Source of the DNA: Moorella humiferrea
GTDB taxonomy: Bacteria; Bacillota; DSM-521; Neomoorellales; Neomoorellaceae
Assembly (NCBI RefSeq): GCF_039233145.1
Contig: NZ_CP136419.1
Location: 842,001-906,000, forward strand
DNA length: 64,000 bases
Reading direction: 5' to 3'
The translations under genes were made by a program, and so were the position numbers. Below are positions 1-64,000 of the stretch, in pieces; the first letter of the stretch is position 1; every line of letters begins with the position of its first letter. The notes under the pieces were generated by a model, which was given only the letters and a program-made list of their open reading frames with translations, did no database searches and was not told the DNA's origin.

Positions 1-132
1 AGGCGGGTTCTAGAGCCAATTACACATAAACCGGTGACTCCATCTACAGCGGAAATTGCCGCCAACCCCAGGGCCCGGAGCGCCAGGCTCCGTGTGGCCC
101 GGAGGGTTCTAAAGGAAAAGGATGGTGAATAA
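1..132 (+). CDS. rsmH: 16S rRNA (cytosine-1402-N4)-methyltransferase RsmH, 3' end only
   Basis: The first frame is open from the window edge to a TAA at 130-132 and encodes the last 43 residues of a protein ending in [19 protein letters not shown] followed by a basic tail. The pattern 'KP.TPS..EI..NPRARSA.LR' is the conserved C-terminus of RsmH (MraW), an S-adenosylmethionine-dependent enzyme that methylates C1402 of 16S rRNA. The position directly before ftsL, with a 3-nt gap, is the standard place of rsmH in the dcw cluster. The catalytic part lies outside the window. Confidence 0.9.
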
Positions 133-135
133 GCT

Positions 136-657
136 ATGTTAGCAGCACCGGCGCAGGAACTGGCCTATAAGTTAGACGCGGTTCATAGACCGGCGGCAGG
201 GGAGAGGAGACCCCGGCCGCGTGCGAAAGGGAAGCCCGGGCATAAAATTTTATTATTGGGCCTGGTACTGCTGGCAGTCGGCCTCGCCTTTGCGAAAACC
301 TACCTGGCGGTGCAGGTGATAATCAAGGGATATGAACTGGAGGCCCTGAAAAAAGAAATCGATACTATACAAAAGGAAAATGAACGACTACAATTAGAGG
401 TGGCCCGCTTGAAGGCACCGGAGCGGATAGCTTCCGTGGCAACCACGCGGCTGGGAATGGTGGAACCGCAGGAAGGCCAGCTCTGTTACGTTGCCGGGAA
501 AACCGTGCCGGGGAAGCAGACGCAGGTGGCGACCTCCACACCACCGGAACCGGTGGAGGAAGCCGGGACACCGCCACGGCACTCCTGGCTGGCGGCCTTT
601 TCCCAGGCCCTGCAGAAATGGCTGGAGCCGGCGCAGACGGCCGGGACGAATGGTTAG
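136..657 (+). CDS. ftsL: Cell division protein FtsL (septum formation initiator type)
   Basis: A small bitopic membrane protein of 173 aa: basic cytoplasmic N-terminus, one membrane helix at about residues 38-56 (LLLGLVLLAVGLAFA), then an extracytoplasmic heptad-like coiled coil (about 60-92). This is the architecture of FtsL/DivIC, which bridges FtsQ/DivIB to the septal peptidoglycan synthase. It starts 3 nt after rsmH and precedes the transpeptidase gene, the canonical ftsL slot. The roughly 60-residue tail after the coiled coil is Pro/Thr-rich, longer than in many FtsL proteins and not conserved in my memory. Sequence identity in FtsL is always low, so the call rests on topology and position. 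Confidence 0.85.
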   Translation: MLAAPAQELAYKLDAVHRPAAGERRPRPRAKGKPGHKILLLGLVLLAVGLAFAKTYLAVQVIIKGYELEALKKEIDTIQKENERLQLEVARLKAPERIASVATTRLGMVEPQEGQLCYVAGKTVPGKQTQVATSTPPEPVEEAGTPPRHSWLAAFSQALQKWLEPAQTAGTNG

Positions 658-726
658 TACGGCCGCGCTCGGTTTGCCGGGCCTCTCCGGACGGGCGCCG
701 GCGGGCCACGCCGAGGGGCGAAGGGC

Positions 727-2850
727 ATGGAGACAAATATCAATATCCGTAAACGCCTGGCATTTGTTTTTTTTCTTTTGGCCATGGGCCTTACAGCGGT
801 TATATTCAGGCTGGCATGGCTGCAGCTAGTTAAAGGAAACGAGTTGCAGCAAAAGGCCCTGGAAAACCGCCTCAATCCCATGCCGGTGACGGCCCAGCGG
901 GGGGTTATTTACGACCGCAACCGGCATGAACTGGCCATCAGCATCGCCACCGACTATATCGGCGCTTTTCCTCCGGAGATAAAGGAGTCGGGCAGGGCCG
1001 AGGAGATCGCCGCCAAATTAAGCGCCATCCTGGGAATACCGACCGATAAAATCCTTGAAAAAATAACCCGCAACACCGGTTTTGAATTTATCGAGCGGCA
1101 GGTAGAATTTGATAAGGCGCAAAAGATTAAGGATTTAAAGCTGCCGGGAATTGAAGTGGTGCCGGAAAGCCGGCGCTATTATCCCAACGGGATGCTGGCG
1201 GCCCATGTACTGGGTTTTGCCGGCATCGACAACCAGGGGCTGGAAGGCTTAGAGGCCATGTATGACAAAGAACTGTCCGGGGAGGACGGTAAAATCGTCC
1301 TGGAGTTCGACGCCCTGGGCCACGAAATTCCCCGTGCCACCCACCGCTATATACCTCCCCAGAACGGTCACAGCCTTGTCCTGACCATCGACCAGACCAT
1401 CCAGTATATAGCCGAGCGCGAGCTAGACAAGATCATGGCCAGCCCTACTAAACCCCGCAAGGCCAATATCGTCGTCATGGACCCGAAAACCGGGGAAATA
1501 CTGGCCATGGCCAGCCGTCCGGCCTTTGATCCCAACAACTACGGCAAATATCCCAACAGCGTATGGGGCAATCCCCTGGTCAGGGACGCCTATGAACCCG
1601 GTTCGGCCTTTAAGATTATTACCGCCGCCGCCGCCCTGGAAGAGGGCGTCGTCAGCCCCACGGATCGCTTTTACGATCCGGGTTATATTAAAGTGGGTCC
1701 GGATACCATAAACTGCTGGCTGCCAGGCGGCCACGGCAGCGAATCCTTTGTTGAAGGGGTCAAGAATTCCTGCAATCCCGTCTTCGTCCAGGTGGCCCTG
1801 AGGCTGGAAGAAAAGAAAGCCGGACTTTTTTATGATTACATCAAGGCCTTCGGCTTCGGCGCGCCCACTGGTATTGACATAACGGGCGAGGGAACGGGGT
1901 TATTGATCCCATTTAACGAATTAAAGCCCATTAACATTGCCACCATCGGCATCGGCCAGGGTATCGCCGTAACCCCCATTCAATTGATTACCGCCGTCGC
2001 CGCGGTGGCCAACGGCGGGCAGCTTGTCCGTCCCCATCTGGTTAAAGAAATCCTGGACAATAAAGGGAACGTCGTTAAAAAGTATGAGCCGGAGGTAATC
2101 CGCCGGGTCATCTCGCCGGCAACGGCCAAGCGTTTGAGTGAAATGCTGGAAGCGGTCGTCAGCGAAGGGACCGGTCGCAACGCCTATATTCCCGGCTACC
2201 GGGTAGGCGGCAAAACGGGTACAGCCCAGAAGGCCGGCCCCGGAGGGTATATGGAAGGGAAATATGTGGCTTCCTTTATCGGTTTCGCCCCTGTTAACGA
2301 TCCCCGCCTGGTGGCCCTGGTGACCATTGACGAACCCCAGGGGTACCCTTATTACGGCGGTACCGTGGCCGCCCCCATATTCCAGCGGGTGGTGAGCGAT
2401 GCCCTTCACTACCTCAAAGTACCGCCCCAGTATGACAGCGGGAAAAAAGAAGGGGAGGTATCCCCGGCGCCGGTTACCGTCCCTAATGTCATCGGCAAGG
2501 ATCTGGCCGCAGCCCGGGTCGAACTGGAAAAGGCGGGCCTGGCGGTACGGGTGGAAGGCGGCAGCGGCGAGGTGATTGCCCAGGTTCCTAAAGGAGGGGC
2601 CGTTGTGCCGGCGGGCACCCACGTTATCCTCTATCTTAAGGGCGATCCCGCCAAACCGCTGGTGCCGGACGTTGCCGGTCTGAGGGTCAACGATGCGGCC
2701 GCCGTCCTTGAGGCCTACGGCCTCATCCTGGTACCCGACGGTAGCGGTCAAGCGGCCGGCCAGGATCCGCCGGCGGGAACGGCCGTACCCCCCGGGACGA
2801 AAGTTAGAGTCAGGTTTATCGAGCCCTCCCTGGAAACCATGGGACCGTAG
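727..2850 (+). CDS. spoVD: Penicillin-binding transpeptidase with two PASTA domains (SpoVD/PBP2B type)
   Basis: A 707-aa class B penicillin-binding protein that cross-links septal or spore-cortex peptidoglycan outside the membrane. One N-terminal membrane helix (about residues 14-34) is followed by the dimerisation domain and a transpeptidase domain with all three active-site motifs: S293-A-F-K296, S348-C-N350 and K496-T-G-T. Two PASTA domains follow at about 580-637 and 640-700. It is the only class B PBP in this cluster, so it may serve vegetative division (FtsI/PbpB) as well as sporulation; the sequence does not settle which. Start is the ATG at 727, where the signal anchor begins; the ribosome-binding site is weak. 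Confidence 0.9.
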   Translation: METNINIRKRLAFVFFLLAMGLTAVIFRLAWLQLVKGNELQQKALENRLNPMPVTAQRGVIYDRNRHELAISIATDYIGAFPPEIKESGRAEEIAAKLSAILGIPTDKILEKITRNTGFEFIERQVEFDKAQKIKDLKLPGIEVVPESRRYYPNGMLAAHVLGFAGIDNQGLEGLEAMYDKELSGEDGKIVLEFDALGHEIPRATHRYIPPQNGHSLVLTIDQTIQYIAERELDKIMASPTKPRKANIVVMDPKTGEILAMASRPAFDPNNYGKYPNSVWGNPLVRDAYEPGSAFKIITAAAALEEGVVSPTDRFYDPGYIKVGPDTINCWLPGGHGSESFVEGVKNSCNPVFVQVALRLEEKKAGLFYDYIKAFGFGAPTGIDITGEGTGLLIPFNELKPINIATIGIGQGIAVTPIQLITAVAAVANGGQLVRPHLVKEILDNKGNVVKKYEPEVIRRVISPATAKRLSEMLEAVVSEGTGRNAYIPGYRVGGKTGTAQKAGPGGYMEGKYVASFIGFAPVNDPRLVALVTIDEPQGYPYYGGTVAAPIFQRVVSDALHYLKVPPQYDSGKKEGEVSPAPVTVPNVIGKDLAAARVELEKAGLAVRVEGGSGEVIAQVPKGGAVVPAGTHVILYLKGDPAKPLVPDVAGLRVNDAAAVLEAYGLILVPDGSGQAAGQDPPAGTAVPPGTKVRVRFIEPSLETMGP

Positions 2851-2954
2851 TTTTTGCCAGCCCGGCCCTGCAGGTGCCGGGCTTGGCCGTATGCCGGGTA
2901 AAATTACCAATCAGTGGCAAAAATATAACTAAAAACGAGGAGGGGCATTCCACT

Positions 2955-4454
2955 TTGACCCTGGAGGAGTTGACAGAAGGGGTTGTTGTTAAAGCCAGGG
3001 GCGGTGAGCAGCGGACCCCTTTAAAGGGTATCCATTATGACTCCCGGAAGGTTGAACCCGGTTTTCTTTTTGTTGCCGTCAAAGGTTTTACGACCGACGG
3101 CCATCGTTATATAAGCGACGCCCTGGCCCGAGGTGCCGTCGCCGTTGTATTAGAGGAAAAAGTTCCCCTGCCGCCCGGCGTGCCCTGGGTGCAGGTTGAA
3201 GAAAGCCGCCGCGCTCTGGGTCTTCTTGCGGCCCGGTTTTACAGTTATCCTAGCCGGATGGTGCGCCTCATCGGCGTAACCGGCACCAACGGCAAGACTA
3301 CCACCACCCACCTCATCCAGGCGGTGCTGGAAGCGGCCGGGAGGCCGACTGGCTTGGTGGGAACTATCTTTAACCGCATGGGCGAGAGGGTTTTACCTGC
3401 CGTCCATACTACCCCGGAATCCCTGGAACTGCAGGAACTCCTGAACCGCTTCGTCGGCCTGGGGGCCCGGTATGTCGTCATGGAAGTTTCTTCCCATGCC
3501 CTGGCCCTGCACCGGGTGGCGGGAGCGGAGTTCGATGCAGCCGTGTTTACCAACCTGACCCAGGATCACCTTGACTTCCACCGGGATATGGAGGACTATT
3601 TTCAGGCCAAGGCCCGTCTTTTCCGTAACCTGAATAACGGCGTTAAAAACGGCCCCAAATACGCCGTGATTAACGGGGACGATGCCTACGGCCAACGTTT
3701 AAAGGACCTTACTCCGGTTCCGGTCATCACTTACGGATTAAGTCCCGCGTGCCATGTGCGGGCCCTGGACATCAGGTTAGAAGCAAATGGTGCCGCCTGT
3801 CGGCTCCTCTGGCCCGGGGGGGAAACGGAGTTGAAACTTCAACTTACCGGCCGCTTTAATATCTACAATGCCCTGGCCGCCTTTACCGTGGCCCTGCAGG
3901 AAGGGCTTGAGCCCCGGGAAATTGCGGCAGCCTTAAGCCGGGTGGCCGGCGTGCCCGGCCGTCTGGAGCAGGTGCGTCAGGGTCAGCCCTTCACCGTGGT
4001 AGTTGATTATGCCCATACTCCCGACGGCCTCGAAAACGTCCTGACGGCGGCCCGCCAGGTAACCCGGGGTCGCTTGATCGTCGTCTTCGGCTGCGGCGGC
4101 AACCGCGATCGCGGCAAACGCCCCCTGATGGGCAAGACTGCCGCCCGATTGAGCGATTACTTAATTATTACTTCCGATAATCCCCGCAATGAAGAACCAG
4201 AGGCCATTATCGCCGACATTCTCCCCGGGGTAAAGGAGGTACCCGGTGCCCGCTTTGACGTGGTAGTCGACCGGCGCCGGGCCATTGCCAGGGCCCTGTC
4301 AATGGCCCGGGAGGGGGATATGGTGGTCATAGCGGGTAAGGGGCATGAAACCTATCAAATAGTTAAGGGGGAGATTTTACCCTTTGACGATCGCCAGGTG
4401 GCCAGGGAGGAACTGGCCGCCCTGGGCTATACGGGGGAGGGAAGGCCATGCTAA
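2955..4454 (+). CDS. murE: UDP-MurNAc-tripeptide synthetase MurE (meso-diaminopimelate-adding)
   Basis: ATP-dependent ligase adding the third amino acid to UDP-MurNAc-L-Ala-D-Glu in the cytoplasm. The ATP loop GTNGKTTT lies near residues 109-116. The motif D408-N-P-R411 is the signature of enzymes that take meso-diaminopimelate rather than lysine, consistent with dapF and dapL later in the window. I place the start at the TTG at 2955, 9 nt behind a strong site GAGGAGGGG (2937-2945); an in-frame upstream start at 2874 would add 27 residues that look non-homologous. The 3' end overlaps murF by 7 nt. Confidence 0.95.
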   Translation: MTLEELTEGVVVKARGGEQRTPLKGIHYDSRKVEPGFLFVAVKGFTTDGHRYISDALARGAVAVVLEEKVPLPPGVPWVQVEESRRALGLLAARFYSYPSRMVRLIGVTGTNGKTTTTHLIQAVLEAAGRPTGLVGTIFNRMGERVLPAVHTTPESLELQELLNRFVGLGARYVVMEVSSHALALHRVAGAEFDAAVFTNLTQDHLDFHRDMEDYFQAKARLFRNLNNGVKNGPKYAVINGDDAYGQRLKDLTPVPVITYGLSPACHVRALDIRLEANGAACRLLWPGGETELKLQLTGRFNIYNALAAFTVALQEGLEPREIAAALSRVAGVPGRLEQVRQGQPFTVVVDYAHTPDGLENVLTAARQVTRGRLIVVFGCGGNRDRGKRPLMGKTAARLSDYLIITSDNPRNEEPEAIIADILPGVKEVPGARFDVVVDRRRAIARALSMAREGDMVVIAGKGHETYQIVKGEILPFDDRQVAREELAALGYTGEGRPC

Positions 4455-5845
4455 CGGCTGCGGCAGGGGAAGTGTGCGCCGCCGTCGGGGGAAAGCTGCT
4501 GGCCGGCAGAGAAACGACGATGATTAAAGGTGTCGGCCTAGACAGCCGAATTATTCAACCGGGGATGCTTTTCATCGCCGTTAAGGGGGCCAGATTTGAC
4601 GGTCATGATTTTATCGGCGCGGCCCTGGACAAAGGGGCGGCGGCGGCGATGGGGCGGTATTTTCCGGGAGAAATAAGGGACCGCCTGCACCCAGAACAGG
4701 CCTTGATTCAGGTGGAAGATACCCTGGAAGCCCTGCAGCGCCTGGCCGCCTTCCACCGGCAGAAAAATTTTTCCGGGATTCTTATCGGCGTTACCGGTTC
4801 AAGCGGTAAAACTACGACGAAGAATCTGGTGGCCGCCGTTGTGGGGGCCGCAATGAAGGTCTTAAAGACGCCGGGTAATTTTAATAATGAAATCGGCCTG
4901 CCCCTGACCCTTTTAAACCTGTCTCCCGAACATGAAGCCGCCGTGGTGGAGATGGCCATGCGAGGGCGAGGGGAAATCGCCGCCCTCTGCGCCATCGCCC
5001 GTCCGACCATGGGCATTATTACCAACATCGGTACGGCCCACCTGGAACGCCTGGGGTCGGTGGCCGCCATAGCCGCGGCCAAGGGGGAACTGCTGGCAGC
5101 CCTTCCCCGGGACGGGACGGCCGTTTTAAACGGGGACGACCATTGGTGCCGCCGGCTGGCGGCGAACTGTCCCTGCCGGGTGGTGTTTTACGGCATCCAC
5201 AGGCAGGCGGACGTGATGGCCGTGGATATCGCCTCCCTGGGGGAACGGGGAACGGCCTTTACCGCCCTTTTTCCCCATGGCTCCGTCCGGGTCCACCTTC
5301 CGGTACCGGGCCTGCACAATGTTTATGACGCCCTGGCCGCCCTGGCAGCAGGTTATGTCTTAAATATAAATCCTGAAGCCATGGCGCGGCGGCTTGAGGA
5401 ATGGCCGGCGGAAAACCTGCGCCAGGAGCTGCGTCCGGGACCGGGAGGGTGTCTCGTTTTTAACGACGCCTACAACGCCAATCCCGATTCCATGAAAGCA
5501 GCCTTACAGGCCCTGTCGTCCCTGCCGGGTCGCAAGGTGGCCGTTTTAGGCGATATGTATGAACTGGGCCCGGAGGCTCCGCGGCTTCACCGGGAGGTGG
5601 GCAGCTTTGCTGCGGGATGCGGCCTTTTCCGCCTGATTACCGTGGGAGGGTTGGCCAGGGAGATAGCCGTCGGGGCGATTGCTGCCGGGATGGACCCGGA
5701 GGGGGTTTTCATCTGCGGCGATCACCGGGAGGCGGCGAAGCGCCTTGAAGGCCTGGGGCCGGGGGATGTCGTGCTTTTTAAAGGCTCCCGCCTGGCGGGT
5801 ATGGAGCAGGTACTTGAAGTATGGGAGGGGGAGGTGGATGGGTGA
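4448..5845 (+). CDS. murF: UDP-MurNAc-tripeptide:D-Ala-D-Ala ligase MurF
   Basis: Adds the D-Ala-D-Ala dipeptide to UDP-MurNAc-tripeptide, the last cytoplasmic step of precursor synthesis. The Mur-ligase ATP loop is GSSGKTTTKN at about residues 117-126; 'NEIGLPLTLL' and 'NDAYNANPDSM' are typical MurF central and C-terminal motifs. Length (465 aa) is normal. It overlaps murE by 7 nt and mraY by 8 nt, so these three genes are probably translationally coupled. Confidence 0.95.
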   Translation: MLTAAAGEVCAAVGGKLLAGRETTMIKGVGLDSRIIQPGMLFIAVKGARFDGHDFIGAALDKGAAAAMGRYFPGEIRDRLHPEQALIQVEDTLEALQRLAAFHRQKNFSGILIGVTGSSGKTTTKNLVAAVVGAAMKVLKTPGNFNNEIGLPLTLLNLSPEHEAAVVEMAMRGRGEIAALCAIARPTMGIITNIGTAHLERLGSVAAIAAAKGELLAALPRDGTAVLNGDDHWCRRLAANCPCRVVFYGIHRQADVMAVDIASLGERGTAFTALFPHGSVRVHLPVPGLHNVYDALAALAAGYVLNINPEAMARRLEEWPAENLRQELRPGPGGCLVFNDAYNANPDSMKAALQALSSLPGRKVAVLGDMYELGPEAPRLHREVGSFAAGCGLFRLITVGGLAREIAVGAIAAGMDPEGVFICGDHREAAKRLEGLGPGDVVLFKGSRLAGMEQVLEVWEGEVDG

Positions 5846-6794
5846 CGCCTTCAAAGCCCTGGCCCTGGCGGCGGCGGTTACTGTCGTCCTGGGACCGGCG
5901 GTAATTGCCATTTTAAAGCGCCTCAAGGCGGGGCAGGCCGTGCGCCAAGACGGCCCCCGCAGTCATTTGACCAAAAGCGGTACTCCCACCATGGGCGGCA
6001 TTTTGTTTTTGCTTGGTCTGACGGCCGCTTCCCTGGCCCTGGCACCGACATCACCCCTAATACTTTCGGCCCTCGTCCTGACCTGGGGTTACGCCTTAAT
6101 AGGTTTTGTCGACGACGGCCTGAAGGTGGTCCTGCGTCGCCCTCTGGGCCTGTATGCCCGTCAAAAGCTGGGGGGACAGATTTTCCTGGGCCTGGCGGCC
6201 GGGGTGGCGGCCGTTCTCTGGCTGGGCCGGGGCAGTGCTGTCCATGTACCTTTAGTTGGCATAACCATGGAACTGGGGTGGGCATATCCACTGCTGGCGG
6301 CCTTATTGATGGTGGCCACGACGAACGCCGTAAACTTGACGGATGGTCTGGACGGCCTGGCCGCCGGCGTTACTATTTGGGTGGCCCTGGCCTACGGCCT
6401 GATAGCAGCGGCGGTCGGGCAGAGGGAAATGGCGATATTTGCCTTTGCCCTGGCGGGAGGATGTCTGGGCTTTTTAGCGTATAACTTTCATCCGGCAAAG
6501 GTTTTTATGGGGGATACCGGTTCCCTGGCCCTGGGGGCGGCCGTCGGTTTCCTGGCCATTATCACCCGCACGGAACTGGTCCTCCCCCTTCTGGGCGGGG
6601 TTTACGTCATAGAGGCCCTGTCGGTGATCATGCAGGTGGTGTCCTTTCGCCTTACCGGGAAGCGCCTTTTTCGCATGAGCCCCCTGCACCATCATTTTGA
6701 GCTCCTCGGTTGGCCGGAAACAAGGGTGGTGCTTTTTTTCTGGTTCCTGGCATTAATTATGGTAGCGGCGGGTCTTTATATTTTAGCCATATAA
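5838..6794 (+). CDS. mraY: Phospho-N-acetylmuramoyl-pentapeptide transferase MraY
   Basis: Integral membrane enzyme of about ten helices that transfers phospho-MurNAc-pentapeptide to undecaprenyl phosphate, making lipid I. Visible family motifs are FVDDGLKV (Asp-Asp pair), NAVNLTDGLDGLA, FMGDTGSLALG and the histidine cluster HHHFELLGW. Start is the ATG at 5838 inside the end of murF, preceded by GGGGGAGGTGG; 318 aa, the usual family size. An in-frame start at 5679 would add 53 residues read out of murF and is rejected. Confidence 0.95.
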   Translation: MGDAFKALALAAAVTVVLGPAVIAILKRLKAGQAVRQDGPRSHLTKSGTPTMGGILFLLGLTAASLALAPTSPLILSALVLTWGYALIGFVDDGLKVVLRRPLGLYARQKLGGQIFLGLAAGVAAVLWLGRGSAVHVPLVGITMELGWAYPLLAALLMVATTNAVNLTDGLDGLAAGVTIWVALAYGLIAAAVGQREMAIFAFALAGGCLGFLAYNFHPAKVFMGDTGSLALGAAVGFLAIITRTELVLPLLGGVYVIEALSVIMQVVSFRLTGKRLFRMSPLHHHFELLGWPETRVVLFFWFLALIMVAAGLYILAI

Positions 6795-6819
6795 CCAAAA
6801 TGCAGGAAGAAGGTAGAAA

Positions 6820-8226
6820 ATGTCCTGGGACGGCAAGAAAATACTGGTGGTTGGGCTGGGTAAAAGCGGCCGGGCGGCGGCGGCGGTTCTTGCCCGCCTG
6901 GGCGCAAGAGTCACGGCCTGCGATCGCCAATTGATTAACGAAGATGAAATCCGGGATTTAATTCAAAATGGCGTAGAGCTTGTTTTAGGCGGCTATCCGG
7001 AGGTGGCGGCGCTAGGTCCCCACCTGGTAATCACCAGTCCTGGCGTGCCGGCATGGGAACCCCCCCTGGCCGAGGCGCGCCGGCAGGGGATACCGGTGTG
7101 GAGCGAATTGGAGCTGGCGTACCGTATGCTGCCGCCGGGGGTAAGAATAGCCGCCATCACCGGCACCAACGGTAAGACGACGACGACCGCATTGTGCGGC
7201 CGGATTTTACAGGATGCAGGCCTGCCGGTGGTGGTGGGCGGCAACATCGGCACGCCTCTGGTAGAGGAGATTCCCGCAATCGTTCCCAAGGGATACGTAG
7301 TCTGTGAGGTCAGCAGCTTCCAGCTGGAGACCGTAACCTCTTTCCGCCCCCGGGTGGCCGTAATCTTAAACATCACCCCGGACCATCTGGACCGCCACGG
7401 CGACATGGATGGCTACATAGCCGCCAAGGCCCGCTTGATGGCCTTCCAGGAGCCGGATGATTTCGCCGTTTTAAATTATGACGACGACGCCACCCGCTCC
7501 CTGGCCGCCAGGACAAAGGCGCGGGTGCTGTTTTTCAGCCGCCGCCGGCAGGTGGAGCCGGGGGCCTACCTGAAAGAAGGTGTACTCTGCGTCAACCTGG
7601 GAGGGGGAGAAGTCAGGCTGTGTCACCGAACGGAGCTGGCCCTGAAGGGCGATCATAATTTAGAAAACTGCCTGGCGGCCTCCCTCGTCGCCCTCTCCCT
7701 GGGAGTGGAACCTGGGCAGTTGACGGCGACTTTAAAAACCTTCCCCGGCGTTCCCCATCGCCTGGAGCGGGTGGCCGAAATTAACGGGGTTCTGTATATC
7801 AACGACTCAAAGGGAACGAACCCGGAGGCGACCATGAAGGCCATCGATGCCTATCCCAACCCCCTCATCCTGATTGCCGGGGGCAGGAATAAGGGCAGCG
7901 ATTTTACTGCCCTGGCGGAGAAAATGACCGGCCGGGTGAAATTTTTGGTCCTGGTCGGCGAAGCGGCCGGCGAGCTGGAACAGGCGGCCCGAAGGGCGGG
8001 TATTGAGGATATTTATCGGGCGCAGAGCTTTGAAGACGCCGTACTTGAAGCAGTGCGACAGGCGGTACCTGGCGACATCGTCATGCTTTCCCCGGCCTGT
8101 GCCAGCTGGGACATGTTTAAAAACTACGAAGAACGGGGCGAACTTTTTAAAACAATAGTGCGGGAACTGGCGGGAAAATGCGGTGAAGGAGGTAACCGTC
8201 ATGCACCGCAGGGCGGGGCCCATTGA
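6820..8226 (+). CDS. murD: UDP-N-acetylmuramoyl-L-alanine:D-glutamate ligase MurD
   Basis: Cytoplasmic ligase adding D-glutamate to UDP-MurNAc-L-Ala. The N-terminal nucleotide-binding fold reads [10 protein letters not shown] (residues 8-17), the ATP loop GTNGKTTT is at 115-122, and the central '[11 protein letters not shown]' and C-terminal '[11 protein letters not shown]' motifs are characteristic of MurD. Its 468 aa are normal for the family. The last 26 nt overlap ftsW. Confidence 0.95.
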
Positions 8227-9295
8227 TTTCTGGATTTTACTGCCGTGCGTTCTCCTGCTGGGGATTGGGATCGTGATGATTTTCAGCGCCAGCGCCCTAA
8301 CCTCCACCTACAATTACGGCGATCCCTACTTTTTTTTCAAACGCCAGATGATATGGGCGGCTTTAGGCCTGGGTGGGCTTTTTTTTACCATGCAGTTTGA
8401 CTACACTTATCTGCGCCGTCTGGCCGCACCTTTCCTGGGAGTGGCCATAGTCCTCTTAATCCTGGTTTTACTCATCGGCACCACTTCCCGGGGGTCGTCC
8501 CGCTGGCTGGGAATCGGCTCTTTAAGTTTCCAACCTTCGGAAATAATAAAACTGGCGATGGTAATTTTCCTGGCCAACAGCCTGGCCCAGAACCGGCGCT
8601 ACCTCAACAACCTGGTGCAGGGGATCGGCCCCTATCTGGCATTGATGGCCTTTGTTTGCCTCCTCATACTGGCTCAACCCGACCTGGGTACGGCGGTGGC
8701 CGTAGCCGGTACCACTTATCTCATGCTTACCGTGGGCGGAGCGGATAAACGCTACCTGGCCTTGTTGGCCGTGCTGGGGGTGGCGGCGGTAGGCCTGGCC
8801 ATCGCCATTGCCCCCTACCGCATGGCGCGTTTTACCGCCTTTTTAAACCCCTGGGCCGATCCCCAGGGCAACGGCTGGCAGACCATTCAGTCCCTTTTGG
8901 CCATAGGTTCCGGCGGTCTTTTCGGCACCGGCCTGGGTGAAGGAAGGCAGAAGCTTTACTATCTGCCGGAAAACCATACGGATTTTATATTCGCCATTTT
9001 GAGTGAAGAACTGGGCTTTATCGGTGCCGCCTTTGTGGTCATCTTATTCTTGCTCCTCATTTGGCGGGGTTTTCAAACCGCCTTTAAAGCCCCCGACACC
9101 TTTGGCAGTCTCCTGGCGGCCGGTCTTACCATTATGTTGTCCCTGCAGGCTTTTCTCAATATGGGGGTGGTGACGGGAATGCTGCCGGTTACGGGCATTA
9201 CCCTGCCCCTTTTGAGTTACGGCGGTTCTTCTTTGATCTTTACTTTAGTAGGTATAGGCATTTTGCTTAATATTTCTCGCTATGCCCGGCACTGA
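8201..9295 (+). CDS. ftsW: SEDS-family lipid II polymerase/flippase FtsW (or SpoVE)
   Basis: Polytopic SEDS glycosyltransferase that polymerises lipid II with a class B PBP at the septum or spore cortex. Ten hydrophobic segments can be seen, with the family motifs 'GRGSSRWLG'-like [11 protein letters not shown], '[11 protein letters not shown]' and '[17 protein letters not shown]'. Start is the ATG at 8201, 7 nt after AAGGAGGT (8186-8193); the GTG at 8183 lies before that site and is unlikely. Only one SEDS gene lies in this cluster, so vegetative FtsW and sporulation SpoVE cannot be told apart from the sequence. Confidence 0.9.
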
Positions 9296-9328
9296 AGGAG
9301 CCGGACATCCGTTGGGGTGTGAAAAGCA

Positions 9329-10468
9329 TTGCGCGTTATTATCACCGGTGGGGGAACGGGCGGTCACGTCTATCCAGCCCTGGCCATTGCCCGGGGCCTT
9401 AAGCAACTACGGCCGGAGGTTGAGATGCTCTACATCGGGACGGCGAAGGGGCTGGAGGCCGATGTAATCCCACGGGCCGGAATCCCCTTTAAAACTATTT
9501 CCGCCGTGGGCCTGGAACGCCGCCGCATATGGAAAAACATACCTGCAGTGGCAAAAGTAGCCCGGGGATTGGGGGAGGCCTGGCATCACATCCGGCGCTT
9601 TCAACCCGATCTGGTTGTCGGTACCGGTGGTTATGTAAGCGGACCGGTATGCCTGGCTGCCGCCCTGCAGGGTATAGGGGTAGTTATCCACGAACAAAAC
9701 GCCTTTCCCGGCTTTACCAATCGACTGCTGGCGAAAATGGCGCGGGCCGTCTGCCTGACCTTTAATGAAGCGGCGGAAAGATTTCCCCGGGGGGCACGTC
9801 TGGTGACCACCGGCCTGCCGGTGCGGCCGGAGATTCTTCAGGCCGATCGCGGCGCCTGCCGTCACCAGTTGGGACTTAAAAGTGACCAGCTGCTTTTGGT
9901 GGTAGTCGGGGGTAGCCAGGGTGCCCGCAGCATCAATCAGGCCATGCTGCCGCTGTTGAAGGAACTGGCAGGGCGCAAAGACGTGGCCGTGCTGCATGTT
10001 ACCGGACGCCGCGATTATGAAGGTTTCCTCGGGCAGCTTCGGGAATGGGGAATAGATCTGGTTAAATGTGGTAATATTACCATTGAACCTTATGTTTATA
10101 ACATGGAGCGGGCGCTGGCCGCAGCCGACCTGGTAATTGGCCGGGCAGGGGCCTCATTTTTAGCGGAAATATTGGCCCGGGGCGTACCGGCGATTTTAAT
10201 ACCCTATCCCCATGCCGCCGCCAATCATCAGGAATACAACGCCCGGGCCGTTGCCAGAAAGGGAGCGGCCGTTCTCATTCTGGACAGGGAACTTAAAGGC
10301 GGACGACTGCGAGATGTCGTTCAAAAGCTCCTGGGTGACCGCGACAGCCTGCAGAAGATGGCGGCGGCGGCCCGAAGACTGGGTCGACCCGACGCCCTAG
10401 ACGCTATATTAGGGGTGATTGCGGCTGAACTGGATAAAGGACAAGCCCCGCCCGGCGGGCGGCGTTAG
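9329..10468 (+). CDS. murG: Lipid II synthase MurG (UDP-GlcNAc:lipid I GlcNAc transferase)
   Basis: Peripheral membrane GT-B glycosyltransferase that adds GlcNAc to lipid I. The N-terminal glycine loop [13 protein letters not shown] (residues 7-19), the 'GTGGYVSGP' loop, '[11 protein letters not shown]' and the C-terminal donor-site loop '[10 protein letters not shown]' are all present. Start is a TTG at 9329 with GGGGTG about 10 nt upstream; starting there puts the glycine loop at the usual distance from the N-terminus. Length of 379 aa is slightly longer than average because of the C-terminal tail. Confidence 0.95.
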
Positions 10469-10568
10469 CATCGGCAGAACTGTTCCAGGAACCCTGCGTG
10501 GAAGCGGTGCATATGATGCTGATGTAGCTGCCGGGCGGGAGGATTTAACGGGGAAGGAGATGAAAGTC

Positions 10569-11975
10569 TTGATAGTGAGGGGGTGGACCCACTTTGTAGG
10601 CATCGCCGGGGTGGGCATGAGCGGCTTGGCCCAGCTGCTGCTAAACCAGGGCTACCGGGTCTCGGGTTCGGACCCCAAGGAAAATCATTTCACCAAACAG
10701 CTTGAAGCTCAAGGGGCGGTAATTTACCACGACCATGAGGAAGGGAATATTAAACCGGGGGTTACGGAAGTAGTGGTATCATCGGCCGTACCTCCCCATA
10801 ACCCGGAAGTTACAGCCGCGCGGAAACTGGGGCTGCCCGTAATTAAGCGCGGAGAACTTTTGGCGCGGCTGTTCAACGAAAGACAGGGCATTGCCGTTGC
10901 CGGGGCCCACGGTAAAACGACGACTTCGGCCATGACGGCCCTGATCCTTAAGGAAGCGGGACTGGACCCGGCGGCGGTGATCGGCGCCTACATCCGTGAA
11001 TTTAACGGCAATGCCCTGACGGGACGTGGCCCTTATTTTGTGGCCGAAGCCGACGAAAGCGACGGGTCTTTTTTATGGTTAAAGCCGGAGATCGCCGTAG
11101 TCACCAACATCGAGGGCGATCATCTGGACCACTACGGCACCCTTGAGCGCATCGTGGAGGCCTTTGCCGCCTTTTTAGACCGAGTACGGCCGAATGGGAA
11201 GGCCGTTATCTGCAGCGACGATAGGCGGGCGGCAGTACTGGCCGCAGGACGGCGTGGAGTTATAACTTACGGTTTCAACCCGGAGGCCGACTTCCGGGCC
11301 GGGCAGGTAACCTTGCAGGGGCTGGAAAGCCGTGCCCTCGTATATTACCGCGACGAACCTCTGGGGGAACTCCACCTTAAAGTACCGGGGCGGCATAATG
11401 TTTTAAACGCCCTGGGCGCCGTGGCGGCAGCCCACTGTTTGCAAGTGCCCTTTGACGTCGCCGCCCGGGCCCTGGCAGCCTTTCGCGGCGCCGGCCGCCG
11501 TTTCGAGATTCTTTGGGATGATGGGTACATCCGGGTAGTTGACGACTATGCCCATCATCCCACGGAGGTGGAAGCCACACTGGCGGCGGCCGCCCAAATG
11601 GGCGCGACGCGGGTTATAGCCGTCTTCCAGCCCCATCGCTATACGCGCACCTATCACCTCTATCGGGAATTTGGGCGCGCTTTTTCCCGGGCCGATGTGG
11701 TCGTCATCAATGATATATATGCGGCCGGGGAGCTGCCTTTAGACGGGGTAAGTTCTCGCCTTATCGTAGACGCAATTAGAGGCAACGGCCATCCCGAGGT
11801 GTATTATCTTCCCACCCTGGAAGAAACTCTGGTCTTTTTAAAAAAGACATGTACCTCCGGCGATTTGATATTAACTATGGGAGCCGGCGACGTCTGGCAG
11901 GTAGGCGTTCGGCTGGCGGACTTCCTGGCCAGGAAAGAGGACTTTAACGGGGTGGGCGTGCGCCGATGCATCTAG
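10569..11975 (+). CDS. murC: UDP-N-acetylmuramate:L-alanine ligase MurC
   Basis: First amino-acid ligase of the peptidoglycan precursor pathway. N-terminal '[14 protein letters not shown]' is the UDP-binding loop of MurC, followed by the ATP loop [11 protein letters not shown], 'EADESDGSF' and '[10 protein letters not shown]'. Start chosen: the TTG at 10569, 9 nt after AAGGAG (10554-10559), which gives the usual short leader before the UDP loop. The ATG at 10560 abuts that site and the GTG at 10575 is also possible; a start at 10419 would read through unrelated sequence and overlap murG. The end overlaps murB by 10 nt. Confidence 0.93.
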
Positions 11976-12871
11976 CGGCCCTGGCAAAAGAGCTGCAGCG
12001 GGGCTTAAAGGAACAGGTGCGCATCAATGAACCCTTGGCCCGCTACACAACATGGCGTATAGGGGGGCCTGCCGATTTGTTTGTCAGGCCGGCGAGGGAC
12101 GAAGAATTCGACTTTTGTCTGGACTTCGCCCGGCAAAAAGGGCTACCCCTGCACATCATGGGCAACGGCTCCAACCTTTTGGTGCGGGACGGCGGCGTCC
12201 GCGGCCTGGTGCTTCAGACCGGGGCCTGGCGCCGGGTCATGGTCCAGGATCGGTATATAAAGGCCTGCGCTGGCGCCATGCTGCCTCCTCTTTTGGCCCT
12301 GGCCGTACGGCAGGGCTTAAGCGGGCTGGAATTTGCCGCCGGTATCCCCGCCACTGTAGGCGGAGCGCTGGTCATGAATGCCGGCACGCCGGAAGGTTCC
12401 ATAGGGGACGTTGTCCGCGAAGTTGAGGTGATTACCGCCACCGGCCGCCGCTGCCTGAAACGTGAGGAGATCACCTTCGGTTATCGTTCCTGCTCCCTGC
12501 GCGGAGCGGGTGTAGTGCTGACCGTTCATTTGGCCCTGGCCCCCGCCGATCCCCCCCTCATTAAAGAACGGGTCCGGGCCAATATTGCCCGCCGGCGCGC
12601 CCGGCAGCCCCTGGAATGGCCCAACGCCGGGAGTGTTTTTAAAAACCCTCCCGGGCTTTATGCCGGCCGGCTCATTGAGCTCGTGGGAGCCAAGGGATGG
12701 CAGGTAGGAGACGCCCAGGTTTCATCCAAACACGCCAATTTTATCGTCAACCTGGGGCGGGCGACGGCGGCGGACGTCCTGGAACTCATCGCTAGGGTTC
12801 AGGAAGCGGTAGCCCGCAACTTTGGTATTAACCTGGAGATGGAAATAGAAGTCTGGGGTGAAGGCCTGTAG
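11966..12871 (+). CDS. murB: UDP-N-acetylenolpyruvoylglucosamine reductase MurB
   Basis: FAD- and NADPH-dependent enzyme that reduces the enolpyruvyl group to make UDP-MurNAc. The FAD-binding motifs '[13 protein letters not shown]' and 'GNGSNLLV' are near the N-terminus, '[15 protein letters not shown]' is in the middle, and '[13 protein letters not shown]' carries the serine proton donor. Its 301 aa are the size of the shorter, Gram-positive type of MurB. It sits between murC and murA, overlapping murC by 10 nt. Confidence 0.95.
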
Positions 12872-12889
12872 ACAGAGGAGGGGAAGGCC

Positions 12890-14161
12890 GTGGAGGAGTG
12901 TTTGATTATCGAAGGGGGAAGGCGGCTGGAAGGGGCTGTTACCGTTAAGGGAGCCAAGAATGCCGCCCTGCCGATTATGGCGGCGACCCTCCTGGCAACG
13001 GAGGATTGCACGCTTAATGGTGTGCCGAACCTCCAGGATGTAGCCACCATGGCGGCCGTTTTGCACTCCCTCGGCCTTAAAATTGAACGCCGCGCGGATA
13101 CTTTATACGTAAGTCCGGCGGAGGCAATCGTGCCGGAAGTGCCTGCGGAATTGATGCGGCAGCTGCGGGCCTCCAATCTCGTCATGGGACCTCTTCTAGG
13201 CCGCTACCATTTTTTCCGTGTGCCTTATCCCGGCGGGTGCGCCATCGGTTCGCGACCCATGGACCTCCATCTCAAGGGTTTTCGGGCTTTGGGCGCGGAG
13301 GTGAGGGAAAGCCAGGGATACATCGAAGCCAGGACTGCCGGTCTTAAAGGTACGGCCGTTTACCTGGATTTTCCCAGCGTCGGCGCTACCGAAAACCTGA
13401 TGATGGCGGCCGTCCTGGCTGAGGGCGTTACCATCCTCCACAATGTAGCTAAAGAGCCGGAAATCGTCGACCTGCAGAATTTTTTAAACAGCCTGGGAGC
13501 GCGGATTCAAGGCGCCGGACAGGACACCATCCGCATCGAAGGGGTCGAGAGGCTTAAAGGGAGCGTTTACACCATTATTCCCGACCGCATCGAAGCCGGA
13601 ACCTTCCTGGCGGCGGCGGCCGGCACCACCGGCGACGTTTTCGTCAGCGGCTGCCGGCCGGAACACCTTATGGCCGTTTTGGCCAAACTGGACGAGATGG
13701 GGGCGAAAATCTCTCTGGAAAAAGGAGGAATCCGCCTTAAAGGTCCGCGGCGCTTAAAGGCCGTCGACTGCAAAACCCTACCTTACCCGGGTTTTCCTAC
13801 CGATATGCAGCCCCAGCTTATGGCCTTGATGACCGTGGCCGAGGGAACCAGCGTCATGGTCGAGAGCATTTTTGAAAATCGTTTTAAACATGCCGCTGAA
13901 TTGCGCCGTCTTGGAGCCGATATTAAAATAGAGGGACGGGTGGCAGTGATTAACGGTGTGCCGGATTTAAGCGGCGGCCCGGTGGAAGCCACCGACCTGC
14001 GGGCCGGGGCGGCCCTGGTCATTGCCGGCCTTATGGCGTCCGGTGAAACCAGGGTGGAAGGGCTTGCCCATATAGATCGGGGTTATGAGCAGCTGGAAGT
14101 CCGTCTGCGCTCCTTAGGCGCGGAAATCCGCCGCCGCAGGTTACAATCGGGTGAGAAGTAA
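12890..14161 (+). CDS. murA: UDP-N-acetylglucosamine 1-carboxyvinyltransferase MurA
   Basis: Catalyses the committed step of peptidoglycan synthesis, transfer of enolpyruvate from PEP to UDP-GlcNAc. 'VKGAKNAALPIMAA' near residue 20 is the KN substrate motif, and the catalytic loop PGGCAIGSRP places the active-site cysteine at C117; a Cys rather than Asp there predicts fosfomycin sensitivity of this copy. It starts with a GTG at 12890 after GAGGAGGGGAAG. 423 aa, normal length. The ftsQ promoter follows its stop. Confidence 0.95.
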   Translation: MEECLIIEGGRRLEGAVTVKGAKNAALPIMAATLLATEDCTLNGVPNLQDVATMAAVLHSLGLKIERRADTLYVSPAEAIVPEVPAELMRQLRASNLVMGPLLGRYHFFRVPYPGGCAIGSRPMDLHLKGFRALGAEVRESQGYIEARTAGLKGTAVYLDFPSVGATENLMMAAVLAEGVTILHNVAKEPEIVDLQNFLNSLGARIQGAGQDTIRIEGVERLKGSVYTIIPDRIEAGTFLAAAAGTTGDVFVSGCRPEHLMAVLAKLDEMGAKISLEKGGIRLKGPRRLKAVDCKTLPYPGFPTDMQPQLMALMTVAEGTSVMVESIFENRFKHAAELRRLGADIKIEGRVAVINGVPDLSGGPVEATDLRAGAALVIAGLMASGETRVEGLAHIDRGYEQLEVRLRSLGAEIRRRRLQSGEK

Positions 14162-14189
14162 TGCCCATACCTTCTTACCCTTCCTCTGG

Positions 14190-14216
14190 TGGACAGGCCC
14201 TTTTTTCTGATATAAT
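14190..14216 (+). promoter_or_regulatory. Putative sigma-A promoter before ftsQ
   Basis: TATAAT at 14211-14216 is preceded by TG and one base (extended -10), with TGGACA at 14190-14195 as a -35 box after a short 15-bp spacer. It lies 21 nt before the ftsQ start in the only sizeable gap since murC, so it may start an ftsQ-sbp-ftsA-ftsZ transcript apart from the mur genes. Confidence 0.55.
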
Positions 14217-14237
14217 GGCAGTAAATGAGGTGGGCGG

Positions 14238-15008
14238 ATGGTTATTCCGGCCAGTTCTCCCCGGGTTTACCGGCGGCGCCGGCAGCGGATGCGCCGATTG
14301 CTGTTTTTTTTATTCTTCGTAGTGGCCTTATTCTCTTTTATCCATTCCGGTTTTTTTAGCCTGAAAAATATTGAGTTCAGCGGAAATGTGCATATAGCAG
14401 ATCAGGAACTGGAAAATTTAATGGGCGTTGCCAGGGGAATAAATCTGTGGCAGGTGGACACCAAGGTCCTGGCCCAACGCCTGGCCACCCATCCCCTGGT
14501 GGCACGGGCCGATGTCAGCCGCCGCTGGCCCCGGACCCTTATCGTTCACATTGAGGAAAGAACCGCGGCGGCCATTGTCGTTCAGGAAGGTAAATTTTTA
14601 CTGATCGACGGTGGCGGCGTGGTGATGGAAATAACGTCGCATATCGGTAACCTCGAGCTCCCTCTCCTTTCCGGTCTGGGAAAGCTGGAAAACATAGGAC
14701 CGGGTAAGGAGATTAACCATCCCGGCCTTCAAGCCGCCCTGACGGTCCTGCGCCAGATGCCGGCAGAAGAACTCCCACGTATCCAGGAGATAATTGCCTC
14801 ATCCCCCGACAACCTTCAGCTTATCTGGACGGGTAACATCCCCGTGAAGTTCGGCGATGCCCGGGACGTGGCAGGGAAACTCGCCCGCCTTCATGAAGCC
14901 ATGCAAGGCCTTGCCGGCAGGGGAACCGTGGAGTATATTGATGTTAGCTTTGCGGGGGCACCGGTGGTAAAGTTTAAGCAAGATAACAAGCGGGAGGATA
15001 AAAAATGA
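14238..15008 (+). CDS. ftsQ: Cell division protein FtsQ/DivIB
   Basis: A 256-aa bitopic divisome protein. A basic cytoplasmic start (residues 1-19) precedes one membrane helix (about 20-40), then an extracytoplasmic POTRA domain beginning 'LKNIEFSGNVHI' and the FtsQ beta domain 'RTLIVHIEERTAAAIV' with 'LIDGGGVVME'. It stabilises FtsL and recruits the septal synthase. The start at 14238 follows GAGGTGGGCGG. The 3' end overlaps sbp by 4 nt (ATGA). Confidence 0.9.
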   Translation: MVIPASSPRVYRRRRQRMRRLLFFLFFVVALFSFIHSGFFSLKNIEFSGNVHIADQELENLMGVARGINLWQVDTKVLAQRLATHPLVARADVSRRWPRTLIVHIEERTAAAIVVQEGKFLLIDGGGVVMEITSHIGNLELPLLSGLGKLENIGPGKEINHPGLQAALTVLRQMPAEELPRIQEIIASSPDNLQLIWTGNIPVKFGDARDVAGKLARLHEAMQGLAGRGTVEYIDVSFAGAPVVKFKQDNKREDKK

Positions 15009-15343
15009 AAAAGATGTGGATACCGGCGGCCGGGTTGGTTCTGGGCGTTTTAATCGGCCTTTTAATTCCAGTAAGGGTGCCCGGCGTGTACAGCAAGTAT
15101 ATGTCGGTGGCCGTCCTGGCGGCCCTGGACTCCGTTTTTGGGGGACTGAGGGCCAGCATGGAAGACAACTTTGACAACGCCATCTTCCTCAGCGGATTTT
15201 TTTCCAATACCCTGCTGGCGGCCTTTTTGGCCTATATCGGCGACCAGCTGGGCGTTGAGCTTTATCTGGCGGCCGTTCTCGCCTTCGGCATGCGTCTGTT
15301 CCAAAACCTGGCCATTATCAGACGTCACCTGTTAAAGAAATAA
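15005..15343 (+). CDS. sbp: Small basic protein Sbp (DUF1290 family)
   Basis: A 112-aa membrane protein with three hydrophobic segments (about 7-24, 32-42 and 60-95) and a basic end (RRHLLKK). 'VYSKYMSVAVLAALDS.FGG.RA' is the hallmark of the DUF1290/Sbp family, found between ftsQ and ftsA/ftsZ in many sporulating Bacillota. Its function is unknown; position suggests a role with the divisome. It overlaps ftsQ by 4 nt, which implies coupled translation. Confidence 0.85.
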   Translation: MKKMWIPAAGLVLGVLIGLLIPVRVPGVYSKYMSVAVLAALDSVFGGLRASMEDNFDNAIFLSGFFSNTLLAAFLAYIGDQLGVELYLAAVLAFGMRLFQNLAIIRRHLLKK

Positions 15344-15432
15344 GAAAATCTAACTGTAAAAAAAGGGAAAATGGAAATTGCGTTGAATTCTCTTTCATAA
15401 TAAAGGGCCCGCGGAGCCTGGAGGTGCCAGAT

Positions 15433-16665
15433 TTGCCCAGGGACAACGTAGTGGTCGGTGTGGATATAGGCACCACCAAGGTGGTTGCCGTAGTCGCAGA
15501 AGTTACCACCCAGGGGCGTCTCAACATCATCGGCCTCGGGGAAACGCCGTCAGGTGGTTTGCGCAAAGGGATAATTGTGGACATCGAAAATACGGCCAGG
15601 GCCATTGAAAAAGCGGTGGAGCAGGCCGAGCGCATGAGCGGCTGCCAAGTAACGACGGCCTTTGTCGGCCTGACGGGGCCCCATATCGGTTCTGTGAACA
15701 ACCGCGGCGTGGTAGCCGTGACCGGTGAAGACGGGGAAGTGGGGCCAGAAGATGTAGAGCGTGTCCTCCAGGCGGCGCGGGTAATACCTCTGCCGTCCGA
15801 CAGGCGGATCATCCACGTTCTGCCCCGGCAGTACATAGTCGACGGGTACGACGGCATTATGGATCCCATCGGTATGAGCGGTTCACGTCTGGAAGTGGAA
15901 ACCCAGATCGTCACTGCGGCCGCAGCCGCCATCCAGAACACCCTCAAAAGCGTACAGCGGGCAGGTCTGCAAGTGGAGGAGCTTGTTTTGAATCCATTGG
16001 CCTCGGCCGAGGCGGTGCTCCAGCCGGCGGAAAAGGAACTGGGAACTGTGGTGGTGGACATCGGCGGCGGGACGACGGAAATTGCCGTTTTTTCTGAGGG
16101 ATCCCTGTGGTATGCTTCAGTACTGCCCATCGGCAGCGAACATATCACCAGCGATCTGGCGGTGGGGCTCCGCACGCCCCTGAGCCAGGCCGAGGTTATA
16201 AAAAAAGAACACGGCTGCGTCTCAATGGAGGGAATAAATGAAAACGAGACTGTCGAGGTTCAGGTAGTGGGGGGGAAGGAGAAAAAGCGGGTTCCGAGAA
16301 AAATGCTGGCGGCCATTATCGAACCGCGAGTAGAGGAGATTTTCACCTTGGTGCGGCGGGAAATTGAAAACGCCAACTTCCAGGGACTGTTGCCGGGAGG
16401 TGTGGTACTTACCGGCGGAGGGGCTTTGCTCGAAGGAATCGCCCGGCTGGCGGGCGCAGTTTTGGCCATGCCCGTCCGCCTGGGATGGCCGGAAAACAGC
16501 GGTGGGCTGGGGGATATGGTCGCTTCACCCGCCTATGCCACGGCCGTCGGACTGGTGACCTATGGTTCAATTCGTCTGGCCCACAGCCAGGCGGCGGCAA
16601 CCCGGGAGGCTTTTTGGGAAAACTTTTGGTCCCGGCTGAAGAACTGGTGGCGGGAACTTTTTTAA
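15433..16665 (+). CDS. ftsA: Cell division protein FtsA
   Basis: Actin-like ATPase that tethers FtsZ filaments to the membrane. The phosphate-1 motif 'VVGVDIGTTKVVAV' lies near the start, the SHS2 1C insertion domain follows 'NIIGLGETPSGGLRKG', and 'VVDIGGGTTEIAVF' is the phosphate-2 loop. The C-terminus ends in an amphipathic helix rich in Trp, Phe and Arg (FWENFWSRLKNWWRELF), the membrane-targeting anchor. Start chosen: TTG at 15433, 6 nt after GGAGGTG (15420-15426); the GTG at 15424 lies inside that ribosome site. Confidence 0.92.
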   Translation: MPRDNVVVGVDIGTTKVVAVVAEVTTQGRLNIIGLGETPSGGLRKGIIVDIENTARAIEKAVEQAERMSGCQVTTAFVGLTGPHIGSVNNRGVVAVTGEDGEVGPEDVERVLQAARVIPLPSDRRIIHVLPRQYIVDGYDGIMDPIGMSGSRLEVETQIVTAAAAAIQNTLKSVQRAGLQVEELVLNPLASAEAVLQPAEKELGTVVVDIGGGTTEIAVFSEGSLWYASVLPIGSEHITSDLAVGLRTPLSQAEVIKKEHGCVSMEGINENETVEVQVVGGKEKKRVPRKMLAAIIEPRVEEIFTLVRREIENANFQGLLPGGVVLTGGGALLEGIARLAGAVLAMPVRLGWPENSGGLGDMVASPAYATAVGLVTYGSIRLAHSQAAATREAFWENFWSRLKNWWRELF

Positions 16666-16712
16666 TCAAATAAAGGGATTTATTCTAAGAACCTGTTAAA
16701 GGAGGAATTCGG

Positions 16713-17774
16713 GTGCTGGAATTCGAGGACGGGGATCTTAATCAGTTCGCAGTTATTAAAGTGGTGGGGGTAGGTGGCGGCGGCAGCAACGCCGTCAACC
16801 GCATGATAGCCGCCGGTCTAAGGGGAGTGGAGTTCATCAGCGTCAACACAGACGCCCAGGCCCTGCGCCTGTGCCAGGCGGAGCAGAAAATCCAGATCGG
16901 CGCCAAATTGACGAAGGGACTGGGGGCGGGGGCCAACCCCGAAATTGGGAAAAAGGCAGCGGAAGAAAGCCGGGAAGAATTGGCCCAGCGCCTTCAGGGA
17001 GCCGATATGGTCTTCGTCACCGCCGGGATGGGGGGCGGCACCGGCACCGGGGCGGCGCCGGTAGTGGCCCAGATTGCCAAGGAAGCCGGAGCCCTGACGG
17101 TAGGGGTGGTCACCAGACCTTTCAGCTTTGAAGGCCGGAAGCGGGCTAACCAGGCAGAAGCAGGCATAGCGGAATTAAAGACCAAGGTTGATACCCTGAT
17201 TATTATCCCCAACGATCGGTTGCTGCAGGTGGCCGACAAACAGACGTCTATCCTGGAAGCCTTCCGGATAGCCGACGACGTCCTGCGCCAGGGCGTCCAG
17301 GGCATTTCCGACCTCATTGCCGTGCCGGGGTTAATTAATCTCGATTTTGCCGACGTTAAGACCATCATGAGCGATGCCGGTTCGGCCTTGATGGGGATCG
17401 GGCGGGCTACAGGTGAGAGGAGGGCGGTGGAGGCGGCCAAGATGGCCATTTCCAGTCCACTCCTGGAAACCTCCATCGAGGGTGCCCGGGGTGTTCTGCT
17501 AAACATCACCGGCGGCACCAACCTGGGTCTCCTTGAAGTCAACGAGGCGGCGGAAATAGTGGCAGCCGCGGCCGACCCGGAAGCAAACATAATATTCGGC
17601 GCCGTAATCGATGAAAGTTTGAAAGACGAGATTCGCGTAACCGTCATCGCCACCGGATTTGAAGCTTCGGCGGCGGCCCACAAAGAGGCGGCGGCCACAA
17701 AGGACGGTGACTTAAATATCAAGCCCTTTAATATCGACGATTTGGACATACCTGCCTTCCTGCGCCGTCGATAA
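16713..17774 (+). CDS. ftsZ: Cell division protein FtsZ
   Basis: Tubulin-like GTPase forming the division ring. The GTP-binding loop [10 protein letters not shown] lies near residues 107-116, '[14 protein letters not shown]' at 18-31, and the T7 synergy loop with '[11 protein letters not shown]' follows. A short linker leads to the conserved C-terminal peptide '[11 protein letters not shown]' that binds FtsA, SepF and other partners; ftsA and sepF are both in this window. GTG start after AAAGGAGGAATTCGG. 353 aa, normal. It closes the dcw cluster and is followed by a terminator. Confidence 0.97.
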
Positions 17775-17790
17775 TCTTCGTTTGCCATTA

Positions 17791-17820
17791 CCTGTTACCT
17801 GGACGGTAACAGGTTTTTTA
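17791..17820 (+). terminator. Rho-independent terminator after ftsZ
   Basis: A perfect 9-bp stem, CCTGTTACC (17791-17799) and GGTAACAGG (17805-17813), closes a 5-nt loop and is followed by TTTTTT. It separates the dcw cluster from the spoIIGA-sigE operon. Confidence 0.93.
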
Positions 17821-17831
17821 TTATCCAATAA

Positions 17832-17864
17832 ATGACAAAATTTACCATAAAAAAGTTATATAAT
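17832..17864 (+). promoter_or_regulatory. Putative spoIIG promoter with a 21-bp spacer and a 0A-box-like site
   Basis: A perfect -10 box TATAAT (17859-17864) has no -35 at the usual distance, but ATGACA (17832-17837, five of six matches to TTGACA) lies 21 bp upstream. TGACAAA (17833-17839) differs in one base from the Spo0A box TGNCGAA. The B. subtilis spoIIG promoter is known for a similarly long spacer and for activation by Spo0A; the same use here is inference. Confidence 0.5.
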
Positions 17865-17944
17865 AACTTCTGGTTATGAATCTACCAGATTGCTCATATC
17901 ATGGTAATAATAGCCTACCTCGGGGGAAGGGGGCTGGTGGTGCG

Positions 17945-18856
17945 GTGGTTTATTTAGACGTCCTGCTGGCAGTCAACCTGGTCATGGATTACTTGATACT
18001 CTGGGTAACGGCCAGGCTGGGGCAGATAGCGGCTTCCCCCTGGCGGCTTCTGGGAGGCGCGGCAATCGGGGCCGTTTATTCCCTGATGGTCCTGCTGCCC
18101 GGAGGCGAAAGGATGCATTCCTTGATCTTTAAGTTTTTATGTCCGTTTTTTATGATAGCGGCGGCCTTTTACCCCTTAAACGGTCGGCGCTATCTACAGG
18201 CCCTGGTTTACTTTTATCTCTCCGCCTTTGTTATGGGTGGAGCCATACTGGGGGCCGTTTACTTGATAAGAGGCGGTACCACAGTTCCAGCAGCGGCAGG
18301 ATTGCAGCCGACGGTGACCATCGGTTACCAGTGGCTCTTTGTGGCCGCGGCTGCGGCCGTGATTTTTTCCTTCCTGGGGACCGGCTGGCTGCGCAGAAAT
18401 TTCTGGCATCAGGTGCTGCGCCTGCCGGTAATTATTACCTTTAACGGCCGCCGTCGGGCTCTAAAGGCTCTGGTAGATACCGGTAACAGCCTGCGGGATC
18501 CCCTGACCCAAAGGCCGGTGATAATCGTTGAATACACGGCCTTAAAGGATATTCTTCCCCCGGAAATTATAAAACACTACAGCAACGGGGAAGAAGGGGA
18601 TCTGGAGGGTCTGGTTAAATCCCTGGCCGGTTCACCCTGGGCGGCCAGGCTTCACCTTCTGCCGTATCAGTCTCTGGGGCAGAACCACGGCATGTTACTG
18701 GGCTTCAGGCCGGATGACGTTATCCTCGTCACATGCGAGGGCATGGTTAAAATAAAAGAAGTCGTAGTGGGCCTGTACAGAGAACGTTTATCCCAGGAGG
18801 GCAGCTATCGGGCCCTTTTGCATCCGGATTTGCTGCAGGTTAGTATGGGCCTCTAA
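17945..18856 (+). CDS. spoIIGA: Sporulation sigma-E processing peptidase SpoIIGA
   Basis: Membrane-bound aspartic protease that removes the pro-sequence of sigma-E in the mother cell once it receives the SpoIIR signal. Five hydrophobic segments fill the first half; the C-terminal half carries the aspartic-protease motif [11 protein letters not shown] with D178 as the catalytic residue. Start chosen: GTG at 17945, giving the typical '[16 protein letters not shown]' N-terminus, with AAGGGGG about 11 nt upstream; a start at 17876 would begin inside the promoter region. It is 17 nt before sigE, its substrate gene. Confidence 0.92.
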
Positions 18857-18873
18857 AGGGGGGGGAAGAGCTC

Positions 18874-19602
18874 ATGGTGCGTTTTATTATAACTATCAGA
18901 TTTAAAATTAAAATGCTGCTTAACGACCTGGCGGCCCAGATCAAGGGGCTGGGGGAAGTATTTTACGTAGGCAGCAGCGAAGCCCTGCCGCCTCCCCTCA
19001 CCAGCGACGAAGAAACGGATTTGCTCCTCAGGCTGGAGGACGGCGATGCCGACGTCAAGACGGTATTAATCGAGCGCAACCTGCGGCTTGTGGTCTACAT
19101 TGCCCGCAAGTTTGAAAATACCGGCGTGGGAATTGAAGACCTGGTTTCCATCGGCACCATCGGCCTTATTAAGGCCGTCAACACCTTCGACCCCAAAAAG
19201 CGCATCAAGCTGGCTACCTATGCTTCCCGCTGTATCGAAAACGAGATTTTGATGTATTTGCGGCGAAACAATAAAACGAAGGCCGAGGTTTCCTTTGACG
19301 AGCCGTTAAATATCGACTGGGACGGTAATGAACTTTTACTCTCCGACGTCCTGGGTACCGACAATGATATCATTTATAAATCCATTGAAGAAGAAATCGA
19401 TCGCAAGCTTTTGCGTATGGCCATGCGGAAACTTTCGGCCAGGGAGCGCAAGATCATGGAATTCCGCTTTGGGCTACTGGACGGCGTGGAAAAGACCCAG
19501 AAGGAGGTGGCCGACATTTTGGGCATCTCCCAGTCCTACATTTCCCGCCTGGAAAAAAGGATCCTTAAAAGATTGCGGAAAGAAATCGCCCGGATGGAGT
19601 AA
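18874..19602 (+). CDS. sigE: RNA polymerase sporulation factor pro-sigma-E
   Basis: Mother-cell-specific sigma factor of the sigma-70 family. Residues 1 to about 28 form the inhibitory pro-sequence, a basic amphipathic stretch ending at '[13 protein letters not shown]', where SpoIIGA is expected to cut. Region 2 ('[19 protein letters not shown]', '[17 protein letters not shown]', '[19 protein letters not shown]') and region 4 ('[20 protein letters not shown]', '[11 protein letters not shown]') are intact. 242 aa, normal. The start follows GGGGGGGAAG. Operon with spoIIGA. Confidence 0.96.
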
Positions 19603-19603
19603 T

Positions 19604-19744
19604 ATGCTTACTGGAGGTGCTGTGTCCCTCGCCGCTCAAAAGTTACGCGCCGACAGAACTACGGCTCGGTTCGGACCGCTGCTCGCCGCCTGCGGATTGC
19701 CAATGATGTTGCTCCTGGTTCCACTTGCTATTATCTTTCTATGA
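19604..19744 (+). CDS. Possible small membrane peptide (46 aa), unrecognised
   Basis: An ATG 1 nt after the sigE stop opens a 46-codon frame: a basic first half, then a hydrophobic end (LPMMLLLVPLAIIFL) that could span a membrane. GGAG at the very end of sigE is 4 nt from the ATG, a short but possible ribosome site. I recognise no family. The frame may simply be chance coding in the spacer before the structured repeat. Confidence 0.22.
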   Translation: MLTGGAVSLAAQKLRADRTTARFGPLLAACGLPMMLLLVPLAIIFL

Positions 19745-19793
19745 GACACTCATGCCACATAATAGCGGCACCAACAGAAGAATGAAAATAACG

Positions 19794-20002
19794 GGCTGGC
19801 ATTTGTTTGGAGCGAGCGACTTGGTCCGAGCGGTTGAACAGCCTTGGCGAAGCCGAAAAGCGAGGGCGGGGCCGAGGACAGGAGGTCCGAGGCCGGCCTT
19901 TGAGGCAAGGATGCCGAATAGGCCGGGAACCCCGCCCGAGCCTGAGGCTGAGCCTTAGGCTGATCCGCGAGGGCCATGGAGCGAGCGAAAACAATGCCAG
20001 CC
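19794..20002. repeat. 209-bp structured inverted-repeat element between sigE and sigG
   Basis: The ends are near-perfect inverted repeats, GGCTGGCATTTGTTT (19794-19808) and AAACAATGCCAGCC (19989-20002), each followed inwards by a direct copy of GGAGCGAGCG (19809-19818, 19978-19987). Inside is a GC-rich nested fold: 8-bp stem GGGCGGGG (19864-19871) with CCCCGCCC (19930-19937); within it a GGAC/GTCC hairpin and a 7-bp stem CCGGCCT (19893-19899) with AGGCCGG (19920-19926) enclosing GGCA/TGCC. Two tandem 11-mers of form AGCCT-N-AGGCT follow (19939-19949, 19951-19961). It encodes no credible protein. It could be a MITE-like repeat or a structured RNA. Confidence 0.7.
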
Positions 20003-20178
20003 TGGAGAGAAGTAATTTTCAGGGTAAAACACCCTTTCTTTCTAAAAAGGGCGCGCTCAGGCGTGCCTTAAGCTGCGGCAGCGGTAACCTCACCTCGCCT
20101 GTTCTGTTCCCGGCGCTCCACTAATCGCGGCTCCGGGACACAGCACCTCCACTTTATCAATAGCAACGAGGTTTTACG

Positions 20179-20206
20179 GGAGCTTAAACGGCTCCTTTTA
20201 TTTTTT
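20179..20206 (+). terminator. Rho-independent terminator upstream of sigG
   Basis: GGAGC (20179-20183) pairs with GCTCC (20191-20195) around a 7-nt loop and is followed by TTTTATTTTTT. It would end transcripts from sigE or the structured element before the sigG promoter. The rest of 20003-20221 shows a weak AGGGT/ACCCT hairpin followed by a T-rich run near 20021-20043 and no gene. Confidence 0.75.
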
Positions 20207-20221
20207 GCCCTTTTACGGGCG

Positions 20222-20251
20222 GTATAAAAGCCGGTAGGCATGGTAATAATT
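20222..20251 (+). promoter_or_regulatory. Putative sigma-F-type promoter of sigG
   Basis: GTATA (20222-20226) fits the sigma-F -35 pattern GYATA, and 15 bp later GGTAATAATT (20242-20251) fits the -10 pattern GGNNANANT. In B. subtilis sigG is first transcribed by sigma-F in the forespore. The site lies 33 nt before the chosen sigG start, and also argues against a start at 20240. Confidence 0.6.
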
Positions 20252-20284
20252 ATCCCAGAGCCACCGTCGGGAGGTTTCTCGCCA

Positions 20285-21058
20285 GTGATGCTTAATAAAG
20301 TAGAGATTTGCGGTGTGAATACCTCCAAGCTACCTTTGCTGACCAGCGAAGAAATGCGGGCCCTTTTTGAGGCCATGCACAGGGGAGAACCGGAGGCCCG
20401 CGAGAAGCTCATCAAAGGCAACCTGCGCCTGGTCTTGAGCGTAATCCAGCGTTTTACCAACCGCGGCGAGTATGTCGACGATCTGTTCCAGGTAGGCTGT
20501 ATCGGGTTAATGAAGGCCATTGACAACTTCGATTTAAGCCAGAACGTCAAGTTTTCTACTTACGCTGTGCCCATGATCATCGGCGAGATACGGCGCTACC
20601 TGCGAGATAACAACCCCATCAGGGTAAGCCGTTCCTTACGGGATATAGCTTACAAGGCCCTGCAGGTGCGGGACGCCCTGGTCAACAAGCTGTCACGGGA
20701 GCCGACGGTGGCGGAAATAGCCAAGGAAATCAATCTACCCCAGGAAGAGGTAATTTTTGCCCTAGATGCCATTCAGGAGCCGGTGTCCCTTTTTGAACCC
20801 ATTTACCACGACGGCGGCGATCCCATTTATGTTATGGATCAAATCGGCGATGACAAAAACCAGGACGGCAGCTGGCTGGAAGGCATCGCCATACGGGAAG
20901 CCCTGAACAAGCTGACACCGCGGGAACGTCTGATATTGTCCCTGCGCTTCTTTGAAGGCAAGACCCAGATGGAGGTTGCCGACGAAATCGGCATTTCCCA
21001 GGCCCAGGTTTCCCGCCTGGAAAAAGCCGCCCTGCAACATATGCGCAAGTATATTTAA
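20285..21058 (+). CDS. sigG: RNA polymerase sporulation sigma factor sigma-G
   Basis: Late forespore sigma factor. The N-terminus 'NKVEICGVNTSKLPLLTSEEM' is the SigG-specific sequence; region 2 contains 'NLRLVLSVIQRFTNRGEYVDDLFQVGCIGLMKAIDNFD' and region 3 'DNNPIRVSRSLRDIAYKALQ'; region 4 ends 'ISQAQVSRLEKAALQHM'. Start chosen: GTG at 20285, 9 nt after GGAGGT (20270-20275); the ATG at 20288 is equally sound and changes one residue. 257 aa, normal. Unlike the usual sigE-sigG neighbours, the two genes are separated by about 680 nt holding the structured repeat and a terminator. Confidence 0.96.
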   Translation: MMLNKVEICGVNTSKLPLLTSEEMRALFEAMHRGEPEAREKLIKGNLRLVLSVIQRFTNRGEYVDDLFQVGCIGLMKAIDNFDLSQNVKFSTYAVPMIIGEIRRYLRDNNPIRVSRSLRDIAYKALQVRDALVNKLSREPTVAEIAKEINLPQEEVIFALDAIQEPVSLFEPIYHDGGDPIYVMDQIGDDKNQDGSWLEGIAIREALNKLTPRERLILSLRFFEGKTQMEVADEIGISQAQVSRLEKAALQHMRKYI

Positions 21059-21100
21059 TTCAGCATACCTTGGATGCGGAGGTGTCAAGGAGTGTCTTTA

Positions 21101-21715
21101 ATGAAGAAGTCCCTTTTATTTTTCCTCATCACCGGTTTGTTAATTATAGCCAGCGAGGTTGTCGGGAAACAGGGGCAGGCCGTTGTACCGGCCTATAATT
21201 CCCACAACTTAATCCGCCTGCACGTCATTGCCAACAGCGATAACCCGGACGACCAGGAGCTCAAACGCCACGTGCGCGACGCCATTCTTGCCAGCGTGGG
21301 CCGTAACCTGGCCGCAGCCGGGGATATTGGAGCCGCCCGCCGCCTGGTAAGCGGTAATCTCGCGGCCATTACCGCCGCCGCCGAAGGGCAGATCCGCAGG
21401 GAAGGGCAAAATTATACCGTACGGACGGAATTTGGCGATTTTCCTTTTCCCACCAGGGCCTACGGCGACATTACCCTGCCGGCGGGAAATTATGAAGCCG
21501 TTCGCGTGGTGATCGGGGAGGGAAAGGGAGAAAACTGGTGGTGCGTCCTCTTCCCCCCATTGTGCCTGGTAGGGGGTTCCGGGCAGGCGAAGGCCGCCTT
21601 CCCGGCAGAACACCCGCTACCGGATGAAGGCGGAGAGAAGAGGGCCCGTTTAGGATGGAAGTTATTAGATTTCTTGCAGTTTTCCCGCCACCGCCTGGCC
21701 TCTTTATGGCCTTAA
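21101..21715 (+). CDS. spoIIR: Stage II sporulation protein R (SpoIIR)
   Basis: Secreted forespore signal that activates SpoIIGA across the septum. Residues 1-22 form a signal peptide; the mature part shows the family sequence 'HNLIRLHVIANSDNPDDQELKRHVRDAIL', the central 'GNYEAVRVVIGEGKGENWWCVLFPPLCLV' block and a short tail. 204 aa, near family size. Start at the ATG at 21101, 8 nt after AAGGAG. Its placement after sigG, with the receptor protease and pro-sigma-E just upstream, groups the whole signalling chain in about 4 kb. Confidence 0.93.
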   Translation: MKKSLLFFLITGLLIIASEVVGKQGQAVVPAYNSHNLIRLHVIANSDNPDDQELKRHVRDAILASVGRNLAAAGDIGAARRLVSGNLAAITAAAEGQIRREGQNYTVRTEFGDFPFPTRAYGDITLPAGNYEAVRVVIGEGKGENWWCVLFPPLCLVGGSGQAKAAFPAEHPLPDEGGEKRARLGWKLLDFLQFSRHRLASLWP

Positions 21716-21730
21716 AGTTTAACCCCGAAG

Positions 21731-21757
21731 ACCAGCATGGCTGGCCTTTCTTTTTTG
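21731..21757 (+). terminator. Rho-independent terminator after spoIIR
   Basis: CCAGC (21732-21736) and GCTGG (21740-21744) form a tight hairpin followed by CCTTTCTTTTTT. A TATAAT at 21781-21786 further on, within CATATAAT, may be the -10 of the next gene, but I find no convincing -35. Confidence 0.7.
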
Positions 21758-21830
21758 GCTTTCAACGCCGCTGCTGTTCATATAATTAAATAGAACGGGC
21801 AGGCCCCGGCCACAACCGGAGGTGTTGATC

Positions 21831-22100
21831 ATGATCCGGGTGACCGAATTGCGCCAGCGGGAGGTTATTAACATCATCGATGGGCGGCGGCTGGGTATAA
21901 TCAAGGATCTCGACCTGGACCTGGAGGCCGGCCGGGTGAAGGCTCTAATTGTACCCGGGCAGGGAGGCAGGTTTTTTTTCTTTTTCGGCCGGGAAGAGGA
22001 TCTGGTCATCCCGTGGGAAAACGTAGTAAAAGTTGGGGTTGACGTCATCCTGGTAGAGAGTTATAACTTTACCACGCCGGCCCACCGGGAAAGGGCTTAA
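21831..22100 (+). CDS. ymxH: PRC-barrel protein of the YlmC/YmxH sporulation family
   Basis: An 89-aa protein beginning 'MIRVTELRQREVINIIDGRRLGIIKDLDLD' with the single PRC-barrel fold typical of YlmC/YmxH. The family is widespread in spore formers, and its molecular role is not known. Start at the ATG at 21831, 8 nt after GGAGG; the GTG at 21822 overlaps that site. It opens the ylm-type cluster that runs to divIVA. Confidence 0.85.
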   Translation: MIRVTELRQREVINIIDGRRLGIIKDLDLDLEAGRVKALIVPGQGGRFFFFFGREEDLVIPWENVVKVGVDVILVESYNFTTPAHRERA

Positions 22101-22143
22101 AGCCGGGCGGCCATATGTTATAATAAGGGCGGAGGAAAAAGAC

Positions 22144-22962
22144 GTGGCCGCTTTTGTACGCGAAAACATAGAGGGAATAACATACTGGCGGGTGGCTTTC
22201 CTGGAAGAGAGGGCACCCGTTAAGGCCTATTTCAGCGGGCGCAGCGGTGGCACCAGCCGGCCGCCGTACGCTTCCCTCAATCTGGGTCTGCATGTCGGTG
22301 ACGTACCACAGGCGGTACTGGCCAACAGGCAAAGGCTGGCCCGCCTTCTGGGTCTTCCCCTCGACAATTGGGTGGTCGGGGAGCAGGTCCACGGCAATGA
22401 AGTGGCCGTGGTATCGGCATTGGATGCCGGCCGGGGCGCTGAGGAACTGACGACGGCCCTGCCGGGGGTCGATGCCCTGGTTACAACAGCCCCGGGTTTA
22501 ACCCTCGTCGGCTTTTACGCCGACTGCGTGCCCCTTTACCTGGTCGATCCGGTAAGGGGCGGCATCGGCCTGGCCCATGCCGGTTGGAAGGGTACGGTGC
22601 TGCGGGTGGGGGCGCGGTTGGTGGCCGGGCTTGCCGCCCTCGGTGGCAGGCCGGACGATTTTCTGGCCGCCGTCGGTCCGGCGGTAGGCCCCTGCTGTTA
22701 CCAGGTTGATGCAAGGGTGGCCGCAGCTGTCAAGGCTAGCCTTCCCTGGGCCGAGGATGTTTTACACCCGGAGGCTTCCGACCGTTACCGCCTCGACCTG
22801 CCCCGGGCCAATTATCTACAACTTCTGGCTGCCGGATTAAGGCCGGAAAACATCGCCGTGGCCGGCCTCTGTACCTGCTGCCTTTCCCGGGATTTCTTCT
22901 CATACCGGGCGGCCCGCGGTGCAACCGGGCGCCAGGCGGCCCTATTATCCCTCCTGAGGTAA
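22144..22962 (+). CDS. pgeF: Peptidoglycan editing factor PgeF (YlmD/YfiH, DUF152 laccase-like)
   Basis: A 272-aa DUF152 protein. Metal-binding and catalytic residues can be seen in 'GEQVHGNEVAVV' (His), 'FYADCVPLYLVD' (Cys) and 'LAHAGWKGT' (His), plus the C-terminal 'GLCTCCLSRDFFSYR'. Family members were first described as copper polyphenol oxidases; the E. coli homologue was later shown to correct L-Ser misincorporated into peptidoglycan precursors, and purine-nucleoside activities are also reported. GTG start, 8 nt after GGAGG. In B. subtilis the homologue ylmD likewise lies near ylmE and sepF. Confidence 0.88.
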   Translation: MAAFVRENIEGITYWRVAFLEERAPVKAYFSGRSGGTSRPPYASLNLGLHVGDVPQAVLANRQRLARLLGLPLDNWVVGEQVHGNEVAVVSALDAGRGAEELTTALPGVDALVTTAPGLTLVGFYADCVPLYLVDPVRGGIGLAHAGWKGTVLRVGARLVAGLAALGGRPDDFLAAVGPAVGPCCYQVDARVAAAVKASLPWAEDVLHPEASDRYRLDLPRANYLQLLAAGLRPENIAVAGLCTCCLSRDFFSYRAARGATGRQAALLSLLR

Positions 22963-22966
22963 AGAT

Positions 22967-23938
22967 ATGAAGGCAGTTTATGTGCCAGAACGCCGGGCAC
23001 GGCCGCGGCGGCGTCGGCGTCCAGGGCGTCTTATTATTGTCGCCGCGGCCTTCATCCTTTTTCTTTCTGTCGCCCGCCTGGGTTTTGAAGAAGCCATGGG
23101 GGTGGCGGCCCGGCATTTTTTAAAGCTGGAAAGGGTTAATTACGGCGTCCTGGAAGAAGATCTTCCCCTTGAGGTTTTTATTGCCAGGGAGGAACAGCCC
23201 TTAATCGCGCCGGCGACGGGCACCCTGGTGCCCGTCGCACCGCCCGATGAGCGGGTTCCGGCGGGGGCGGTAATCGCCAGGATTCTTCCGGCCTCACCAC
23301 CGCCCTCGGGTCCCGAAATTATGGAGGTCAAGGCACCTTTCCCCGGTTTGGTTTCCTACCGTACCGACGGCCTGGAAAAATCCCTCCGACCCGACAATCT
23401 GGGAAACATGCCCTTTAAAGAGCTTAAACGCCTAGTAGAACTGGGCCGCGAGATGACGGCGGGAAGCCGGGTACAGGGAGGGACGGCCTTCGGCCGCCTG
23501 ATCAACAATCTGGCGCCCTTGACGGTTTATGCCGCCCTGGCGGGATTTCCACAGGAATGGCAGGTCGGTAAAAGGGTCACCCTTAAACTGCCGGGAAGTG
23601 GGGAAGAAGTGCAGGCGACAATTACCCGCCTCCAGGACGAAGGCGAACAAAAGGCAGTCCTTATGTCCATTACCGGTTGGAATGATCCCTGGCTGAATCC
23701 CCGCCGCATGGAAGTGGTCGCCGTTTTAAACCGTTACCGGGGGATGGTTATACCCGCAGCGTCGCTTACCGAAGGAGCGGCCGGAGAGAAGGGCGTCTAC
23801 GTCCTTGAAGGTGTGGACATTAAGTGGCAACCGGTAACCCTCTGCGGCCGGGTGGGGGACAGGGTGGCCGTAAAGGAGTTGAAAGAGGGAATGGAAGTCG
23901 TCGTCAACCCGTCCTTGGTGCGCTGGCTGATAAGGTAA
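22967..23938 (+). CDS. HlyD-like single-pass membrane protein of the ylm cluster
   Basis: A 323-aa protein with an extremely basic start (RRARPRRRRRPGR), one membrane helix at about 23-41 and an external part. 'LIAPATGTLVPVAPPDERVPAGAVIARI' resembles the lipoyl/barrel-sandwich hybrid domain of HlyD membrane-fusion proteins, and the end 'GVYVLEGVDIKWQPVTLCGRVGDRVAVKEL..GM.VVVNP' matches their C-terminal beta domain. It lacks the long coiled-coil hairpin, and there is no transporter gene beside it. Four nt separate it from pgeF. A function in envelope assembly is suggested only by the division-gene neighbourhood. Confidence 0.75.
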   Translation: MKAVYVPERRARPRRRRRPGRLIIVAAAFILFLSVARLGFEEAMGVAARHFLKLERVNYGVLEEDLPLEVFIAREEQPLIAPATGTLVPVAPPDERVPAGAVIARILPASPPPSGPEIMEVKAPFPGLVSYRTDGLEKSLRPDNLGNMPFKELKRLVELGREMTAGSRVQGGTAFGRLINNLAPLTVYAALAGFPQEWQVGKRVTLKLPGSGEEVQATITRLQDEGEQKAVLMSITGWNDPWLNPRRMEVVAVLNRYRGMVIPAASLTEGAAGEKGVYVLEGVDIKWQPVTLCGRVGDRVAVKELKEGMEVVVNPSLVRWLIR

Positions 23939-24005
23939 AAAAGGGATAGCAGCAGGATTTACTATAAAGATGTAGAAAATATAGAGGATCGACGGAGGAA
24001 AAAAG

Positions 24006-24692
24006 ATGGTTTACCTGGCAGAAAATATCGCCCGGGTAAGGGAAAGGATGGCGGCCGCCGCCCGGCGGAGCGGGCGCAGCGTTGATGAAGTGACTCTGGT
24101 GGCCGTGACCAAAACCGTGGCCGTGGAGGTAATCAAAGAAGCCGTTGCCCTGGGCCTCGAAGACCTGGGGGAAAACCGGGTCCAGGAACTCCTGGCCAAA
24201 CAGCCTTACATAGAGGGCGCAAGGTGGCACCTCATCGGTCACCTCCAGCGCAATAAAGTCCGTCAGGTTTGGGATAAAGTAGAGCTCATTCATTCGGTGG
24301 ACAGCCTGGCTCTGGCCCGGGAGCTGGACAAGCGGGCCGTCTCCGGCGGACGGCGGATCAAAGTTTTAATCGAGGTCAATGTAGCCGGCGAGGCGAGCAA
24401 GTTCGGTCTGGCGCCGGAGGCTGTTCCTTCCTTTATCAAGGAGGCCAGCGGGTTTACCGGTCTAAATATTATGGGATTGATGACGGTGGCCCCCCTGACG
24501 GAGGATCCCGAAGAGGTACGACCGGTTTTCCGCCGCCTTGCGGCTTTAAGACGGGAAGTGGAAGCCCTGCACCTGCCGGGGGTGGACATGCGTTATCTTT
24601 CCATGGGTATGAGCAACGATTTTGAGGTGGCCATTGAAGAAGGTTCCAATCTGGTGCGCATAGGGACGGCCATCTTTGGCGCACGGACTTAA
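24006..24692 (+). CDS. yggS: Pyridoxal-phosphate homeostasis protein YggS (YlmE)
   Basis: A 228-aa single-domain protein with the alanine-racemase-like TIM barrel. The PLP-binding lysine is K36 in 'LVAVTKTV'; 'DLGENRVQEL', 'WHLIGHLQRNKV', 'SVDSL' and 'LSMGMSNDFEVAIEEGSNLVRIGTAIFG' are all family signatures. Family members bind PLP and keep the free pool balanced but have no clear enzymatic activity. It lies directly before sepF, as in B. subtilis (ylmE-sepF). Confidence 0.95.
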   Translation: MVYLAENIARVRERMAAAARRSGRSVDEVTLVAVTKTVAVEVIKEAVALGLEDLGENRVQELLAKQPYIEGARWHLIGHLQRNKVRQVWDKVELIHSVDSLALARELDKRAVSGGRRIKVLIEVNVAGEASKFGLAPEAVPSFIKEASGFTGLNIMGLMTVAPLTEDPEEVRPVFRRLAALRREVEALHLPGVDMRYLSMGMSNDFEVAIEEGSNLVRIGTAIFGART

Positions 24693-24717
24693 TCAAAGCT
24701 AAATAGAGGTGAAGGAT

Positions 24718-25170
24718 ATGGCCTTTTGGGACGGACTGCTCCAGTGGCTGGGCTATGGTAGCGAAGAAGACGACCGGGAAAGGGACAATGGCGGTAAAGC
24801 CTGGGAAACGCCGGTTGTTTCCCCCATTCCCGCCGCTCAGAATAGGGCCAAAGTGGTAAGTTTACCGACGGCGCGGCAATCCTTACGGCTGGTCGTGGCC
24901 CGGCCCCAATCCTTTGATCAGGCGGCGGGACTGGCGGAACACTTGAAAAACTATCGTCCCCTGATCGTCAATGTTGAAGCCATGCCTGTAGACGAGGCAC
25001 GGCGGATCGTCGATTTCTTAAGCGGGGCCACCTATGCCCTGGGCGGCATGGTGCGCCGGGTGACCAGCGGCATCTTTTTGTTTACCCCCAGCAATATCGA
25101 TTTAAGCGGCGATCTGGAAGAGCATATGGGTGGAAGCATCAACTGGCTGGAAGCGGCTGGTCGCAAATAA
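24718..25170 (+). CDS. sepF: Cell division protein SepF
   Basis: A 150-aa FtsZ-binding membrane anchor. An N-terminal amphipathic helix ([13 protein letters not shown]) and an acidic linker lead to the SepF fold from about residue 58 ('[30 protein letters not shown]', '[17 protein letters not shown]', '[14 protein letters not shown]'). Together with FtsA it links the Z-ring to the membrane and polymerises into arcs. Start at the ATG at 24718 behind GAGGTGAAGG; the GTG at 24709 falls in that site. Confidence 0.93.
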
Positions 25171-25188
25171 GGGGAGGCTTAATTTTCC

Positions 25189-25989
25189 ATGAAAGAAAAT
25201 ATAGGCTTTTTGGGAGCCGGCGCCATGGGGGAGGCCCTGATCCGGGGATTGATCAGGGCCAGGCTGGTACCCGCCTCCCAAATAGTCGCCTGGGACGTCC
25301 GGCAGGAAAGGCTTAGGGAATTAAAAGCCGCTTATGGCCTGGAAACCGCGATTGGTAGGGAAGATTTAACGGCGCGGGCGGACATCATCCTCCTGGCCGT
25401 GAAACCCCAGAACGTGAAGGAGGCCCTGGACGGCATCCAAATTGGTAACGGGAAACTCGTTATCTCCATCATTGCCGGCGTAACCCTGGCCGAGCTGGCT
25501 TCTTTTTTGGGTGCAGTGCCCCTGGTGAGGGCCGTACCCAACACCCCGGCCCTGGTGGGCGAGGGCATAACTGCGCTGGCGGCCAACGACCTGGTCGGCC
25601 CTGAAGATCTGGACAAGGCCGTGGCCATCTTTAGCGCCGTGGGCCGGGCCCTGGTTTTGCCTGAAGGGCAGCTCAACGCTGTTACTGGTTTGAGCGGGAG
25701 CGGGCCGGCTTATATTTATGTGCTCATCGAGGCCCTGGCCGACGGCGGGGTGCGCCAGGGACTTGCCAGGCCCGTGGCCCTGGAGCTGGCGGCCCAGACC
25801 GTTCTGGGTGCGGCGCGGATGGTACTGGATACGGGCGAGCATCCTGCAGTTTTAAAGGATAAAGTAACCTCGCCGGCAGGGACTACCATCGCCGGGCTGG
25901 CCGTCCTGGAAGACCGGGGGTTCCGGGGAGCGGTCATCCGGGCGGTGGAAGCGGCCACCCTGCGCGCCGGGAATTTAAGTAAGGAGTAA
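25189..25989 (+). CDS. proC: Pyrroline-5-carboxylate reductase ProC
   Basis: Last enzyme of proline synthesis, reducing pyrroline-5-carboxylate with NAD(P)H. The N-terminal dinucleotide loop is 'IGFLGAGAMGEALIRGL'; 'LAVKPQNV', 'RAVPNTPALVGEG' and the C-terminal signature around 'VTGLSGSGPAYIY' and 'VTSPAGTTIAGL' are present. 266 aa, normal length. The gene often sits between sepF and yggT in Bacillota, as here. Confidence 0.95.
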   Translation: MKENIGFLGAGAMGEALIRGLIRARLVPASQIVAWDVRQERLRELKAAYGLETAIGREDLTARADIILLAVKPQNVKEALDGIQIGNGKLVISIIAGVTLAELASFLGAVPLVRAVPNTPALVGEGITALAANDLVGPEDLDKAVAIFSAVGRALVLPEGQLNAVTGLSGSGPAYIYVLIEALADGGVRQGLARPVALELAAQTVLGAARMVLDTGEHPAVLKDKVTSPAGTTIAGLAVLEDRGFRGAVIRAVEAATLRAGNLSKE

Positions 25990-25993
25990 CGTC

Positions 25994-26260
25994 ATGCAAA
26001 CACTGCTGCTAATTATCCGTACGGCCTTTGAAGTTTTGAACTGGTTGATAATTGCCAGGATCCTTATTTCCTGGTTTCCCCACGACCCCTATCATCCCGT
26101 TATACGTTTTATCTACGAGGTGACCGAACCTGTCCTGGCGCCTTTTCGCCGCCTCATGCCGCGCACCGGCATTCCCCTTGATTTTTCGCCCATTTTAGCG
26201 GTCCTTGTTTTACAGCTAATCGAGCGCCTGCTTATCAGTTTTATCATGCATCTCGGTTAG
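25994..26260 (+). CDS. yggT: YggT family membrane protein
   Basis: An 88-aa protein with two membrane helices (about 4-24 and 62-84) and the YggT signature 'ARILISWFPHDPYHPVIRFIYEVTEPVLAPFRRLMP'. Family members are linked to cell division, osmotic tolerance and membrane protein assembly, but their exact role is unsettled. Four nt after proC and 14 nt before divIVA. Confidence 0.9.
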   Translation: MQTLLLIIRTAFEVLNWLIIARILISWFPHDPYHPVIRFIYEVTEPVLAPFRRLMPRTGIPLDFSPILAVLVLQLIERLLISFIMHLG

Positions 26261-26274
26261 GAGGATGATATACG

Positions 26275-26778
26275 GTGCTGGCACCGCTGGACATTAACAA
26301 AAAGGAATTTCGCCGCGCCTTTCGCGGTTACAGCTGCGAAGAGGTAGACGAGTTTTTAGAGCAGGTTCTGCGGGACTACGGCCAGATCTATCGGGAGAAT
26401 CAGGAGCTCCGGGAGAAAAACCTGCGCCTGACCGAGGAGCTGGAGCGCTACGCCAACCTGGAGCAGGTCATTAAGGACGCCCTGGTCGTCGCCCAGCAGG
26501 CCGCCGAGGAGACGCGCCGTAATGCCCAGCGGGAAGCCGGCCTGATTATCCAGGAGGCGGAAAACAAGGCCCGGGAAATTTTGAACCAGGCCCGGCTTGA
26601 GGTGGAAAAGGCCGAACGTTACCGTAAAGAGCTCGAAGCCTCAACGGCGGCCTTTAAAACTAGGCTGCGCTCTTTCCTTAAAGCCCAAATGGAACTGCTG
26701 GCAGTTGAAGAGGCGGCCGCCGCCGAAGAAAAAACCCTGTTTGATGGGGAAAATATACCAGACGAGTCTAAGGAGTGA
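26275..26778 (+). CDS. divIVA: Cell division/polarity protein DivIVA
   Basis: A coiled-coil protein that senses negatively curved membrane at septa and poles. The N-terminal lipid-binding domain reads 'LAPLDINKKEFRRAFRGYSCEEVDEFLEQV', followed by two long coiled-coil stretches (about 32-62 and 68-150). GTG start at 26275 after AGGAGG. 167 aa, typical. It ends 9 nt before ileS, the conserved divIVA-ileS arrangement. Confidence 0.94.
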   Translation: MLAPLDINKKEFRRAFRGYSCEEVDEFLEQVLRDYGQIYRENQELREKNLRLTEELERYANLEQVIKDALVVAQQAAEETRRNAQREAGLIIQEAENKAREILNQARLEVEKAERYRKELEASTAAFKTRLRSFLKAQMELLAVEEAAAAEEKTLFDGENIPDESKE

Positions 26779-26787
26779 CGACGTTAA

Positions 26788-29568
26788 GTGGATTATAGCA
26801 AAACCCTGAACCTGCCCCGTACCGATTTTCCCATGCGGGCCAACCTGCCCCAGCGCGAGCCCGAGATTCTTAAATTCTGGGAAGAACAGGATATTTACCG
26901 CCGCGTCCAAGAAGCCAATAAGGGCAAACCCAAGTTCATCCTCCACGACGGGCCGCCCTATGCCAACGGCCATATACACCTGGGGCATACTTTAAATAAA
27001 ATCCTCAAGGACATTATCGTCAAATACCATTCCATGAATGGTTTTGACGCCCCCTACGTACCGGGATGGGACACCCACGGCCTGCCCATTGAGCAGCAGG
27101 CCATCAAAGATTTGGGCCTTGACCGCCGGGCCGTTGATGTGGTGGAGTTCCGCAATCGCTGCCGCGATTACGCCCTGAAGTACGTCAACATCCAGCGGGA
27201 AGAGTTTAAACGCCTGGGGGTGCGGGGCGACTGGGACAACCCCTACCTGACTCTGGACCCCGAATACGAAGCCGTCCAGATCGGCGTTTTCGGCGAAATG
27301 GCCAAAAAAGGTTATATTTATAAGGGCCTCAAGCCTGTATACTGGTGTACCGATTGCGAAACGGCCCTGGCCGAAGCCGAAGTTGAATACGGCGAGAAAC
27401 GCTCGCCTTCAATCTATGTAAAATTTCCCGTAACCGACGCCCGCGAACTTTTCGACCCGGAAGGGACCTTTATAGTCATCTGGACGACTACTCCCTGGAC
27501 CCTGCCGGCCAACGTGGCCATCGCCCTGCACCCTGAATATAAGTACGTTTTGGTCCAAGCGGGGGAAGAACGTTACCTCATGGCGGAGGAGCTTTACCGC
27601 CAGGTCTTTGAGCTCCTGGGTATAAAAGATTACCGGGTGGTAGCCGCCTTTACCGGGACCGAATTGGAAGGGGTCGTCTGCCGCAATCCCTTGATGGAAA
27701 GGGATTCCCTCGTCATTTTAGGCGAGCACGTTACCCTTGAACAGGGCACGGGCTGCGTCCATACGGCTCCCGGCCACGGCCTGGAAGACTATGAAGTCGG
27801 CCTGCGTTATAGCTTGCCGATTCTCTCGCCCCTTGACGACCGGGGTTATTTTACCCGGGAAGGCGGGCAGTTTGCCGGCCTCTTCATTGAAGACGCCAAC
27901 AAAGCCGTAGTTAAGGAACTGGAAGCCAGGGGGGCGCTGCTTAATTTTTCCTTCATCAAGCACCAGTACCCCCACTGCTGGCGCTGCAAGCACCCCGTCA
28001 TCTTCCGGGCCACGGAGCAATGGTTCGCCTCCATAGACGGGTTTCGCCGTCAGGCACTGGAGGCCATAAAAAGTGTAAAATGGATTCCTTCCTGGGGCGA
28101 AGACCGGATTTACAACATGGTGGCGGAACGCAGCGACTGGTGCATTTCCCGGCAGCGCACCTGGGGGGTGCCCATCCCCATTTTCTACTGCAACGACTGC
28201 GGCAAAGAGATCATCAACGACGCTACCATAAGTCATTTGCAGCGGCTCTTCCGGGAGCATGGCTCTAACGTTTGGTTTGCCCGCAAAGCGGAGGAACTGG
28301 TGCCTGAGGGATTAAAATGCCCTGCCTGCGGCGGCCGCAGTTTCCGCAAAGAAACGGATATAATGGACGTATGGTTTGATTCCGGCTCCAGCCATGCCGC
28401 CGTCCTTGCCACCCGGCCGGAACTGGGCTGGCCGGCGGATCTCTATCTGGAAGGCAGCGATCAGCACCGGGGTTGGTTTAATTCTTCCCTGTCGACGGCG
28501 GTGGCCACCCGCGGCCGGGCCCCTTACCGTCAGGTTTTGACCCACGGCTTCCTGGTGGATGAAGAGGGGCGCAAAATGTCCAAATCCCTGGGCAACGGCA
28601 TTGACCCCGCCGACGTTATCAAAGAAAAGGGGGCCGACGTGCTGCGCCTCTGGGTGGCCTCGGCCGATTACCGGCGGGACGTTGCCGCATCCCCCCGCAT
28701 CATGCAGCAGCTGACCGAGGCCTACCGCAAGATTCGCAATACCTGTAGGTTCCTGCTGGCCAATCTTTACGACTTTGACCCCGGCAAAGATGGCATCGCC
28801 AGGGAAGAAATGCTGGAAATCGACCGCTGGATCATGGATAAACTCCAGCGTCTGGTAATGAAGGTTACCCGGGCCTATGAAGACTACGAGTTCCACGTAG
28901 TGTACCACGCCATTCATAACTTCTGCGCCGTGGATTTAAGCGCCGTTTATTTAGACATCATCAAAGACCGCCTCTACACCTGGCCGGCCGCCTCCCGGGG
29001 ACGCCGTTCGGCCCAGACGGTGCTTTATGCAACTATTAATGTCCTGGTCAGATTGTTAACCCCAATCCTCGCCTTTACCACGGAAGAGATCTGGCGTTAT
29101 TTACCGGAAACCCCCGGCAAACCGATAAGCGTGCAGCTGGCCGAATGGCCCCGGGTCCAGGAAGAATATCTGGACGACGATCTCAAAGAACGCTGGGATA
29201 AGATTCTTGAGGTGCGCGACGTCGTTACCCGTGCCCTGGAGCGGGCCCGCCAGGAACAGGATTTAGGTAATTCCTTAAATGCGGCCGTGCACCTGTTCCC
29301 AGATACCGCCCTGTACAGCTTCCTCCAATCCATGGAAGAAGATTTGGCGACTATTTTCATTGTTTCCCAGGCCGTCTTGCATGCTCCTGCGGAAGAAGCG
29401 CCGGCCGCGGCCTTTGTAGCCGAAGAGATGCCCGGCCTAAAGGTCGTGGTGGAAAAGGCGCCCGGCGATAAGTGCGAACGCTGCTGGATGGTCAGTCCCA
29501 CCGTCGGACGCGACGAAGACCATCCCACCCTGTGCGCCCGCTGTGCGGCCGTCCTGCATAGCTCTTAA
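26788..29568 (+). CDS. ileS: Isoleucyl-tRNA synthetase IleS
   Basis: Class Ia synthetase charging tRNA-Ile, 926 aa. The HIGH motif appears as HIHLGH in '[18 protein letters not shown]', KMSKS is intact at residues 596-600, and the editing domain carries '[17 protein letters not shown]'. The C-terminal zinc finger 'CERCW...CARCA' is present, as in bacterial-type IleRS. GTG start 9 nt after divIVA, so it has no leader of its own and no T-box. Confidence 0.97.
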
Positions 29569-29668
29569 AAAACGGCCATAAAAAACGGGAAACAAGCCAT
29601 ACTAAAAAAGACGCCGGCTTGACGCCAAAGGGTACGAGACAGAGCACAGGGAAAGGAAGGCGGGAAAG

Positions 29669-30271
29669 GTGCGGCAGTTCCAGGAAGAAGATTTCTTGCC
29701 CGTGGAAGTCCCGGTGGGGGTATCCGGCCGCCACATCCATCTCTGCCGGGAAGACCTGGACGCCCTTTTCGGTCCCGGATACGAATTGACGGTCTTGCGT
29801 CCTTTAAGCCAGGAGGGGGAATTTGCCGCCCGGGAAACGGTGACCATCGTCGGTCCCCGGGGGGTTCTGGAAGGCGTCCGGGTCCTGGGGCCGGTGCGGG
29901 CCTACTCCCAGGTGGAAATAGCCATGACCGACGGTTTCCGCCTGGGATTAAGGCCGCCGGTAAGGCAATCGGGAGACGTAGAAGGTACCCCGGGTATTGC
30001 GGTAGTCGGACCAGCCGGGGCCCTCAACCTCCGCCGGGGAGTAATCCTGGCCGCCCGCCACATTCATATGGAAGAAGAACGGGCGAAAATCCTCAATCTC
30101 CACGATGAACAGCAAGTACGGGTCTGGGTGCCCGGGGTTAGGGCCATGATCCTCGATAACGTAATCATCCGGACCAGTCCCCACTATCGCCTGGAACTGC
30201 ATCTAGACACCGACGAAGCCAATGCCGCCCTTTTGTCCGGGGGTGATAAAGTAAAAATCCTGCGGCCTTAA
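29669..30271 (+). CDS. pduL: PduL-type phosphate acetyl/propanoyltransferase
   Basis: A 200-aa enzyme of the PduL family, which interconverts acyl-CoA and acyl phosphate with a metal-bound active site unrelated to Pta. Two copies of the PduL half-domain are visible, with the metal-binding histidine motifs 'VGVSGRHIHLC' (about 17-27) and 'ILAARHIHM' (about 127-135). There is no long encapsulation peptide and no microcompartment gene nearby. In Moorella, PduL proteins take the place of Pta in making acetyl phosphate at the end of the Wood-Ljungdahl pathway; use in acetogenesis here is inferred. The stop codon lies in the loop of its terminator. Confidence 0.9.
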   Translation: MRQFQEEDFLPVEVPVGVSGRHIHLCREDLDALFGPGYELTVLRPLSQEGEFAARETVTIVGPRGVLEGVRVLGPVRAYSQVEIAMTDGFRLGLRPPVRQSGDVEGTPGIAVVGPAGALNLRRGVILAARHIHMEEERAKILNLHDEQQVRVWVPGVRAMILDNVIIRTSPHYRLELHLDTDEANAALLSGGDKVKILRP

Positions 30272-30286
30272 CGCAGGATTTTTTAT
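30256..30286 (+). terminator. Rho-independent terminator overlapping the end of pduL
   Basis: A 9-bp stem AATCCTGCG (30256-30264) and CGCAGGATT (30272-30280) with TTTTTT downstream; the pduL stop codon TAA (30269-30271) sits in the loop. Confidence 0.93.
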
Positions 30287-30351
30287 TTCGGGTGCGGGGA
30301 AAGATATAAAGGAGTCTTTTAGGAGTCTTTCCCTGCAAGGAGCAAGCGCCG

Positions 30352-30645
30352 TTGGCCGATATGGGAAAAACCGCCTTTTACCTGGCTGCAAAAATTGAGC
30401 AGCTCATGGCCGCCATGGAAAAAGCCAGCCTGGCCGAATGGGTAGAGCTTTATCGTCGGCCCTGGCGCCTCTTAATCTTAAATTTTGCCGCCGGTGTGGC
30501 CAGGGGTCTGGGAATAGCCGTAGGATTTGCCATACTGGGCGCCATCGTCATCTATATCGTCCGCGAGCTGGCCCTTTTGAATTTGCCGGTAATCGGCAAG
30601 CTTATAGCTGAAATTGTCCGCATGGTCCAGCAGGAAATTTACTAG
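30352..30645 (+). CDS. Small membrane protein, DUF5665-like
   Basis: A 97-aa protein: an N-terminal amphipathic half with 'WVELYRRPWRLLILNFAAGVARGLGIAVGFAILGAIV', then a hydrophobic region with a glycine-rich membrane helix (about 42-66) and a final helix. The 'R.l..NF..G.a.G.g...G..il' pattern matches what I recall of DUF5665. Function unknown. TTG start behind AAGGAG. Upstream, an 8-bp inverted repeat GGGAAAGA/TCTTTCCC (30297-30304, 30326-30333) sits between the pduL terminator and the gene. Confidence 0.7.
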   Translation: MADMGKTAFYLAAKIEQLMAAMEKASLAEWVELYRRPWRLLILNFAAGVARGLGIAVGFAILGAIVIYIVRELALLNLPVIGKLIAEIVRMVQQEIY

Positions 30646-30665
30646 ACGGGAGGATTTATTTATCA

Positions 30666-31394
30666 ATGGACGCCGCAACCCTGGAACACTTTCGCCGCCT
30701 TTTGCTGGAAGAAAAGAAAAAGCTGCGGGAACAAATAGATTCCTTAACCAGCGGAGGGCTACGCTCTTCCCTTTTTGAATCAACCCAGGAACTCTCCAGC
30801 TACGACAACCATCCCGCCGATCTCGGCAGCGAAGAGTTCGAGCGCAGCAAAGATCTGGCGCTGCGGGACAATGCCCGCCTCCAGCTTCGTAAGATAGAAG
30901 ATGCTTTAGCAAGCATTAAAGAAGGCACCTACGGGTATTGCCGGGAGTGCGGCCGGGAAATACCGCGGGAACGCCTGGAGGCCGTGCCGGAAACGACTTT
31001 ATGCCTGGCATGCCGGAAAAAATTAGAAGAAACCGGCGATAACAACAAGCGGCCCATCGAGGAACAGGTGGTTCTTCCCCCTTTTGGCGGTCAGTTTTCC
31101 GACCCCCGGCAGAAACACCCGGATGAGGAAGAAGCTCTAATGTACGACGGAGAAGATACCTGGCAGGAATTGGCGCGTTCCACCGAACATGCCTCGGAAA
31201 GCAGGAGCGGGGCCTATTATGGCCCCATGGACCTGGATGAGGATATAGGCTATGTGGAGGCGGTGGAAGGTATACCATATTTTAAAGGGGCCGACGGCAT
31301 GTTCTATGAAGACACCGGTGCCTACATCGACGATGAATCAAGCCCCGAAGAAAAATTGATCGGTGATGCCGGCTGGGATAAGATTCAATCATAG
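30666..31394 (+). CDS. yteA: TraR/DksA-type zinc finger protein of the YteA family
   Basis: A 242-aa protein: an N-terminal coiled-coil half as in DksA/TraR ('HFRRLLLEEKKKLREQI...SYDNHPADLGSEEFERSKDL'), then a four-cysteine zinc finger C92-x2-C95 ... C113-x2-C116, and an acidic C-terminal tail of about 120 aa with a 'YGPMDLDEDIGYVEAVEGIPYFKGADGMFYED' end. This layout is the YteA sporulation-associated family, of unknown function. It ends convergently with, and overlapping, the minus-strand gene that follows. Confidence 0.85.
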   Translation: MDAATLEHFRRLLLEEKKKLREQIDSLTSGGLRSSLFESTQELSSYDNHPADLGSEEFERSKDLALRDNARLQLRKIEDALASIKEGTYGYCRECGREIPRERLEAVPETTLCLACRKKLEETGDNNKRPIEEQVVLPPFGGQFSDPRQKHPDEEEALMYDGEDTWQELARSTEHASESRSGAYYGPMDLDEDIGYVEAVEGIPYFKGADGMFYEDTGAYIDDESSPEEKLIGDAGWDKIQS

Positions 31395-31588
31395 GGTTGG
31401 GTTTCCAGGGTATCATCTGGCCTGCCGAAAGAGAAGACAGTGGTAGTTTCTCCTTCCGGTAAGACCCGCTCGAAATTGCCGCAGTTGGTATCCAGGCCAT
31501 TGCGGGTAATGCGGATGGTATCAAGTTTACAGTAACCCGTACCGTCATGATGACTGCAGATATCCATTTCACAGCGTATTCGAGACAT
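31385..31588 (-). CDS. DUF1540-like cysteine-containing small protein
   Basis: A 67-aa minus-strand protein, 'RIRCEMDICSHHDGTGYCKLDTIRI', with a later 'DTNCGNFERVL'. The spacing of its four cysteines (C-x5-C, C-x7-C and a late T-x-C-x2-F) matches the pattern of DUF1540 metal-binding domains. Its ribosome site GGGAGG lies about 10 nt upstream on the minus strand. It overlaps the end of yteA by 10 nt tail to tail. Function unknown; many DUF1540 proteins occur in spore formers. Confidence 0.75.
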   Translation of the reverse strand: MSRIRCEMDICSHHDGTGYCKLDTIRITRNGLDTNCGNFERVLPEGETTTVFSFGRPDDTLETQPYD

Positions 31589-31638
31589 TCCTTTTAACCT
31601 CCCTGTACGCCTTAAGTGCTTTCCCGTCGTAAAAATAG

Positions 31639-31667
31639 TTTACCCATCTCTGGAGGCGTGGTATGAT
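31639..31667 (+). promoter_or_regulatory. Putative sigma-A promoter of thiD-lspA-rluD
   Basis: TTTACC (31639-31644), a 17-bp spacer and TATGAT (31662-31667). Transcription would begin near 31674, so the in-frame ATG at 31663 lies inside the -10 box and cannot be the main start of thiD. Confidence 0.65.
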
Positions 31668-31698
31668 AGAAAACGAAAGGGTAAGGGAGAGGAGCGGC

Positions 31699-32493
31699 AT
31701 GTACAAAGCTTTAACCATAGCAGGATCGGATTCTGGGGGCGGTGCCGGCATTCAGGCGGATTTGAAGACCTTTGCGGCCCTCAAGGTTTACGGTACATGC
31801 GCCATTACGGCGGTAACCGCCCAGAACACCGTGGGGGTGGAAGGAATCTTTGAATTGCCTGCGGAGTTTGTAGGGCGGCAGATAGACGCCGTTTTAAAGG
31901 ACATCGGTGCCGACGCCGCCAAGACGGGGATGCTCTCCAGCGTCGCCATTATTGAAGTCGTGGCTGCCAAGGTACAGGAGTACGGAGTTAAAAAGCTGGT
32001 CGTCGATCCGGTAATGGTGGCCAAGAGCGGCGATTACCTGCTGGCTAAGGAAGCACGCCGTGTTTTAAAGGAAAAGCTTTTGCCCCTGGCCTTGGTCATC
32101 ACCCCGAATCTTGACGAAGCGGGCACCCTTACGGGACGTAACATAGACAGTGAAGAAGGAATGGTGGAAGCGGCTAAAGCGCTGCACGATCTGGGTGTAC
32201 CCTACGTCCTGGTAAAGGGCGGCCATCTTTCCGGCGCGGCGACGGATATCCTTTATGACGGCCGGGAAATACGGCGCTTCACCGCCCCGCGCCTGGACAA
32301 CCGCCATACCCACGGCACCGGATGCACCCTGTCGGCGGCCATCACCGCCTTCCTGGCCCGGGGCCTGGCGGTTGCTGAGGCGGTAGCGGCGGCGAAAGAG
32401 TATATTCAGCTGGCCATCGGCCGGGCCCTGGGAGTGGGCCGGGGCTGTGGGCCCGTCCATCACCTGGCATCCTATTATTCCTGGGGGGAATGA
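31699..32493 (+). CDS. thiD: Hydroxymethylpyrimidine/phosphomethylpyrimidine kinase ThiD
   Basis: Ribokinase-fold kinase that phosphorylates HMP and HMP-P in thiamine synthesis. 'LTIAGSDSGGGAGIQADLKTF' is the substrate-binding N-terminus, 'TGMLSS' and 'DPVMVAKSG' are central motifs, and 'HTHGTGCTLSAAI' holds the anion hole and catalytic Cys. Start at the ATG at 31699, behind GAGAGGAG; a frame start at 31663 is excluded by the promoter. 264 aa. No thiamine riboswitch is visible before it and no other thi gene is near, so a general pyridoxal-type kinase role is also possible. Its stop overlaps lspA. Confidence 0.9.
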   Translation: MYKALTIAGSDSGGGAGIQADLKTFAALKVYGTCAITAVTAQNTVGVEGIFELPAEFVGRQIDAVLKDIGADAAKTGMLSSVAIIEVVAAKVQEYGVKKLVVDPVMVAKSGDYLLAKEARRVLKEKLLPLALVITPNLDEAGTLTGRNIDSEEGMVEAAKALHDLGVPYVLVKGGHLSGAATDILYDGREIRRFTAPRLDNRHTHGTGCTLSAAITAFLARGLAVAEAVAAAKEYIQLAIGRALGVGRGCGPVHHLASYYSWGE

Positions 32494-32948
32494 GCGTGCC
32501 CTTTCTACTGCTGGTGGCCCTAGTACTAGGCCTCGATCAGCTTACCAAGTATATTGTGAGGATTAATTTTCAGCCCAATGAGAGCCTCCCGGTGATTAAT
32601 TCGTTTTTTCATTTAACCTACGTCAATAACCCGGGAGCCGCCTTCGGCCTTTTCGCCTATAAAACGCCCGTATTTGTAGCAATCACCGTGCTGGTGGTGG
32701 CCGTAATCCTCATTGCCTACCGCATCCTGCCGCCGGGAAGTCCGGTTATGCGCCTGGCCTTGGCCCTGATTACCGGCGGCGCCCTGGGAAACCTCATCGA
32801 CCGCCTGCGTTTTGGTTACGTCGTTGATTTCTTGGATTTCCGTGTCTGGCCGGTATTTAACCTGGCCGATGTAGCAATTGTTAGCGGCGTCATTCTCCTC
32901 TGCTGGCAGCTTTTGGGCCCGGCGGGAGAGCAGGGGAAGAGCCTGTGA
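32490..32948 (+). CDS. lspA: Lipoprotein signal peptidase LspA (signal peptidase II)
   Basis: Aspartic membrane protease that cleaves signal peptides of diacylated prolipoproteins. Four membrane helices in 152 aa; 'LGLDQLTKYI' at the start, 'YVNNPGAAFGLF', 'GGALGNLIDRLRFGYVVDFLDF' (first catalytic Asp region) and 'FNLADVAI' (second catalytic Asp). It overlaps thiD by 4 nt and rluD by 4 nt; lspA-rluD pairing is common. Confidence 0.95.
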   Translation: MSVPFLLLVALVLGLDQLTKYIVRINFQPNESLPVINSFFHLTYVNNPGAAFGLFAYKTPVFVAITVLVVAVILIAYRILPPGSPVMRLALALITGGALGNLIDRLRFGYVVDFLDFRVWPVFNLADVAIVSGVILLCWQLLGPAGEQGKSL

Positions 32949-33880
32949 GCCGTCTGGTGGAACTGGAGGTGCCGCTCTGGGACAGGGGCAAACGTCTGGA
33001 CGCTTGGCTAGCCGGGGAAATGGAGGGGATTTCCCGCTCCCGTATTCAGCAGCTCCTGGAGGCCGGAGCCGTTACTTTGGCGGGAGGTGAAAGGCCCAAG
33101 GCCAATTACCGCCTGCGGGGCGGGGAAAAAGTTTTAGTTACCCTCCCGGATCCGGTAAGCTTGGAGGTCAAACCGGAACCCATACCTCTGGATATCCTGT
33201 ACGAAGACGAAGACGTAATCGTTGTCAATAAACCCCAGGGAATGGTCGTCCACCCGGCGCCGGGCAATGAAAGCGGCACCCTCGTCAATGCCCTTTTATA
33301 CCACTGCGGCGACCTTTCGGGTATAAACGGGATCTTAAGGCCGGGTATTGTCCATCGCCTGGACAAAGATACCTCCGGCATACTGGTGGCGGCTAAAAAT
33401 GATGCCGCCCACCGGGGGCTGGCGGCCCAGGTTAAGGCCCACTCCATGAAAAGGGTTTACCTGGCCCTTGTTCATGGGAACATTTCCGAGCCGTGCGGGC
33501 GTATTGAAGCCCCCATCGGCCGCCATCCTGTAGACCGGCAGCGCATGGCGGTTACGGCCAAAAACTCCCGGGAGGCGATCACCCATTACCGTGTCCTCGA
33601 GCATTTTGACGGCTTTACCCTGCTGGAGGCCAGACTGGAGACCGGGCGCACCCACCAGATAAGGGTACACATGGCCTTTTTGGGCCATCCGGTGGTGGGG
33701 GATCTAAAGTACGGCCCGCGCCGCTGCCCCTTTGACGTACCGGGGCAGCTCCTCCATGCCGCCTGCCTGGGCTTTAATCATCCCGTTAGGGGCGAGTATC
33801 TGGAATTTACGGCACCGCCGCCGCAGCCGTTCCTGCAAGTGCTGGAGAAATTGCGACGGCAAAAGGAGGGAGAGGGTTAA
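32945..33880 (+). CDS. rluD: RluA/RluD-family pseudouridine synthase
   Basis: Converts uridine to pseudouridine in large-subunit rRNA. An N-terminal S4 RNA-binding domain ('RLDAWLAGEMEGISRSRIQQLLEAG...', about 13-65) precedes the catalytic domain, with the active-site Asp D140 in 'GIVHRLDKDTSGIL' and the later 'LETGRTHQIRVHM'. GTG start overlapping the lspA stop by 4 nt. 311 aa. Whether the targets are U1911/1915/1917, as for E. coli RluD, is inferred from the family only. Confidence 0.92.
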   Translation: MSRLVELEVPLWDRGKRLDAWLAGEMEGISRSRIQQLLEAGAVTLAGGERPKANYRLRGGEKVLVTLPDPVSLEVKPEPIPLDILYEDEDVIVVNKPQGMVVHPAPGNESGTLVNALLYHCGDLSGINGILRPGIVHRLDKDTSGILVAAKNDAAHRGLAAQVKAHSMKRVYLALVHGNISEPCGRIEAPIGRHPVDRQRMAVTAKNSREAITHYRVLEHFDGFTLLEARLETGRTHQIRVHMAFLGHPVVGDLKYGPRRCPFDVPGQLLHAACLGFNHPVRGEYLEFTAPPPQPFLQVLEKLRRQKEGEG

Positions 33881-33883
33881 TAG

Positions 33884-34117
33884 ATGCCTGACTGGGTCAC
33901 CGTGGCGGTGAGGGAAAGGGCGGAAGCCCTGCTCATCCGGGGCCTGCTGGCGGCAGCCGGTCTGCCGGTACGTCTGGTGGGAGAGGCCCTGGGGGAAATC
34001 TACGGATTCCATACTGGACCCCTGGGAATAGTCCAGATCCAGGTGCCGGCCGCTGTTACGGAGCAGGCGAGGCAGATCCTGGCAGGCTTTCAGGAGGAAA
34101 GCCAGAATGGGGGGTAA
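33884..34117 (+). CDS. DUF2007-like small protein
   Basis: A 77-aa protein: 'VAVRERAEALLIRGLLAAAGLPVRLVGEALGEIYG' followed by 'GIVQIQVPAAVTEQARQILAGF'. This is the ferredoxin-like DUF2007 ('putative signal transducing') pattern of shifting substrate between levels of gene neighbours, with no known activity. Three nt after rluD and overlapping the methyltransferase gene by 11 nt, so probably one operon. Confidence 0.75.
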   Translation: MPDWVTVAVRERAEALLIRGLLAAAGLPVRLVGEALGEIYGFHTGPLGIVQIQVPAAVTEQARQILAGFQEESQNGG

Positions 34118-34949
34118 ACTCCGGAACCGCCTTAACGACCTCGACGGCCGCCAGTGGCTGTACTGGACCGATACCCTCTACATTACCAACTACCCTCCCG
34201 ATGCCACCCATGTTTTGCGCAAGCAGCACGGCGCCATGAAACCCCCGGAAGTAATGGCGGAAATCATTCGTTTTTTTACCAAGGAAGGCGAACTCGTCCT
34301 GGATCCCTTCGCCGGGGTGGGGGGGACCCTTTTGGGCGCCGCCCTTACCGGGAGGAAGAGTCTCGGTTTTGAAATCGATCCCCGCTGGGTGGCCGTCTAC
34401 CGGACCATCCAGCGCGATTTTGTCGTGGTGAACGGTGTCTTATGCCCCCGGGAAGAGGCGGACAATGGTGAGGCAATAAACGGGGAAATGCGCCAGGGCG
34501 ATTGCCTTGCCCTGTTGAAGGAACTGCCGGCGGCGTCTGTTGCGGCGGTCGTAACCGATCCTCCCTACGGCATTAACCACGGGGCCAGGGGCTTCGGTGG
34601 AGAAACCAATTTTAACATGCTGTCTTCCGGACTGGCAGGGGATCTGGGCCATGCCCCCGACCTGGAAACCTTCCTGGAGCGGCTTCAGGAAATCGGAGGA
34701 GAAATCTGGCGGGTGCTGCTGCCCGGTAGATACCTGGTAATGATGGTGGGGGACCGTTACCAGGAGGGGGAGTATGTTCCTTTAGGTTTTCTTGTTGCCC
34801 AATCCTTACGTGAGGTGGGCTTTAAATTTAAGGGGGTAAAGATCTGGTCCAACAAGGCCACCCGCCGTCCTTTAAAACCCTACGCCGTCAAATCCGTCTT
34901 TGTCCCTAACATCACCCACCAGAACATCCTGATCCTGAGAAAGGAATGA
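34107..34949 (+). CDS. Orphan DNA methyltransferase (N4-cytosine/N6-adenine type)
   Basis: A 280-aa SAM-dependent amino-methyltransferase. Motif I is D66-PFAGVGGTLL and the catalytic motif IV is D151-PPYG155, followed by 'LPGRYLVMMVGDRY' (motif VI region) and 'SVFVPNITHQNILILRK'. The order I then IV differs from the beta-class enzymes (IV then I) common in this Pfam group. No endonuclease gene or specificity subunit is near; it lies within a housekeeping operon and has neighbour-like codon use. RNA rather than DNA as substrate cannot be excluded. Confidence 0.8.
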   Translation: MGGKLRNRLNDLDGRQWLYWTDTLYITNYPPDATHVLRKQHGAMKPPEVMAEIIRFFTKEGELVLDPFAGVGGTLLGAALTGRKSLGFEIDPRWVAVYRTIQRDFVVVNGVLCPREEADNGEAINGEMRQGDCLALLKELPAASVAAVVTDPPYGINHGARGFGGETNFNMLSSGLAGDLGHAPDLETFLERLQEIGGEIWRVLLPGRYLVMMVGDRYQEGEYVPLGFLVAQSLREVGFKFKGVKIWSNKATRRPLKPYAVKSVFVPNITHQNILILRKE

Positions 34950-34955
34950 TGGCCC

Positions 34956-35894
34956 TTGCAGCAGCTGCTGGCCGTCGGGGCCCAAATAGGGGCCCTTTTT
35001 TTCTATGTCTTCCTGGGTTTTATGGGACGCCGCTTACAAATTTTAAGCCCGGAAAGCGATAAAGCCCTTTCTGACGTTATCTTTTATTTTACCATGCCGG
35101 CTTTGACCATAACTTCCATGAACTTGAAGGTTTCCCCCCAGGAACTAAACAACGCTTTTTTCATCCTCGCCGCCGCCGTTATTCTCGTCCTACTTTCCTA
35201 CGTCCTGTGTCTTCCCGTGGGGCGCTGGCTGCGCCTGCCCGTAAGGGAAGACAAGGCCCTGCGCTTAACCGCCGCCTTCGGTAACGTGGCCTACCTGGGC
35301 TTTCCCGTAGCCTACTCCCTCTGGGGTCAGCTGGGGGTTTTTTATGCCGCCATGTATGCCCTGGGCCATAACATTCTGTTCTGGACCATTGGGGTCTATT
35401 TGATGGAAGACAACCACCACTCCGGTATAAATTGGCGTCAGGTCTTAAATATCAACGTTTTAGCCATTGCCGCAGGCCTGCTTTTGGCCGTTACCCATAT
35501 CCAGCTGCCATTGTTTTTGTTTAACCCTCTGGAGGGTATGGGTCAGGCTACCATTCCCCTGGCCCTGCTTCTGGTAGGCTCCATGCTGGCCGAATCCCCT
35601 TTAAGGGAACTGGCGGTAAATAAAAATGTTTACTATATGATCACCATCAGGTTGTTAATTTTACCCCTTGTGGCCCTTGGCGCCATGGCCCTTTTACCGG
35701 GATGGGACAGGGTAGCCCGTTCGCTGGTAGTACTGGAAATGGCCATGCCGGCGGCCGCTATTGCTCCAGCGGTGGCCCGAAAGTACGGCGGGGATTACGG
35801 TCTCGTTTCCCATGGAGTAGTGTCCACAACCCTTGTTTCCATGTTAACCATTCCTTTATGGGTATGGTTGTTAAATTGCTATTTCTTGACATAA
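34956..35894 (+). CDS. AEC-family (auxin efflux carrier) transporter
   Basis: A 312-aa membrane protein of about ten helices in two repeats, with the AEC features 'FTMPALTITSMNL', 'FGNVAYLGFPVAYSLWG' and a C-terminal 'EMAMPAAAIAPAVARKYGGD'. Members export or take up small carboxylates such as malate in anaerobes; the substrate here cannot be read from the sequence. TTG start with AAGGA 10 nt upstream. Confidence 0.85.
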   Translation: MQQLLAVGAQIGALFFYVFLGFMGRRLQILSPESDKALSDVIFYFTMPALTITSMNLKVSPQELNNAFFILAAAVILVLLSYVLCLPVGRWLRLPVREDKALRLTAAFGNVAYLGFPVAYSLWGQLGVFYAAMYALGHNILFWTIGVYLMEDNHHSGINWRQVLNINVLAIAAGLLLAVTHIQLPLFLFNPLEGMGQATIPLALLLVGSMLAESPLRELAVNKNVYYMITIRLLILPLVALGAMALLPGWDRVARSLVVLEMAMPAAAIAPAVARKYGGDYGLVSHGVVSTTLVSMLTIPLWVWLLNCYFLT

Positions 35895-35923
35895 AAATCC
35901 ATTTTTCTAGCAGGAAAAAATGG

Positions 35924-35969
35924 CATGGGTGTCAAATATTACCAAATAAATTAGGAGGTGACACCCATG
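35924..35969 (+). promoter_or_regulatory. 11-bp inverted repeat enclosing the ribosome site and start codon
   Basis: CATGGGTGTCA (35924-35934) is the perfect reverse complement of TGACACCCATG (35959-35969). The second arm contains the start ATG (35967) and directly follows AGGAGG (35953-35958). In mRNA the hairpin would pair the start codon and crowd the ribosome site. A second AT-rich repeat, CATTTTTC and GAAAAAATG, lies just upstream (near 35900-35922). Confidence 0.6.
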
Positions 35970-37253
35970 GTCAAAAAAACTAAAAATGTACCGGCTCCCA
36001 AGATTACCAAAGTTAAAGTAACGGGTAAATTAGATTCCCTTACCGATCTCTTAAAACTGCGTCTCTTTGAGTACTCACCCCAGGCGGTGGACGAGCTGGT
36101 CAAGGAGGCCCAGCAAAATCTGCTGGTCAACCATACATTGGCCAAAATACAAAAAAACGTCAACCGCTGCCTGAGCAAAAACCCTTGTTTTCGCAGCGAA
36201 GGCAAGGGTTTGTGGTGCCTGCGCCTGGACGGTTTAAAGGAAAACGACGCCGCCCACCGCGTCCTTCAATCCCAGGGCGACGCCATGCGCTTGACGGAAA
36301 TCAATGCCGTGTTAAAGGAAGCAGGTAAGCCGGAAGTACCGGGGGAACAGAAACTGGTGGCCGACGGGCGCTTTATCAGACTTAAAGACGGCCGCTGGGG
36401 CCTCATTCATTGGTCTTATGTCGAACCTGAAAGCGTACCGTCTCCTGCCGGGGAAAAGACGCCTTCCCAGCCGGCGGTCACTTCCCCGATTGAGGCCGGC
36501 AAGAAGGAAGTTGCCGCCGTCATGGCGCCGCAAACTTCAGATACCGTACCCCTGGCTCAATCGGAACCGGCGGCTAAAGAAGATTTCTGGGACAAATTGT
36601 TCCCCTTGAAGCCGACCGGCGAGAAGGGCACGGCGGCACCAACGACCCCGGTTAAGCAGTTGGAACCGGAACCGCCGGCCTGGGCGGAAATTGCCGCGGG
36701 AGCGGAAGCGGCGACCCTCACCTTAAGCCTCATTAACGGCGGCAAGGCCGGAACCGTTCGTCAGGCTTCCCCGAAGGACGAAGAAAAAGAGAAGATGCGG
36801 CAGGAAATTGAAGACCTGCGCCGGGAGAACAAAAACCTGTTGGGCGATTTAGAAAAGCTCCACCGGCGTAAAGAGGAACTGCGCCAGGAACTCACCCAGA
36901 TGGAAGAACAGCTGGTAAATTTAAGGGTGGAGCGGGATACGTTAAAGAAAAGGGTCAGCCACCTGGAAACACGCCTCATGCAGCTGCAGGGGACCCTTAA
37001 TAAAACCGTCAGCGACGCCCAGGCCGAACAGGCCCGTCTCAAGCAGCAGCTGCGGGAGCAGGAGTACCGCCTGCAGACGACCTTGATCGCCAACGAAGAT
37101 CTGGAAAGGGCGGTGGCCGACCTGCAGAAAGAAAGGCAGGAGCTGAAGCGCCAGCTGAACTTCTGGCCGGTGCGCCTGGCCTTACGCCTGGCTGCCTTTT
37201 TCGGTTTTAGACTTGTCCGGGAAAGGGCGCGGGCCAGGGCCTACAGCCGCTAG
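35967..37253 (+). CDS. Winged-helix N-domain plus long coiled-coil protein, function unknown
   Basis: A 428-aa protein in three parts. Residues 1 to about 150 hold two wing-like motifs, 'NPCFRSEGKGLWCLR' and 'DGRFIRLKDGRWGLIHW', as in HARE-HTH/RpoE-delta winged helices. Residues 150-265 are Pro/Ala/Glu-rich linker. Residues about 270-400 form an unbroken charged coiled coil ('EKEKMRQEIEDLRRENKNLL...'), ending in a basic amphipathic tail. I know no named family with this layout. Start at the ATG at 35967, 8 nt after AGGAGG. Binding of nucleic acid is an inference from the wing motifs. Confidence 0.75.
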   Translation: MVKKTKNVPAPKITKVKVTGKLDSLTDLLKLRLFEYSPQAVDELVKEAQQNLLVNHTLAKIQKNVNRCLSKNPCFRSEGKGLWCLRLDGLKENDAAHRVLQSQGDAMRLTEINAVLKEAGKPEVPGEQKLVADGRFIRLKDGRWGLIHWSYVEPESVPSPAGEKTPSQPAVTSPIEAGKKEVAAVMAPQTSDTVPLAQSEPAAKEDFWDKLFPLKPTGEKGTAAPTTPVKQLEPEPPAWAEIAAGAEAATLTLSLINGGKAGTVRQASPKDEEKEKMRQEIEDLRRENKNLLGDLEKLHRRKEELRQELTQMEEQLVNLRVERDTLKKRVSHLETRLMQLQGTLNKTVSDAQAEQARLKQQLREQEYRLQTTLIANEDLERAVADLQKERQELKRQLNFWPVRLALRLAAFFGFRLVRERARARAYSR

Positions 37254-37295
37254 CCCCTTGCTCAAAATGGCAACTGTAGTTTATAATATGACTTG

Positions 37296-37322
37296 ACCCC
37301 GATTAATACGGGGTATTTTTAT
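37296..37322 (+). terminator. Terminator between the coiled-coil gene and the ABC operon
   Basis: ACCCCG (37296-37301) pairs with CGGGGT (37309-37314), followed by ATTTTTATT. A TATAAT (37272-37277) lies just upstream without a good -35; if that is a real -10, this terminator would act as an attenuator for the ABC genes. Confidence 0.75.
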
Positions 37323-37343
37323 TGAAGCCGGGTGGATGCCTTG

Positions 37344-38261
37344 ATGGATGTGGTACAGGCGTACGACCTAGTAAAGAGATACAACGGATTTACGGCGGTG
37401 AAAGGTATAAACTTTCGCGTTCGTGCGGGGGAGTGTTTCGGTTTCCTAGGTCCCAACGGCGCCGGCAAAACTACCACCATAAAAATGATCCATTGCTTTA
37501 TACCTGTTACCGCGGGCAGCCTGGAGGTCCTTGGGTTTGATGTGCGCCGCCATCCCCGGGAAATTAAGGCCCGCCTGGGAGTGGTGCCCCAGGAAGACAA
37601 CCTGGATCCGGAACTGAGTGTAGAAGAAAACCTCCTCCTTTATGCAAGTTATTTCGATATCCCCCGTTCAGAAAGGATTAAACGCACCCGGGAACTCCTG
37701 ACCTTTGCCGGTTTAGAGGAAAAGGCCGGAGTAGAGGTGGATCACCTGTCCGGGGGTATGAAAAGGCGCCTAGCCATAGCCCGGGCCTTGATTAATAAAC
37801 CCCAGCTTTTGGTTTTAGACGAACCCACCACCGGGCTGGATCCGGAAGCCCGCCACCTGATCTGGGAGAAGCTGCGCCAGCTGAAGGCGGCAGGGGTAAC
37901 CCTTATCCTTACCACCCATTATTTGGAAGAAGCGGCGCGGCTCTGCGACCGGCTGGTTATTATGGACAAAGGCCTTATCCTGGAAGAAGGAGAGCCAGGG
38001 GCGCTGGTCGAGCGGCATGTCGGGAGGGAGGTCCTGGAACTGGCGCCGGCAGACGAGATGGTCGGCACTATCCTGGAAATTGTTAAAGGGAGTATATTGG
38101 GCCACCAGATCATCGGCCAGACTCTATATCTATATGCCAGCAACGGTCGGGAAACATGGCGGCGGCTGCAGGATTTTAGCGCCCGCTTCAGCCACATGCG
38201 GCTGCGGCCAGCCACCCTCGAAGATGTTTTTTTGAAGCTGACGGGGAGGTCGCTGGATTAA
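37344..38261 (+). CDS. ABC-2 type exporter, ATP-binding subunit
   Basis: A 305-aa ATPase: Walker A 'GPNGAGKTTTIKM', Q-loop 'VVPQEDNLDPELSVEENL', signature 'LSGGMKRRLAIARAL', Walker B 'LLVLDEPTTGLDP' and switch His in 'LTTHYLEEA'. The C-terminal extension ('RPATLEDVFLKLTGRSL') is typical of DrrA/NodI/CcmA-like exporters. Start taken as the ATG at 37344; the GTG at 37332 and TTG at 37341 are in frame and possible. Two nt before its permease partner. Confidence 0.9.
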   Translation: MDVVQAYDLVKRYNGFTAVKGINFRVRAGECFGFLGPNGAGKTTTIKMIHCFIPVTAGSLEVLGFDVRRHPREIKARLGVVPQEDNLDPELSVEENLLLYASYFDIPRSERIKRTRELLTFAGLEEKAGVEVDHLSGGMKRRLAIARALINKPQLLVLDEPTTGLDPEARHLIWEKLRQLKAAGVTLILTTHYLEEAARLCDRLVIMDKGLILEEGEPGALVERHVGREVLELAPADEMVGTILEIVKGSILGHQIIGQTLYLYASNGRETWRRLQDFSARFSHMRLRPATLEDVFLKLTGRSLD

Positions 38262-38263
38262 GT

Positions 38264-39025
38264 ATGAACATTTCTTACCGGGTCTGGAAGGTTTTCTGGC
38301 GCAATTTCGTCGTCTTTCGCAAGACCTGGATGACCAATATTATGTTTAACTTTCTCGAACCCCTCCTGTACCTGGCGGCCATGGGCTACGGCATGGGGTA
38401 TTATATTCCGGATATAAAGGGCATGAGCTACCTCCAGTTCCTGGCGCCGGGGCTCATCGCTTCCTCGGCCATGTGGGCTACGGCCTCCGAATGCACCTAT
38501 GACAGCTTTGTGCGCATGAAATTTCAGAAGACATACCATGCCATAGTGGCCACGCCGGTAAGCCTGGACGAAGTGGTCGTCGGGGAAATGCTTTTCGGTA
38601 CCTTTAAAAGCGTTCTCTACGGTACCGTCATTCTGGTGGTGATTTTCTTCCTCGGCCTGGTGCCTTCGCCGGCGGCCCTGCTGGTGCCCCTGGTGCTGGT
38701 GCTGTGCGGTTTTATATTTGCCGAGCTGGGAATGATCTGGACGGGACTGGTGCCGAAGATCGATACCTTCAGCTATTTCTTTACCCTCATAATTACCCCT
38801 ATGTTCCTCTTCGCAGGCGTCTTTTTTCCCCTTGATGCCATGCCCGCCGTCGTTCGCAATCTGGCCTGGTTTATCCCCCTATATCATGTGGTGGAGATGG
38901 TAAGGCCATTGGTCTTAGGACAGGTGACCCCGGCCCTTGGCGGCCATGTTTTGTGGCTTTTGTGCTTTGCCGCCGTCTTTTTTTACCCGCCCCTTTACCT
39001 TTTGCGGCGGCGTTTGACGGGTTAG
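38264..39025 (+). CDS. ABC-2 type exporter, permease subunit (NodJ-like)
   Basis: A 253-aa membrane protein with six helices and the ABC-2 pattern '[15 protein letters not shown]', '[22 protein letters not shown]' and '[30 protein letters not shown]'. It resembles NodJ-type lipo-oligosaccharide or drug exporters. Substrate unknown. Paired with the ATPase just upstream and followed by a terminator. Confidence 0.88.
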
Positions 39026-39041
39026 CAGGTTGTCCCGCTGG

Positions 39042-39066
39042 GGATAATATGTTATCCTTTTTATTA
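39042..39066 (+). terminator. Terminator after the ABC exporter operon
   Basis: GGATAA (39042-39047) and TTATCC (39052-39057) form a 6-bp stem with a 4-nt loop, then TTTTTATT. Confidence 0.75.
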
Positions 39067-39090
39067 AAGTTATCAAAGGAGAGCTTTCAA

Positions 39091-39261
39091 ATGATAACCC
39101 TTGGATCTTTGTTCAGTCCCTATGCCTGGATCCTTATCATCCTGGCGGCGTTGATCATCTTTGGACCCAAGAAGTTGCCGGAACTCGGCCGCGGTCTGGG
39201 GCGGACCATTAATGAATTTCGTAGAGGCCTAAAATCTGAAGACGAAACCAGGAAAGAATAG
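39091..39261 (+). CDS. tatA: Twin-arginine translocase subunit TatA/TatE
   Basis: A 56-aa protein with one N-terminal membrane helix (about 8-25), the hinge '[18 protein letters not shown]' and a charged amphipathic helix, the full TatA pattern. It forms the pore of the Tat system for folded proteins. Start at the ATG at 39091 behind AAAGGAGAG. No tatC lies in the window, so the partner must be elsewhere. Confidence 0.92.
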
Positions 39262-39282
39262 AGCTTTTTTGGAGGTGGCATA

Positions 39283-40344
39283 ATGCTAGGCCGGCCGTTG
39301 TTGGCCATAGATATCGGGGGCGGCACCCAGGACATCCTCCTTTACCGCCCGGACCAGCCGTTGGAAAACTGCGTCCAGCTCATACTGCCGTCGCCGACGG
39401 TTATCTGCGCTCGTAAGGTAGAAGCGGCTACTGCTGCCCGCCGGGACGTTTTTCTTACCGGATATCTCATGGGGGGCGGAGCCCTGGTGGGCGCTTTGCG
39501 CCGCCATCTGGCCGCCGGTTTAAGGGTCTATGCCACGGCGGCGGCGGCCCGGACGGTTTACGACGACCTGGACCGGGTGCGGCGGCTGGGCATCGTGGTA
39601 ACCGAGGCACCGCCGGATGACGCAGTTACTATAAAGACGGGCGACGTCGATCTTGACACCCTTGCGGCCAGCCTGGCACCCTATGGCGTAGAACTCCCGG
39701 GGGAAGTGGCTATAGCCGTCCTGGATCACGGCGAGGCGCCGCAGGGTATGAGCGACCGCCTCTTTCGTTTCCAGCACTGGCGGCGCTTCGTGGCCGACGG
39801 CGGCAAGCTGACCGACCTCCTTTACCGCCGGCCTCCTCAATATCTGACGCGGATGAGGGCCGTACAGGAACAGGCGCCGGGGGCCTGGCTCATGGACACC
39901 GGCGCGGCCGCCCTGTGGGGTGCCCTGGGCGATGAAAGGGTCGCGGCCCACAGCGGCGAAGGTTTAATAGTTCTCAACTGCGGTAACCAGCACACCATCG
40001 GTGTTCTTCTCCAGGAGGGACGGGTCTGGGGCCTTTTTGAGCACCATACCAGTGTTTTGAGCGGCCACAAGCTGGCGGCTTTCGTCGCCAAGCTGCGCGC
40101 TGGGGAACTGACCCAGGAAGAAGTTTTCAACGACGGTGGCCATGGCTGCTACATCCACCCGGATTACCGGCCCGGAAAAGGCTTTCACTTTGTAGCCGTG
40201 ACGGGTCCGCAGCGGCGGCTGACCATCCACCAGGACTACTACTGGGCGGCACCCTTTGGCGACATGATGTTAAGCGGCTGCTTCGGTTTAATTGCCGCCG
40301 TGGCCGCCACCGGCAGGCAAAGTGCCCCTGTCAAGCATCAATGA
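39283..40344 (+). CDS. DUF1786 protein (annotated as pyruvate formate-lyase-activating-like), tail altered by an IS
   Basis: A 353-aa protein opening with an actin/hexokinase-like phosphate loop 'LLAIDIGGGTQDILLY' and a second glycine loop 'LMDTGAAALWGAL...GLIVLNCGNQHTIGVLL', both typical of DUF1786. The name linking this family to pyruvate formate-lyase activation is old and unproven; it has no radical-SAM CxxxCxxC. The last codons read through the first copy of an 18-bp target duplication into the insertion sequence, ending ...SAPVKHQ; the second copy beyond the IS reads ...SAP-stop, which is probably the original end. Confidence 0.8.
   Translation: MLGRPLLAIDIGGGTQDILLYRPDQPLENCVQLILPSPTVICARKVEAATAARRDVFLTGYLMGGGALVGALRRHLAAGLRVYATAAAARTVYDDLDRVRRLGIVVTEAPPDDAVTIKTGDVDLDTLAASLAPYGVELPGEVAIAVLDHGEAPQGMSDRLFRFQHWRRFVADGGKLTDLLYRRPPQYLTRMRAVQEQAPGAWLMDTGAAALWGALGDERVAAHSGEGLIVLNCGNQHTIGVLLQEGRVWGLFEHHTSVLSGHKLAAFVAKLRAGELTQEEVFNDGGHGCYIHPDYRPGKGFHFVAVTGPQRRLTIHQDYYWAAPFGDMMLSGCFGLIAAVAATGRQSAPVKHQ
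40312..40329. repeat. Target-site duplication, left copy (18 bp)
   Basis: GGCAGGCAAAGTGCCCCT directly before the left end of the insertion sequence; it is repeated exactly at 41760-41777 beyond the right end. It lies within the last codons of the DUF1786 gene. Confidence 0.8.
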
Positions 40345-41759
40345 AAATGTCAGGTAAAACACATCTGTGATTCTGTCAGGGACGTGGTATAATTAGGCCT
40401 GCGAGGTTTCCATGGATTACGCCATGGATGATTAGCAGCGGGCCTGCGAGGAATAGAAGGGGTAAGGCCCGCGCTTTTTTCTTGAGCCATAGCAGGCCTA
40501 TTATTCTCTAAATTGCTTTTAGCATTTTCCGGGAATACCTTAAGGCCATAAATATTGCCCTGCCAAGCAACGCACAAAGCACCGTCCAGGGGCTTAATGA
40601 CCTCCACAACAGAGCGAAGGGGGATAAAAGGCGCACCTTTAGGGTTTAAAACTTTATATGTCTTACCCAGGAAGTGAATGGTGTAGCCGGGATTTAAGGT
40701 TCTATATTCCTTCCAGGAGAAGATATATTCCAGGCGCAAATGAGAAGGAATGGGGCGGAAGGCCGAAACAGTTTCAGCCGGGGGAACGGCGAATTTTTCG
40801 TTGTAGCGCTCAATAAACCCCGGAAGTACGGCGTTAGCCTCTTCCAGGGAAGAGGCGCCGGCCAGGCGGAGTTCGATAACCAGCCTTTGCTGTAAAGTCT
40901 CAAAAGAGCGCTCAATGCGGCCTTTAGCCTGGGGAGAATAGGCCGGGATATGCTGGATGCCAAGGTCCCTTAAGATGCGGCCAATCTGGGTTAAAGAGCG
41001 CTTTTCACCCAGCAGTTGCTCCTCAAGAGTAAGGTGCTCCAGCTTTTCTTTCGGTGAAAAGAAGAGGGTATGCCTGTCCGAATAAATAGCAAGAGGGATA
41101 CCGTGCTTAGTGATAAGTTGGTATAAGAGACGGCAATAACCCTCGAAATCCTCAGCAGGCCAGAAGAGGGCGGAAAGAATTCGGCCGGTAGCGTCATCGA
41201 TGGCCAGCAGTAAAACCAAGGAAGGGCCCCGACCCTCCAGCCAATCATGATGGCTACCATCAATTTGAACCAGCATCCCAAGTTGGGGTTTACGAGGGCG
41301 GCGGCAATGAGGTTTATGCGGGCGGTGTTTTCTAGGACTGAGGATACCAGCAGCTTTAAGGATACGGCCCACAGAAGCGGGGCTTAAACAAATACCTTCA
41401 TGTTCGCGGAGCAGTTCGCTAAGGAAAGTATAATTGCACCCCCTGTATTTAGTTTGAGCGAGCTGCACCACTTTCTGGCAGAGAACATCAGAGAGGGCAT
41501 GAGCAGGTTTACGGCCGCGATTACCGTGGGCCAGTCCTGCCGGGCCCAAGGTTTTAAGTTTCGCTTTAAGGCGATAGGCATGGCGTTCGCTAATTCCCAA
41601 GATGGAGGCTGCATATGCAACTGTAATCTCTCCATCCAAAGTTTTTTGTAAAACAAGTACCCGGTTCATTTCCATCTGTGACAAGGTAATCCTCTCCCTA
41701 CTCATACTGACATTTTTACAGATGGATTTCACCCTGACAATATCACAGATGGATCACAA
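40330..41759 (-). mobile_element. IS1202-like (ISNCY group) insertion sequence, complete
   Basis: A 1430-bp element bounded by an 18-bp direct repeat. Its ends align as inverted, multi-unit repeats: alternating TGTCAGG and CATCTGT blocks occur twice at each end, spaced about 20 bp apart (left about 40335-40379, right about 41708-41755), as expected for transposase-binding units. The inner pair alone (TGTCAGG at 40348, its complement ending at 41739) would make a 1392-bp element, but only the outer ends fit the direct repeats. Long target duplications are known for the IS1202 group. One intact transposase gene on the minus strand. Confidence 0.75.
40350..41684 (-). CDS. DDE transposase with rve integrase core, IS1202/ISNCY type
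   Basis: A 444-aa transposase: N-terminal helix-turn-helix 'ITVAYAASILGISERHAYRLKAKL', then an integrase core with catalytic residues visible in 'QIDGSHHDWLEGRG' (D), 'YSDRHTLFF' (D) and 'GRIERSFET' (E), and a C-terminal beta domain ('YTIHFLGKTYKVL'). No frameshift or stop, so it may be active. Start chosen: TTG at 41684 with GGGAGAGG 6 nt upstream; an open frame reaches a GTG at 41732 inside the terminal repeat. The stop codon also lies in the opposite terminal repeat. Confidence 0.85.
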   Translation of the reverse strand: MSQMEMNRVLVLQKTLDGEITVAYAASILGISERHAYRLKAKLKTLGPAGLAHGNRGRKPAHALSDVLCQKVVQLAQTKYRGCNYTFLSELLREHEGICLSPASVGRILKAAGILSPRKHRPHKPHCRRPRKPQLGMLVQIDGSHHDWLEGRGPSLVLLLAIDDATGRILSALFWPAEDFEGYCRLLYQLITKHGIPLAIYSDRHTLFFSPKEKLEHLTLEEQLLGEKRSLTQIGRILRDLGIQHIPAYSPQAKGRIERSFETLQQRLVIELRLAGASSLEEANAVLPGFIERYNEKFAVPPAETVSAFRPIPSHLRLEYIFSWKEYRTLNPGYTIHFLGKTYKVLNPKGAPFIPLRSVVEVIKPLDGALCVAWQGNIYGLKVFPENAKSNLENNRPAMAQEKSAGLTPSIPRRPAANHPWRNPWKPRRPNYTTSLTESQMCFT

Positions 41760-41777
41760 GGCAGGCAAAGTGCCCCT
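41760..41777. repeat. Target-site duplication, right copy (18 bp)
   Basis: Exact second copy of GGCAGGCAAAGTGCCCCT. Its last base is also the first base of the pyr -35 box TTGACA. Confidence 0.8.
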
Positions 41778-41805
41778 TGACAGGGAAAGGATTTTTGGCT
41801 AAACT
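41777..41805 (+). promoter_or_regulatory. pyr operon promoter, touching the IS insertion
   Basis: A perfect -35 box TTGACA (41777-41782), a 17-bp spacer and TAAACT (41800-41805). The right end of the insertion sequence is 18 bp upstream of the -35, separated only by the target duplication, so the core promoter survived but any upstream activating sequence was replaced. Confidence 0.8.
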
Positions 41806-41830
41806 ACCATCTCGAAGGTCCTTTTAAGTT

Positions 41831-42502
<672 letters not shown>

Positions 42503-42536
42503 ATATGCGGAGTTTATTGGCAGGGAGTGAACGCCC

Positions 42537-43625
42537 ATGCAAGGTTTTCTGGTGCTAGAGGACGGCACGGTTTTCACCGGTGAGGCCTTCGGCCATCCCG
42601 GGAGCTGCCACGGTGAAGTAGTTTTTAACACCAGTATGACCGGCTACCAGGAGATTCTCACGGATCCCTCTTACTGCGGCCAGATCGTTGTCCTCACCTA
42701 CCCCTTAATCGGCAACTACGGTGTCAACGCCGAAGATCTGGAGTCCCCACGTCCCCAGGTGGCCGGTTTTATTGTCCATGAAGCATGTTCCCGGCCAAGC
42801 AACTGGCGGGCGACGGGTGATATCGATCGCTACTTAAAGGAAAACCATATTCCGGCCCTTCAGGGTGTGGACACCCGCGCCCTTACCAGGCACCTGCGGC
42901 GTCACGGCACTATGCGAGGCATCCTGGCCGTGGGCGATGTCGATTTAGATGAGCTAAAAAGCCGGGCCGCCACGGAACCGCCTTTAAGCGGCCCCAGGCT
43001 GGTACCGGCCGTGACCAACAAGGAGCCATTTACCCTTGCCGGCGGCGACCGCCGGATAGTTCTTTACAACTTCGGGGTTAAAGAGAACATCATCCGCTGG
43101 CTCCGGCGCCTGGACTGCACGGTCACCGTCATGCCGGCCGGGAGCAGGGCCGCCGATATTTTAGCCGCTCGCCCCCACGGGGTGGTCGTTTCCAACGGCC
43201 CCGGGGATCCCAAGGACGTCCCCTACGGCGTGGCCACCATTCGCGAACTCCTGGGAAAAGTACCCCTGATGGGCATCTGCCTGGGGCACCAGCTCCTGGC
43301 CCTGGCCCTGAGGGCTGATACCTATAAACTTCCCTTCGGCCACCGCGGCGGCAACCATCCCGTCAAGGATTTAAATACCGGTCGGGTTTATATCACATCG
43401 CAAAACCACGGTTACGCCGTCCGGGCAGAAAGCCTGCCGGAGGATGCGGCCGTCACCCACATCAATCTTAATGACGGCACGGTAGAGGGCCTGCGCCACC
43501 GGCAGCTGCCGGTCTTTTCCGTCCAGTATCACCCCGAATCTTCTCCCGGGCCCACGGATTCCGAATACCTTTTCTATGAGTTCATTGAGATGGTAGATGC
43601 CGCACGGGAAAGGGAGGGAGACTGA
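42537..43625 (+). CDS. carA: Carbamoyl-phosphate synthase small (glutaminase) subunit CarA
   Basis: Class I glutamine amidotransferase giving ammonia to CarB. The N-terminal domain has '[21 protein letters not shown]' and the glutaminase nucleophile is C248 in '[14 protein letters not shown]', with the catalytic His and Glu in '[13 protein letters not shown]'. 362 aa. It lies 34 nt after pyrR and ends 1 nt before the carB start, so the pair is coupled. Confidence 0.96.
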
Positions 43626-43626
43626 T

Positions 43627-46600
43627 ATGCCCGTAAAACGGGGTTTAAAAAAGATTATGGTCATCGGTTCCGGCCCCATCATCATCGGTCAGGCGGCGGA
43701 ATTTGATTACGCCGGCACCCAGGCCTGCCGGGCCTTGAAGGAAGAGGGGATGGAAGTCGTCCTGGTCAATTCCAACCCGGCCACCATTATGACCGACAGG
43801 GATATGGCTGATCGTATTTATCTCGAGCCCTTGAATTTAGAATTTGTGGCCAGGATCTTGCGCAAAGAACGGCCCGACGGGCTGATACCGACCCTCGGCG
43901 GGCAGGTAGGGCTAAATCTCGCTCTGGAGCTGGCCGAAGCCGGTGTCCTGGAGGAAACGGGAGTGGAGCTTCTGGGCACTCCTTTAAAGGCCATCCAGCG
44001 GGCCGAGGACCGGGAGCAGTTCAAGGCTATGATGCTGAAACTGGGGGAACCGGTACCCGAGAGCCGCATCGTCAACACTGTGGAAGACGCCCTGGCCTTT
44101 GCTGGAGAAATCGGCTACCCCGTCATCGTAAGGCCGGCCTACACCCTGGGCGGCACCGGCGGCGGCGTGGCCAGGAATGAAGAAGAACTAAAGACCATTG
44201 CCCTAAAAGGTTTGAAATTGAGTCTCATCAAACAGATCCTTGTGGAGCGCTCCGTGGCGGGCTGGAAGGAAATCGAGTACGAGGTAATCCGCGACGGCGC
44301 CGACAACTGCATCACCGTCTGCAATATGGAAAACATCGACCCCGTAGGCATTCACACCGGCGATAGCATCGTCGTCGCTCCATCCCAGACCCTATCCGAC
44401 CGCGAGTACCACCTCCTGCGCCGCTCTTCCCTCAAAATAATCCGCGCCCTGGGCATCGAAGGGGGCTGCAACATCCAGTTCGCCCTGGATCCCGGCAGCA
44501 TGCGTTATTACGTTATAGAGGTCAATCCCCGGGTCAGCCGTTCCAGCGCCCTGGCTTCCAAGGCCACGGGCTACCCCATCGCCCGGGTGGCCACCAAAAT
44601 CGCCCTGGGTTTAACCCTGGACGAGATTCCCAACGCCGTCACCCGGGAAACAAAGGCCTCCTTTGAACCGGCCCTTGACTATGTCGTCGTTAAAATCCCG
44701 CGGTTTCCCTTTGATAAGTTCTCCCTCGCCGAGCGTCTCCTGGGCACCCAGATGAAGGCCACGGGGGAAGTCATGGCCATCGACCGTACCTTCAGCGGCG
44801 CCCTGTTAAAGGCCATCCGCTCCCTGGAACTGAAACTCGACGGTTTGAGGGTGCCGGCCTTCCAGCGTTTCTCCGAAGGCGCCCTGCGCCGCAAGATGGC
44901 CGAAGCCGACGACGAGCGCCTTTTCGTCATCGCCGAAGCCCTGCGCCGCGGCTGGACCATCGCCACCATCCATGAAATAACCGGCATTGATCCCTATTTT
45001 TTGGGCGAGATCGAAAAGATCGTGGCCATGGAAGAAAGGCTCATCGCCATAGGCCCTACCTTGGACGGGGCGACTTTGAGGCGGGCCAAGGCCATGGGCT
45101 TCAGCGACGGCGAGATTGCCAATTTTACCGGCCTACCGCCATCTGCCATCGCCCGGCGGCGTCAGGATGAGGGGATCCGGCCCACCTTCAAGATGGTGGA
45201 TACCTGCGCCGCCGAGTTTGAAGCCGTCACCCCTTACTATTATTCCAGCTACGACGTGGAAGACGAGGTGCGGCCGTTGGAAGGCCGCAAGGTGGTGGTC
45301 CTGGGGGCGGGACCCATCCGTATCGGTCAGGGGATCGAGTTTGACTACTGCTCGGTCCATGCCGCCTGGGCCCTGCGCCGCGCCGGCGTGCACTCCATAA
45401 TGATCAACAACAACCCGGAAACGGTGAGTACCGACTTTGACACTTCCGACCGCCTATACTTTGAACCCTTAACGCCGGAAAACGTATTGAACGTTTTAGA
45501 GCGGGAGCAGCCGGAAGGGGTCATCGTCCAGTTCGGCGGCCAGACGGCCATCAATTTGGCCAAAACGGTGGCCGAAGCCGGTTTCAAAATCCTGGGGACC
45601 GAAGTGGCCGATATCGACCGCGCTGAAGACAGGGAAAAATTCGACGACCTCCTCCATGAACTCAATATCCCCCGGCCACGGGGCGGAGCGGCGACTTCCG
45701 TGGGTGAAGCGGCGCGCATCGCCAAAGAGATAGGCTTCCCGGTGCTGGTGCGGCCCTCCTACGTCCTGGGCGGCCGGGCCATGGAGATCGTCCACAGCGA
45801 GGGTGAGCTTCTGGAGTATGCCACCACCGCCGTGCGCGTGGCTCCGGAACACCCCATCCTGGTTGATAAATACCTGCCGGGTACGGAGGTAGAAGTCGAT
45901 GCCGTAAGCGACGGGGAAACCGTTCTCATTCCCGGCATAATGGAACACGTCGAGCGAGCCGGCGTCCATTCCGGCGACAGCATCGCCATTTACCCGGCCC
46001 ACAGCCTGCCGCCGGGGGTGACGGAAAAGATCGTCGCCTACACCGAAAGGCTGGCCAGAGCCCTGAAGATCCGCGGCCTCATCAATATCCAGTTCGTCAT
46101 CCATCAGGGAGAAGTCTACGTCCTGGAGGTCAATCCCCGTTCCAGCCGCACGGTGCCGTATCTTTCCAAGATCACCGGCGTGCCCATGGTGGCCCTGGCG
46201 ACCAACATCATGCTGGGCAAAACCCTGCCTGAAATGGGTTACGACGGGGGGTTGCTTGCGCCGCCGGACTTCACCGCCGTCAAGGTTCCCGTCTTTTCCT
46301 TCGGCAAACTCCTCCAGGTGGATACTTCCCTGGGTCCGGAGATGAAGTCCACCGGCGAAGTTATGGGTATCGACGCCGATTATGAACGGGCCCTTTACAA
46401 GGGGCTGGTGGCCGCCGGCTGCGCCATTCCCCATCACGGCACCCTGCTGGCCACCATCGCCGACAAGGACAAGGCGGAAGCCATACCCATTATCAAGGGC
46501 TTTGCCGAACTGGGCTTTAAAGTCGTGGCCACGGCCGGCACGGCCGGCGCCCTGGCCGCAGCGGGGCTCTTTGTGGAAAGGGTGGGGAAGATCCGCGAAG

Positions 46601-46842
46601 GTTCGCCCCACATCCTGGATTATATCCGGGAAGGGAAGATCCATTTCGTCCTCAATACCCTGACCCGGGGCAAGATGCCCGGCCGTGACGGTTTTAAGAT
46701 CCGCCGCGCCGCCGCCGAACTGGGTATTCCCTGCCTGACGTCCCTGGATACGGCCCGGGCCCTGCTGACCGTGCTCCGCTCATTAAAGTCGGGAAAGGAC
46801 TTCGAGTTAAAGTCCCTTCAGGAGTATGTTCCACAACAATGA
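43627..46842 (+). CDS. carB: Carbamoyl-phosphate synthase large subunit CarB
   Basis: A 1071-aa subunit with two homologous ATP-grasp halves (about 1-400 and 545-935), each with the '[15 protein letters not shown]' / '[15 protein letters not shown]' loop, an oligomerisation domain between them and a C-terminal MGS-like allosteric domain from about 940, the usual site of control by UMP and ornithine. Start at the ATG at 43627 after GGAGGGAG; an upstream in-frame start at 43597 overlaps carA and is less likely. Confidence 0.96.
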
Positions 46843-46860
46843 CGGGAGATGATGTATTCT

Positions 46861-47595
46861 ATGCGGGCTAAGGATAAAATCATCGTGGCCTTGGATGTGC
46901 CTGGCCTGGCGGCAGGCGAGGAGCTGGTCAGACGGCTGCTCCCCTATGTCGGTATGTTTAAAGTGGGCTTGGAACTTTATACCGCGGCAGGGCCGGCGGC
47001 GGTCCATATGATCAAGGAGCATGGGGGGAAAGTCTTTGCCGACCTGAAGCTCCACGATATCCCCAACACGGTGGCCGGGGCGGCCCGGGCTCTAGTGCGC
47101 CTGGGGGTGGACATGCTGAACGTCCATGCCGCCGGGGGCAGGAAGATGCTCTGCGCGGCGGCCGCCGCCGTTCGTGAAGAAGCGGCTGCCCTTGGCCGGC
47201 CAGCACCTCTCCTTATTGCCGTTACCGTATTAACCAGTCTGGATGGCGACGCCCTGCGTAATGAAGTGGGCATTGAACGGGAAGTAGAAGACCAGGTGGT
47301 CCGCTGGGCCAGACTGACCCAGGAAGCGGGGCTGGACGGCGTGGTGGCTTCCCCTCGGGAGATTCAGGCCATAAGGAGGGCCTGCGGCCCCGATTTTCTC
47401 ATCGTTACACCCGGCGTGCGACCGGCTGGAGCCGACCCCGGTGACCAGAGCCGCATAATGACGCCCCAGGATGCCCTGCGGCAGGGTGCTTCTTACCTGG
47501 TCATCGGCCGTCCCATCACCGCCGCCCCCGATCCGGCAGCAGCGGCCCGGGCCATAGGGGAAGAAATGGAGGGAGCTTTAGGAAACAATGTCTGA
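46861..47595 (+). CDS. pyrF: Orotidine-5'-phosphate decarboxylase PyrF
   Basis: TIM-barrel enzyme making UMP, the last step of de novo pyrimidine synthesis. 'IIVALDVPG' holds the first active-site Asp and 'VFADLKLHDIPNTV' the K-x-H-D catalytic set. Start taken at the ATG at 46861, 12 nt after GGGAG; ATGs at 46849 and 46852 are closer to it and possible. 244 aa. pyrB, pyrC, pyrD, pyrK and pyrE, often in this operon, are absent from the window. Overlaps hslO by 8 nt. Confidence 0.94.
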   Translation: MRAKDKIIVALDVPGLAAGEELVRRLLPYVGMFKVGLELYTAAGPAAVHMIKEHGGKVFADLKLHDIPNTVAGAARALVRLGVDMLNVHAAGGRKMLCAAAAAVREEAAALGRPAPLLIAVTVLTSLDGDALRNEVGIEREVEDQVVRWARLTQEAGLDGVVASPREIQAIRRACGPDFLIVTPGVRPAGADPGDQSRIMTPQDALRQGASYLVIGRPITAAPDPAAAARAIGEEMEGALGNNV

Positions 47596-48478
47596 TTACC
47601 TGGTGCGGGCAACGGCAGGAGGAGGCCAAATCCTGGCCATCGTCGCACGCACGACGGAACTGGTGGAAGAAGCCAGGACACTGCACGCCACTTCTCCGAC
47701 GGCCACTGCGGCCTTAGGCCGCGCCCTTACCGGAGCAATTTTAATGGCGGCGACTCTGAAGGACGGGCAGAGCGTTACCCTTCATGTACGCGGTGACGGA
47801 CCTTTGGGAGGCATTGTTGCCGTGGCCGTTCCGGGGAAGGTGAAGGGCTACGTTGGGGAACCGGAGACCGTTCTGCCTTTAAGGAGCGACGGCAAGCTGG
47901 ACGTCGGCGGGGCGGTGGGCAGGGGCACCCTGGATGTGGTTAAAGATCTGGGACTCAAGGAGCCGTACAGGGGCAGCGTGCCCCTCGTCTCCGGCGAAAT
48001 CGGCGAGGACCTGGCCTATTATTTTACCGTTTCCGAACAGAAACCCTCGGCCGTAGGACTGGGGGTCCTCGTAGAGCCTGACGGTAAAGTGAGAGGGGCC
48101 GGCGGTTATCTCCTGCAGCTTCTGCCTGGTGCCGAAGAAGAGATCATTACCGTCTTAGAAAAAAATATTGCGGCGGTGGGGCCGGTAAGTACACCATTTT
48201 CCCAGGGTAAAACTCCGGAAGACATTCTGTTTCTACTCCTTAAGGATTTTGATCTTAAGATTCACGAAAGCCGGCCCTTAAGCTATGGCTGCGACTGCTC
48301 CCGGGAGCGCTTGAAGGACATTCTCCTTGCTTTAGGCAAGGAAGAACTGCAAAAACTCCTGGAAGAGCAGGGAGGCGCCGAAGCCCGGTGCGCCTTTTGC
48401 AGCCGGGTTTATCGCTTTACCGGGGAAGAAGTGGCCGGCCTCCTCGCCCGGGTTGCGGCCCAAGAAAGAGACGGGTGA
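47588..48478 (+). CDS. hslO: Redox-regulated chaperone Hsp33 (HslO)
   Basis: Holdase chaperone switched on by oxidation. The N-terminal domain starts 'YLVRATAGGGQILAIVARTTELVEEAR' and the C-terminal zinc switch is 'GCDCSRERL' plus 'CAFCSRVYRF', giving the C-x-C and C-x2-C pairs. 296 aa, normal. For an anaerobe this chaperone fits defence against oxygen exposure. ATG within the end of pyrF. Confidence 0.95.
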   Translation: MSDYLVRATAGGGQILAIVARTTELVEEARTLHATSPTATAALGRALTGAILMAATLKDGQSVTLHVRGDGPLGGIVAVAVPGKVKGYVGEPETVLPLRSDGKLDVGGAVGRGTLDVVKDLGLKEPYRGSVPLVSGEIGEDLAYYFTVSEQKPSAVGLGVLVEPDGKVRGAGGYLLQLLPGAEEEIITVLEKNIAAVGPVSTPFSQGKTPEDILFLLLKDFDLKIHESRPLSYGCDCSRERLKDILLALGKEELQKLLEEQGGAEARCAFCSRVYRFTGEEVAGLLARVAAQERDG

Positions 48479-48484
48479 GGGGCA

Positions 48485-49372
48485 GTGCCAAAACAAGGTA
48501 ATACGTACAGGGAGATAAAGGGGGCGTTTTTAGCGGCGCTGGCTGCGTTCGCTCTGGGGACGGAGGGGGTAGCGGCTAAATTGGCTTATGCCGGCGGGGC
48601 CAATATCCTGACCGTCCTCGTCCTTCGTTTTTTTATGGCGGCGGCGTTTTTCTGGGGAAAGATGGTCTTTAAACCTGCCGGATGGAGATTAGAAAGGCCT
48701 ACCTTTTACCATTTGGTAGCACTGGCTGTAGGCGGGCAGGCTTTAACGGTGCTGCTGCTTTTTTATTCTTTCCAGCAAATCCCGGCCGCGGCAGCCATAC
48801 TCCTTTTTTATATTTACCCGGCAGTGGTAGCCATATTGGCCGCAGTATGGCTCCAAGAAACTGTGAACAGGTCTACCGTTACAGCCCTCATCGTTACCTT
48901 TTTGGGCCTACTGATAATCCTGGGAGTGCCGGCAGGGGATTGGCACCCTAAAGGTGTCATCGCCGCCCTCCTGGCCGCCTTGACCAACGGCATATATATG
49001 GTAGGCCAGGCTCATATGCTAAAACGCCTGGCCCCTGGAACTTTCAATGCCTATATGACTTTGATCGTTGGCGCGACCTTTTTGGGGCTGGCTCTGCTTA
49101 CGGGAAGCCTGGACCTCGCCGTTAGCCTTCAGGCGTTCTTGGCCATTGCCGTTCTGGCTTTGATAACAACCGTCCTCGCCTTTACCGCCATGGCCGGGAG
49201 CATCCAGTACATAGGGGCCCAGCGGGCGGCCATTATCTGTACCCTGGAGCCGGTTTTTACCGCCGTTCTGTCCGGGTTGATATTAGGTGAAAAGCTGCTG
49301 CCGGTTCAAATTTTAGGAGGGGCCTTCATCATCTTCGGCGTTTTATGGCAGCAGCTGGCCGGGGCAGAATAG
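48485..49372 (+). CDS. EamA/DMT-family transporter
   Basis: A 295-aa membrane protein of ten helices in two EamA repeats, each ending like 'FLGLLIILGVPAGDW' or 'LEPVFTAVLSGLILGEKLLPVQILGGAFIIFGV'. Members export amino acids or other metabolites; the substrate is not readable. GTG start 6 nt after hslO, so probably in the same transcript, which ends at the terminator overlapping its stop. Confidence 0.9.
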   Translation: MPKQGNTYREIKGAFLAALAAFALGTEGVAAKLAYAGGANILTVLVLRFFMAAAFFWGKMVFKPAGWRLERPTFYHLVALAVGGQALTVLLLFYSFQQIPAAAAILLFYIYPAVVAILAAVWLQETVNRSTVTALIVTFLGLLIILGVPAGDWHPKGVIAALLAALTNGIYMVGQAHMLKRLAPGTFNAYMTLIVGATFLGLALLTGSLDLAVSLQAFLAIAVLALITTVLAFTAMAGSIQYIGAQRAAIICTLEPVFTAVLSGLILGEKLLPVQILGGAFIIFGVLWQQLAGAE

Positions 49373-49386
49373 CCCCCCTTTTTTAT
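49361..49386 (+). terminator. Terminator after the EamA gene
   Basis: GGGGC (49361-49365) and GCCCC (49372-49376) with a 6-nt loop holding the start of the stop codon, then CCTTTTTT. It separates the plus-strand operon from the convergent rqcH. Confidence 0.75.
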
Positions 49387-51137
49387 TCCCAGGGCGCAAC
49401 GTAAACAGTACGCTGGTGGTCGTAGATTACCATGCCGGGCTTAGCCCCCGGGGGTTTGCGGACGTTTTTCACCAGGGTGTAGTCGACCGGTACCCGGCTA
49501 GACCCACCGGCACGGCTGTAGCGGGCCGCCAGGCGGGCGGCCATTTCCAGGGTGGCGGCAGGCACTTCGCGGCCGCCGGTACGGATAACGACGTGGGAGC
49601 CGGGAATGTCTTTAGCGTGGAGCCAGATGTCGTCGGGGCCGGCCAGTTTTAAGGTCAACCAGTCGTTCTGGCGGTTGTTCCTCCCGACCAGGATTTTGAA
49701 ACCGTCGGGAGAGGTGAATTCCATGGGGGTGGAAGGCCGCGCGGCCTCCTTTTTTTCACTCTTTTTTCCCGGCTTATCCTTTTCCTTTTCTTCCGTGATG
49801 TATCCTGCCCGGCGCAGCTCCCGCCGGATTTCCGCCAGGTCATCGAAATTCGTCGCCATCTCCAGGGCCTGAGCCACGCTTTCCAGGTAGGCTATTTCTG
49901 TCCTGGTTTGTTCCAGCTGCTCTTTGGCAAGGCGGGCGGCGTTTCGGGCCTTGTTATAGCGGTGGAAATATCTCTGGGCGTTTTCGGCCGGAGTTAAAGA
50001 CGGATCGAGTTCAATGGTTATCTCTGCTCCATGGGGGTCATAAAAATTGGGGGTTGTAAAGGATATCTGTCCCTTTTCCAGGCGGTAGATGTTGGCGGTG
50101 ATGAGTTCTCCGGCCAGGCGAAATTTTTCGGCGTCGGCCGCCTCGGCAACGGATGCCGCCTGCAGGCCTTCTTTTTTATAGCAGCGTTTTAACTCCCTGT
50201 CAATGACGTGTTCCAGGCTGCGGCGGGTCGCTTCCAGGAGCTGCCGTTCCCTGCGGACCTGGTAAAAAAAATCACAGGCCGCCGAAGGGGTGGCCATGAA
50301 TTGCCTGGACAGCCCTTCGAACTGAAAGAGTTCAAAGGCGGCAAAGGCTAGGGTCTCCCCTTCCCGTTCCATTATTACTACTGGACGCCAACCCTGGGGA
50401 CATACTGCGGCGGCAATTTCCTGGACAGCCCGGTAGAGGCGGGTCAGTTCATATTCGCCACAGCCTTCCAGAGTCGTTTCCGCCGGCAGGCCGGCGCGGC
50501 AGATAATTTCCCGGGCAGTTTGTGGACCCACCCCGGCGATTTTTTCCACCAAAAGGCGTTCCAGGGGTATATCCCAGGAATTTTCCCACATAAGGCGGAT
50601 GAAGGCGTCCATTTCCAGGTTGCGGGGATCGGCCTTCACCTGGGGTGGCGGCGGGATATAGGGCCGTCCCGGCAGGACTTCCCGGTAACGGCTGACGGCG
50701 TGGGTGTAGCGACGGGCAGCATCGATGATGGTGTTGCTGGGATCCAGAAGAATGATATTGGCATGCTTGCCCATGACCTCGATTATAAGAAGCCGCGTCG
50801 TAGGTCGGCCCAGCTCGTCGGTAGTTTGAAAGCGGAAAGAAAGGATTCTTTCAAGATTTGGCTGCTCGACGGCCTCAAGAATCCCGCCCTCCAGGTGCTT
50901 CCGCAGCACCATGCAAAAAAGGGGCGGCGAGGCGGGATTGGTAAAGGAGGCCGTCGTAAAGTGGACACGGGCCTGATCGGCCAGGCTGCAGAGGAGGAGC
51001 TTGCGGGTCTCGCGTCCCCGGCGCAGATGAATAATAATTGTTTCTTTTTCAGGCTGAAAGATGCGGTCTACCCGGCTGCCCACAGATTCCCTCAGTTCTT
51101 CCCTCACGGCGGCCAGGAAAAGCCCATCGCAGGCCAT
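49383..51137 (-). CDS. rqcH: Ribosome quality control protein RqcH (NFACT/Rqc2 homologue)
   Basis: A 584-aa minus-strand protein. The NFACT-N domain begins 'DGLFLAAVREELRESVGSRVDRIFQPEKETI', followed by helix-hairpin-helix and coiled-coil middle parts ('RYFHRYNKARNAARLAKEQLEQT'), and the NFACT-R domain 'DIWLHAKDIPGSHVVIRTGGREVP'. RqcH binds stalled 50S subunits and adds C-terminal alanine tails to incomplete proteins; it was formerly called a fibronectin-binding protein. It is divergent from the calcium ATPase gene, as yloA and yloB are in B. subtilis. Confidence 0.93.
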   Translation of the reverse strand: MACDGLFLAAVREELRESVGSRVDRIFQPEKETIIIHLRRGRETRKLLLCSLADQARVHFTTASFTNPASPPLFCMVLRKHLEGGILEAVEQPNLERILSFRFQTTDELGRPTTRLLIIEVMGKHANIILLDPSNTIIDAARRYTHAVSRYREVLPGRPYIPPPPQVKADPRNLEMDAFIRLMWENSWDIPLERLLVEKIAGVGPQTAREIICRAGLPAETTLEGCGEYELTRLYRAVQEIAAAVCPQGWRPVVIMEREGETLAFAAFELFQFEGLSRQFMATPSAACDFFYQVRRERQLLEATRRSLEHVIDRELKRCYKKEGLQAASVAEAADAEKFRLAGELITANIYRLEKGQISFTTPNFYDPHGAEITIELDPSLTPAENAQRYFHRYNKARNAARLAKEQLEQTRTEIAYLESVAQALEMATNFDDLAEIRRELRRAGYITEEKEKDKPGKKSEKKEAARPSTPMEFTSPDGFKILVGRNNRQNDWLTLKLAGPDDIWLHAKDIPGSHVVIRTGGREVPAATLEMAARLAARYSRAGGSSRVPVDYTLVKNVRKPPGAKPGMVIYDHQRTVYVAPWE

Positions 51138-51162
51138 TTACGTACGCTCCTTTCGTCTCTTT

Positions 51163-51171
51163 AGTATAGCA
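51163..51171 (-). promoter_or_regulatory. Putative extended -10 promoter of rqcH
   Basis: Read on the minus strand, TGCTATACT places TATACT (51163-51168) behind a TGN extension, 25 nt before the rqcH start. No clear -35 is present. Confidence 0.4.
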
Positions 51172-51204
51172 TGCCTTGTTCTTTTCTTCCAGGGACAGGC
51201 ATAG

Positions 51205-51236
51205 ACTGATGGTGATTTAAACTGATGGTGATTTAA
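51205..51236. repeat. Perfect tandem 16-bp duplication upstream of the Ca2+ ATPase
   Basis: ACTGATGGTGATTTAA occurs twice without a gap (51205-51220, 51221-51236), ending 22 nt before the ATPase start codon. It could be a doubled regulator site or a simple slippage event. Confidence 0.85.
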
Positions 51237-51258
51237 GGCAAAGGAAGGGGACCAAGGG

Positions 51259-53997
51259 ATGGAAGGACGTCAATGGTATCAAATGGACCCGGCAGAAGCC
51301 CTGATGGTGCTAAAATCCGACGCACGCCGGGGTCTTACGGAAGGGGAAGCCCGCCGGCGCCTGGAAACAGTGGGAGCCAATAATTTAAAGGCAAAGCCTA
51401 AGGCTCCGCCATATGTGATTTTTCTCAATCAGTTCCGTGACTTCATGGTTTTAGTATTACTGGCCGCTACGGCCGTTTCAGCATTCCTGGGAGAGATAGC
51501 CGATGCCGTAACTATAGTGGCCATTGTGGTGATTAATGCCTTTCTGGGATTTATTCAGGAATACCGGGCCGAACGTTCCCTGGAAGCATTAAAGGAAATG
51601 GCCGCTCCGGAGGCCCGGGTGCGGCGGGATAATGAGGTGCGTCGTATCCCGGCGCGGGAAGTGGTCCCCGGTGATATTTTGCTTCTCGAAAGCGGCGATC
51701 GGGTGGCCGCCGACGCCCTCCTTTTAAAGGCCGCCAATCTCCAGGCCGATGAAGCCGCCCTGACCGGGGAATCGGTTCCGGTACTTAAAGAACCGGGACC
51801 GCTAAAGGGAACTGTTGCTGTAGGCGACCGGCGCAATATGGTTCATATGGGAACGGTTATTACCAGCGGCCGCGGGGAAGCGGTGGTGGTCGCCACGGGA
51901 ATGAACACGGAAGTCGGTAAAATCGCCGACATGCTTCAGGAAGTAGCCGATGAAGATACGCCGCTGCAAAAACGCCTGGCCGGATTGGGGCGCTGGCTGG
52001 TGTTGGCCTGCCTGGTTATCTGTGCGGCCGTTGTCATTGCCGGTACTTTACGAGGAGAAGAACTGTACGGCATGTTCCTTGCCGGGGTAAGCCTCGCGGT
52101 GGCGGCCATTCCCGAGGGCCTGCCGGCCATTGTCACCGTCTGCCTGGCCCTGGGTGTACAGAAAATGGTACAGCGCCGGGCCATCGTCCGCAGGCTGCCT
52201 GCTGTGGAAACCCTGGGATGCGTTACGGTTATTTGTTCGGACAAGACGGGGACCCTTACCCAGAACCAGATGACCGTGCGCCGGGTGTGGGTCGGCGGCA
52301 GGAGGCTGATGGTAAGCGGTACGGGTTATGTCCCCCATGGCGAGTACCTGGAGGGCGGCCGGAAGGTGGCGGTCGAAGGCGATTTAAAAATGCTCCTTAC
52401 CATTGCCGCCATGTGTAACAATGTCGTGCTGGAGCGAAATGGACTTAATATCGGCGGCTGGCTGCGCCGGAACAGCGGCCGGGGCGACGCCTGGAAGATA
52501 AACGGCGATCCCACCGAGGGAGCCCTCCTGGTGGCTGCCGCCAAAGGCGGCCTTTGGCGGGAACAACTTGAGGCCGAGGAGCCCCGGGTAGCAGAAATCC
52601 CCTTTGATTCCGGCCGCAAGCGTATGAGTGTAATTTGCCGGCGGGGCAGGGGACTACGGGTCTATGTAAAAGGAGCGCCGGACGTCATCCTCGACCTTTG
52701 CGATTCCATCCTCCTGGACGGCAGGGTTGTACCCCTGGATGCCGCCCGGCGCGAGGCTGTAAAGGCCGAAAATGAGGCCATGGCAGGAGAAGCCCTGCGG
52801 GTCCTGGCCCTGGCATACCGCGATCTGGTGGTGGGCGGGGAATTAACGGCAGAAACGGTAGAAAAGGGCCTTGTTCTGGTCGGATTGATGGGCATGCTGG
52901 ATCCGCCGCGGCCGGAGGCGGCGGAAGCCATCCGCCTATGCCAAAGGGCGGGGATTAAAGTCGTCATGATCACCGGCGACCACCAGACAACGGCCAGGGC
53001 GGTGGCCGAAGAACTGGGCCTGCCGGCCGGAAAAGATCAGGTGCTGACCGGACAGGAAATGGAAAAGATTACTGAGAAAGAACTGGCGCGGGCGTCGTTA
53101 AAAGTCAACGTCTATGCCCGGGTGTCGCCCCAGCATAAACTGCGCATCGTCCGGGCGTTAAAGGCCGGAAACCATATCGTGGCCATGACCGGTGACGGGG
53201 TCAACGACGCGCCGGCCATTAAGGAAGCCGATATCGGTATCGCCATGGGACGCAGCGGCACCGACGTGGCAAGGGAAGCCGCCGCCATGGTCCTGGCCGA
53301 TGACAACTTTGCCACCATAGTGGCTGCCGTAGAGGAAGGGCGCGGCATTTACGACAACATTCGCAAATTTATCCGTTATCTCTTATCTTGCAACATCGGC
53401 GAAGTATTTACCATGTTTGTAGCTGTCATCAGCGGGTTACCCCTGCCCCTTTTACCCATACAGATTCTCTGGATGAACCTGGTTACCGACGGCCTGCCGG
53501 CCATGGCTCTGGGAGTAGACGTGAAGGAGCCGAACCTCATGGAACGGCCGCCCCATCCTCCCGGGGAAAGCATTTTTGCCCGCGGTTTGGGAAAGGGCAT
53601 TGGCATCCTGGGACTGCAGATCGGACTGGCCACCCTGGCCGTGTTTATCCTTGGTCTTTACCTCGGCGACGGCGATCTGCCCACGGCCCGCACCCTGGCC
53701 TTTACTACCTTAGTTATGGCCCAGCTTTTCGCCGTCTTTGAATGCCGTTCCGAAAACTTGTCTCCCTTTGCCGTGGGGTATTTTTCCAATCCCTACCTGG
53801 TTCTGGCCGTAATCTCTTCGACGGCCATGCAGCTCCTTGTTTTATATGTGCCCCTGCTTCAGCTCGTTTTTAAAACCGTACCTTTAAATGCCTTCCATTG
53901 GGGTATAGTTATGCTGGCGGCAGGTTGGCGTACGTTCTTTAAGGGTATCCATTATTATCTGGTTACGCCGGCGCGGCGCCTGGTCTGGCAGAGATAA
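51259..53997 (+). CDS. Calcium-transporting P-type ATPase (P2A, YloB/PacL type)
   Basis: A 912-aa ion pump. The phosphorylated Asp is D328 in 'CSDKTGTLTQNQMT'; 'LTGESVPV' is the dephosphorylation loop and 'MTGDGVNDAPAIKEADIGIAMG' the hinge. Ten membrane helices; TM4 reads 'VAAIPEGLPAIVT' and TM6 'ILWMNLVTDGLPAMALG', the N..TD pattern of SERCA-like calcium pumps. The E. P. E. G. L. P motif in TM4 supports Ca2+ rather than heavy metal. Start at the ATG at 51259 after AAGGAAGGGG. Confidence 0.93.
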   Translation: MEGRQWYQMDPAEALMVLKSDARRGLTEGEARRRLETVGANNLKAKPKAPPYVIFLNQFRDFMVLVLLAATAVSAFLGEIADAVTIVAIVVINAFLGFIQEYRAERSLEALKEMAAPEARVRRDNEVRRIPAREVVPGDILLLESGDRVAADALLLKAANLQADEAALTGESVPVLKEPGPLKGTVAVGDRRNMVHMGTVITSGRGEAVVVATGMNTEVGKIADMLQEVADEDTPLQKRLAGLGRWLVLACLVICAAVVIAGTLRGEELYGMFLAGVSLAVAAIPEGLPAIVTVCLALGVQKMVQRRAIVRRLPAVETLGCVTVICSDKTGTLTQNQMTVRRVWVGGRRLMVSGTGYVPHGEYLEGGRKVAVEGDLKMLLTIAAMCNNVVLERNGLNIGGWLRRNSGRGDAWKINGDPTEGALLVAAAKGGLWREQLEAEEPRVAEIPFDSGRKRMSVICRRGRGLRVYVKGAPDVILDLCDSILLDGRVVPLDAARREAVKAENEAMAGEALRVLALAYRDLVVGGELTAETVEKGLVLVGLMGMLDPPRPEAAEAIRLCQRAGIKVVMITGDHQTTARAVAEELGLPAGKDQVLTGQEMEKITEKELARASLKVNVYARVSPQHKLRIVRALKAGNHIVAMTGDGVNDAPAIKEADIGIAMGRSGTDVAREAAAMVLADDNFATIVAAVEEGRGIYDNIRKFIRYLLSCNIGEVFTMFVAVISGLPLPLLPIQILWMNLVTDGLPAMALGVDVKEPNLMERPPHPPGESIFARGLGKGIGILGLQIGLATLAVFILGLYLGDGDLPTARTLAFTTLVMAQLFAVFECRSENLSPFAVGYFSNPYLVLAVISSTAMQLLVLYVPLLQLVFKTVPLNAFHWGIVMLAAGWRTFFKGIHYYLVTPARRLVWQR

Positions 53998-54072
53998 AAT
54001 AGAGGTGGTAAAAATTAAAGGGGAATGTTAAAATAAGAGCATCAAAGCCCACGGTTGATAAGGGTGATGTGG

Positions 54073-54909
54073 TTGCGATTTGTCAAGATGCATGGTCTGG
54101 GCAATGATTTTATAGTGGTAAACGCCCTGGAAGAAAAATTACCGGCGGATTTGAACGAACTCGCCAGGCGCGTTTGCCACCGCCGTTTCGGCATTGGGGC
54201 CGACGGCCTGATCATAGTGCTGCCGTCCACCCAGGCGGATTTAAGGATGCGGATCTTTAATCCCGACGGCAGCGAGCCGGAGATGTGCGGCAACGGCATT
54301 CGCTGCTTCGCCCGCTACGTCTATGAAACAGGACTGGTGCGGGAACCGGAGATCCGGGTGGAAACCCTGGCCGGGATTATAAAACCCCGCCTCATCCTGC
54401 AAGAAGGCGGGGTTACCGGCGTCCGGGTGGATATGGGTGAGCCCCGCCTGGAGCGCGAAAAGATTCCCATGACCGGGTCGGGTTCCCCCGTGGTGGACGA
54501 GCCGGTGGTGGTAGACGGCGGCATATGGCGAGGTACCTGTGTGTCCATGGGAAATCCCCATTGCGTATTTTTTGTCGAAAATGTGGCGGAAGCCCCGGTT
54601 ACTACGGTGGGACCGGCGGTGGAAAACCACCCCCTTTTTCCCCAGCGCACCAATGTAGAGTTTATTGAAGTGCTTAACCGTAGCGAATTGAAAATGCGCG
54701 TATGGGAACGCGGGGCGGGGGAAACTATGGCCTGCGGTACCGGTGCCTGCGCCGCCGCCGTGGCCGGGGTGCTTACCGGCCGTAGCAACCGGAAAGTGAC
54801 GGTTCATTTGGTCGCCGGCGACTTGGAGATTGAGTGGTCGCCGGAGAATAATCATGTTTATATGACCGGACCGGCGGTTACCGTCTTTCAGGGGGATTAT
54901 CCCCTTTAG
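54073..54909 (+). CDS. dapF: Diaminopimelate epimerase DapF
   Basis: Cofactor-free epimerase converting LL- to meso-diaminopimelate, the substrate of MurE and precursor of lysine. The two catalytic cysteines are in 'EPEMCGNGIRCFARY' and 'ETMACGTGACAAAVAG'. Start chosen: TTG at 54073 with AAGGGTG 6 nt upstream, giving the typical 'RFVKMHGLGNDF' start; the ATG at 54067, GTG at 54064 and TTG at 54055 are in frame. 278 aa. Followed by dapL, which makes its substrate. Confidence 0.94.
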   Translation: MRFVKMHGLGNDFIVVNALEEKLPADLNELARRVCHRRFGIGADGLIIVLPSTQADLRMRIFNPDGSEPEMCGNGIRCFARYVYETGLVREPEIRVETLAGIIKPRLILQEGGVTGVRVDMGEPRLEREKIPMTGSGSPVVDEPVVVDGGIWRGTCVSMGNPHCVFFVENVAEAPVTTVGPAVENHPLFPQRTNVEFIEVLNRSELKMRVWERGAGETMACGTGACAAAVAGVLTGRSNRKVTVHLVAGDLEIEWSPENNHVYMTGPAVTVFQGDYPL

Positions 54910-54995
54910 ACAGCAACCGGTCCATTATTTTGCATTAATTTTGGCGGGGGAAGTCCCGCTTAAAAAATGTGGCTTTATAAGGAGGATAGCATCAA

Positions 54996-56168
54996 ATGCA
55001 GGAAGCCAGGCGTATTCGTGAATTACCACCTTACTTATTCGCTCGCATTGAGAAAAAAATTGCAGAAGCCCGGGAACGGGGTGTAGACATCATCAGCCTG
55101 GGGATCGGCGATCCCGATATGCCCACCCCGGGTCATGTAATAGAAAAGCTGGTGGAGCAGGCCCACAACCCGGAAAACCATCGTTATCCGACTTCGGAAG
55201 GGATGCTGGCCTTTCGTCAGGCCGTAGCCGAATGGTACAAAAACCTTTATAATGTGGAACTCGATCCCCGCCGGGAAGTGGTGACCCTCATTGGTTCGAA
55301 GGAGGGGATTGCCCACATTTCCTTCTGCTATGTCGATCCGGGCGATGTCAACCTGGTGCCCGACCCCGGTTATCCGGTCTACCACATCGGCACCCTGCTG
55401 GCCGGCGGGGAATCCTACTTTATGCCTTTAAAGGCGGCCAACGGCTTTCTTCCCGATTTACGGGAAATCCCCAGCGACGTCGCACGCCGGGCCAAATTGA
55501 TGTTCTTAAACTATCCTAACAACCCCACCGGCGCCGTTGCCGACCTGAAATTCTTCCAGGAAGTAGTGGAGTTTGCCAAAAACTACGACCTCATAGTCTG
55601 CCACGATGCCGCCTACAGCGAAATTACCTATGACGGTTACCGCGCTCCTTCTTTCCTTCAGACCCCCGGGGCCAAGGAAGTGGGAATTGAGTTTAACTCG
55701 GTTTCCAAACCTTATAATATGACCGGTTGGCGTCTGGGCTGGGCCTGCGGCCGTGCCGACGTAGTCGAAGCCCTGGGCCGGCTCAAGTCCAATATCGATT
55801 CCGGCGTATTCCAGGCCGTACAGTATGCCGGGATAGCCGCCTTAACTGGCCCCCAGGACAACCTGGACGAAGTGCGGCGCATTTATCAGGAACGGCGGGA
55901 CATCATTGTCGACGGCCTTAATTCTTTAGGATGGCGTCTGGAAAAGCCTAAAGCCACCTTTTACGTCTGGGCTCCGGTGCCCAAAGGCTATACTTCGGCT
56001 TCCTTTGCCGAAATGGTACTGGAGAAGGCCGGCGTCATCATAACCCCCGGAAACGGCTACGGGAATCACGGGGAAGGCTATTTCCGCATTGCCTTAACAA
56101 TCAGTAAGGAACGCATGCAGGAGGCCATTGAACGCCTGAAAGCTGTTTTAGGGAAGGTAGAATTTTAA
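54996..56168 (+). CDS. dapL: LL-diaminopimelate aminotransferase DapL
   Basis: PLP aminotransferase that makes LL-diaminopimelate from tetrahydrodipicolinate in one step, bypassing the succinyl or acetyl route. The PLP lysine is K238 in '[19 protein letters not shown]'; '[16 protein letters not shown]', 'YPTSEGM' and '[10 protein letters not shown]' are typical of the DapL2 branch. 390 aa. Strong ribosome site AAGGAGG. A GC-rich hairpin (GCGGG/CCCGC at 54944-54959) lies between dapF and dapL, without a T-run, so it may slow rather than stop transcription. Confidence 0.92.
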
Positions 56169-56181
56169 GGGGAGCAGCCTC

Positions 56182-57060
56182 ATGCTTTACAGTATGACCG
56201 GTTACGGCCGGGGTGAAGCTAAAAGCAATGGTTTAACGGTAACAGTAGAAATTCGCTCGGTCAACCAGCGCTTTCTGGATATAGTGGTCCGGCTGCCGCG
56301 TCTTTATGCGGCCCTGGAAGAAAAAATACGCCAGGTTATAAAAAACGCCCTTAGCAGGGGCCGCGTTGAAGTAATGATAAGCATTAACGAAGAATTTGGA
56401 GAAAAACGGCCCCTAACCGTTGACATGGGCCTGGCGATGGCGTATTATAATGCTTTGAAGGAATTGGCACAAAAACTGGCTTTATCGGCGGATATTACCG
56501 CGGAGAAGCTGTTAGCTTTCCCTGAGGTCGTTAAAATCGCCGAACCTCAATGGGACGAAGCCGTTTTATGGCCGGTTGTTGAGGAGGCTTTAACTAAAGC
56601 CCTGGACGAGTTGTTGGCCATGCGCAGGGCCGAGGGAGGACGCCTTAAGGCTGATCTGGAAAAACGTTTGCTTTACATACGCCAGCAGGTAGAAGCCATA
56701 CGGGAACGGGCGCCGGAAGTACCCCGCGAGTATGCCAAGCGCCTTAGAGAGCGGATCGCTGAGCTCTGCGGCGGTATACCCCTCGATCCCGGACGTCTGG
56801 AAATAGAAGTGGCCCTGCTGGCCGAAAGGGCAGACGTTACGGAGGAGATCGTTCGCCTCTTAAGTCATCTGGAGCAGCTCGCCCTGGCCATGGACGGTAC
56901 GGAGCCGGCGGGAAGACGGCTGGACTTCATCCTGCAGGAAATGTGGCGGGAAATAAATACCATCGGCGCCAAGGCCGGCGATCTGGCTATAAGCAACCTG
57001 GTGGTGGCGGTCAAGGGCGAACTGGAAAAAATGCGCGAGCAGGTACAGAACCTGGAATGA
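56182..57060 (+). CDS. yicC: YicC/YloC-family endoribonuclease
   Basis: A 292-aa protein with the YicC N-terminal '[35 protein letters not shown]' and the C-terminal DUF1732 '[41 protein letters not shown]'. Members cut RNA in a metal-dependent way. It is normally followed by remA and gmk, as here except that gmk is missing. Confidence 0.92.
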
Positions 57061-57074
57061 AAAGGAGGGGAAAC

Positions 57075-57350
57075 ATGGACCTCAAGCTAATTAACATCGG
57101 TTTTGGCAACATTGTTTCGGCAAAGCGCATTGTGGCCATTGTCAGCCCGGAATCAGCCCCTATTAAAAGAATTATCCAGGAAGCCCGCGACCGCGGTATG
57201 CTGATAGACGCTACCTACGGCCGCCGGACCAGGGCGGTAATTATTACCGACAGCGAACATGTCATCCTGTCGGCGGTGCAGCCGGAAACGGTGGCCCACC
57301 GTCTTTCTTCCCGGGAGCCCGTCAACACGAACGAGGATGGGGAAGAATAA
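57075..57350 (+). CDS. remA: RemA-family DNA-binding protein (DUF370)
   Basis: A 91-aa protein, '[57 protein letters not shown]', the full DUF370/RemA sequence. In B. subtilis RemA forms octameric rings that wrap DNA and activate matrix and osmoprotection operons. Start at the ATG at 57075 after AAAGGAGGGG. Its targets in this organism cannot be read from the window. Confidence 0.94.
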
Positions 57351-57388
57351 ATTAGTAAAGCTTGCGGACATGGCGGGAGGAAGTAATA

Positions 57389-57592
57389 TTGAAGCAGCCA
57401 TCCCTGGATAAGCTGGAAAGCCGCGTCGGCAGCAAGTACGCCCTGGCGGTTCTGGCCGCCAAGAGGGCGCGGCAGCTGACGGAAAGCCAGTTTGCCGATA
57501 AATACCCCAAAGGGACAAAGCCCGTGACGGTAGCCCTCATGGAAATCGCTGAGGGGAAAATTAAATACGAATGGGGTAAAAAGAAGGCGTGA
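57389..57592 (+). CDS. rpoZ: RNA polymerase omega subunit RpoZ
   Basis: A 67-aa subunit that helps assemble RNA polymerase. 'QPSLDKLESRVGSKYALAVLAAKRARQL' and 'PVTVALMEIAEGKIKYEW' are the omega signature. Start at the TTG at 57389, 8 nt after GGGAGG; an in-frame start at 57362 would overlap that site. Only 38 nt separate it from remA, where guanylate kinase usually lies. Its stop overlaps the coaBC GTG. Confidence 0.93.
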   Translation: MKQPSLDKLESRVGSKYALAVLAAKRARQLTESQFADKYPKGTKPVTVALMEIAEGKIKYEWGKKKA

Positions 57593-58828
57593 GGTTTTTA
57601 GAAGGAAAAACCATTCTGTTGGGGGTATGCGGCGGGATTGCCGCCTATAAAGCGGCAGATTTATGCCGTCAGCTGGTTCAGGAAGGGGCCGCCGTTCAGG
57701 TCCTTATGACGGCCGAGGCGGAAGAATTTATCGCCCCCCTTACCTTCAGCACCCTCACCGGTCGTCCGGCCTTAAAGGAAATGTTTAACGGCGGAGGAAG
57801 TCCCCTGACCCATATCGATTTGGCCAATAAGGCCGATCTTTTTCTTATCGCCCCCGCGACGGCCAACATATTGGCCAAACTGGCTTTGGGGCTGGCCGAC
57901 GATCTCCTGAGTACCACGGCCCTGGCCGTCACCTGTCCCGCCCTGGTAGCTCCGGCCATGAATGTCAATATGTATGCCAACGCTGCCGTCCAGGAAAATT
58001 TGGCCGTTTTACGACGGCGGGGGTGGAGCATCATCGAACCCGAAGAAGGTTTTCTGGCCTGCGGCACCACGGGCAAAGGGCGCCTGGCCGGGTTAGAGCG
58101 AATTGTTGCCGCCTGCCGGCGCTCCCTGGCACCCCAGGATTACCGAGAACTATTCGTGTTGGTTACTGCCGGAGGCACCAGGGAGCCCCTGGATCCGGTG
58201 AGGTACATAGGGAATTACAGTTCCGGAAAGATGGGTTATGCCCTGGCCCAGGCCGCCTGGGAGCGCGGTGCCCGGGTGACCCTGATTTCCGCCAGTTCCC
58301 TGCCGCCGCCCTCCGAGGTAGAAATGGTGCGGGTAGAGACGGCAGAAGAAATGTGGAATGCCGTGGTCAAAAATTTTGATAAGGCGGACGTTGTTTTGAA
58401 GGCAGCCGCCGTGGCTGATTTTCGACCGGCGTCCCGCTCGGCGCAAAAGATTAAAAAAGGCGATAACCACAAGCTGATCCTTGAGCTGGAACCCACGGTA
58501 GACATCCTGGCCTCCCTGGGCAGGAGAAAGGAAAGACAAATATTAGTGGGGTTTGCGGCAGAAACAGAGGAACTGCTAGCCAATGCCCGGCAAAAGCTGG
58601 AAGACAAGCGCCTCGATTTAATAGTGGCAAATGACGTTACCCGGCCCGGAGCGGGATTCGGCAGCGATACCAATATTTGCACCCTACTTTTCCCTGACGG
58701 GAGAAAAGAGGAGCTTCCCCGTCTGACCAAATTGGAAGCAGCCCACCGCATCCTGGACGCCGTAAAAACCCTGCCGCATTTTCCGGGGCGGGAAAGGGAA
58801 AAGGGGCCGGAAAGGGAGGAATGCAGAA

Positions 58829-58839
<11 letters not shown>
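57589..58839 (+). CDS. coaBC: Bifunctional phosphopantothenoylcysteine decarboxylase/synthetase CoaBC (Dfp)
   Basis: Two steps of coenzyme A synthesis in one protein. The N-terminal FMN-dependent CoaC domain (about 1-180) carries '[13 protein letters not shown]', 'PAMNVNMY' and the catalytic Cys in '[12 protein letters not shown]'; the C-terminal CoaB domain carries '[25 protein letters not shown]' and 'AAAVADFRP'. GTG start overlapping rpoZ by 4 nt. 416 aa. In many Bacillota priA follows; here metK follows instead. Confidence 0.95.
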
Positions 58840-60016
<1,177 letters not shown>

Positions 60017-60442
60017 GGCAGAATCATCGTCCTGGGGGCCGCCGTCTGGCAGAACGGTCCCAGCCCGGCTTTGCTGGAGCGACTGGCAATTACCGAAGAT
60101 CTTTTTCATAAGGGGTATGCGCCGGCGATAATTACGACGGGCGGTGCCGGTACCTTGAATCCGACCCCCGAAGGTACCGCCGCCCGCTTAACCCTTATCG
60201 CCAGCGGGATACCCCGTGATGTTGTCTATGAAGAAGTTAAATCGCGCAATACCAGGGAGAACCTTGAGGGCGCCAGGGAAATCATGCAAAAGCACGATAA
60301 TTACCAATTGCTGCGGGCCGTCAATGAAGCCAGGCGGGTGGGTATAGACGCTTCCGGTTGTGGCGTTCAGAAAACGACAATATTTCGGCCACCCCTGGTG
60401 TTGCGGGAGGTATGTAGCAGTTACCAACAGATTAATAAATAA
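60017..60442 (+). pseudogene. Decayed DUF218 (YdcF/SanA-like) gene
   Basis: The frame directly after the metK stop reads 'GRIIVLGAAVWQNGPSPALLERL', 'GYAPAIITTGGAG' and 'EVKSRNTRENLEGAREIMQKH', all DUF218 signatures. Three defects: no start codon and no N-terminal membrane helix, because the metK stop abuts the core; about 15 residues of the central 'vvSD..H..RA' strand are missing between 'MQKHDNYQ' and 'LLRAVNEARRVGI'; and the C-terminus runs out after 'LVLREV' just before the IS607 element. The frame itself is open to a TAA at 60440. Confidence 0.75.
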
Positions 60443-60476
60443 TGACAAAACATAACAAAAAGCTTACCATAAAGTT

Positions 60477-60620
60477 ATGGAACTATTAACCATCAGCAAA
60501 GCGGCAAAGAAACTGGGCGTCCATCCTAACAGCCTGCGCAACTGGGAAAAGCGGGGCTTAATCAAGCCTGTCCGTTTGCCTGGAGGCCAGCGCCGGTACT
60601 CCATGGATGAACTTCAATAA
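60477..60620 (+). CDS. tnpA: IS607 TnpA, MerR-type helix-turn-helix part (split)
   Basis: A 47-aa frame, 'LTISKAAKKLGVHPNSLRNWEKRGLI' then 'LPGGQRRYSMDELQ', which is the DNA-binding N-terminus of an IS607 TnpA. In most members this is fused to the serine recombinase; here a TAA at 60618 ends it and the recombinase continues in the +1 frame from 60607, overlapping by 14 nt. It may be a separate protein made by coupled translation, a frameshift fusion, or the result of a 1-base mutation. Confidence 0.75.
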   Translation: MELLTISKAAKKLGVHPNSLRNWEKRGLIKPVRLPGGQRRYSMDELQ

Positions 60621-61143
60621 GCTCTTACAGTCCGGCCAATTGATTGACGGACGCGAGACAGCCGTGCTGTATGCCCGGGTGTCCACCAAAAAGCAGGCCG
60701 ATGCCGGCAACCTGGAGCGGCAGATGGAACGGCTGCGCCAGTATGCTGGAGAACACGGGTTTACCATCAGGGCGGAATTTGCGGACGTGGCCAGCGGCTT
60801 GAATCAGAAGCGCCGTGGCCTGGCCAACGTACTCAAGTTAGCCGAGCAGGGTGAGTATAAGAAACTTATTATTGAGTACCCCGACCGGCTGGCCCGTTTC
60901 GGATATTCGTACATTGAGCGTCATTTAAAATATTGCGGCGTAGAAATAATCGCCATAGCGGAAAAAGAGCCGGAAGACGCCCATACTGAATTGGTCCGGG
61001 ACTTGCTGGCCATAGTCACGTCATTTACTGCCCGGTTATACGGGGCCAGGGGCGGCAAAAAAGTGAGGCAGGGGTTTCGGAAACTAATCGCGGGAGTGGA
61101 GCTGGATGAAGAAACAGCGAAAGAACAAAAAGAGAATGAGTGA
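60607..61143 (+). CDS. tnpA: IS607 TnpA, serine recombinase part
   Basis: A 178-aa small serine recombinase. The nucleophile lies in 'AVLYARVSTKKQADAGNLERQMERL', and 'IEYPDRLARFGYSYIERHLKYCGVEI' and 'ELVRDLLAIVTSFTARLYGARGGKKV' are the conserved core of IS607 transposases. It begins inside the HTH frame and overlaps tnpB by 38 nt. The catalytic core appears intact. Confidence 0.88.
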   Translation: MNFNKLLQSGQLIDGRETAVLYARVSTKKQADAGNLERQMERLRQYAGEHGFTIRAEFADVASGLNQKRRGLANVLKLAEQGEYKKLIIEYPDRLARFGYSYIERHLKYCGVEIIAIAEKEPEDAHTELVRDLLAIVTSFTARLYGARGGKKVRQGFRKLIAGVELDEETAKEQKENE

Positions 61144-62815
61144 ACTTAACGGCGGTCTTAAGTATACCATCTGCGGCGAGTGGTTTCCGGAAGTTTACCC
61201 TGCTTACCGGTCCAAGAAATGGAGCCGGGGGGATGAAGACCCGCTGGGCACCGAGATGCGCCTTTTCTGTGCCTGCGAGCGCTGGGCGTTTAACAGGTTG
61301 CTGGGGGGTCGTTCCCGGGAAAAACTCAAACAAGAAGGCCAAGGGGTATTCGGCTTAAACTCCCGCTATTGTGACGACGCCATACTGAAAGCGAGGGCTA
61401 TCATAGAATCACAAAAAGAACTTCAAGCGCTGGAAATCAAGGAGACAGAAGCCAAACTCGCCCGGGCCAAAAAGAAATTCCACTGGGCTGCAAAGGTCCT
61501 GGACAAAGCGATCAAGGCCAAAGACCCGGCAAAAATCGAGAAAACCAAACGTATTCTCCACGGCCGCAAAGCCCGGGTCAAAAAGCTTGCCGCCAAACTG
61601 GCCGAACTCCAGAAGCATGAAGCTGACGGCACTATCCCCAAGGTAGTATTCGGGGGACGGGCCTTATGGCGGCAGGTCTGCCGGGGCAAGGCCAGCCGGG
61701 AAGAATGGCGCCACACCCGGCAAAACCGGTTATACGCCCGGGGCGACGAAACTAAAGGCGGCAACCCCAACATGAAGGTAGCTTACCAGGAGGGGAGATT
61801 TACCCTGGCGGTCACTATTTCCCATTTATCCGAGCAGAAAGGTACTGACAGCAAAGGAAGGCCCATAATGACCAGGGCACCGCGGGTGGAAGGAGAGCTC
61901 TGGCTGCCGGAAAAACACCGGCTCAAGGTGTGGGAGTTGCTTCTTTCCGGCGCACCCTATAACGTTGAATTGATTAGAGGCCGTGACAACCGGTACAGGG
62001 TCCATATCGCCTTCACCGTGACGGCGCCTGAATTGGTGACCGACCCCAACCGCGGCTACCTTGGGATAGACACCAACCCAGATGGGGTAGCTCTGGCTAA
62101 CGTTAATTATTTTGGCCAGCCCGAGCCCTGGCCGGAAGGCTTCACTGTTCCTTATCCCAAAGCCTTGCACAAATTTGCCGGAGAGTTTCAGACGATAGTA
62201 CACCCGAACGGTTTCCTTTACATCAAGATACCGGAACTGGCTTACAGCCGCAGTTTTAGACGTACTTACCTCATCGGCGTTCTGGCCCAGGTAGTGGTGA
62301 ACATCGCCAGAGTTTTAGGCAAATCTATCGCTATAGAAGACCTGGACTTCGGCAAAGACCGGCTGGACACCGATAAAAAGTTCAATCGCATGGCGGCCAA
62401 TTTTCCTTACCGGAAGATAACCGAAGCTATTATCCGTAAAGCCTACAAAGAAGGCGTCGGCGTAAAGCCGGTCCGGCCAGCTCACACTTCCACCATCGGC
62501 TATTGGAAATACATGGAGCGGTATGGGGTAACAATCCACCATGCCGCCGCATTGGCAATCGCCCGCCGGGCAATAGGTTTTAAAGAACACATCACCAAAG
62601 AGTTAAAACAAAAAATCCAAGCCATTAAAGAAAAGCTGAACCAAAAGGCGAATTCCTTGCCTGGGGAAGGAAAAGGGATGACCCGAAAGGTGAAGCAGCA
62701 AATCATGCGGCTGGGCGAAAAGGTTTCCGTTCATAACGGCTTAGACCGCTATAAACAGGAATCCTTTTATTCAGTCTGGCATGACTTGAAGCAGCTCGCT
62801 TTATCAAGTAGGTGA
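61106..62815 (+). CDS. tnpB: TnpB-like RNA-guided nuclease with an unusual RuvC-III motif
   Basis: A 569-aa TnpB-related protein, longer than the common ~400-aa form owing to an extra helical, coiled-coil-like segment (about 105-180). RuvC-I: D322 in 'GYLGIDTNPDG'. RuvC-II: E411 in 'IAIEDLDFGKD'. RuvC-III: the usual D-x-[NH]-x-A-A pattern reads 'VTIHHAAALAIARRAIGF', with T476 where Asp is expected. The four-cysteine zinc finger normally before RuvC-III is absent; that region reads 'RPAHTSTIGYWKYMERYG'. I recall TnpB-related subfamilies with such changes, so it may be a rearranged active site rather than a dead one. Confidence 0.8.
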   Translation: MKKQRKNKKRMSELNGGLKYTICGEWFPEVYPAYRSKKWSRGDEDPLGTEMRLFCACERWAFNRLLGGRSREKLKQEGQGVFGLNSRYCDDAILKARAIIESQKELQALEIKETEAKLARAKKKFHWAAKVLDKAIKAKDPAKIEKTKRILHGRKARVKKLAAKLAELQKHEADGTIPKVVFGGRALWRQVCRGKASREEWRHTRQNRLYARGDETKGGNPNMKVAYQEGRFTLAVTISHLSEQKGTDSKGRPIMTRAPRVEGELWLPEKHRLKVWELLLSGAPYNVELIRGRDNRYRVHIAFTVTAPELVTDPNRGYLGIDTNPDGVALANVNYFGQPEPWPEGFTVPYPKALHKFAGEFQTIVHPNGFLYIKIPELAYSRSFRRTYLIGVLAQVVVNIARVLGKSIAIEDLDFGKDRLDTDKKFNRMAANFPYRKITEAIIRKAYKEGVGVKPVRPAHTSTIGYWKYMERYGVTIHHAAALAIARRAIGFKEHITKELKQKIQAIKEKLNQKANSLPGEGKGMTRKVKQQIMRLGEKVSVHNGLDRYKQESFYSVWHDLKQLALSSR

Positions 62816-63110
62816 CCCCGTTAGCCGGTATCGGACAAACCGGTAGGCCGCATCTAACAGATCGCGCGGAGGCGTCCGGCACCTGAAAGAATAAAGTGCT
62901 GGACCACTTGACGGTCAACGCAAGGCGGGAACTTTTATGGTTCTCCTTAAGGCCGCGCCTTGCGCCCGTGAAGTGCCGTTCTCCCGTCCGGGTGAGACCC
63001 CCGGGGCCGAGGTCTCCCTGTCGCGCAGCCTGCTCCCAGGGGCAGGCAAATCAAATCCGAAAGGAGCGAAAAGCCTGGTCATGGGGAGGCCGCCTAATAA
63101 GGATTGATAT
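62816..63110 (+). ncRNA. Candidate omega/re-RNA scaffold downstream of tnpB
   Basis: No credible gene lies between the tnpB stop and the tRNA promoter, but stems are dense: GTTAG/CTAAC near 62820-62857; CGCAAGGCG (62919-62927) with CGCCTTGCG (62956-62964), capped by GGAAC/GTTC; GAGACC (62994-62999) with GGTCTC (63011-63016); GCCTGC (63028-63033) with GCAGGC (63042-63047). TnpB guide RNAs come from the 3' end of tnpB and the element's right end, with the guide reaching into flanking DNA. Position and structure fit; no covariance model could be run. Confidence 0.45.
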
Positions 63111-63208
63111 GATGTGTCAAGAATTGTTAGGTTTTTTGAACCAGGTTATAGCAAATCTGGTGAGATTGATTGTTTGGCTTCTTCCGGTTTGATAAGAAAG
63201 ACGCGGTA

Positions 63209-63237
63209 TTGATTTCCCACTTGGGCGGTGTTATAAT
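63209..63237 (+). promoter_or_regulatory. Promoter of tRNA-Thr
   Basis: TTGATT (63209-63214), a 17-bp spacer and a perfect TATAAT (63232-63237), placing the transcript start about 10 nt before the tRNA. Confidence 0.85.
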
Positions 63238-63253
63238 ATCACGTGTGACTGAT

Positions 63254-63328
63254 GCTGATGTGGCTCAGGGGTAGAGCAGCGCACTCGTAATGCGCAGGTC
63301 GAGGGTTCGAATCCCTCCATCAGCTCCA
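63254..63328 (+). tRNA. tRNA-Thr (anticodon CGT)
   Basis: A complete cloverleaf: acceptor GCTGATG/CATCAGC, D arm GCTC/GAGC, anticodon stem GCGCA/TGCGC with loop CTCGTAA (anticodon CGT, reading ACG), variable AGGTC, T arm GAGGG-TTCGAAT-CCCTC, discriminator T and encoded CCA. It has its own promoter and terminator. Confidence 0.97.
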
Positions 63329-63338
63329 GGAATATCAA

Positions 63339-63369
63339 GGCCTCCGGGGTTTGAGACGGAGGCCATTTT
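63339..63369 (+). terminator. Terminator of tRNA-Thr
   Basis: GGCCTCCG (63339-63346) pairs perfectly with CGGAGGCC (63357-63364); ATTTT follows and then the sequence GTGCG of the intron remnant, which interrupts the T-run. Confidence 0.8.
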
Positions 63370-63460
63370 GTGCGCCCGGCATGGGCGTTACTTGGTGGTG
63401 AAAGTCCACTGCAGGCTAGGCAGCACCAGTCTGCTAGCCAAAGGCAGGGGTGCCCACTTG
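63370..63460 (+). mobile_element. 5' remnant of a group II intron, probably class C
   Basis: The segment starts with the group II 5' consensus GTGCG (63370-63374), continues with a GTGG-TGAAAG-TCCAC hairpin and a stem GGCTAG-CAG / CTG-CTAGCC with the AGCCAAAGGCA-type end of domain I subparts, as I recall from bacterial introns. It begins directly after the tRNA terminator stem and its short T-run, the target used by class C introns. After about 63460 the similarity stops; there is no reverse transcriptase and no domain V. The rest, 63461-63613, shows only a GC hairpin (63548-63569) without a T-run. Confidence 0.6.
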
Positions 63461-63613
63461 TTTGACGCATCAATAGACAACAGCATAGCTGTGGCGGAGT
63501 ATCTGGTTTCTTCGACGCAGTAGCGCAGTAGGACTTTTATGTGCAGCAAGCCGCCCAACTGGGCGGCTTGAGCTTTGAAGGAAGAGGAAGGTTGCTATCC
63601 CGGGGTTTTTAGG

Positions 63614-63997
63614 TTAGGGGTCTATTTGCACGGGTTCAATTTCAATAGCACAAATACGGTCTACAGGAATTATGATTTTCCTCATGATCTGTTTATCAAC
63701 GAGCTTGCCGCCGCTGAATACCTTCATGAAAAGGCAATCGCCATGCGCCGGAACTAGAACAACAAAACCCGGGATGAAAAACAATTTGGATCCGTTTATG
63801 ACTTTTTTGCAACAATCGCCGCACTCGAACTCAATGCCAATTTTTTTGTCTTCTTTTTTGTCCCCGTCTTTTTTGTCCTCGTCGAGTTGCAACTCGTTAA
63901 TGGCGGACTCCAGTTCTTCCAATACCGGGTCCTTTTTTTCAGGTAAACCCTCTTTAATCTTGTCAAAAATTGTATTTGTATTAGCCTCTTGAGACAT
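63614..63997 (-). CDS. Hypothetical protein, AT-rich gene
   Basis: A 127-aa minus-strand frame whose ATG lies 4 nt from the window edge, so its ribosome site is not visible. The N-terminal half is very acidic and lysine-rich (DEDKKDGDKKEDKK); the second half holds 'FECGDCCKKVINGSKLFFIPGFVVLVPAHGDCLFM' with four cysteines and a beta-rich pattern ending 'IPVDRICAIEIEPV'. I recognise no family. Codon use is AT-rich (many AAA, GAA, ATT) in contrast to the GC-rich genes before 60000, which suggests transfer. A metal or RNA-binding role would be a guess. Confidence 0.65.
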   Translation of the reverse strand: MSQEANTNTIFDKIKEGLPEKKDPVLEELESAINELQLDEDKKDGDKKEDKKIGIEFECGDCCKKVINGSKLFFIPGFVVLVPAHGDCLFMKVFSGGKLVDKQIMRKIIIPVDRICAIEIEPVQIDP

Positions 63998-64000
63998 GTG

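Follow-up and report, generated by a model that had tools for sequence, protein, structure and literature searches.

The question raised by this locus is what has come between sigE and sigG in the window, the stretch of 64,000 nucleotides of Moorella humiferrea DNA analysed here. A first-pass annotation made from the letters of the window had placed a 209-bp element there (element A), with inverted ends and an RNA-like core, and had read it as either a standalone structured RNA or a dispersed repeat. Both readings are borne out, as element A belongs to a dispersed, covarying family of structured RNAs. On balance, it is probably a structure-conserved RNA of a TwoAYGGAY clade whose two GGA hairpins would bind CsrA, either titrating the protein or placing it on the host mRNA.

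Further copies, for which a BLAST search had been proposed, are readily found, and the element is multicopy in its own genome. With a query of 249 bases, BLAST gave 10 matches in the 2.67-Mb genome that span most of the element, along with fragments; a covariance model found one divergent and one deleted copy in addition to nine full-length ones (E < 1e-30). The 15-bp inverted ends and the direct repeat TGGAGCGAGCGA that had been described are present (Table 1). The ends pair at 13 of 15 positions, which also qualifies them as terminal inverted repeats of the MITE kind, and their sequences vary among copies and genera with complementarity kept. These ends exist but do not limit the element to 209 bp, because the conserved unit runs past them on both sides, with an additional outer stem at 19783-19792/20012-20021 and, on the 5' side, sequence starting near 19743. 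This 5' flank (19743-19792) has 96% identity with a copy at 277 kb in genome G000, and the extended unit is missing from uninterrupted copies of repeat B, the second repeat at the junction.

Table 1. Features of the sigE–sigG junction, in window coordinates
Feature	Position	Strand	Remarks
sigE (242 aa)	18874..19602	+	resembles sporulation sigma-E; named by first-pass annotation and position
Repeat B, left part	19612..19746	-	RNA-like strand is minus
Element A, extended unit	19743..20034	+	outer limits approximate
Closing stem P1, 5' arm ("inverted end")	19794..19808	+	
Tandem-G·A helix, 5' strand GGAGCGAGCGA	19808..19819	+	direct repeat; self-complementary with G·A pairs; compensatory changes in GC steps
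Element A, conserved RNA core (model R1, 177 positions), TwoAYGGAY-like	19810..19986	+	R1 207.9 bits, E 6e-43; covariation
8-bp stem closing two-hairpin head	19864..19871 pairs with 19930..19937	+	compensatory changes
Hairpin 1, GGAC-AGGAG-GTCC, CsrA-type GGA loop (candidate site)	19876..19888	+	GGA in 93/102 distinct copies
Hairpin 2: 7-bp lower stem, UUGA/GAAU joint, GGC-AAGGAT-GCC tip (19904-19915)	19893..19926	+	GGA in 102/102
Tandem-G·A helix, 3' strand GGAGCGAGCGA	19977..19988	+	direct repeat; compensatory changes
Closing stem P1, 3' arm	19988..20002	+	
Repeat B, right part	20028..20151	-	
Intrinsic terminator after sigE	20178..20206	+	ancestral to insertions; in sister genomes examined
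sigG (272 aa from upstream ATG)	20240..21058	+	named by first-pass annotation and position

Element A lies inside repeat B (19612-20151), in its variable apical loop. The ends of B, TGGAGGTGCTGTGTCCC and GGGACACAGCACCTCCA, are found at 19612-19628 and 20135-20151, and uninterrupted copies of about 235-250 bases occur elsewhere in the same genome. B folds on the minus strand; 16 of 73 pairs are doubly changed among only seven sequences, and the outer stem covaries. In a sample of 41 genomes B was detected only in the genus, where 10 of 11 genomes carry it, with 8 matches in the genome of the window and 20 in G009. No match was found between B and element A or Rfam.

As had been supposed, sigE and sigG are split by insertion here. 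The junction is empty in four sister species, which carry neither A nor B, and it holds B alone, intact and oriented as in the window, in G003. In G002 and G004 (L151 and L153, compared with L152 and the window), B is inverted in place inside a further structure. Since the sister junctions are empty, G003 has B alone and the window has B plus A, the compared junctions show that B was inserted first and element A later, between the sigE stop codon and its terminator. The terminator that had been noted beside the element is indeed present and is ancestral, following sigE in every sister genome examined. As it lies downstream of both insertions, read-through from sigE would transcribe element A in the folding orientation and B in antisense.

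The fold was examined in two alignments. The first held 29 copies from the same and related genomes, and was used to test a fold derived from the copy in the window; pairing held in 93.3% of cells, and 32 of 52 pairs were changed on both sides, against 16.7 in shuffled alignments, and pairing fell to 45% or less when the partner was slid by one base. The second was made with the covariance model R1, built from copies and applied to 100 loci to give 105 copies, 102 of them distinct. It showed 91.3% of cells paired, compensatory change in 49 of 52 pairs and a covariation score of 0.561, compared with 0.171 in shuffles and no more than 0.098 with the partner slid. Because this alignment was fitted to the model, the independent test of the fold is the 29-copy alignment. 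Fold and loops are shown to be under selection, and chance GC-rich palindromes, to which a single-copy element lacking conserved stems would have been reduced, are ruled out by the covariation: copies are multiple and their stems covary.

In the alignments the fold is a rod whose short helices are connected through GA/GA or GGA/GGA steps, read as tandem G·A pairs; it ends in the 8-bp stem, which opens into two hairpins. The 8-, 7- and 4-bp stems of the first-pass annotation (the latter two at 19893-19899/19920-19926 and 19876-19879/19885-19888) show compensatory changes in homologues far beyond chance. Tandem palindromes were described there as 11-mers; tandem 12-mers do exist at 19938-19961, but they form no hairpins in the conserved fold and are mainly the 3' strands of long-range helices. 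In well-kept pairs G·U outnumbers A·C (107 versus 57), which points to the plus strand of the window as the likely folding strand.

The direct repeat GGAGCGAGCG supplies both sides of a single helix that contains tandem G·A pairs: when GAGCGAGCGA is set antiparallel to a second copy of itself, the GC steps pair in Watson-Crick fashion and the GA steps as G·A. Short forms in G004, G010 and G008 (L066, L067, L068 and L069) consist of the outer arms and a single GAGCGAGC, with no RNA core. They raised the idea that the repeat is a target duplication, or that the core was inserted into a pre-existing hairpin. Both ideas were rejected: in distant genera, whose outer stems are unrelated, the same GAGCGAGCG strands border the core, and they are complementary when G·A pairs are allowed. 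The core-less forms are most simply explained as probable deletions between the direct repeats.

To which family the element belongs was not evident from Rfam, which at permissive thresholds gave nothing credible for the window copy, HEARO included; the TwoAYGGAY model (RF01731) matched neither that copy nor any other place in the genome, even at E 10. TwoAYGGAY, a motif whose name refers to two loops of this kind, came from an RNA screen in 2010 and has since been a candidate RNA class of unknown function (Weinberg 2010, PMC2864571). The connection is made by other genomes. RF01731 scored above its cut-off (gathering score 43 bits) in 5 of 61 genomes and, in G019 and G016, gave matches that were weaker but full-length, at coordinates already found with R1. 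Conversely, R1 matched all RF01731 loci tested, including those above the Rfam cut-off (L227-L231), over their full length and in the same coordinates and register, with E from 1e-24 to 4e-7. Intermediates in G019, G016, G012, G020 and G021 match both models, and members of the R1 family in other genomes reach or approach the RF01731 gathering score. Because both models match the same loci at full length and with the same coordinates, element A is placed in the TwoAYGGAY family, of which it is, as judged from these model matches, a divergent clade that the Rfam model fails to detect.

The defining features agree with this placement. In 102 distinct copies a single closing stem encloses a pair of neighbouring hairpins whose loops read A(Y/N)GGA(Y/N), and the joints in the alignments correspond to the tandem G·A pairs noted in the TwoAYGGAY stem (PMC4333381). 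Element A and TwoAYGGAY share a long closing stem region, the adjacent A(N)GGAN-loop hairpins in the same register and the tandem G·A joints (PMC4333381), and RF01731 is likewise multicopy in some genomes, for example G048 and G051. The clade of the window differs in falling below detection by the RF01731 model, and the Moorella copies differ in their GAGCGAGCGA tandem-G·A base, long outer terminal stems, GC-rich helices and nesting in another repeat. The suggestion that element A might be a HEARO RNA, the omega-RNA of an IscB- or TnpB-type nuclease, appears highly improbable. HEARO RNAs are similar in length (about 200 nt), structured and dispersed, but RF02033 matched neither the element nor the loci of ten further copies nor the genome as a whole (control genomes in one scan were blank too), loops and branching differ, and the relative found instead was RF01731.

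The two loops are near-invariant. GGA is kept in hairpin 1 of 93 and in hairpin 2 of all 102 distinct copies, in the pattern C-A-(N)-GGA-N-G with a closing C-G or occasionally U-G pair, so that the loop usually reads A-(N)-GGA-N. A loop of this kind in a hairpin is the pattern of high-affinity CsrA sites. The two GGA motifs lie 25-29 nt apart, a CsrA-compatible spacing. The stems below the loops covary while the loops persist, and in a distant member in G024 the stems have been rebuilt with the loops unchanged. In a Moorella subgroup (L008, L041, L060 and L012), hairpin 1 is replaced by ACAGCGAGGCCTTCGGCC and its GGA loop is lost. The genome of the window encodes a normal-looking CsrA, MLVLTRRVNETI...VREEL, with LTRR and REEL motifs.

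Titration of CsrA is the best functional reading that we infer from these features. Copies would be transcribed, in the window by same-strand read-through from sigE; the two GGA hairpins would bind both faces of a CsrA dimer; and the bound copies would act by titrating CsrA or by positioning it on the host mRNA. The proposal of CsrA binding is already known for TwoAYGGAY: in 2015 a model of CsrA sites was matched to the family, its tandem GAs were noted and CsrA-binding sRNAs in Clostridia were proposed (PMC4333381). No test of this proposal was found in the open literature searched, where subscription papers are mostly absent. The CsrA-sequestering sRNAs CsrB, CsrC and RsmX/Y/Z, known only from Gammaproteobacteria (PMC4333381), likewise carry paired GGA-loop hairpins, the type of site bound by CsrA dimers, and those of element A are predicted sites of this type. 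They differ in having many hairpins per transcript, whereas element A has two per copy and many genomic copies.

Of 398 genomes taken from the phylum, 78 were found by R1 to carry the family, and csrA (PF02599) was detected in 71 of these 78 carriers compared with 213 of 320 non-carriers. This co-occurrence weakly favours the CsrA reading (naive Fisher p 5.6e-6, with shared ancestry ignored). The seven carriers in which csrA was not detected (G021, G121, G154, G155, G198, G323 and G364) are all fragmented assemblies, and some have csrA-bearing relatives in the same family. G021, the one of these seven whose copies were examined, retains the GGA loops. Counted against the reading are these carriers with no csrA detected, the loss of the hairpin-1 GGA in some Moorella copies, the mixed orientation of copies to genes and an in-place inversion between congeners, the last two described below.

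Element A's clade spans some 34 families of the phylum, the R1 family having one copy per genome in some genera and several in others, with about 10 copies per genome in Moorella. Most scorable copies (83 of 95, oriented with a home-made gene caller) are flanked by tandem genes, to which 51 are co-directional and 32 antisense. Copies also occur between secA and prfB and between atpH and atpA (secA, prfB and atpA being what we take these genes to be from their sequence), close to the downstream start and, in the latter case, just before the ribosome-binding site of atpA. Both sites are empty in sister species. Such positions suggest that copies could act in cis, tuning the stability or translation of the host operon as the 3' part of the sigE mRNA or from a position ahead of the ribosome-binding site of atpA or prfB; the window copy, co-directional with sigE and upstream of its terminator, would suit this. 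We nevertheless consider it improbable, as 32 of the 83 copies are antisense, sites differ between sister species, and tandem neighbours are common in such genomes regardless. The antisense copies specifically disfavour a strictly cis-acting 5' leader. No conserved promoter of the element's own was seen, and within the unit there were two promoter-like matches, both weak and on the minus strand. Given this and the antisense share of about 40%, many copies would not be made by read-through.

The main rival to the RNA reading is a role of the folded strand at the DNA level, in which element A would be non-autonomous mobile DNA, MITE- or REP-like, with a transposase or recombinase recognizing the folded single strand and contacting the GGA loops. 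Like bacterial MITEs and REP- or ERIC-type repeats, the element is short, non-coding, intergenic and polymorphic between relatives, with terminal inverted repeats. It is present or absent at orthologous sites, has entered the apical loop of B, and lies in both orientations to genes (51 versus 32). At a glycerate kinase/S41 peptidase site, moreover, one of four congeners has its single-copy TwoAYGGAY-like element inverted in place (L099:1501-1681 compared with L098:1501-1680, L100 and L110). Even so, this rival seems rather unlikely. No clear target-site duplication was recognized at the junctions inspected, the flanks of the empty sites at sigE–sigG, secA–prfB, atpH–atpA and two more loci being too diverged for an exact call. 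Unlike those repeats, element A has a core that is deeply conserved and covarying, and its two loops hardly vary; 52 pairs and both loops are kept over deep divergence, which is more than known single-stranded-DNA transposon ends need, and the loops fit the site of a known RNA-binding protein. Under the CsrA reading, spread by non-autonomous movement or by recombination at hairpins is likely. A search of the literature on Moorella repeats found nothing relevant.

What is new here is a clade, divergent and widespread, within a candidate RNA family already known, together with its nested, polymorphic and invertible behaviour. A structured RNA family can act as a dispersed, nested, invertible repeat, and the clade makes the CsrA question directly testable, as it offers deep covariation, near-invariant GGA loops and natural presence/absence pairs at sigE–sigG, atpH–atpA and secA–prfB. 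More tentatively, and with some doubt, a mobile RNA family may be spreading paired CsrA-binding hairpins through clostridial genomes. In that case a transposable structured RNA would titrate a global regulator or bring it to new operons, and it would spread in part by in-place inversion and by entering loops of further structured repeats with their structure preserved.

Two observations concern the outer parts of these elements. Copies in G016 and G012 (L071-L077) share long outer ends, CTGAGTTATCCCC...GGGGATACGCCAG, that resemble the terminal repeats of transposons. At the sigE–sigG junction of G010 (L154), helices like the outer ones of element A enclose a different inner part, and similar shells in G002 and G004 seem to hold B, which suggests that apical parts are exchanged between structured repeats.
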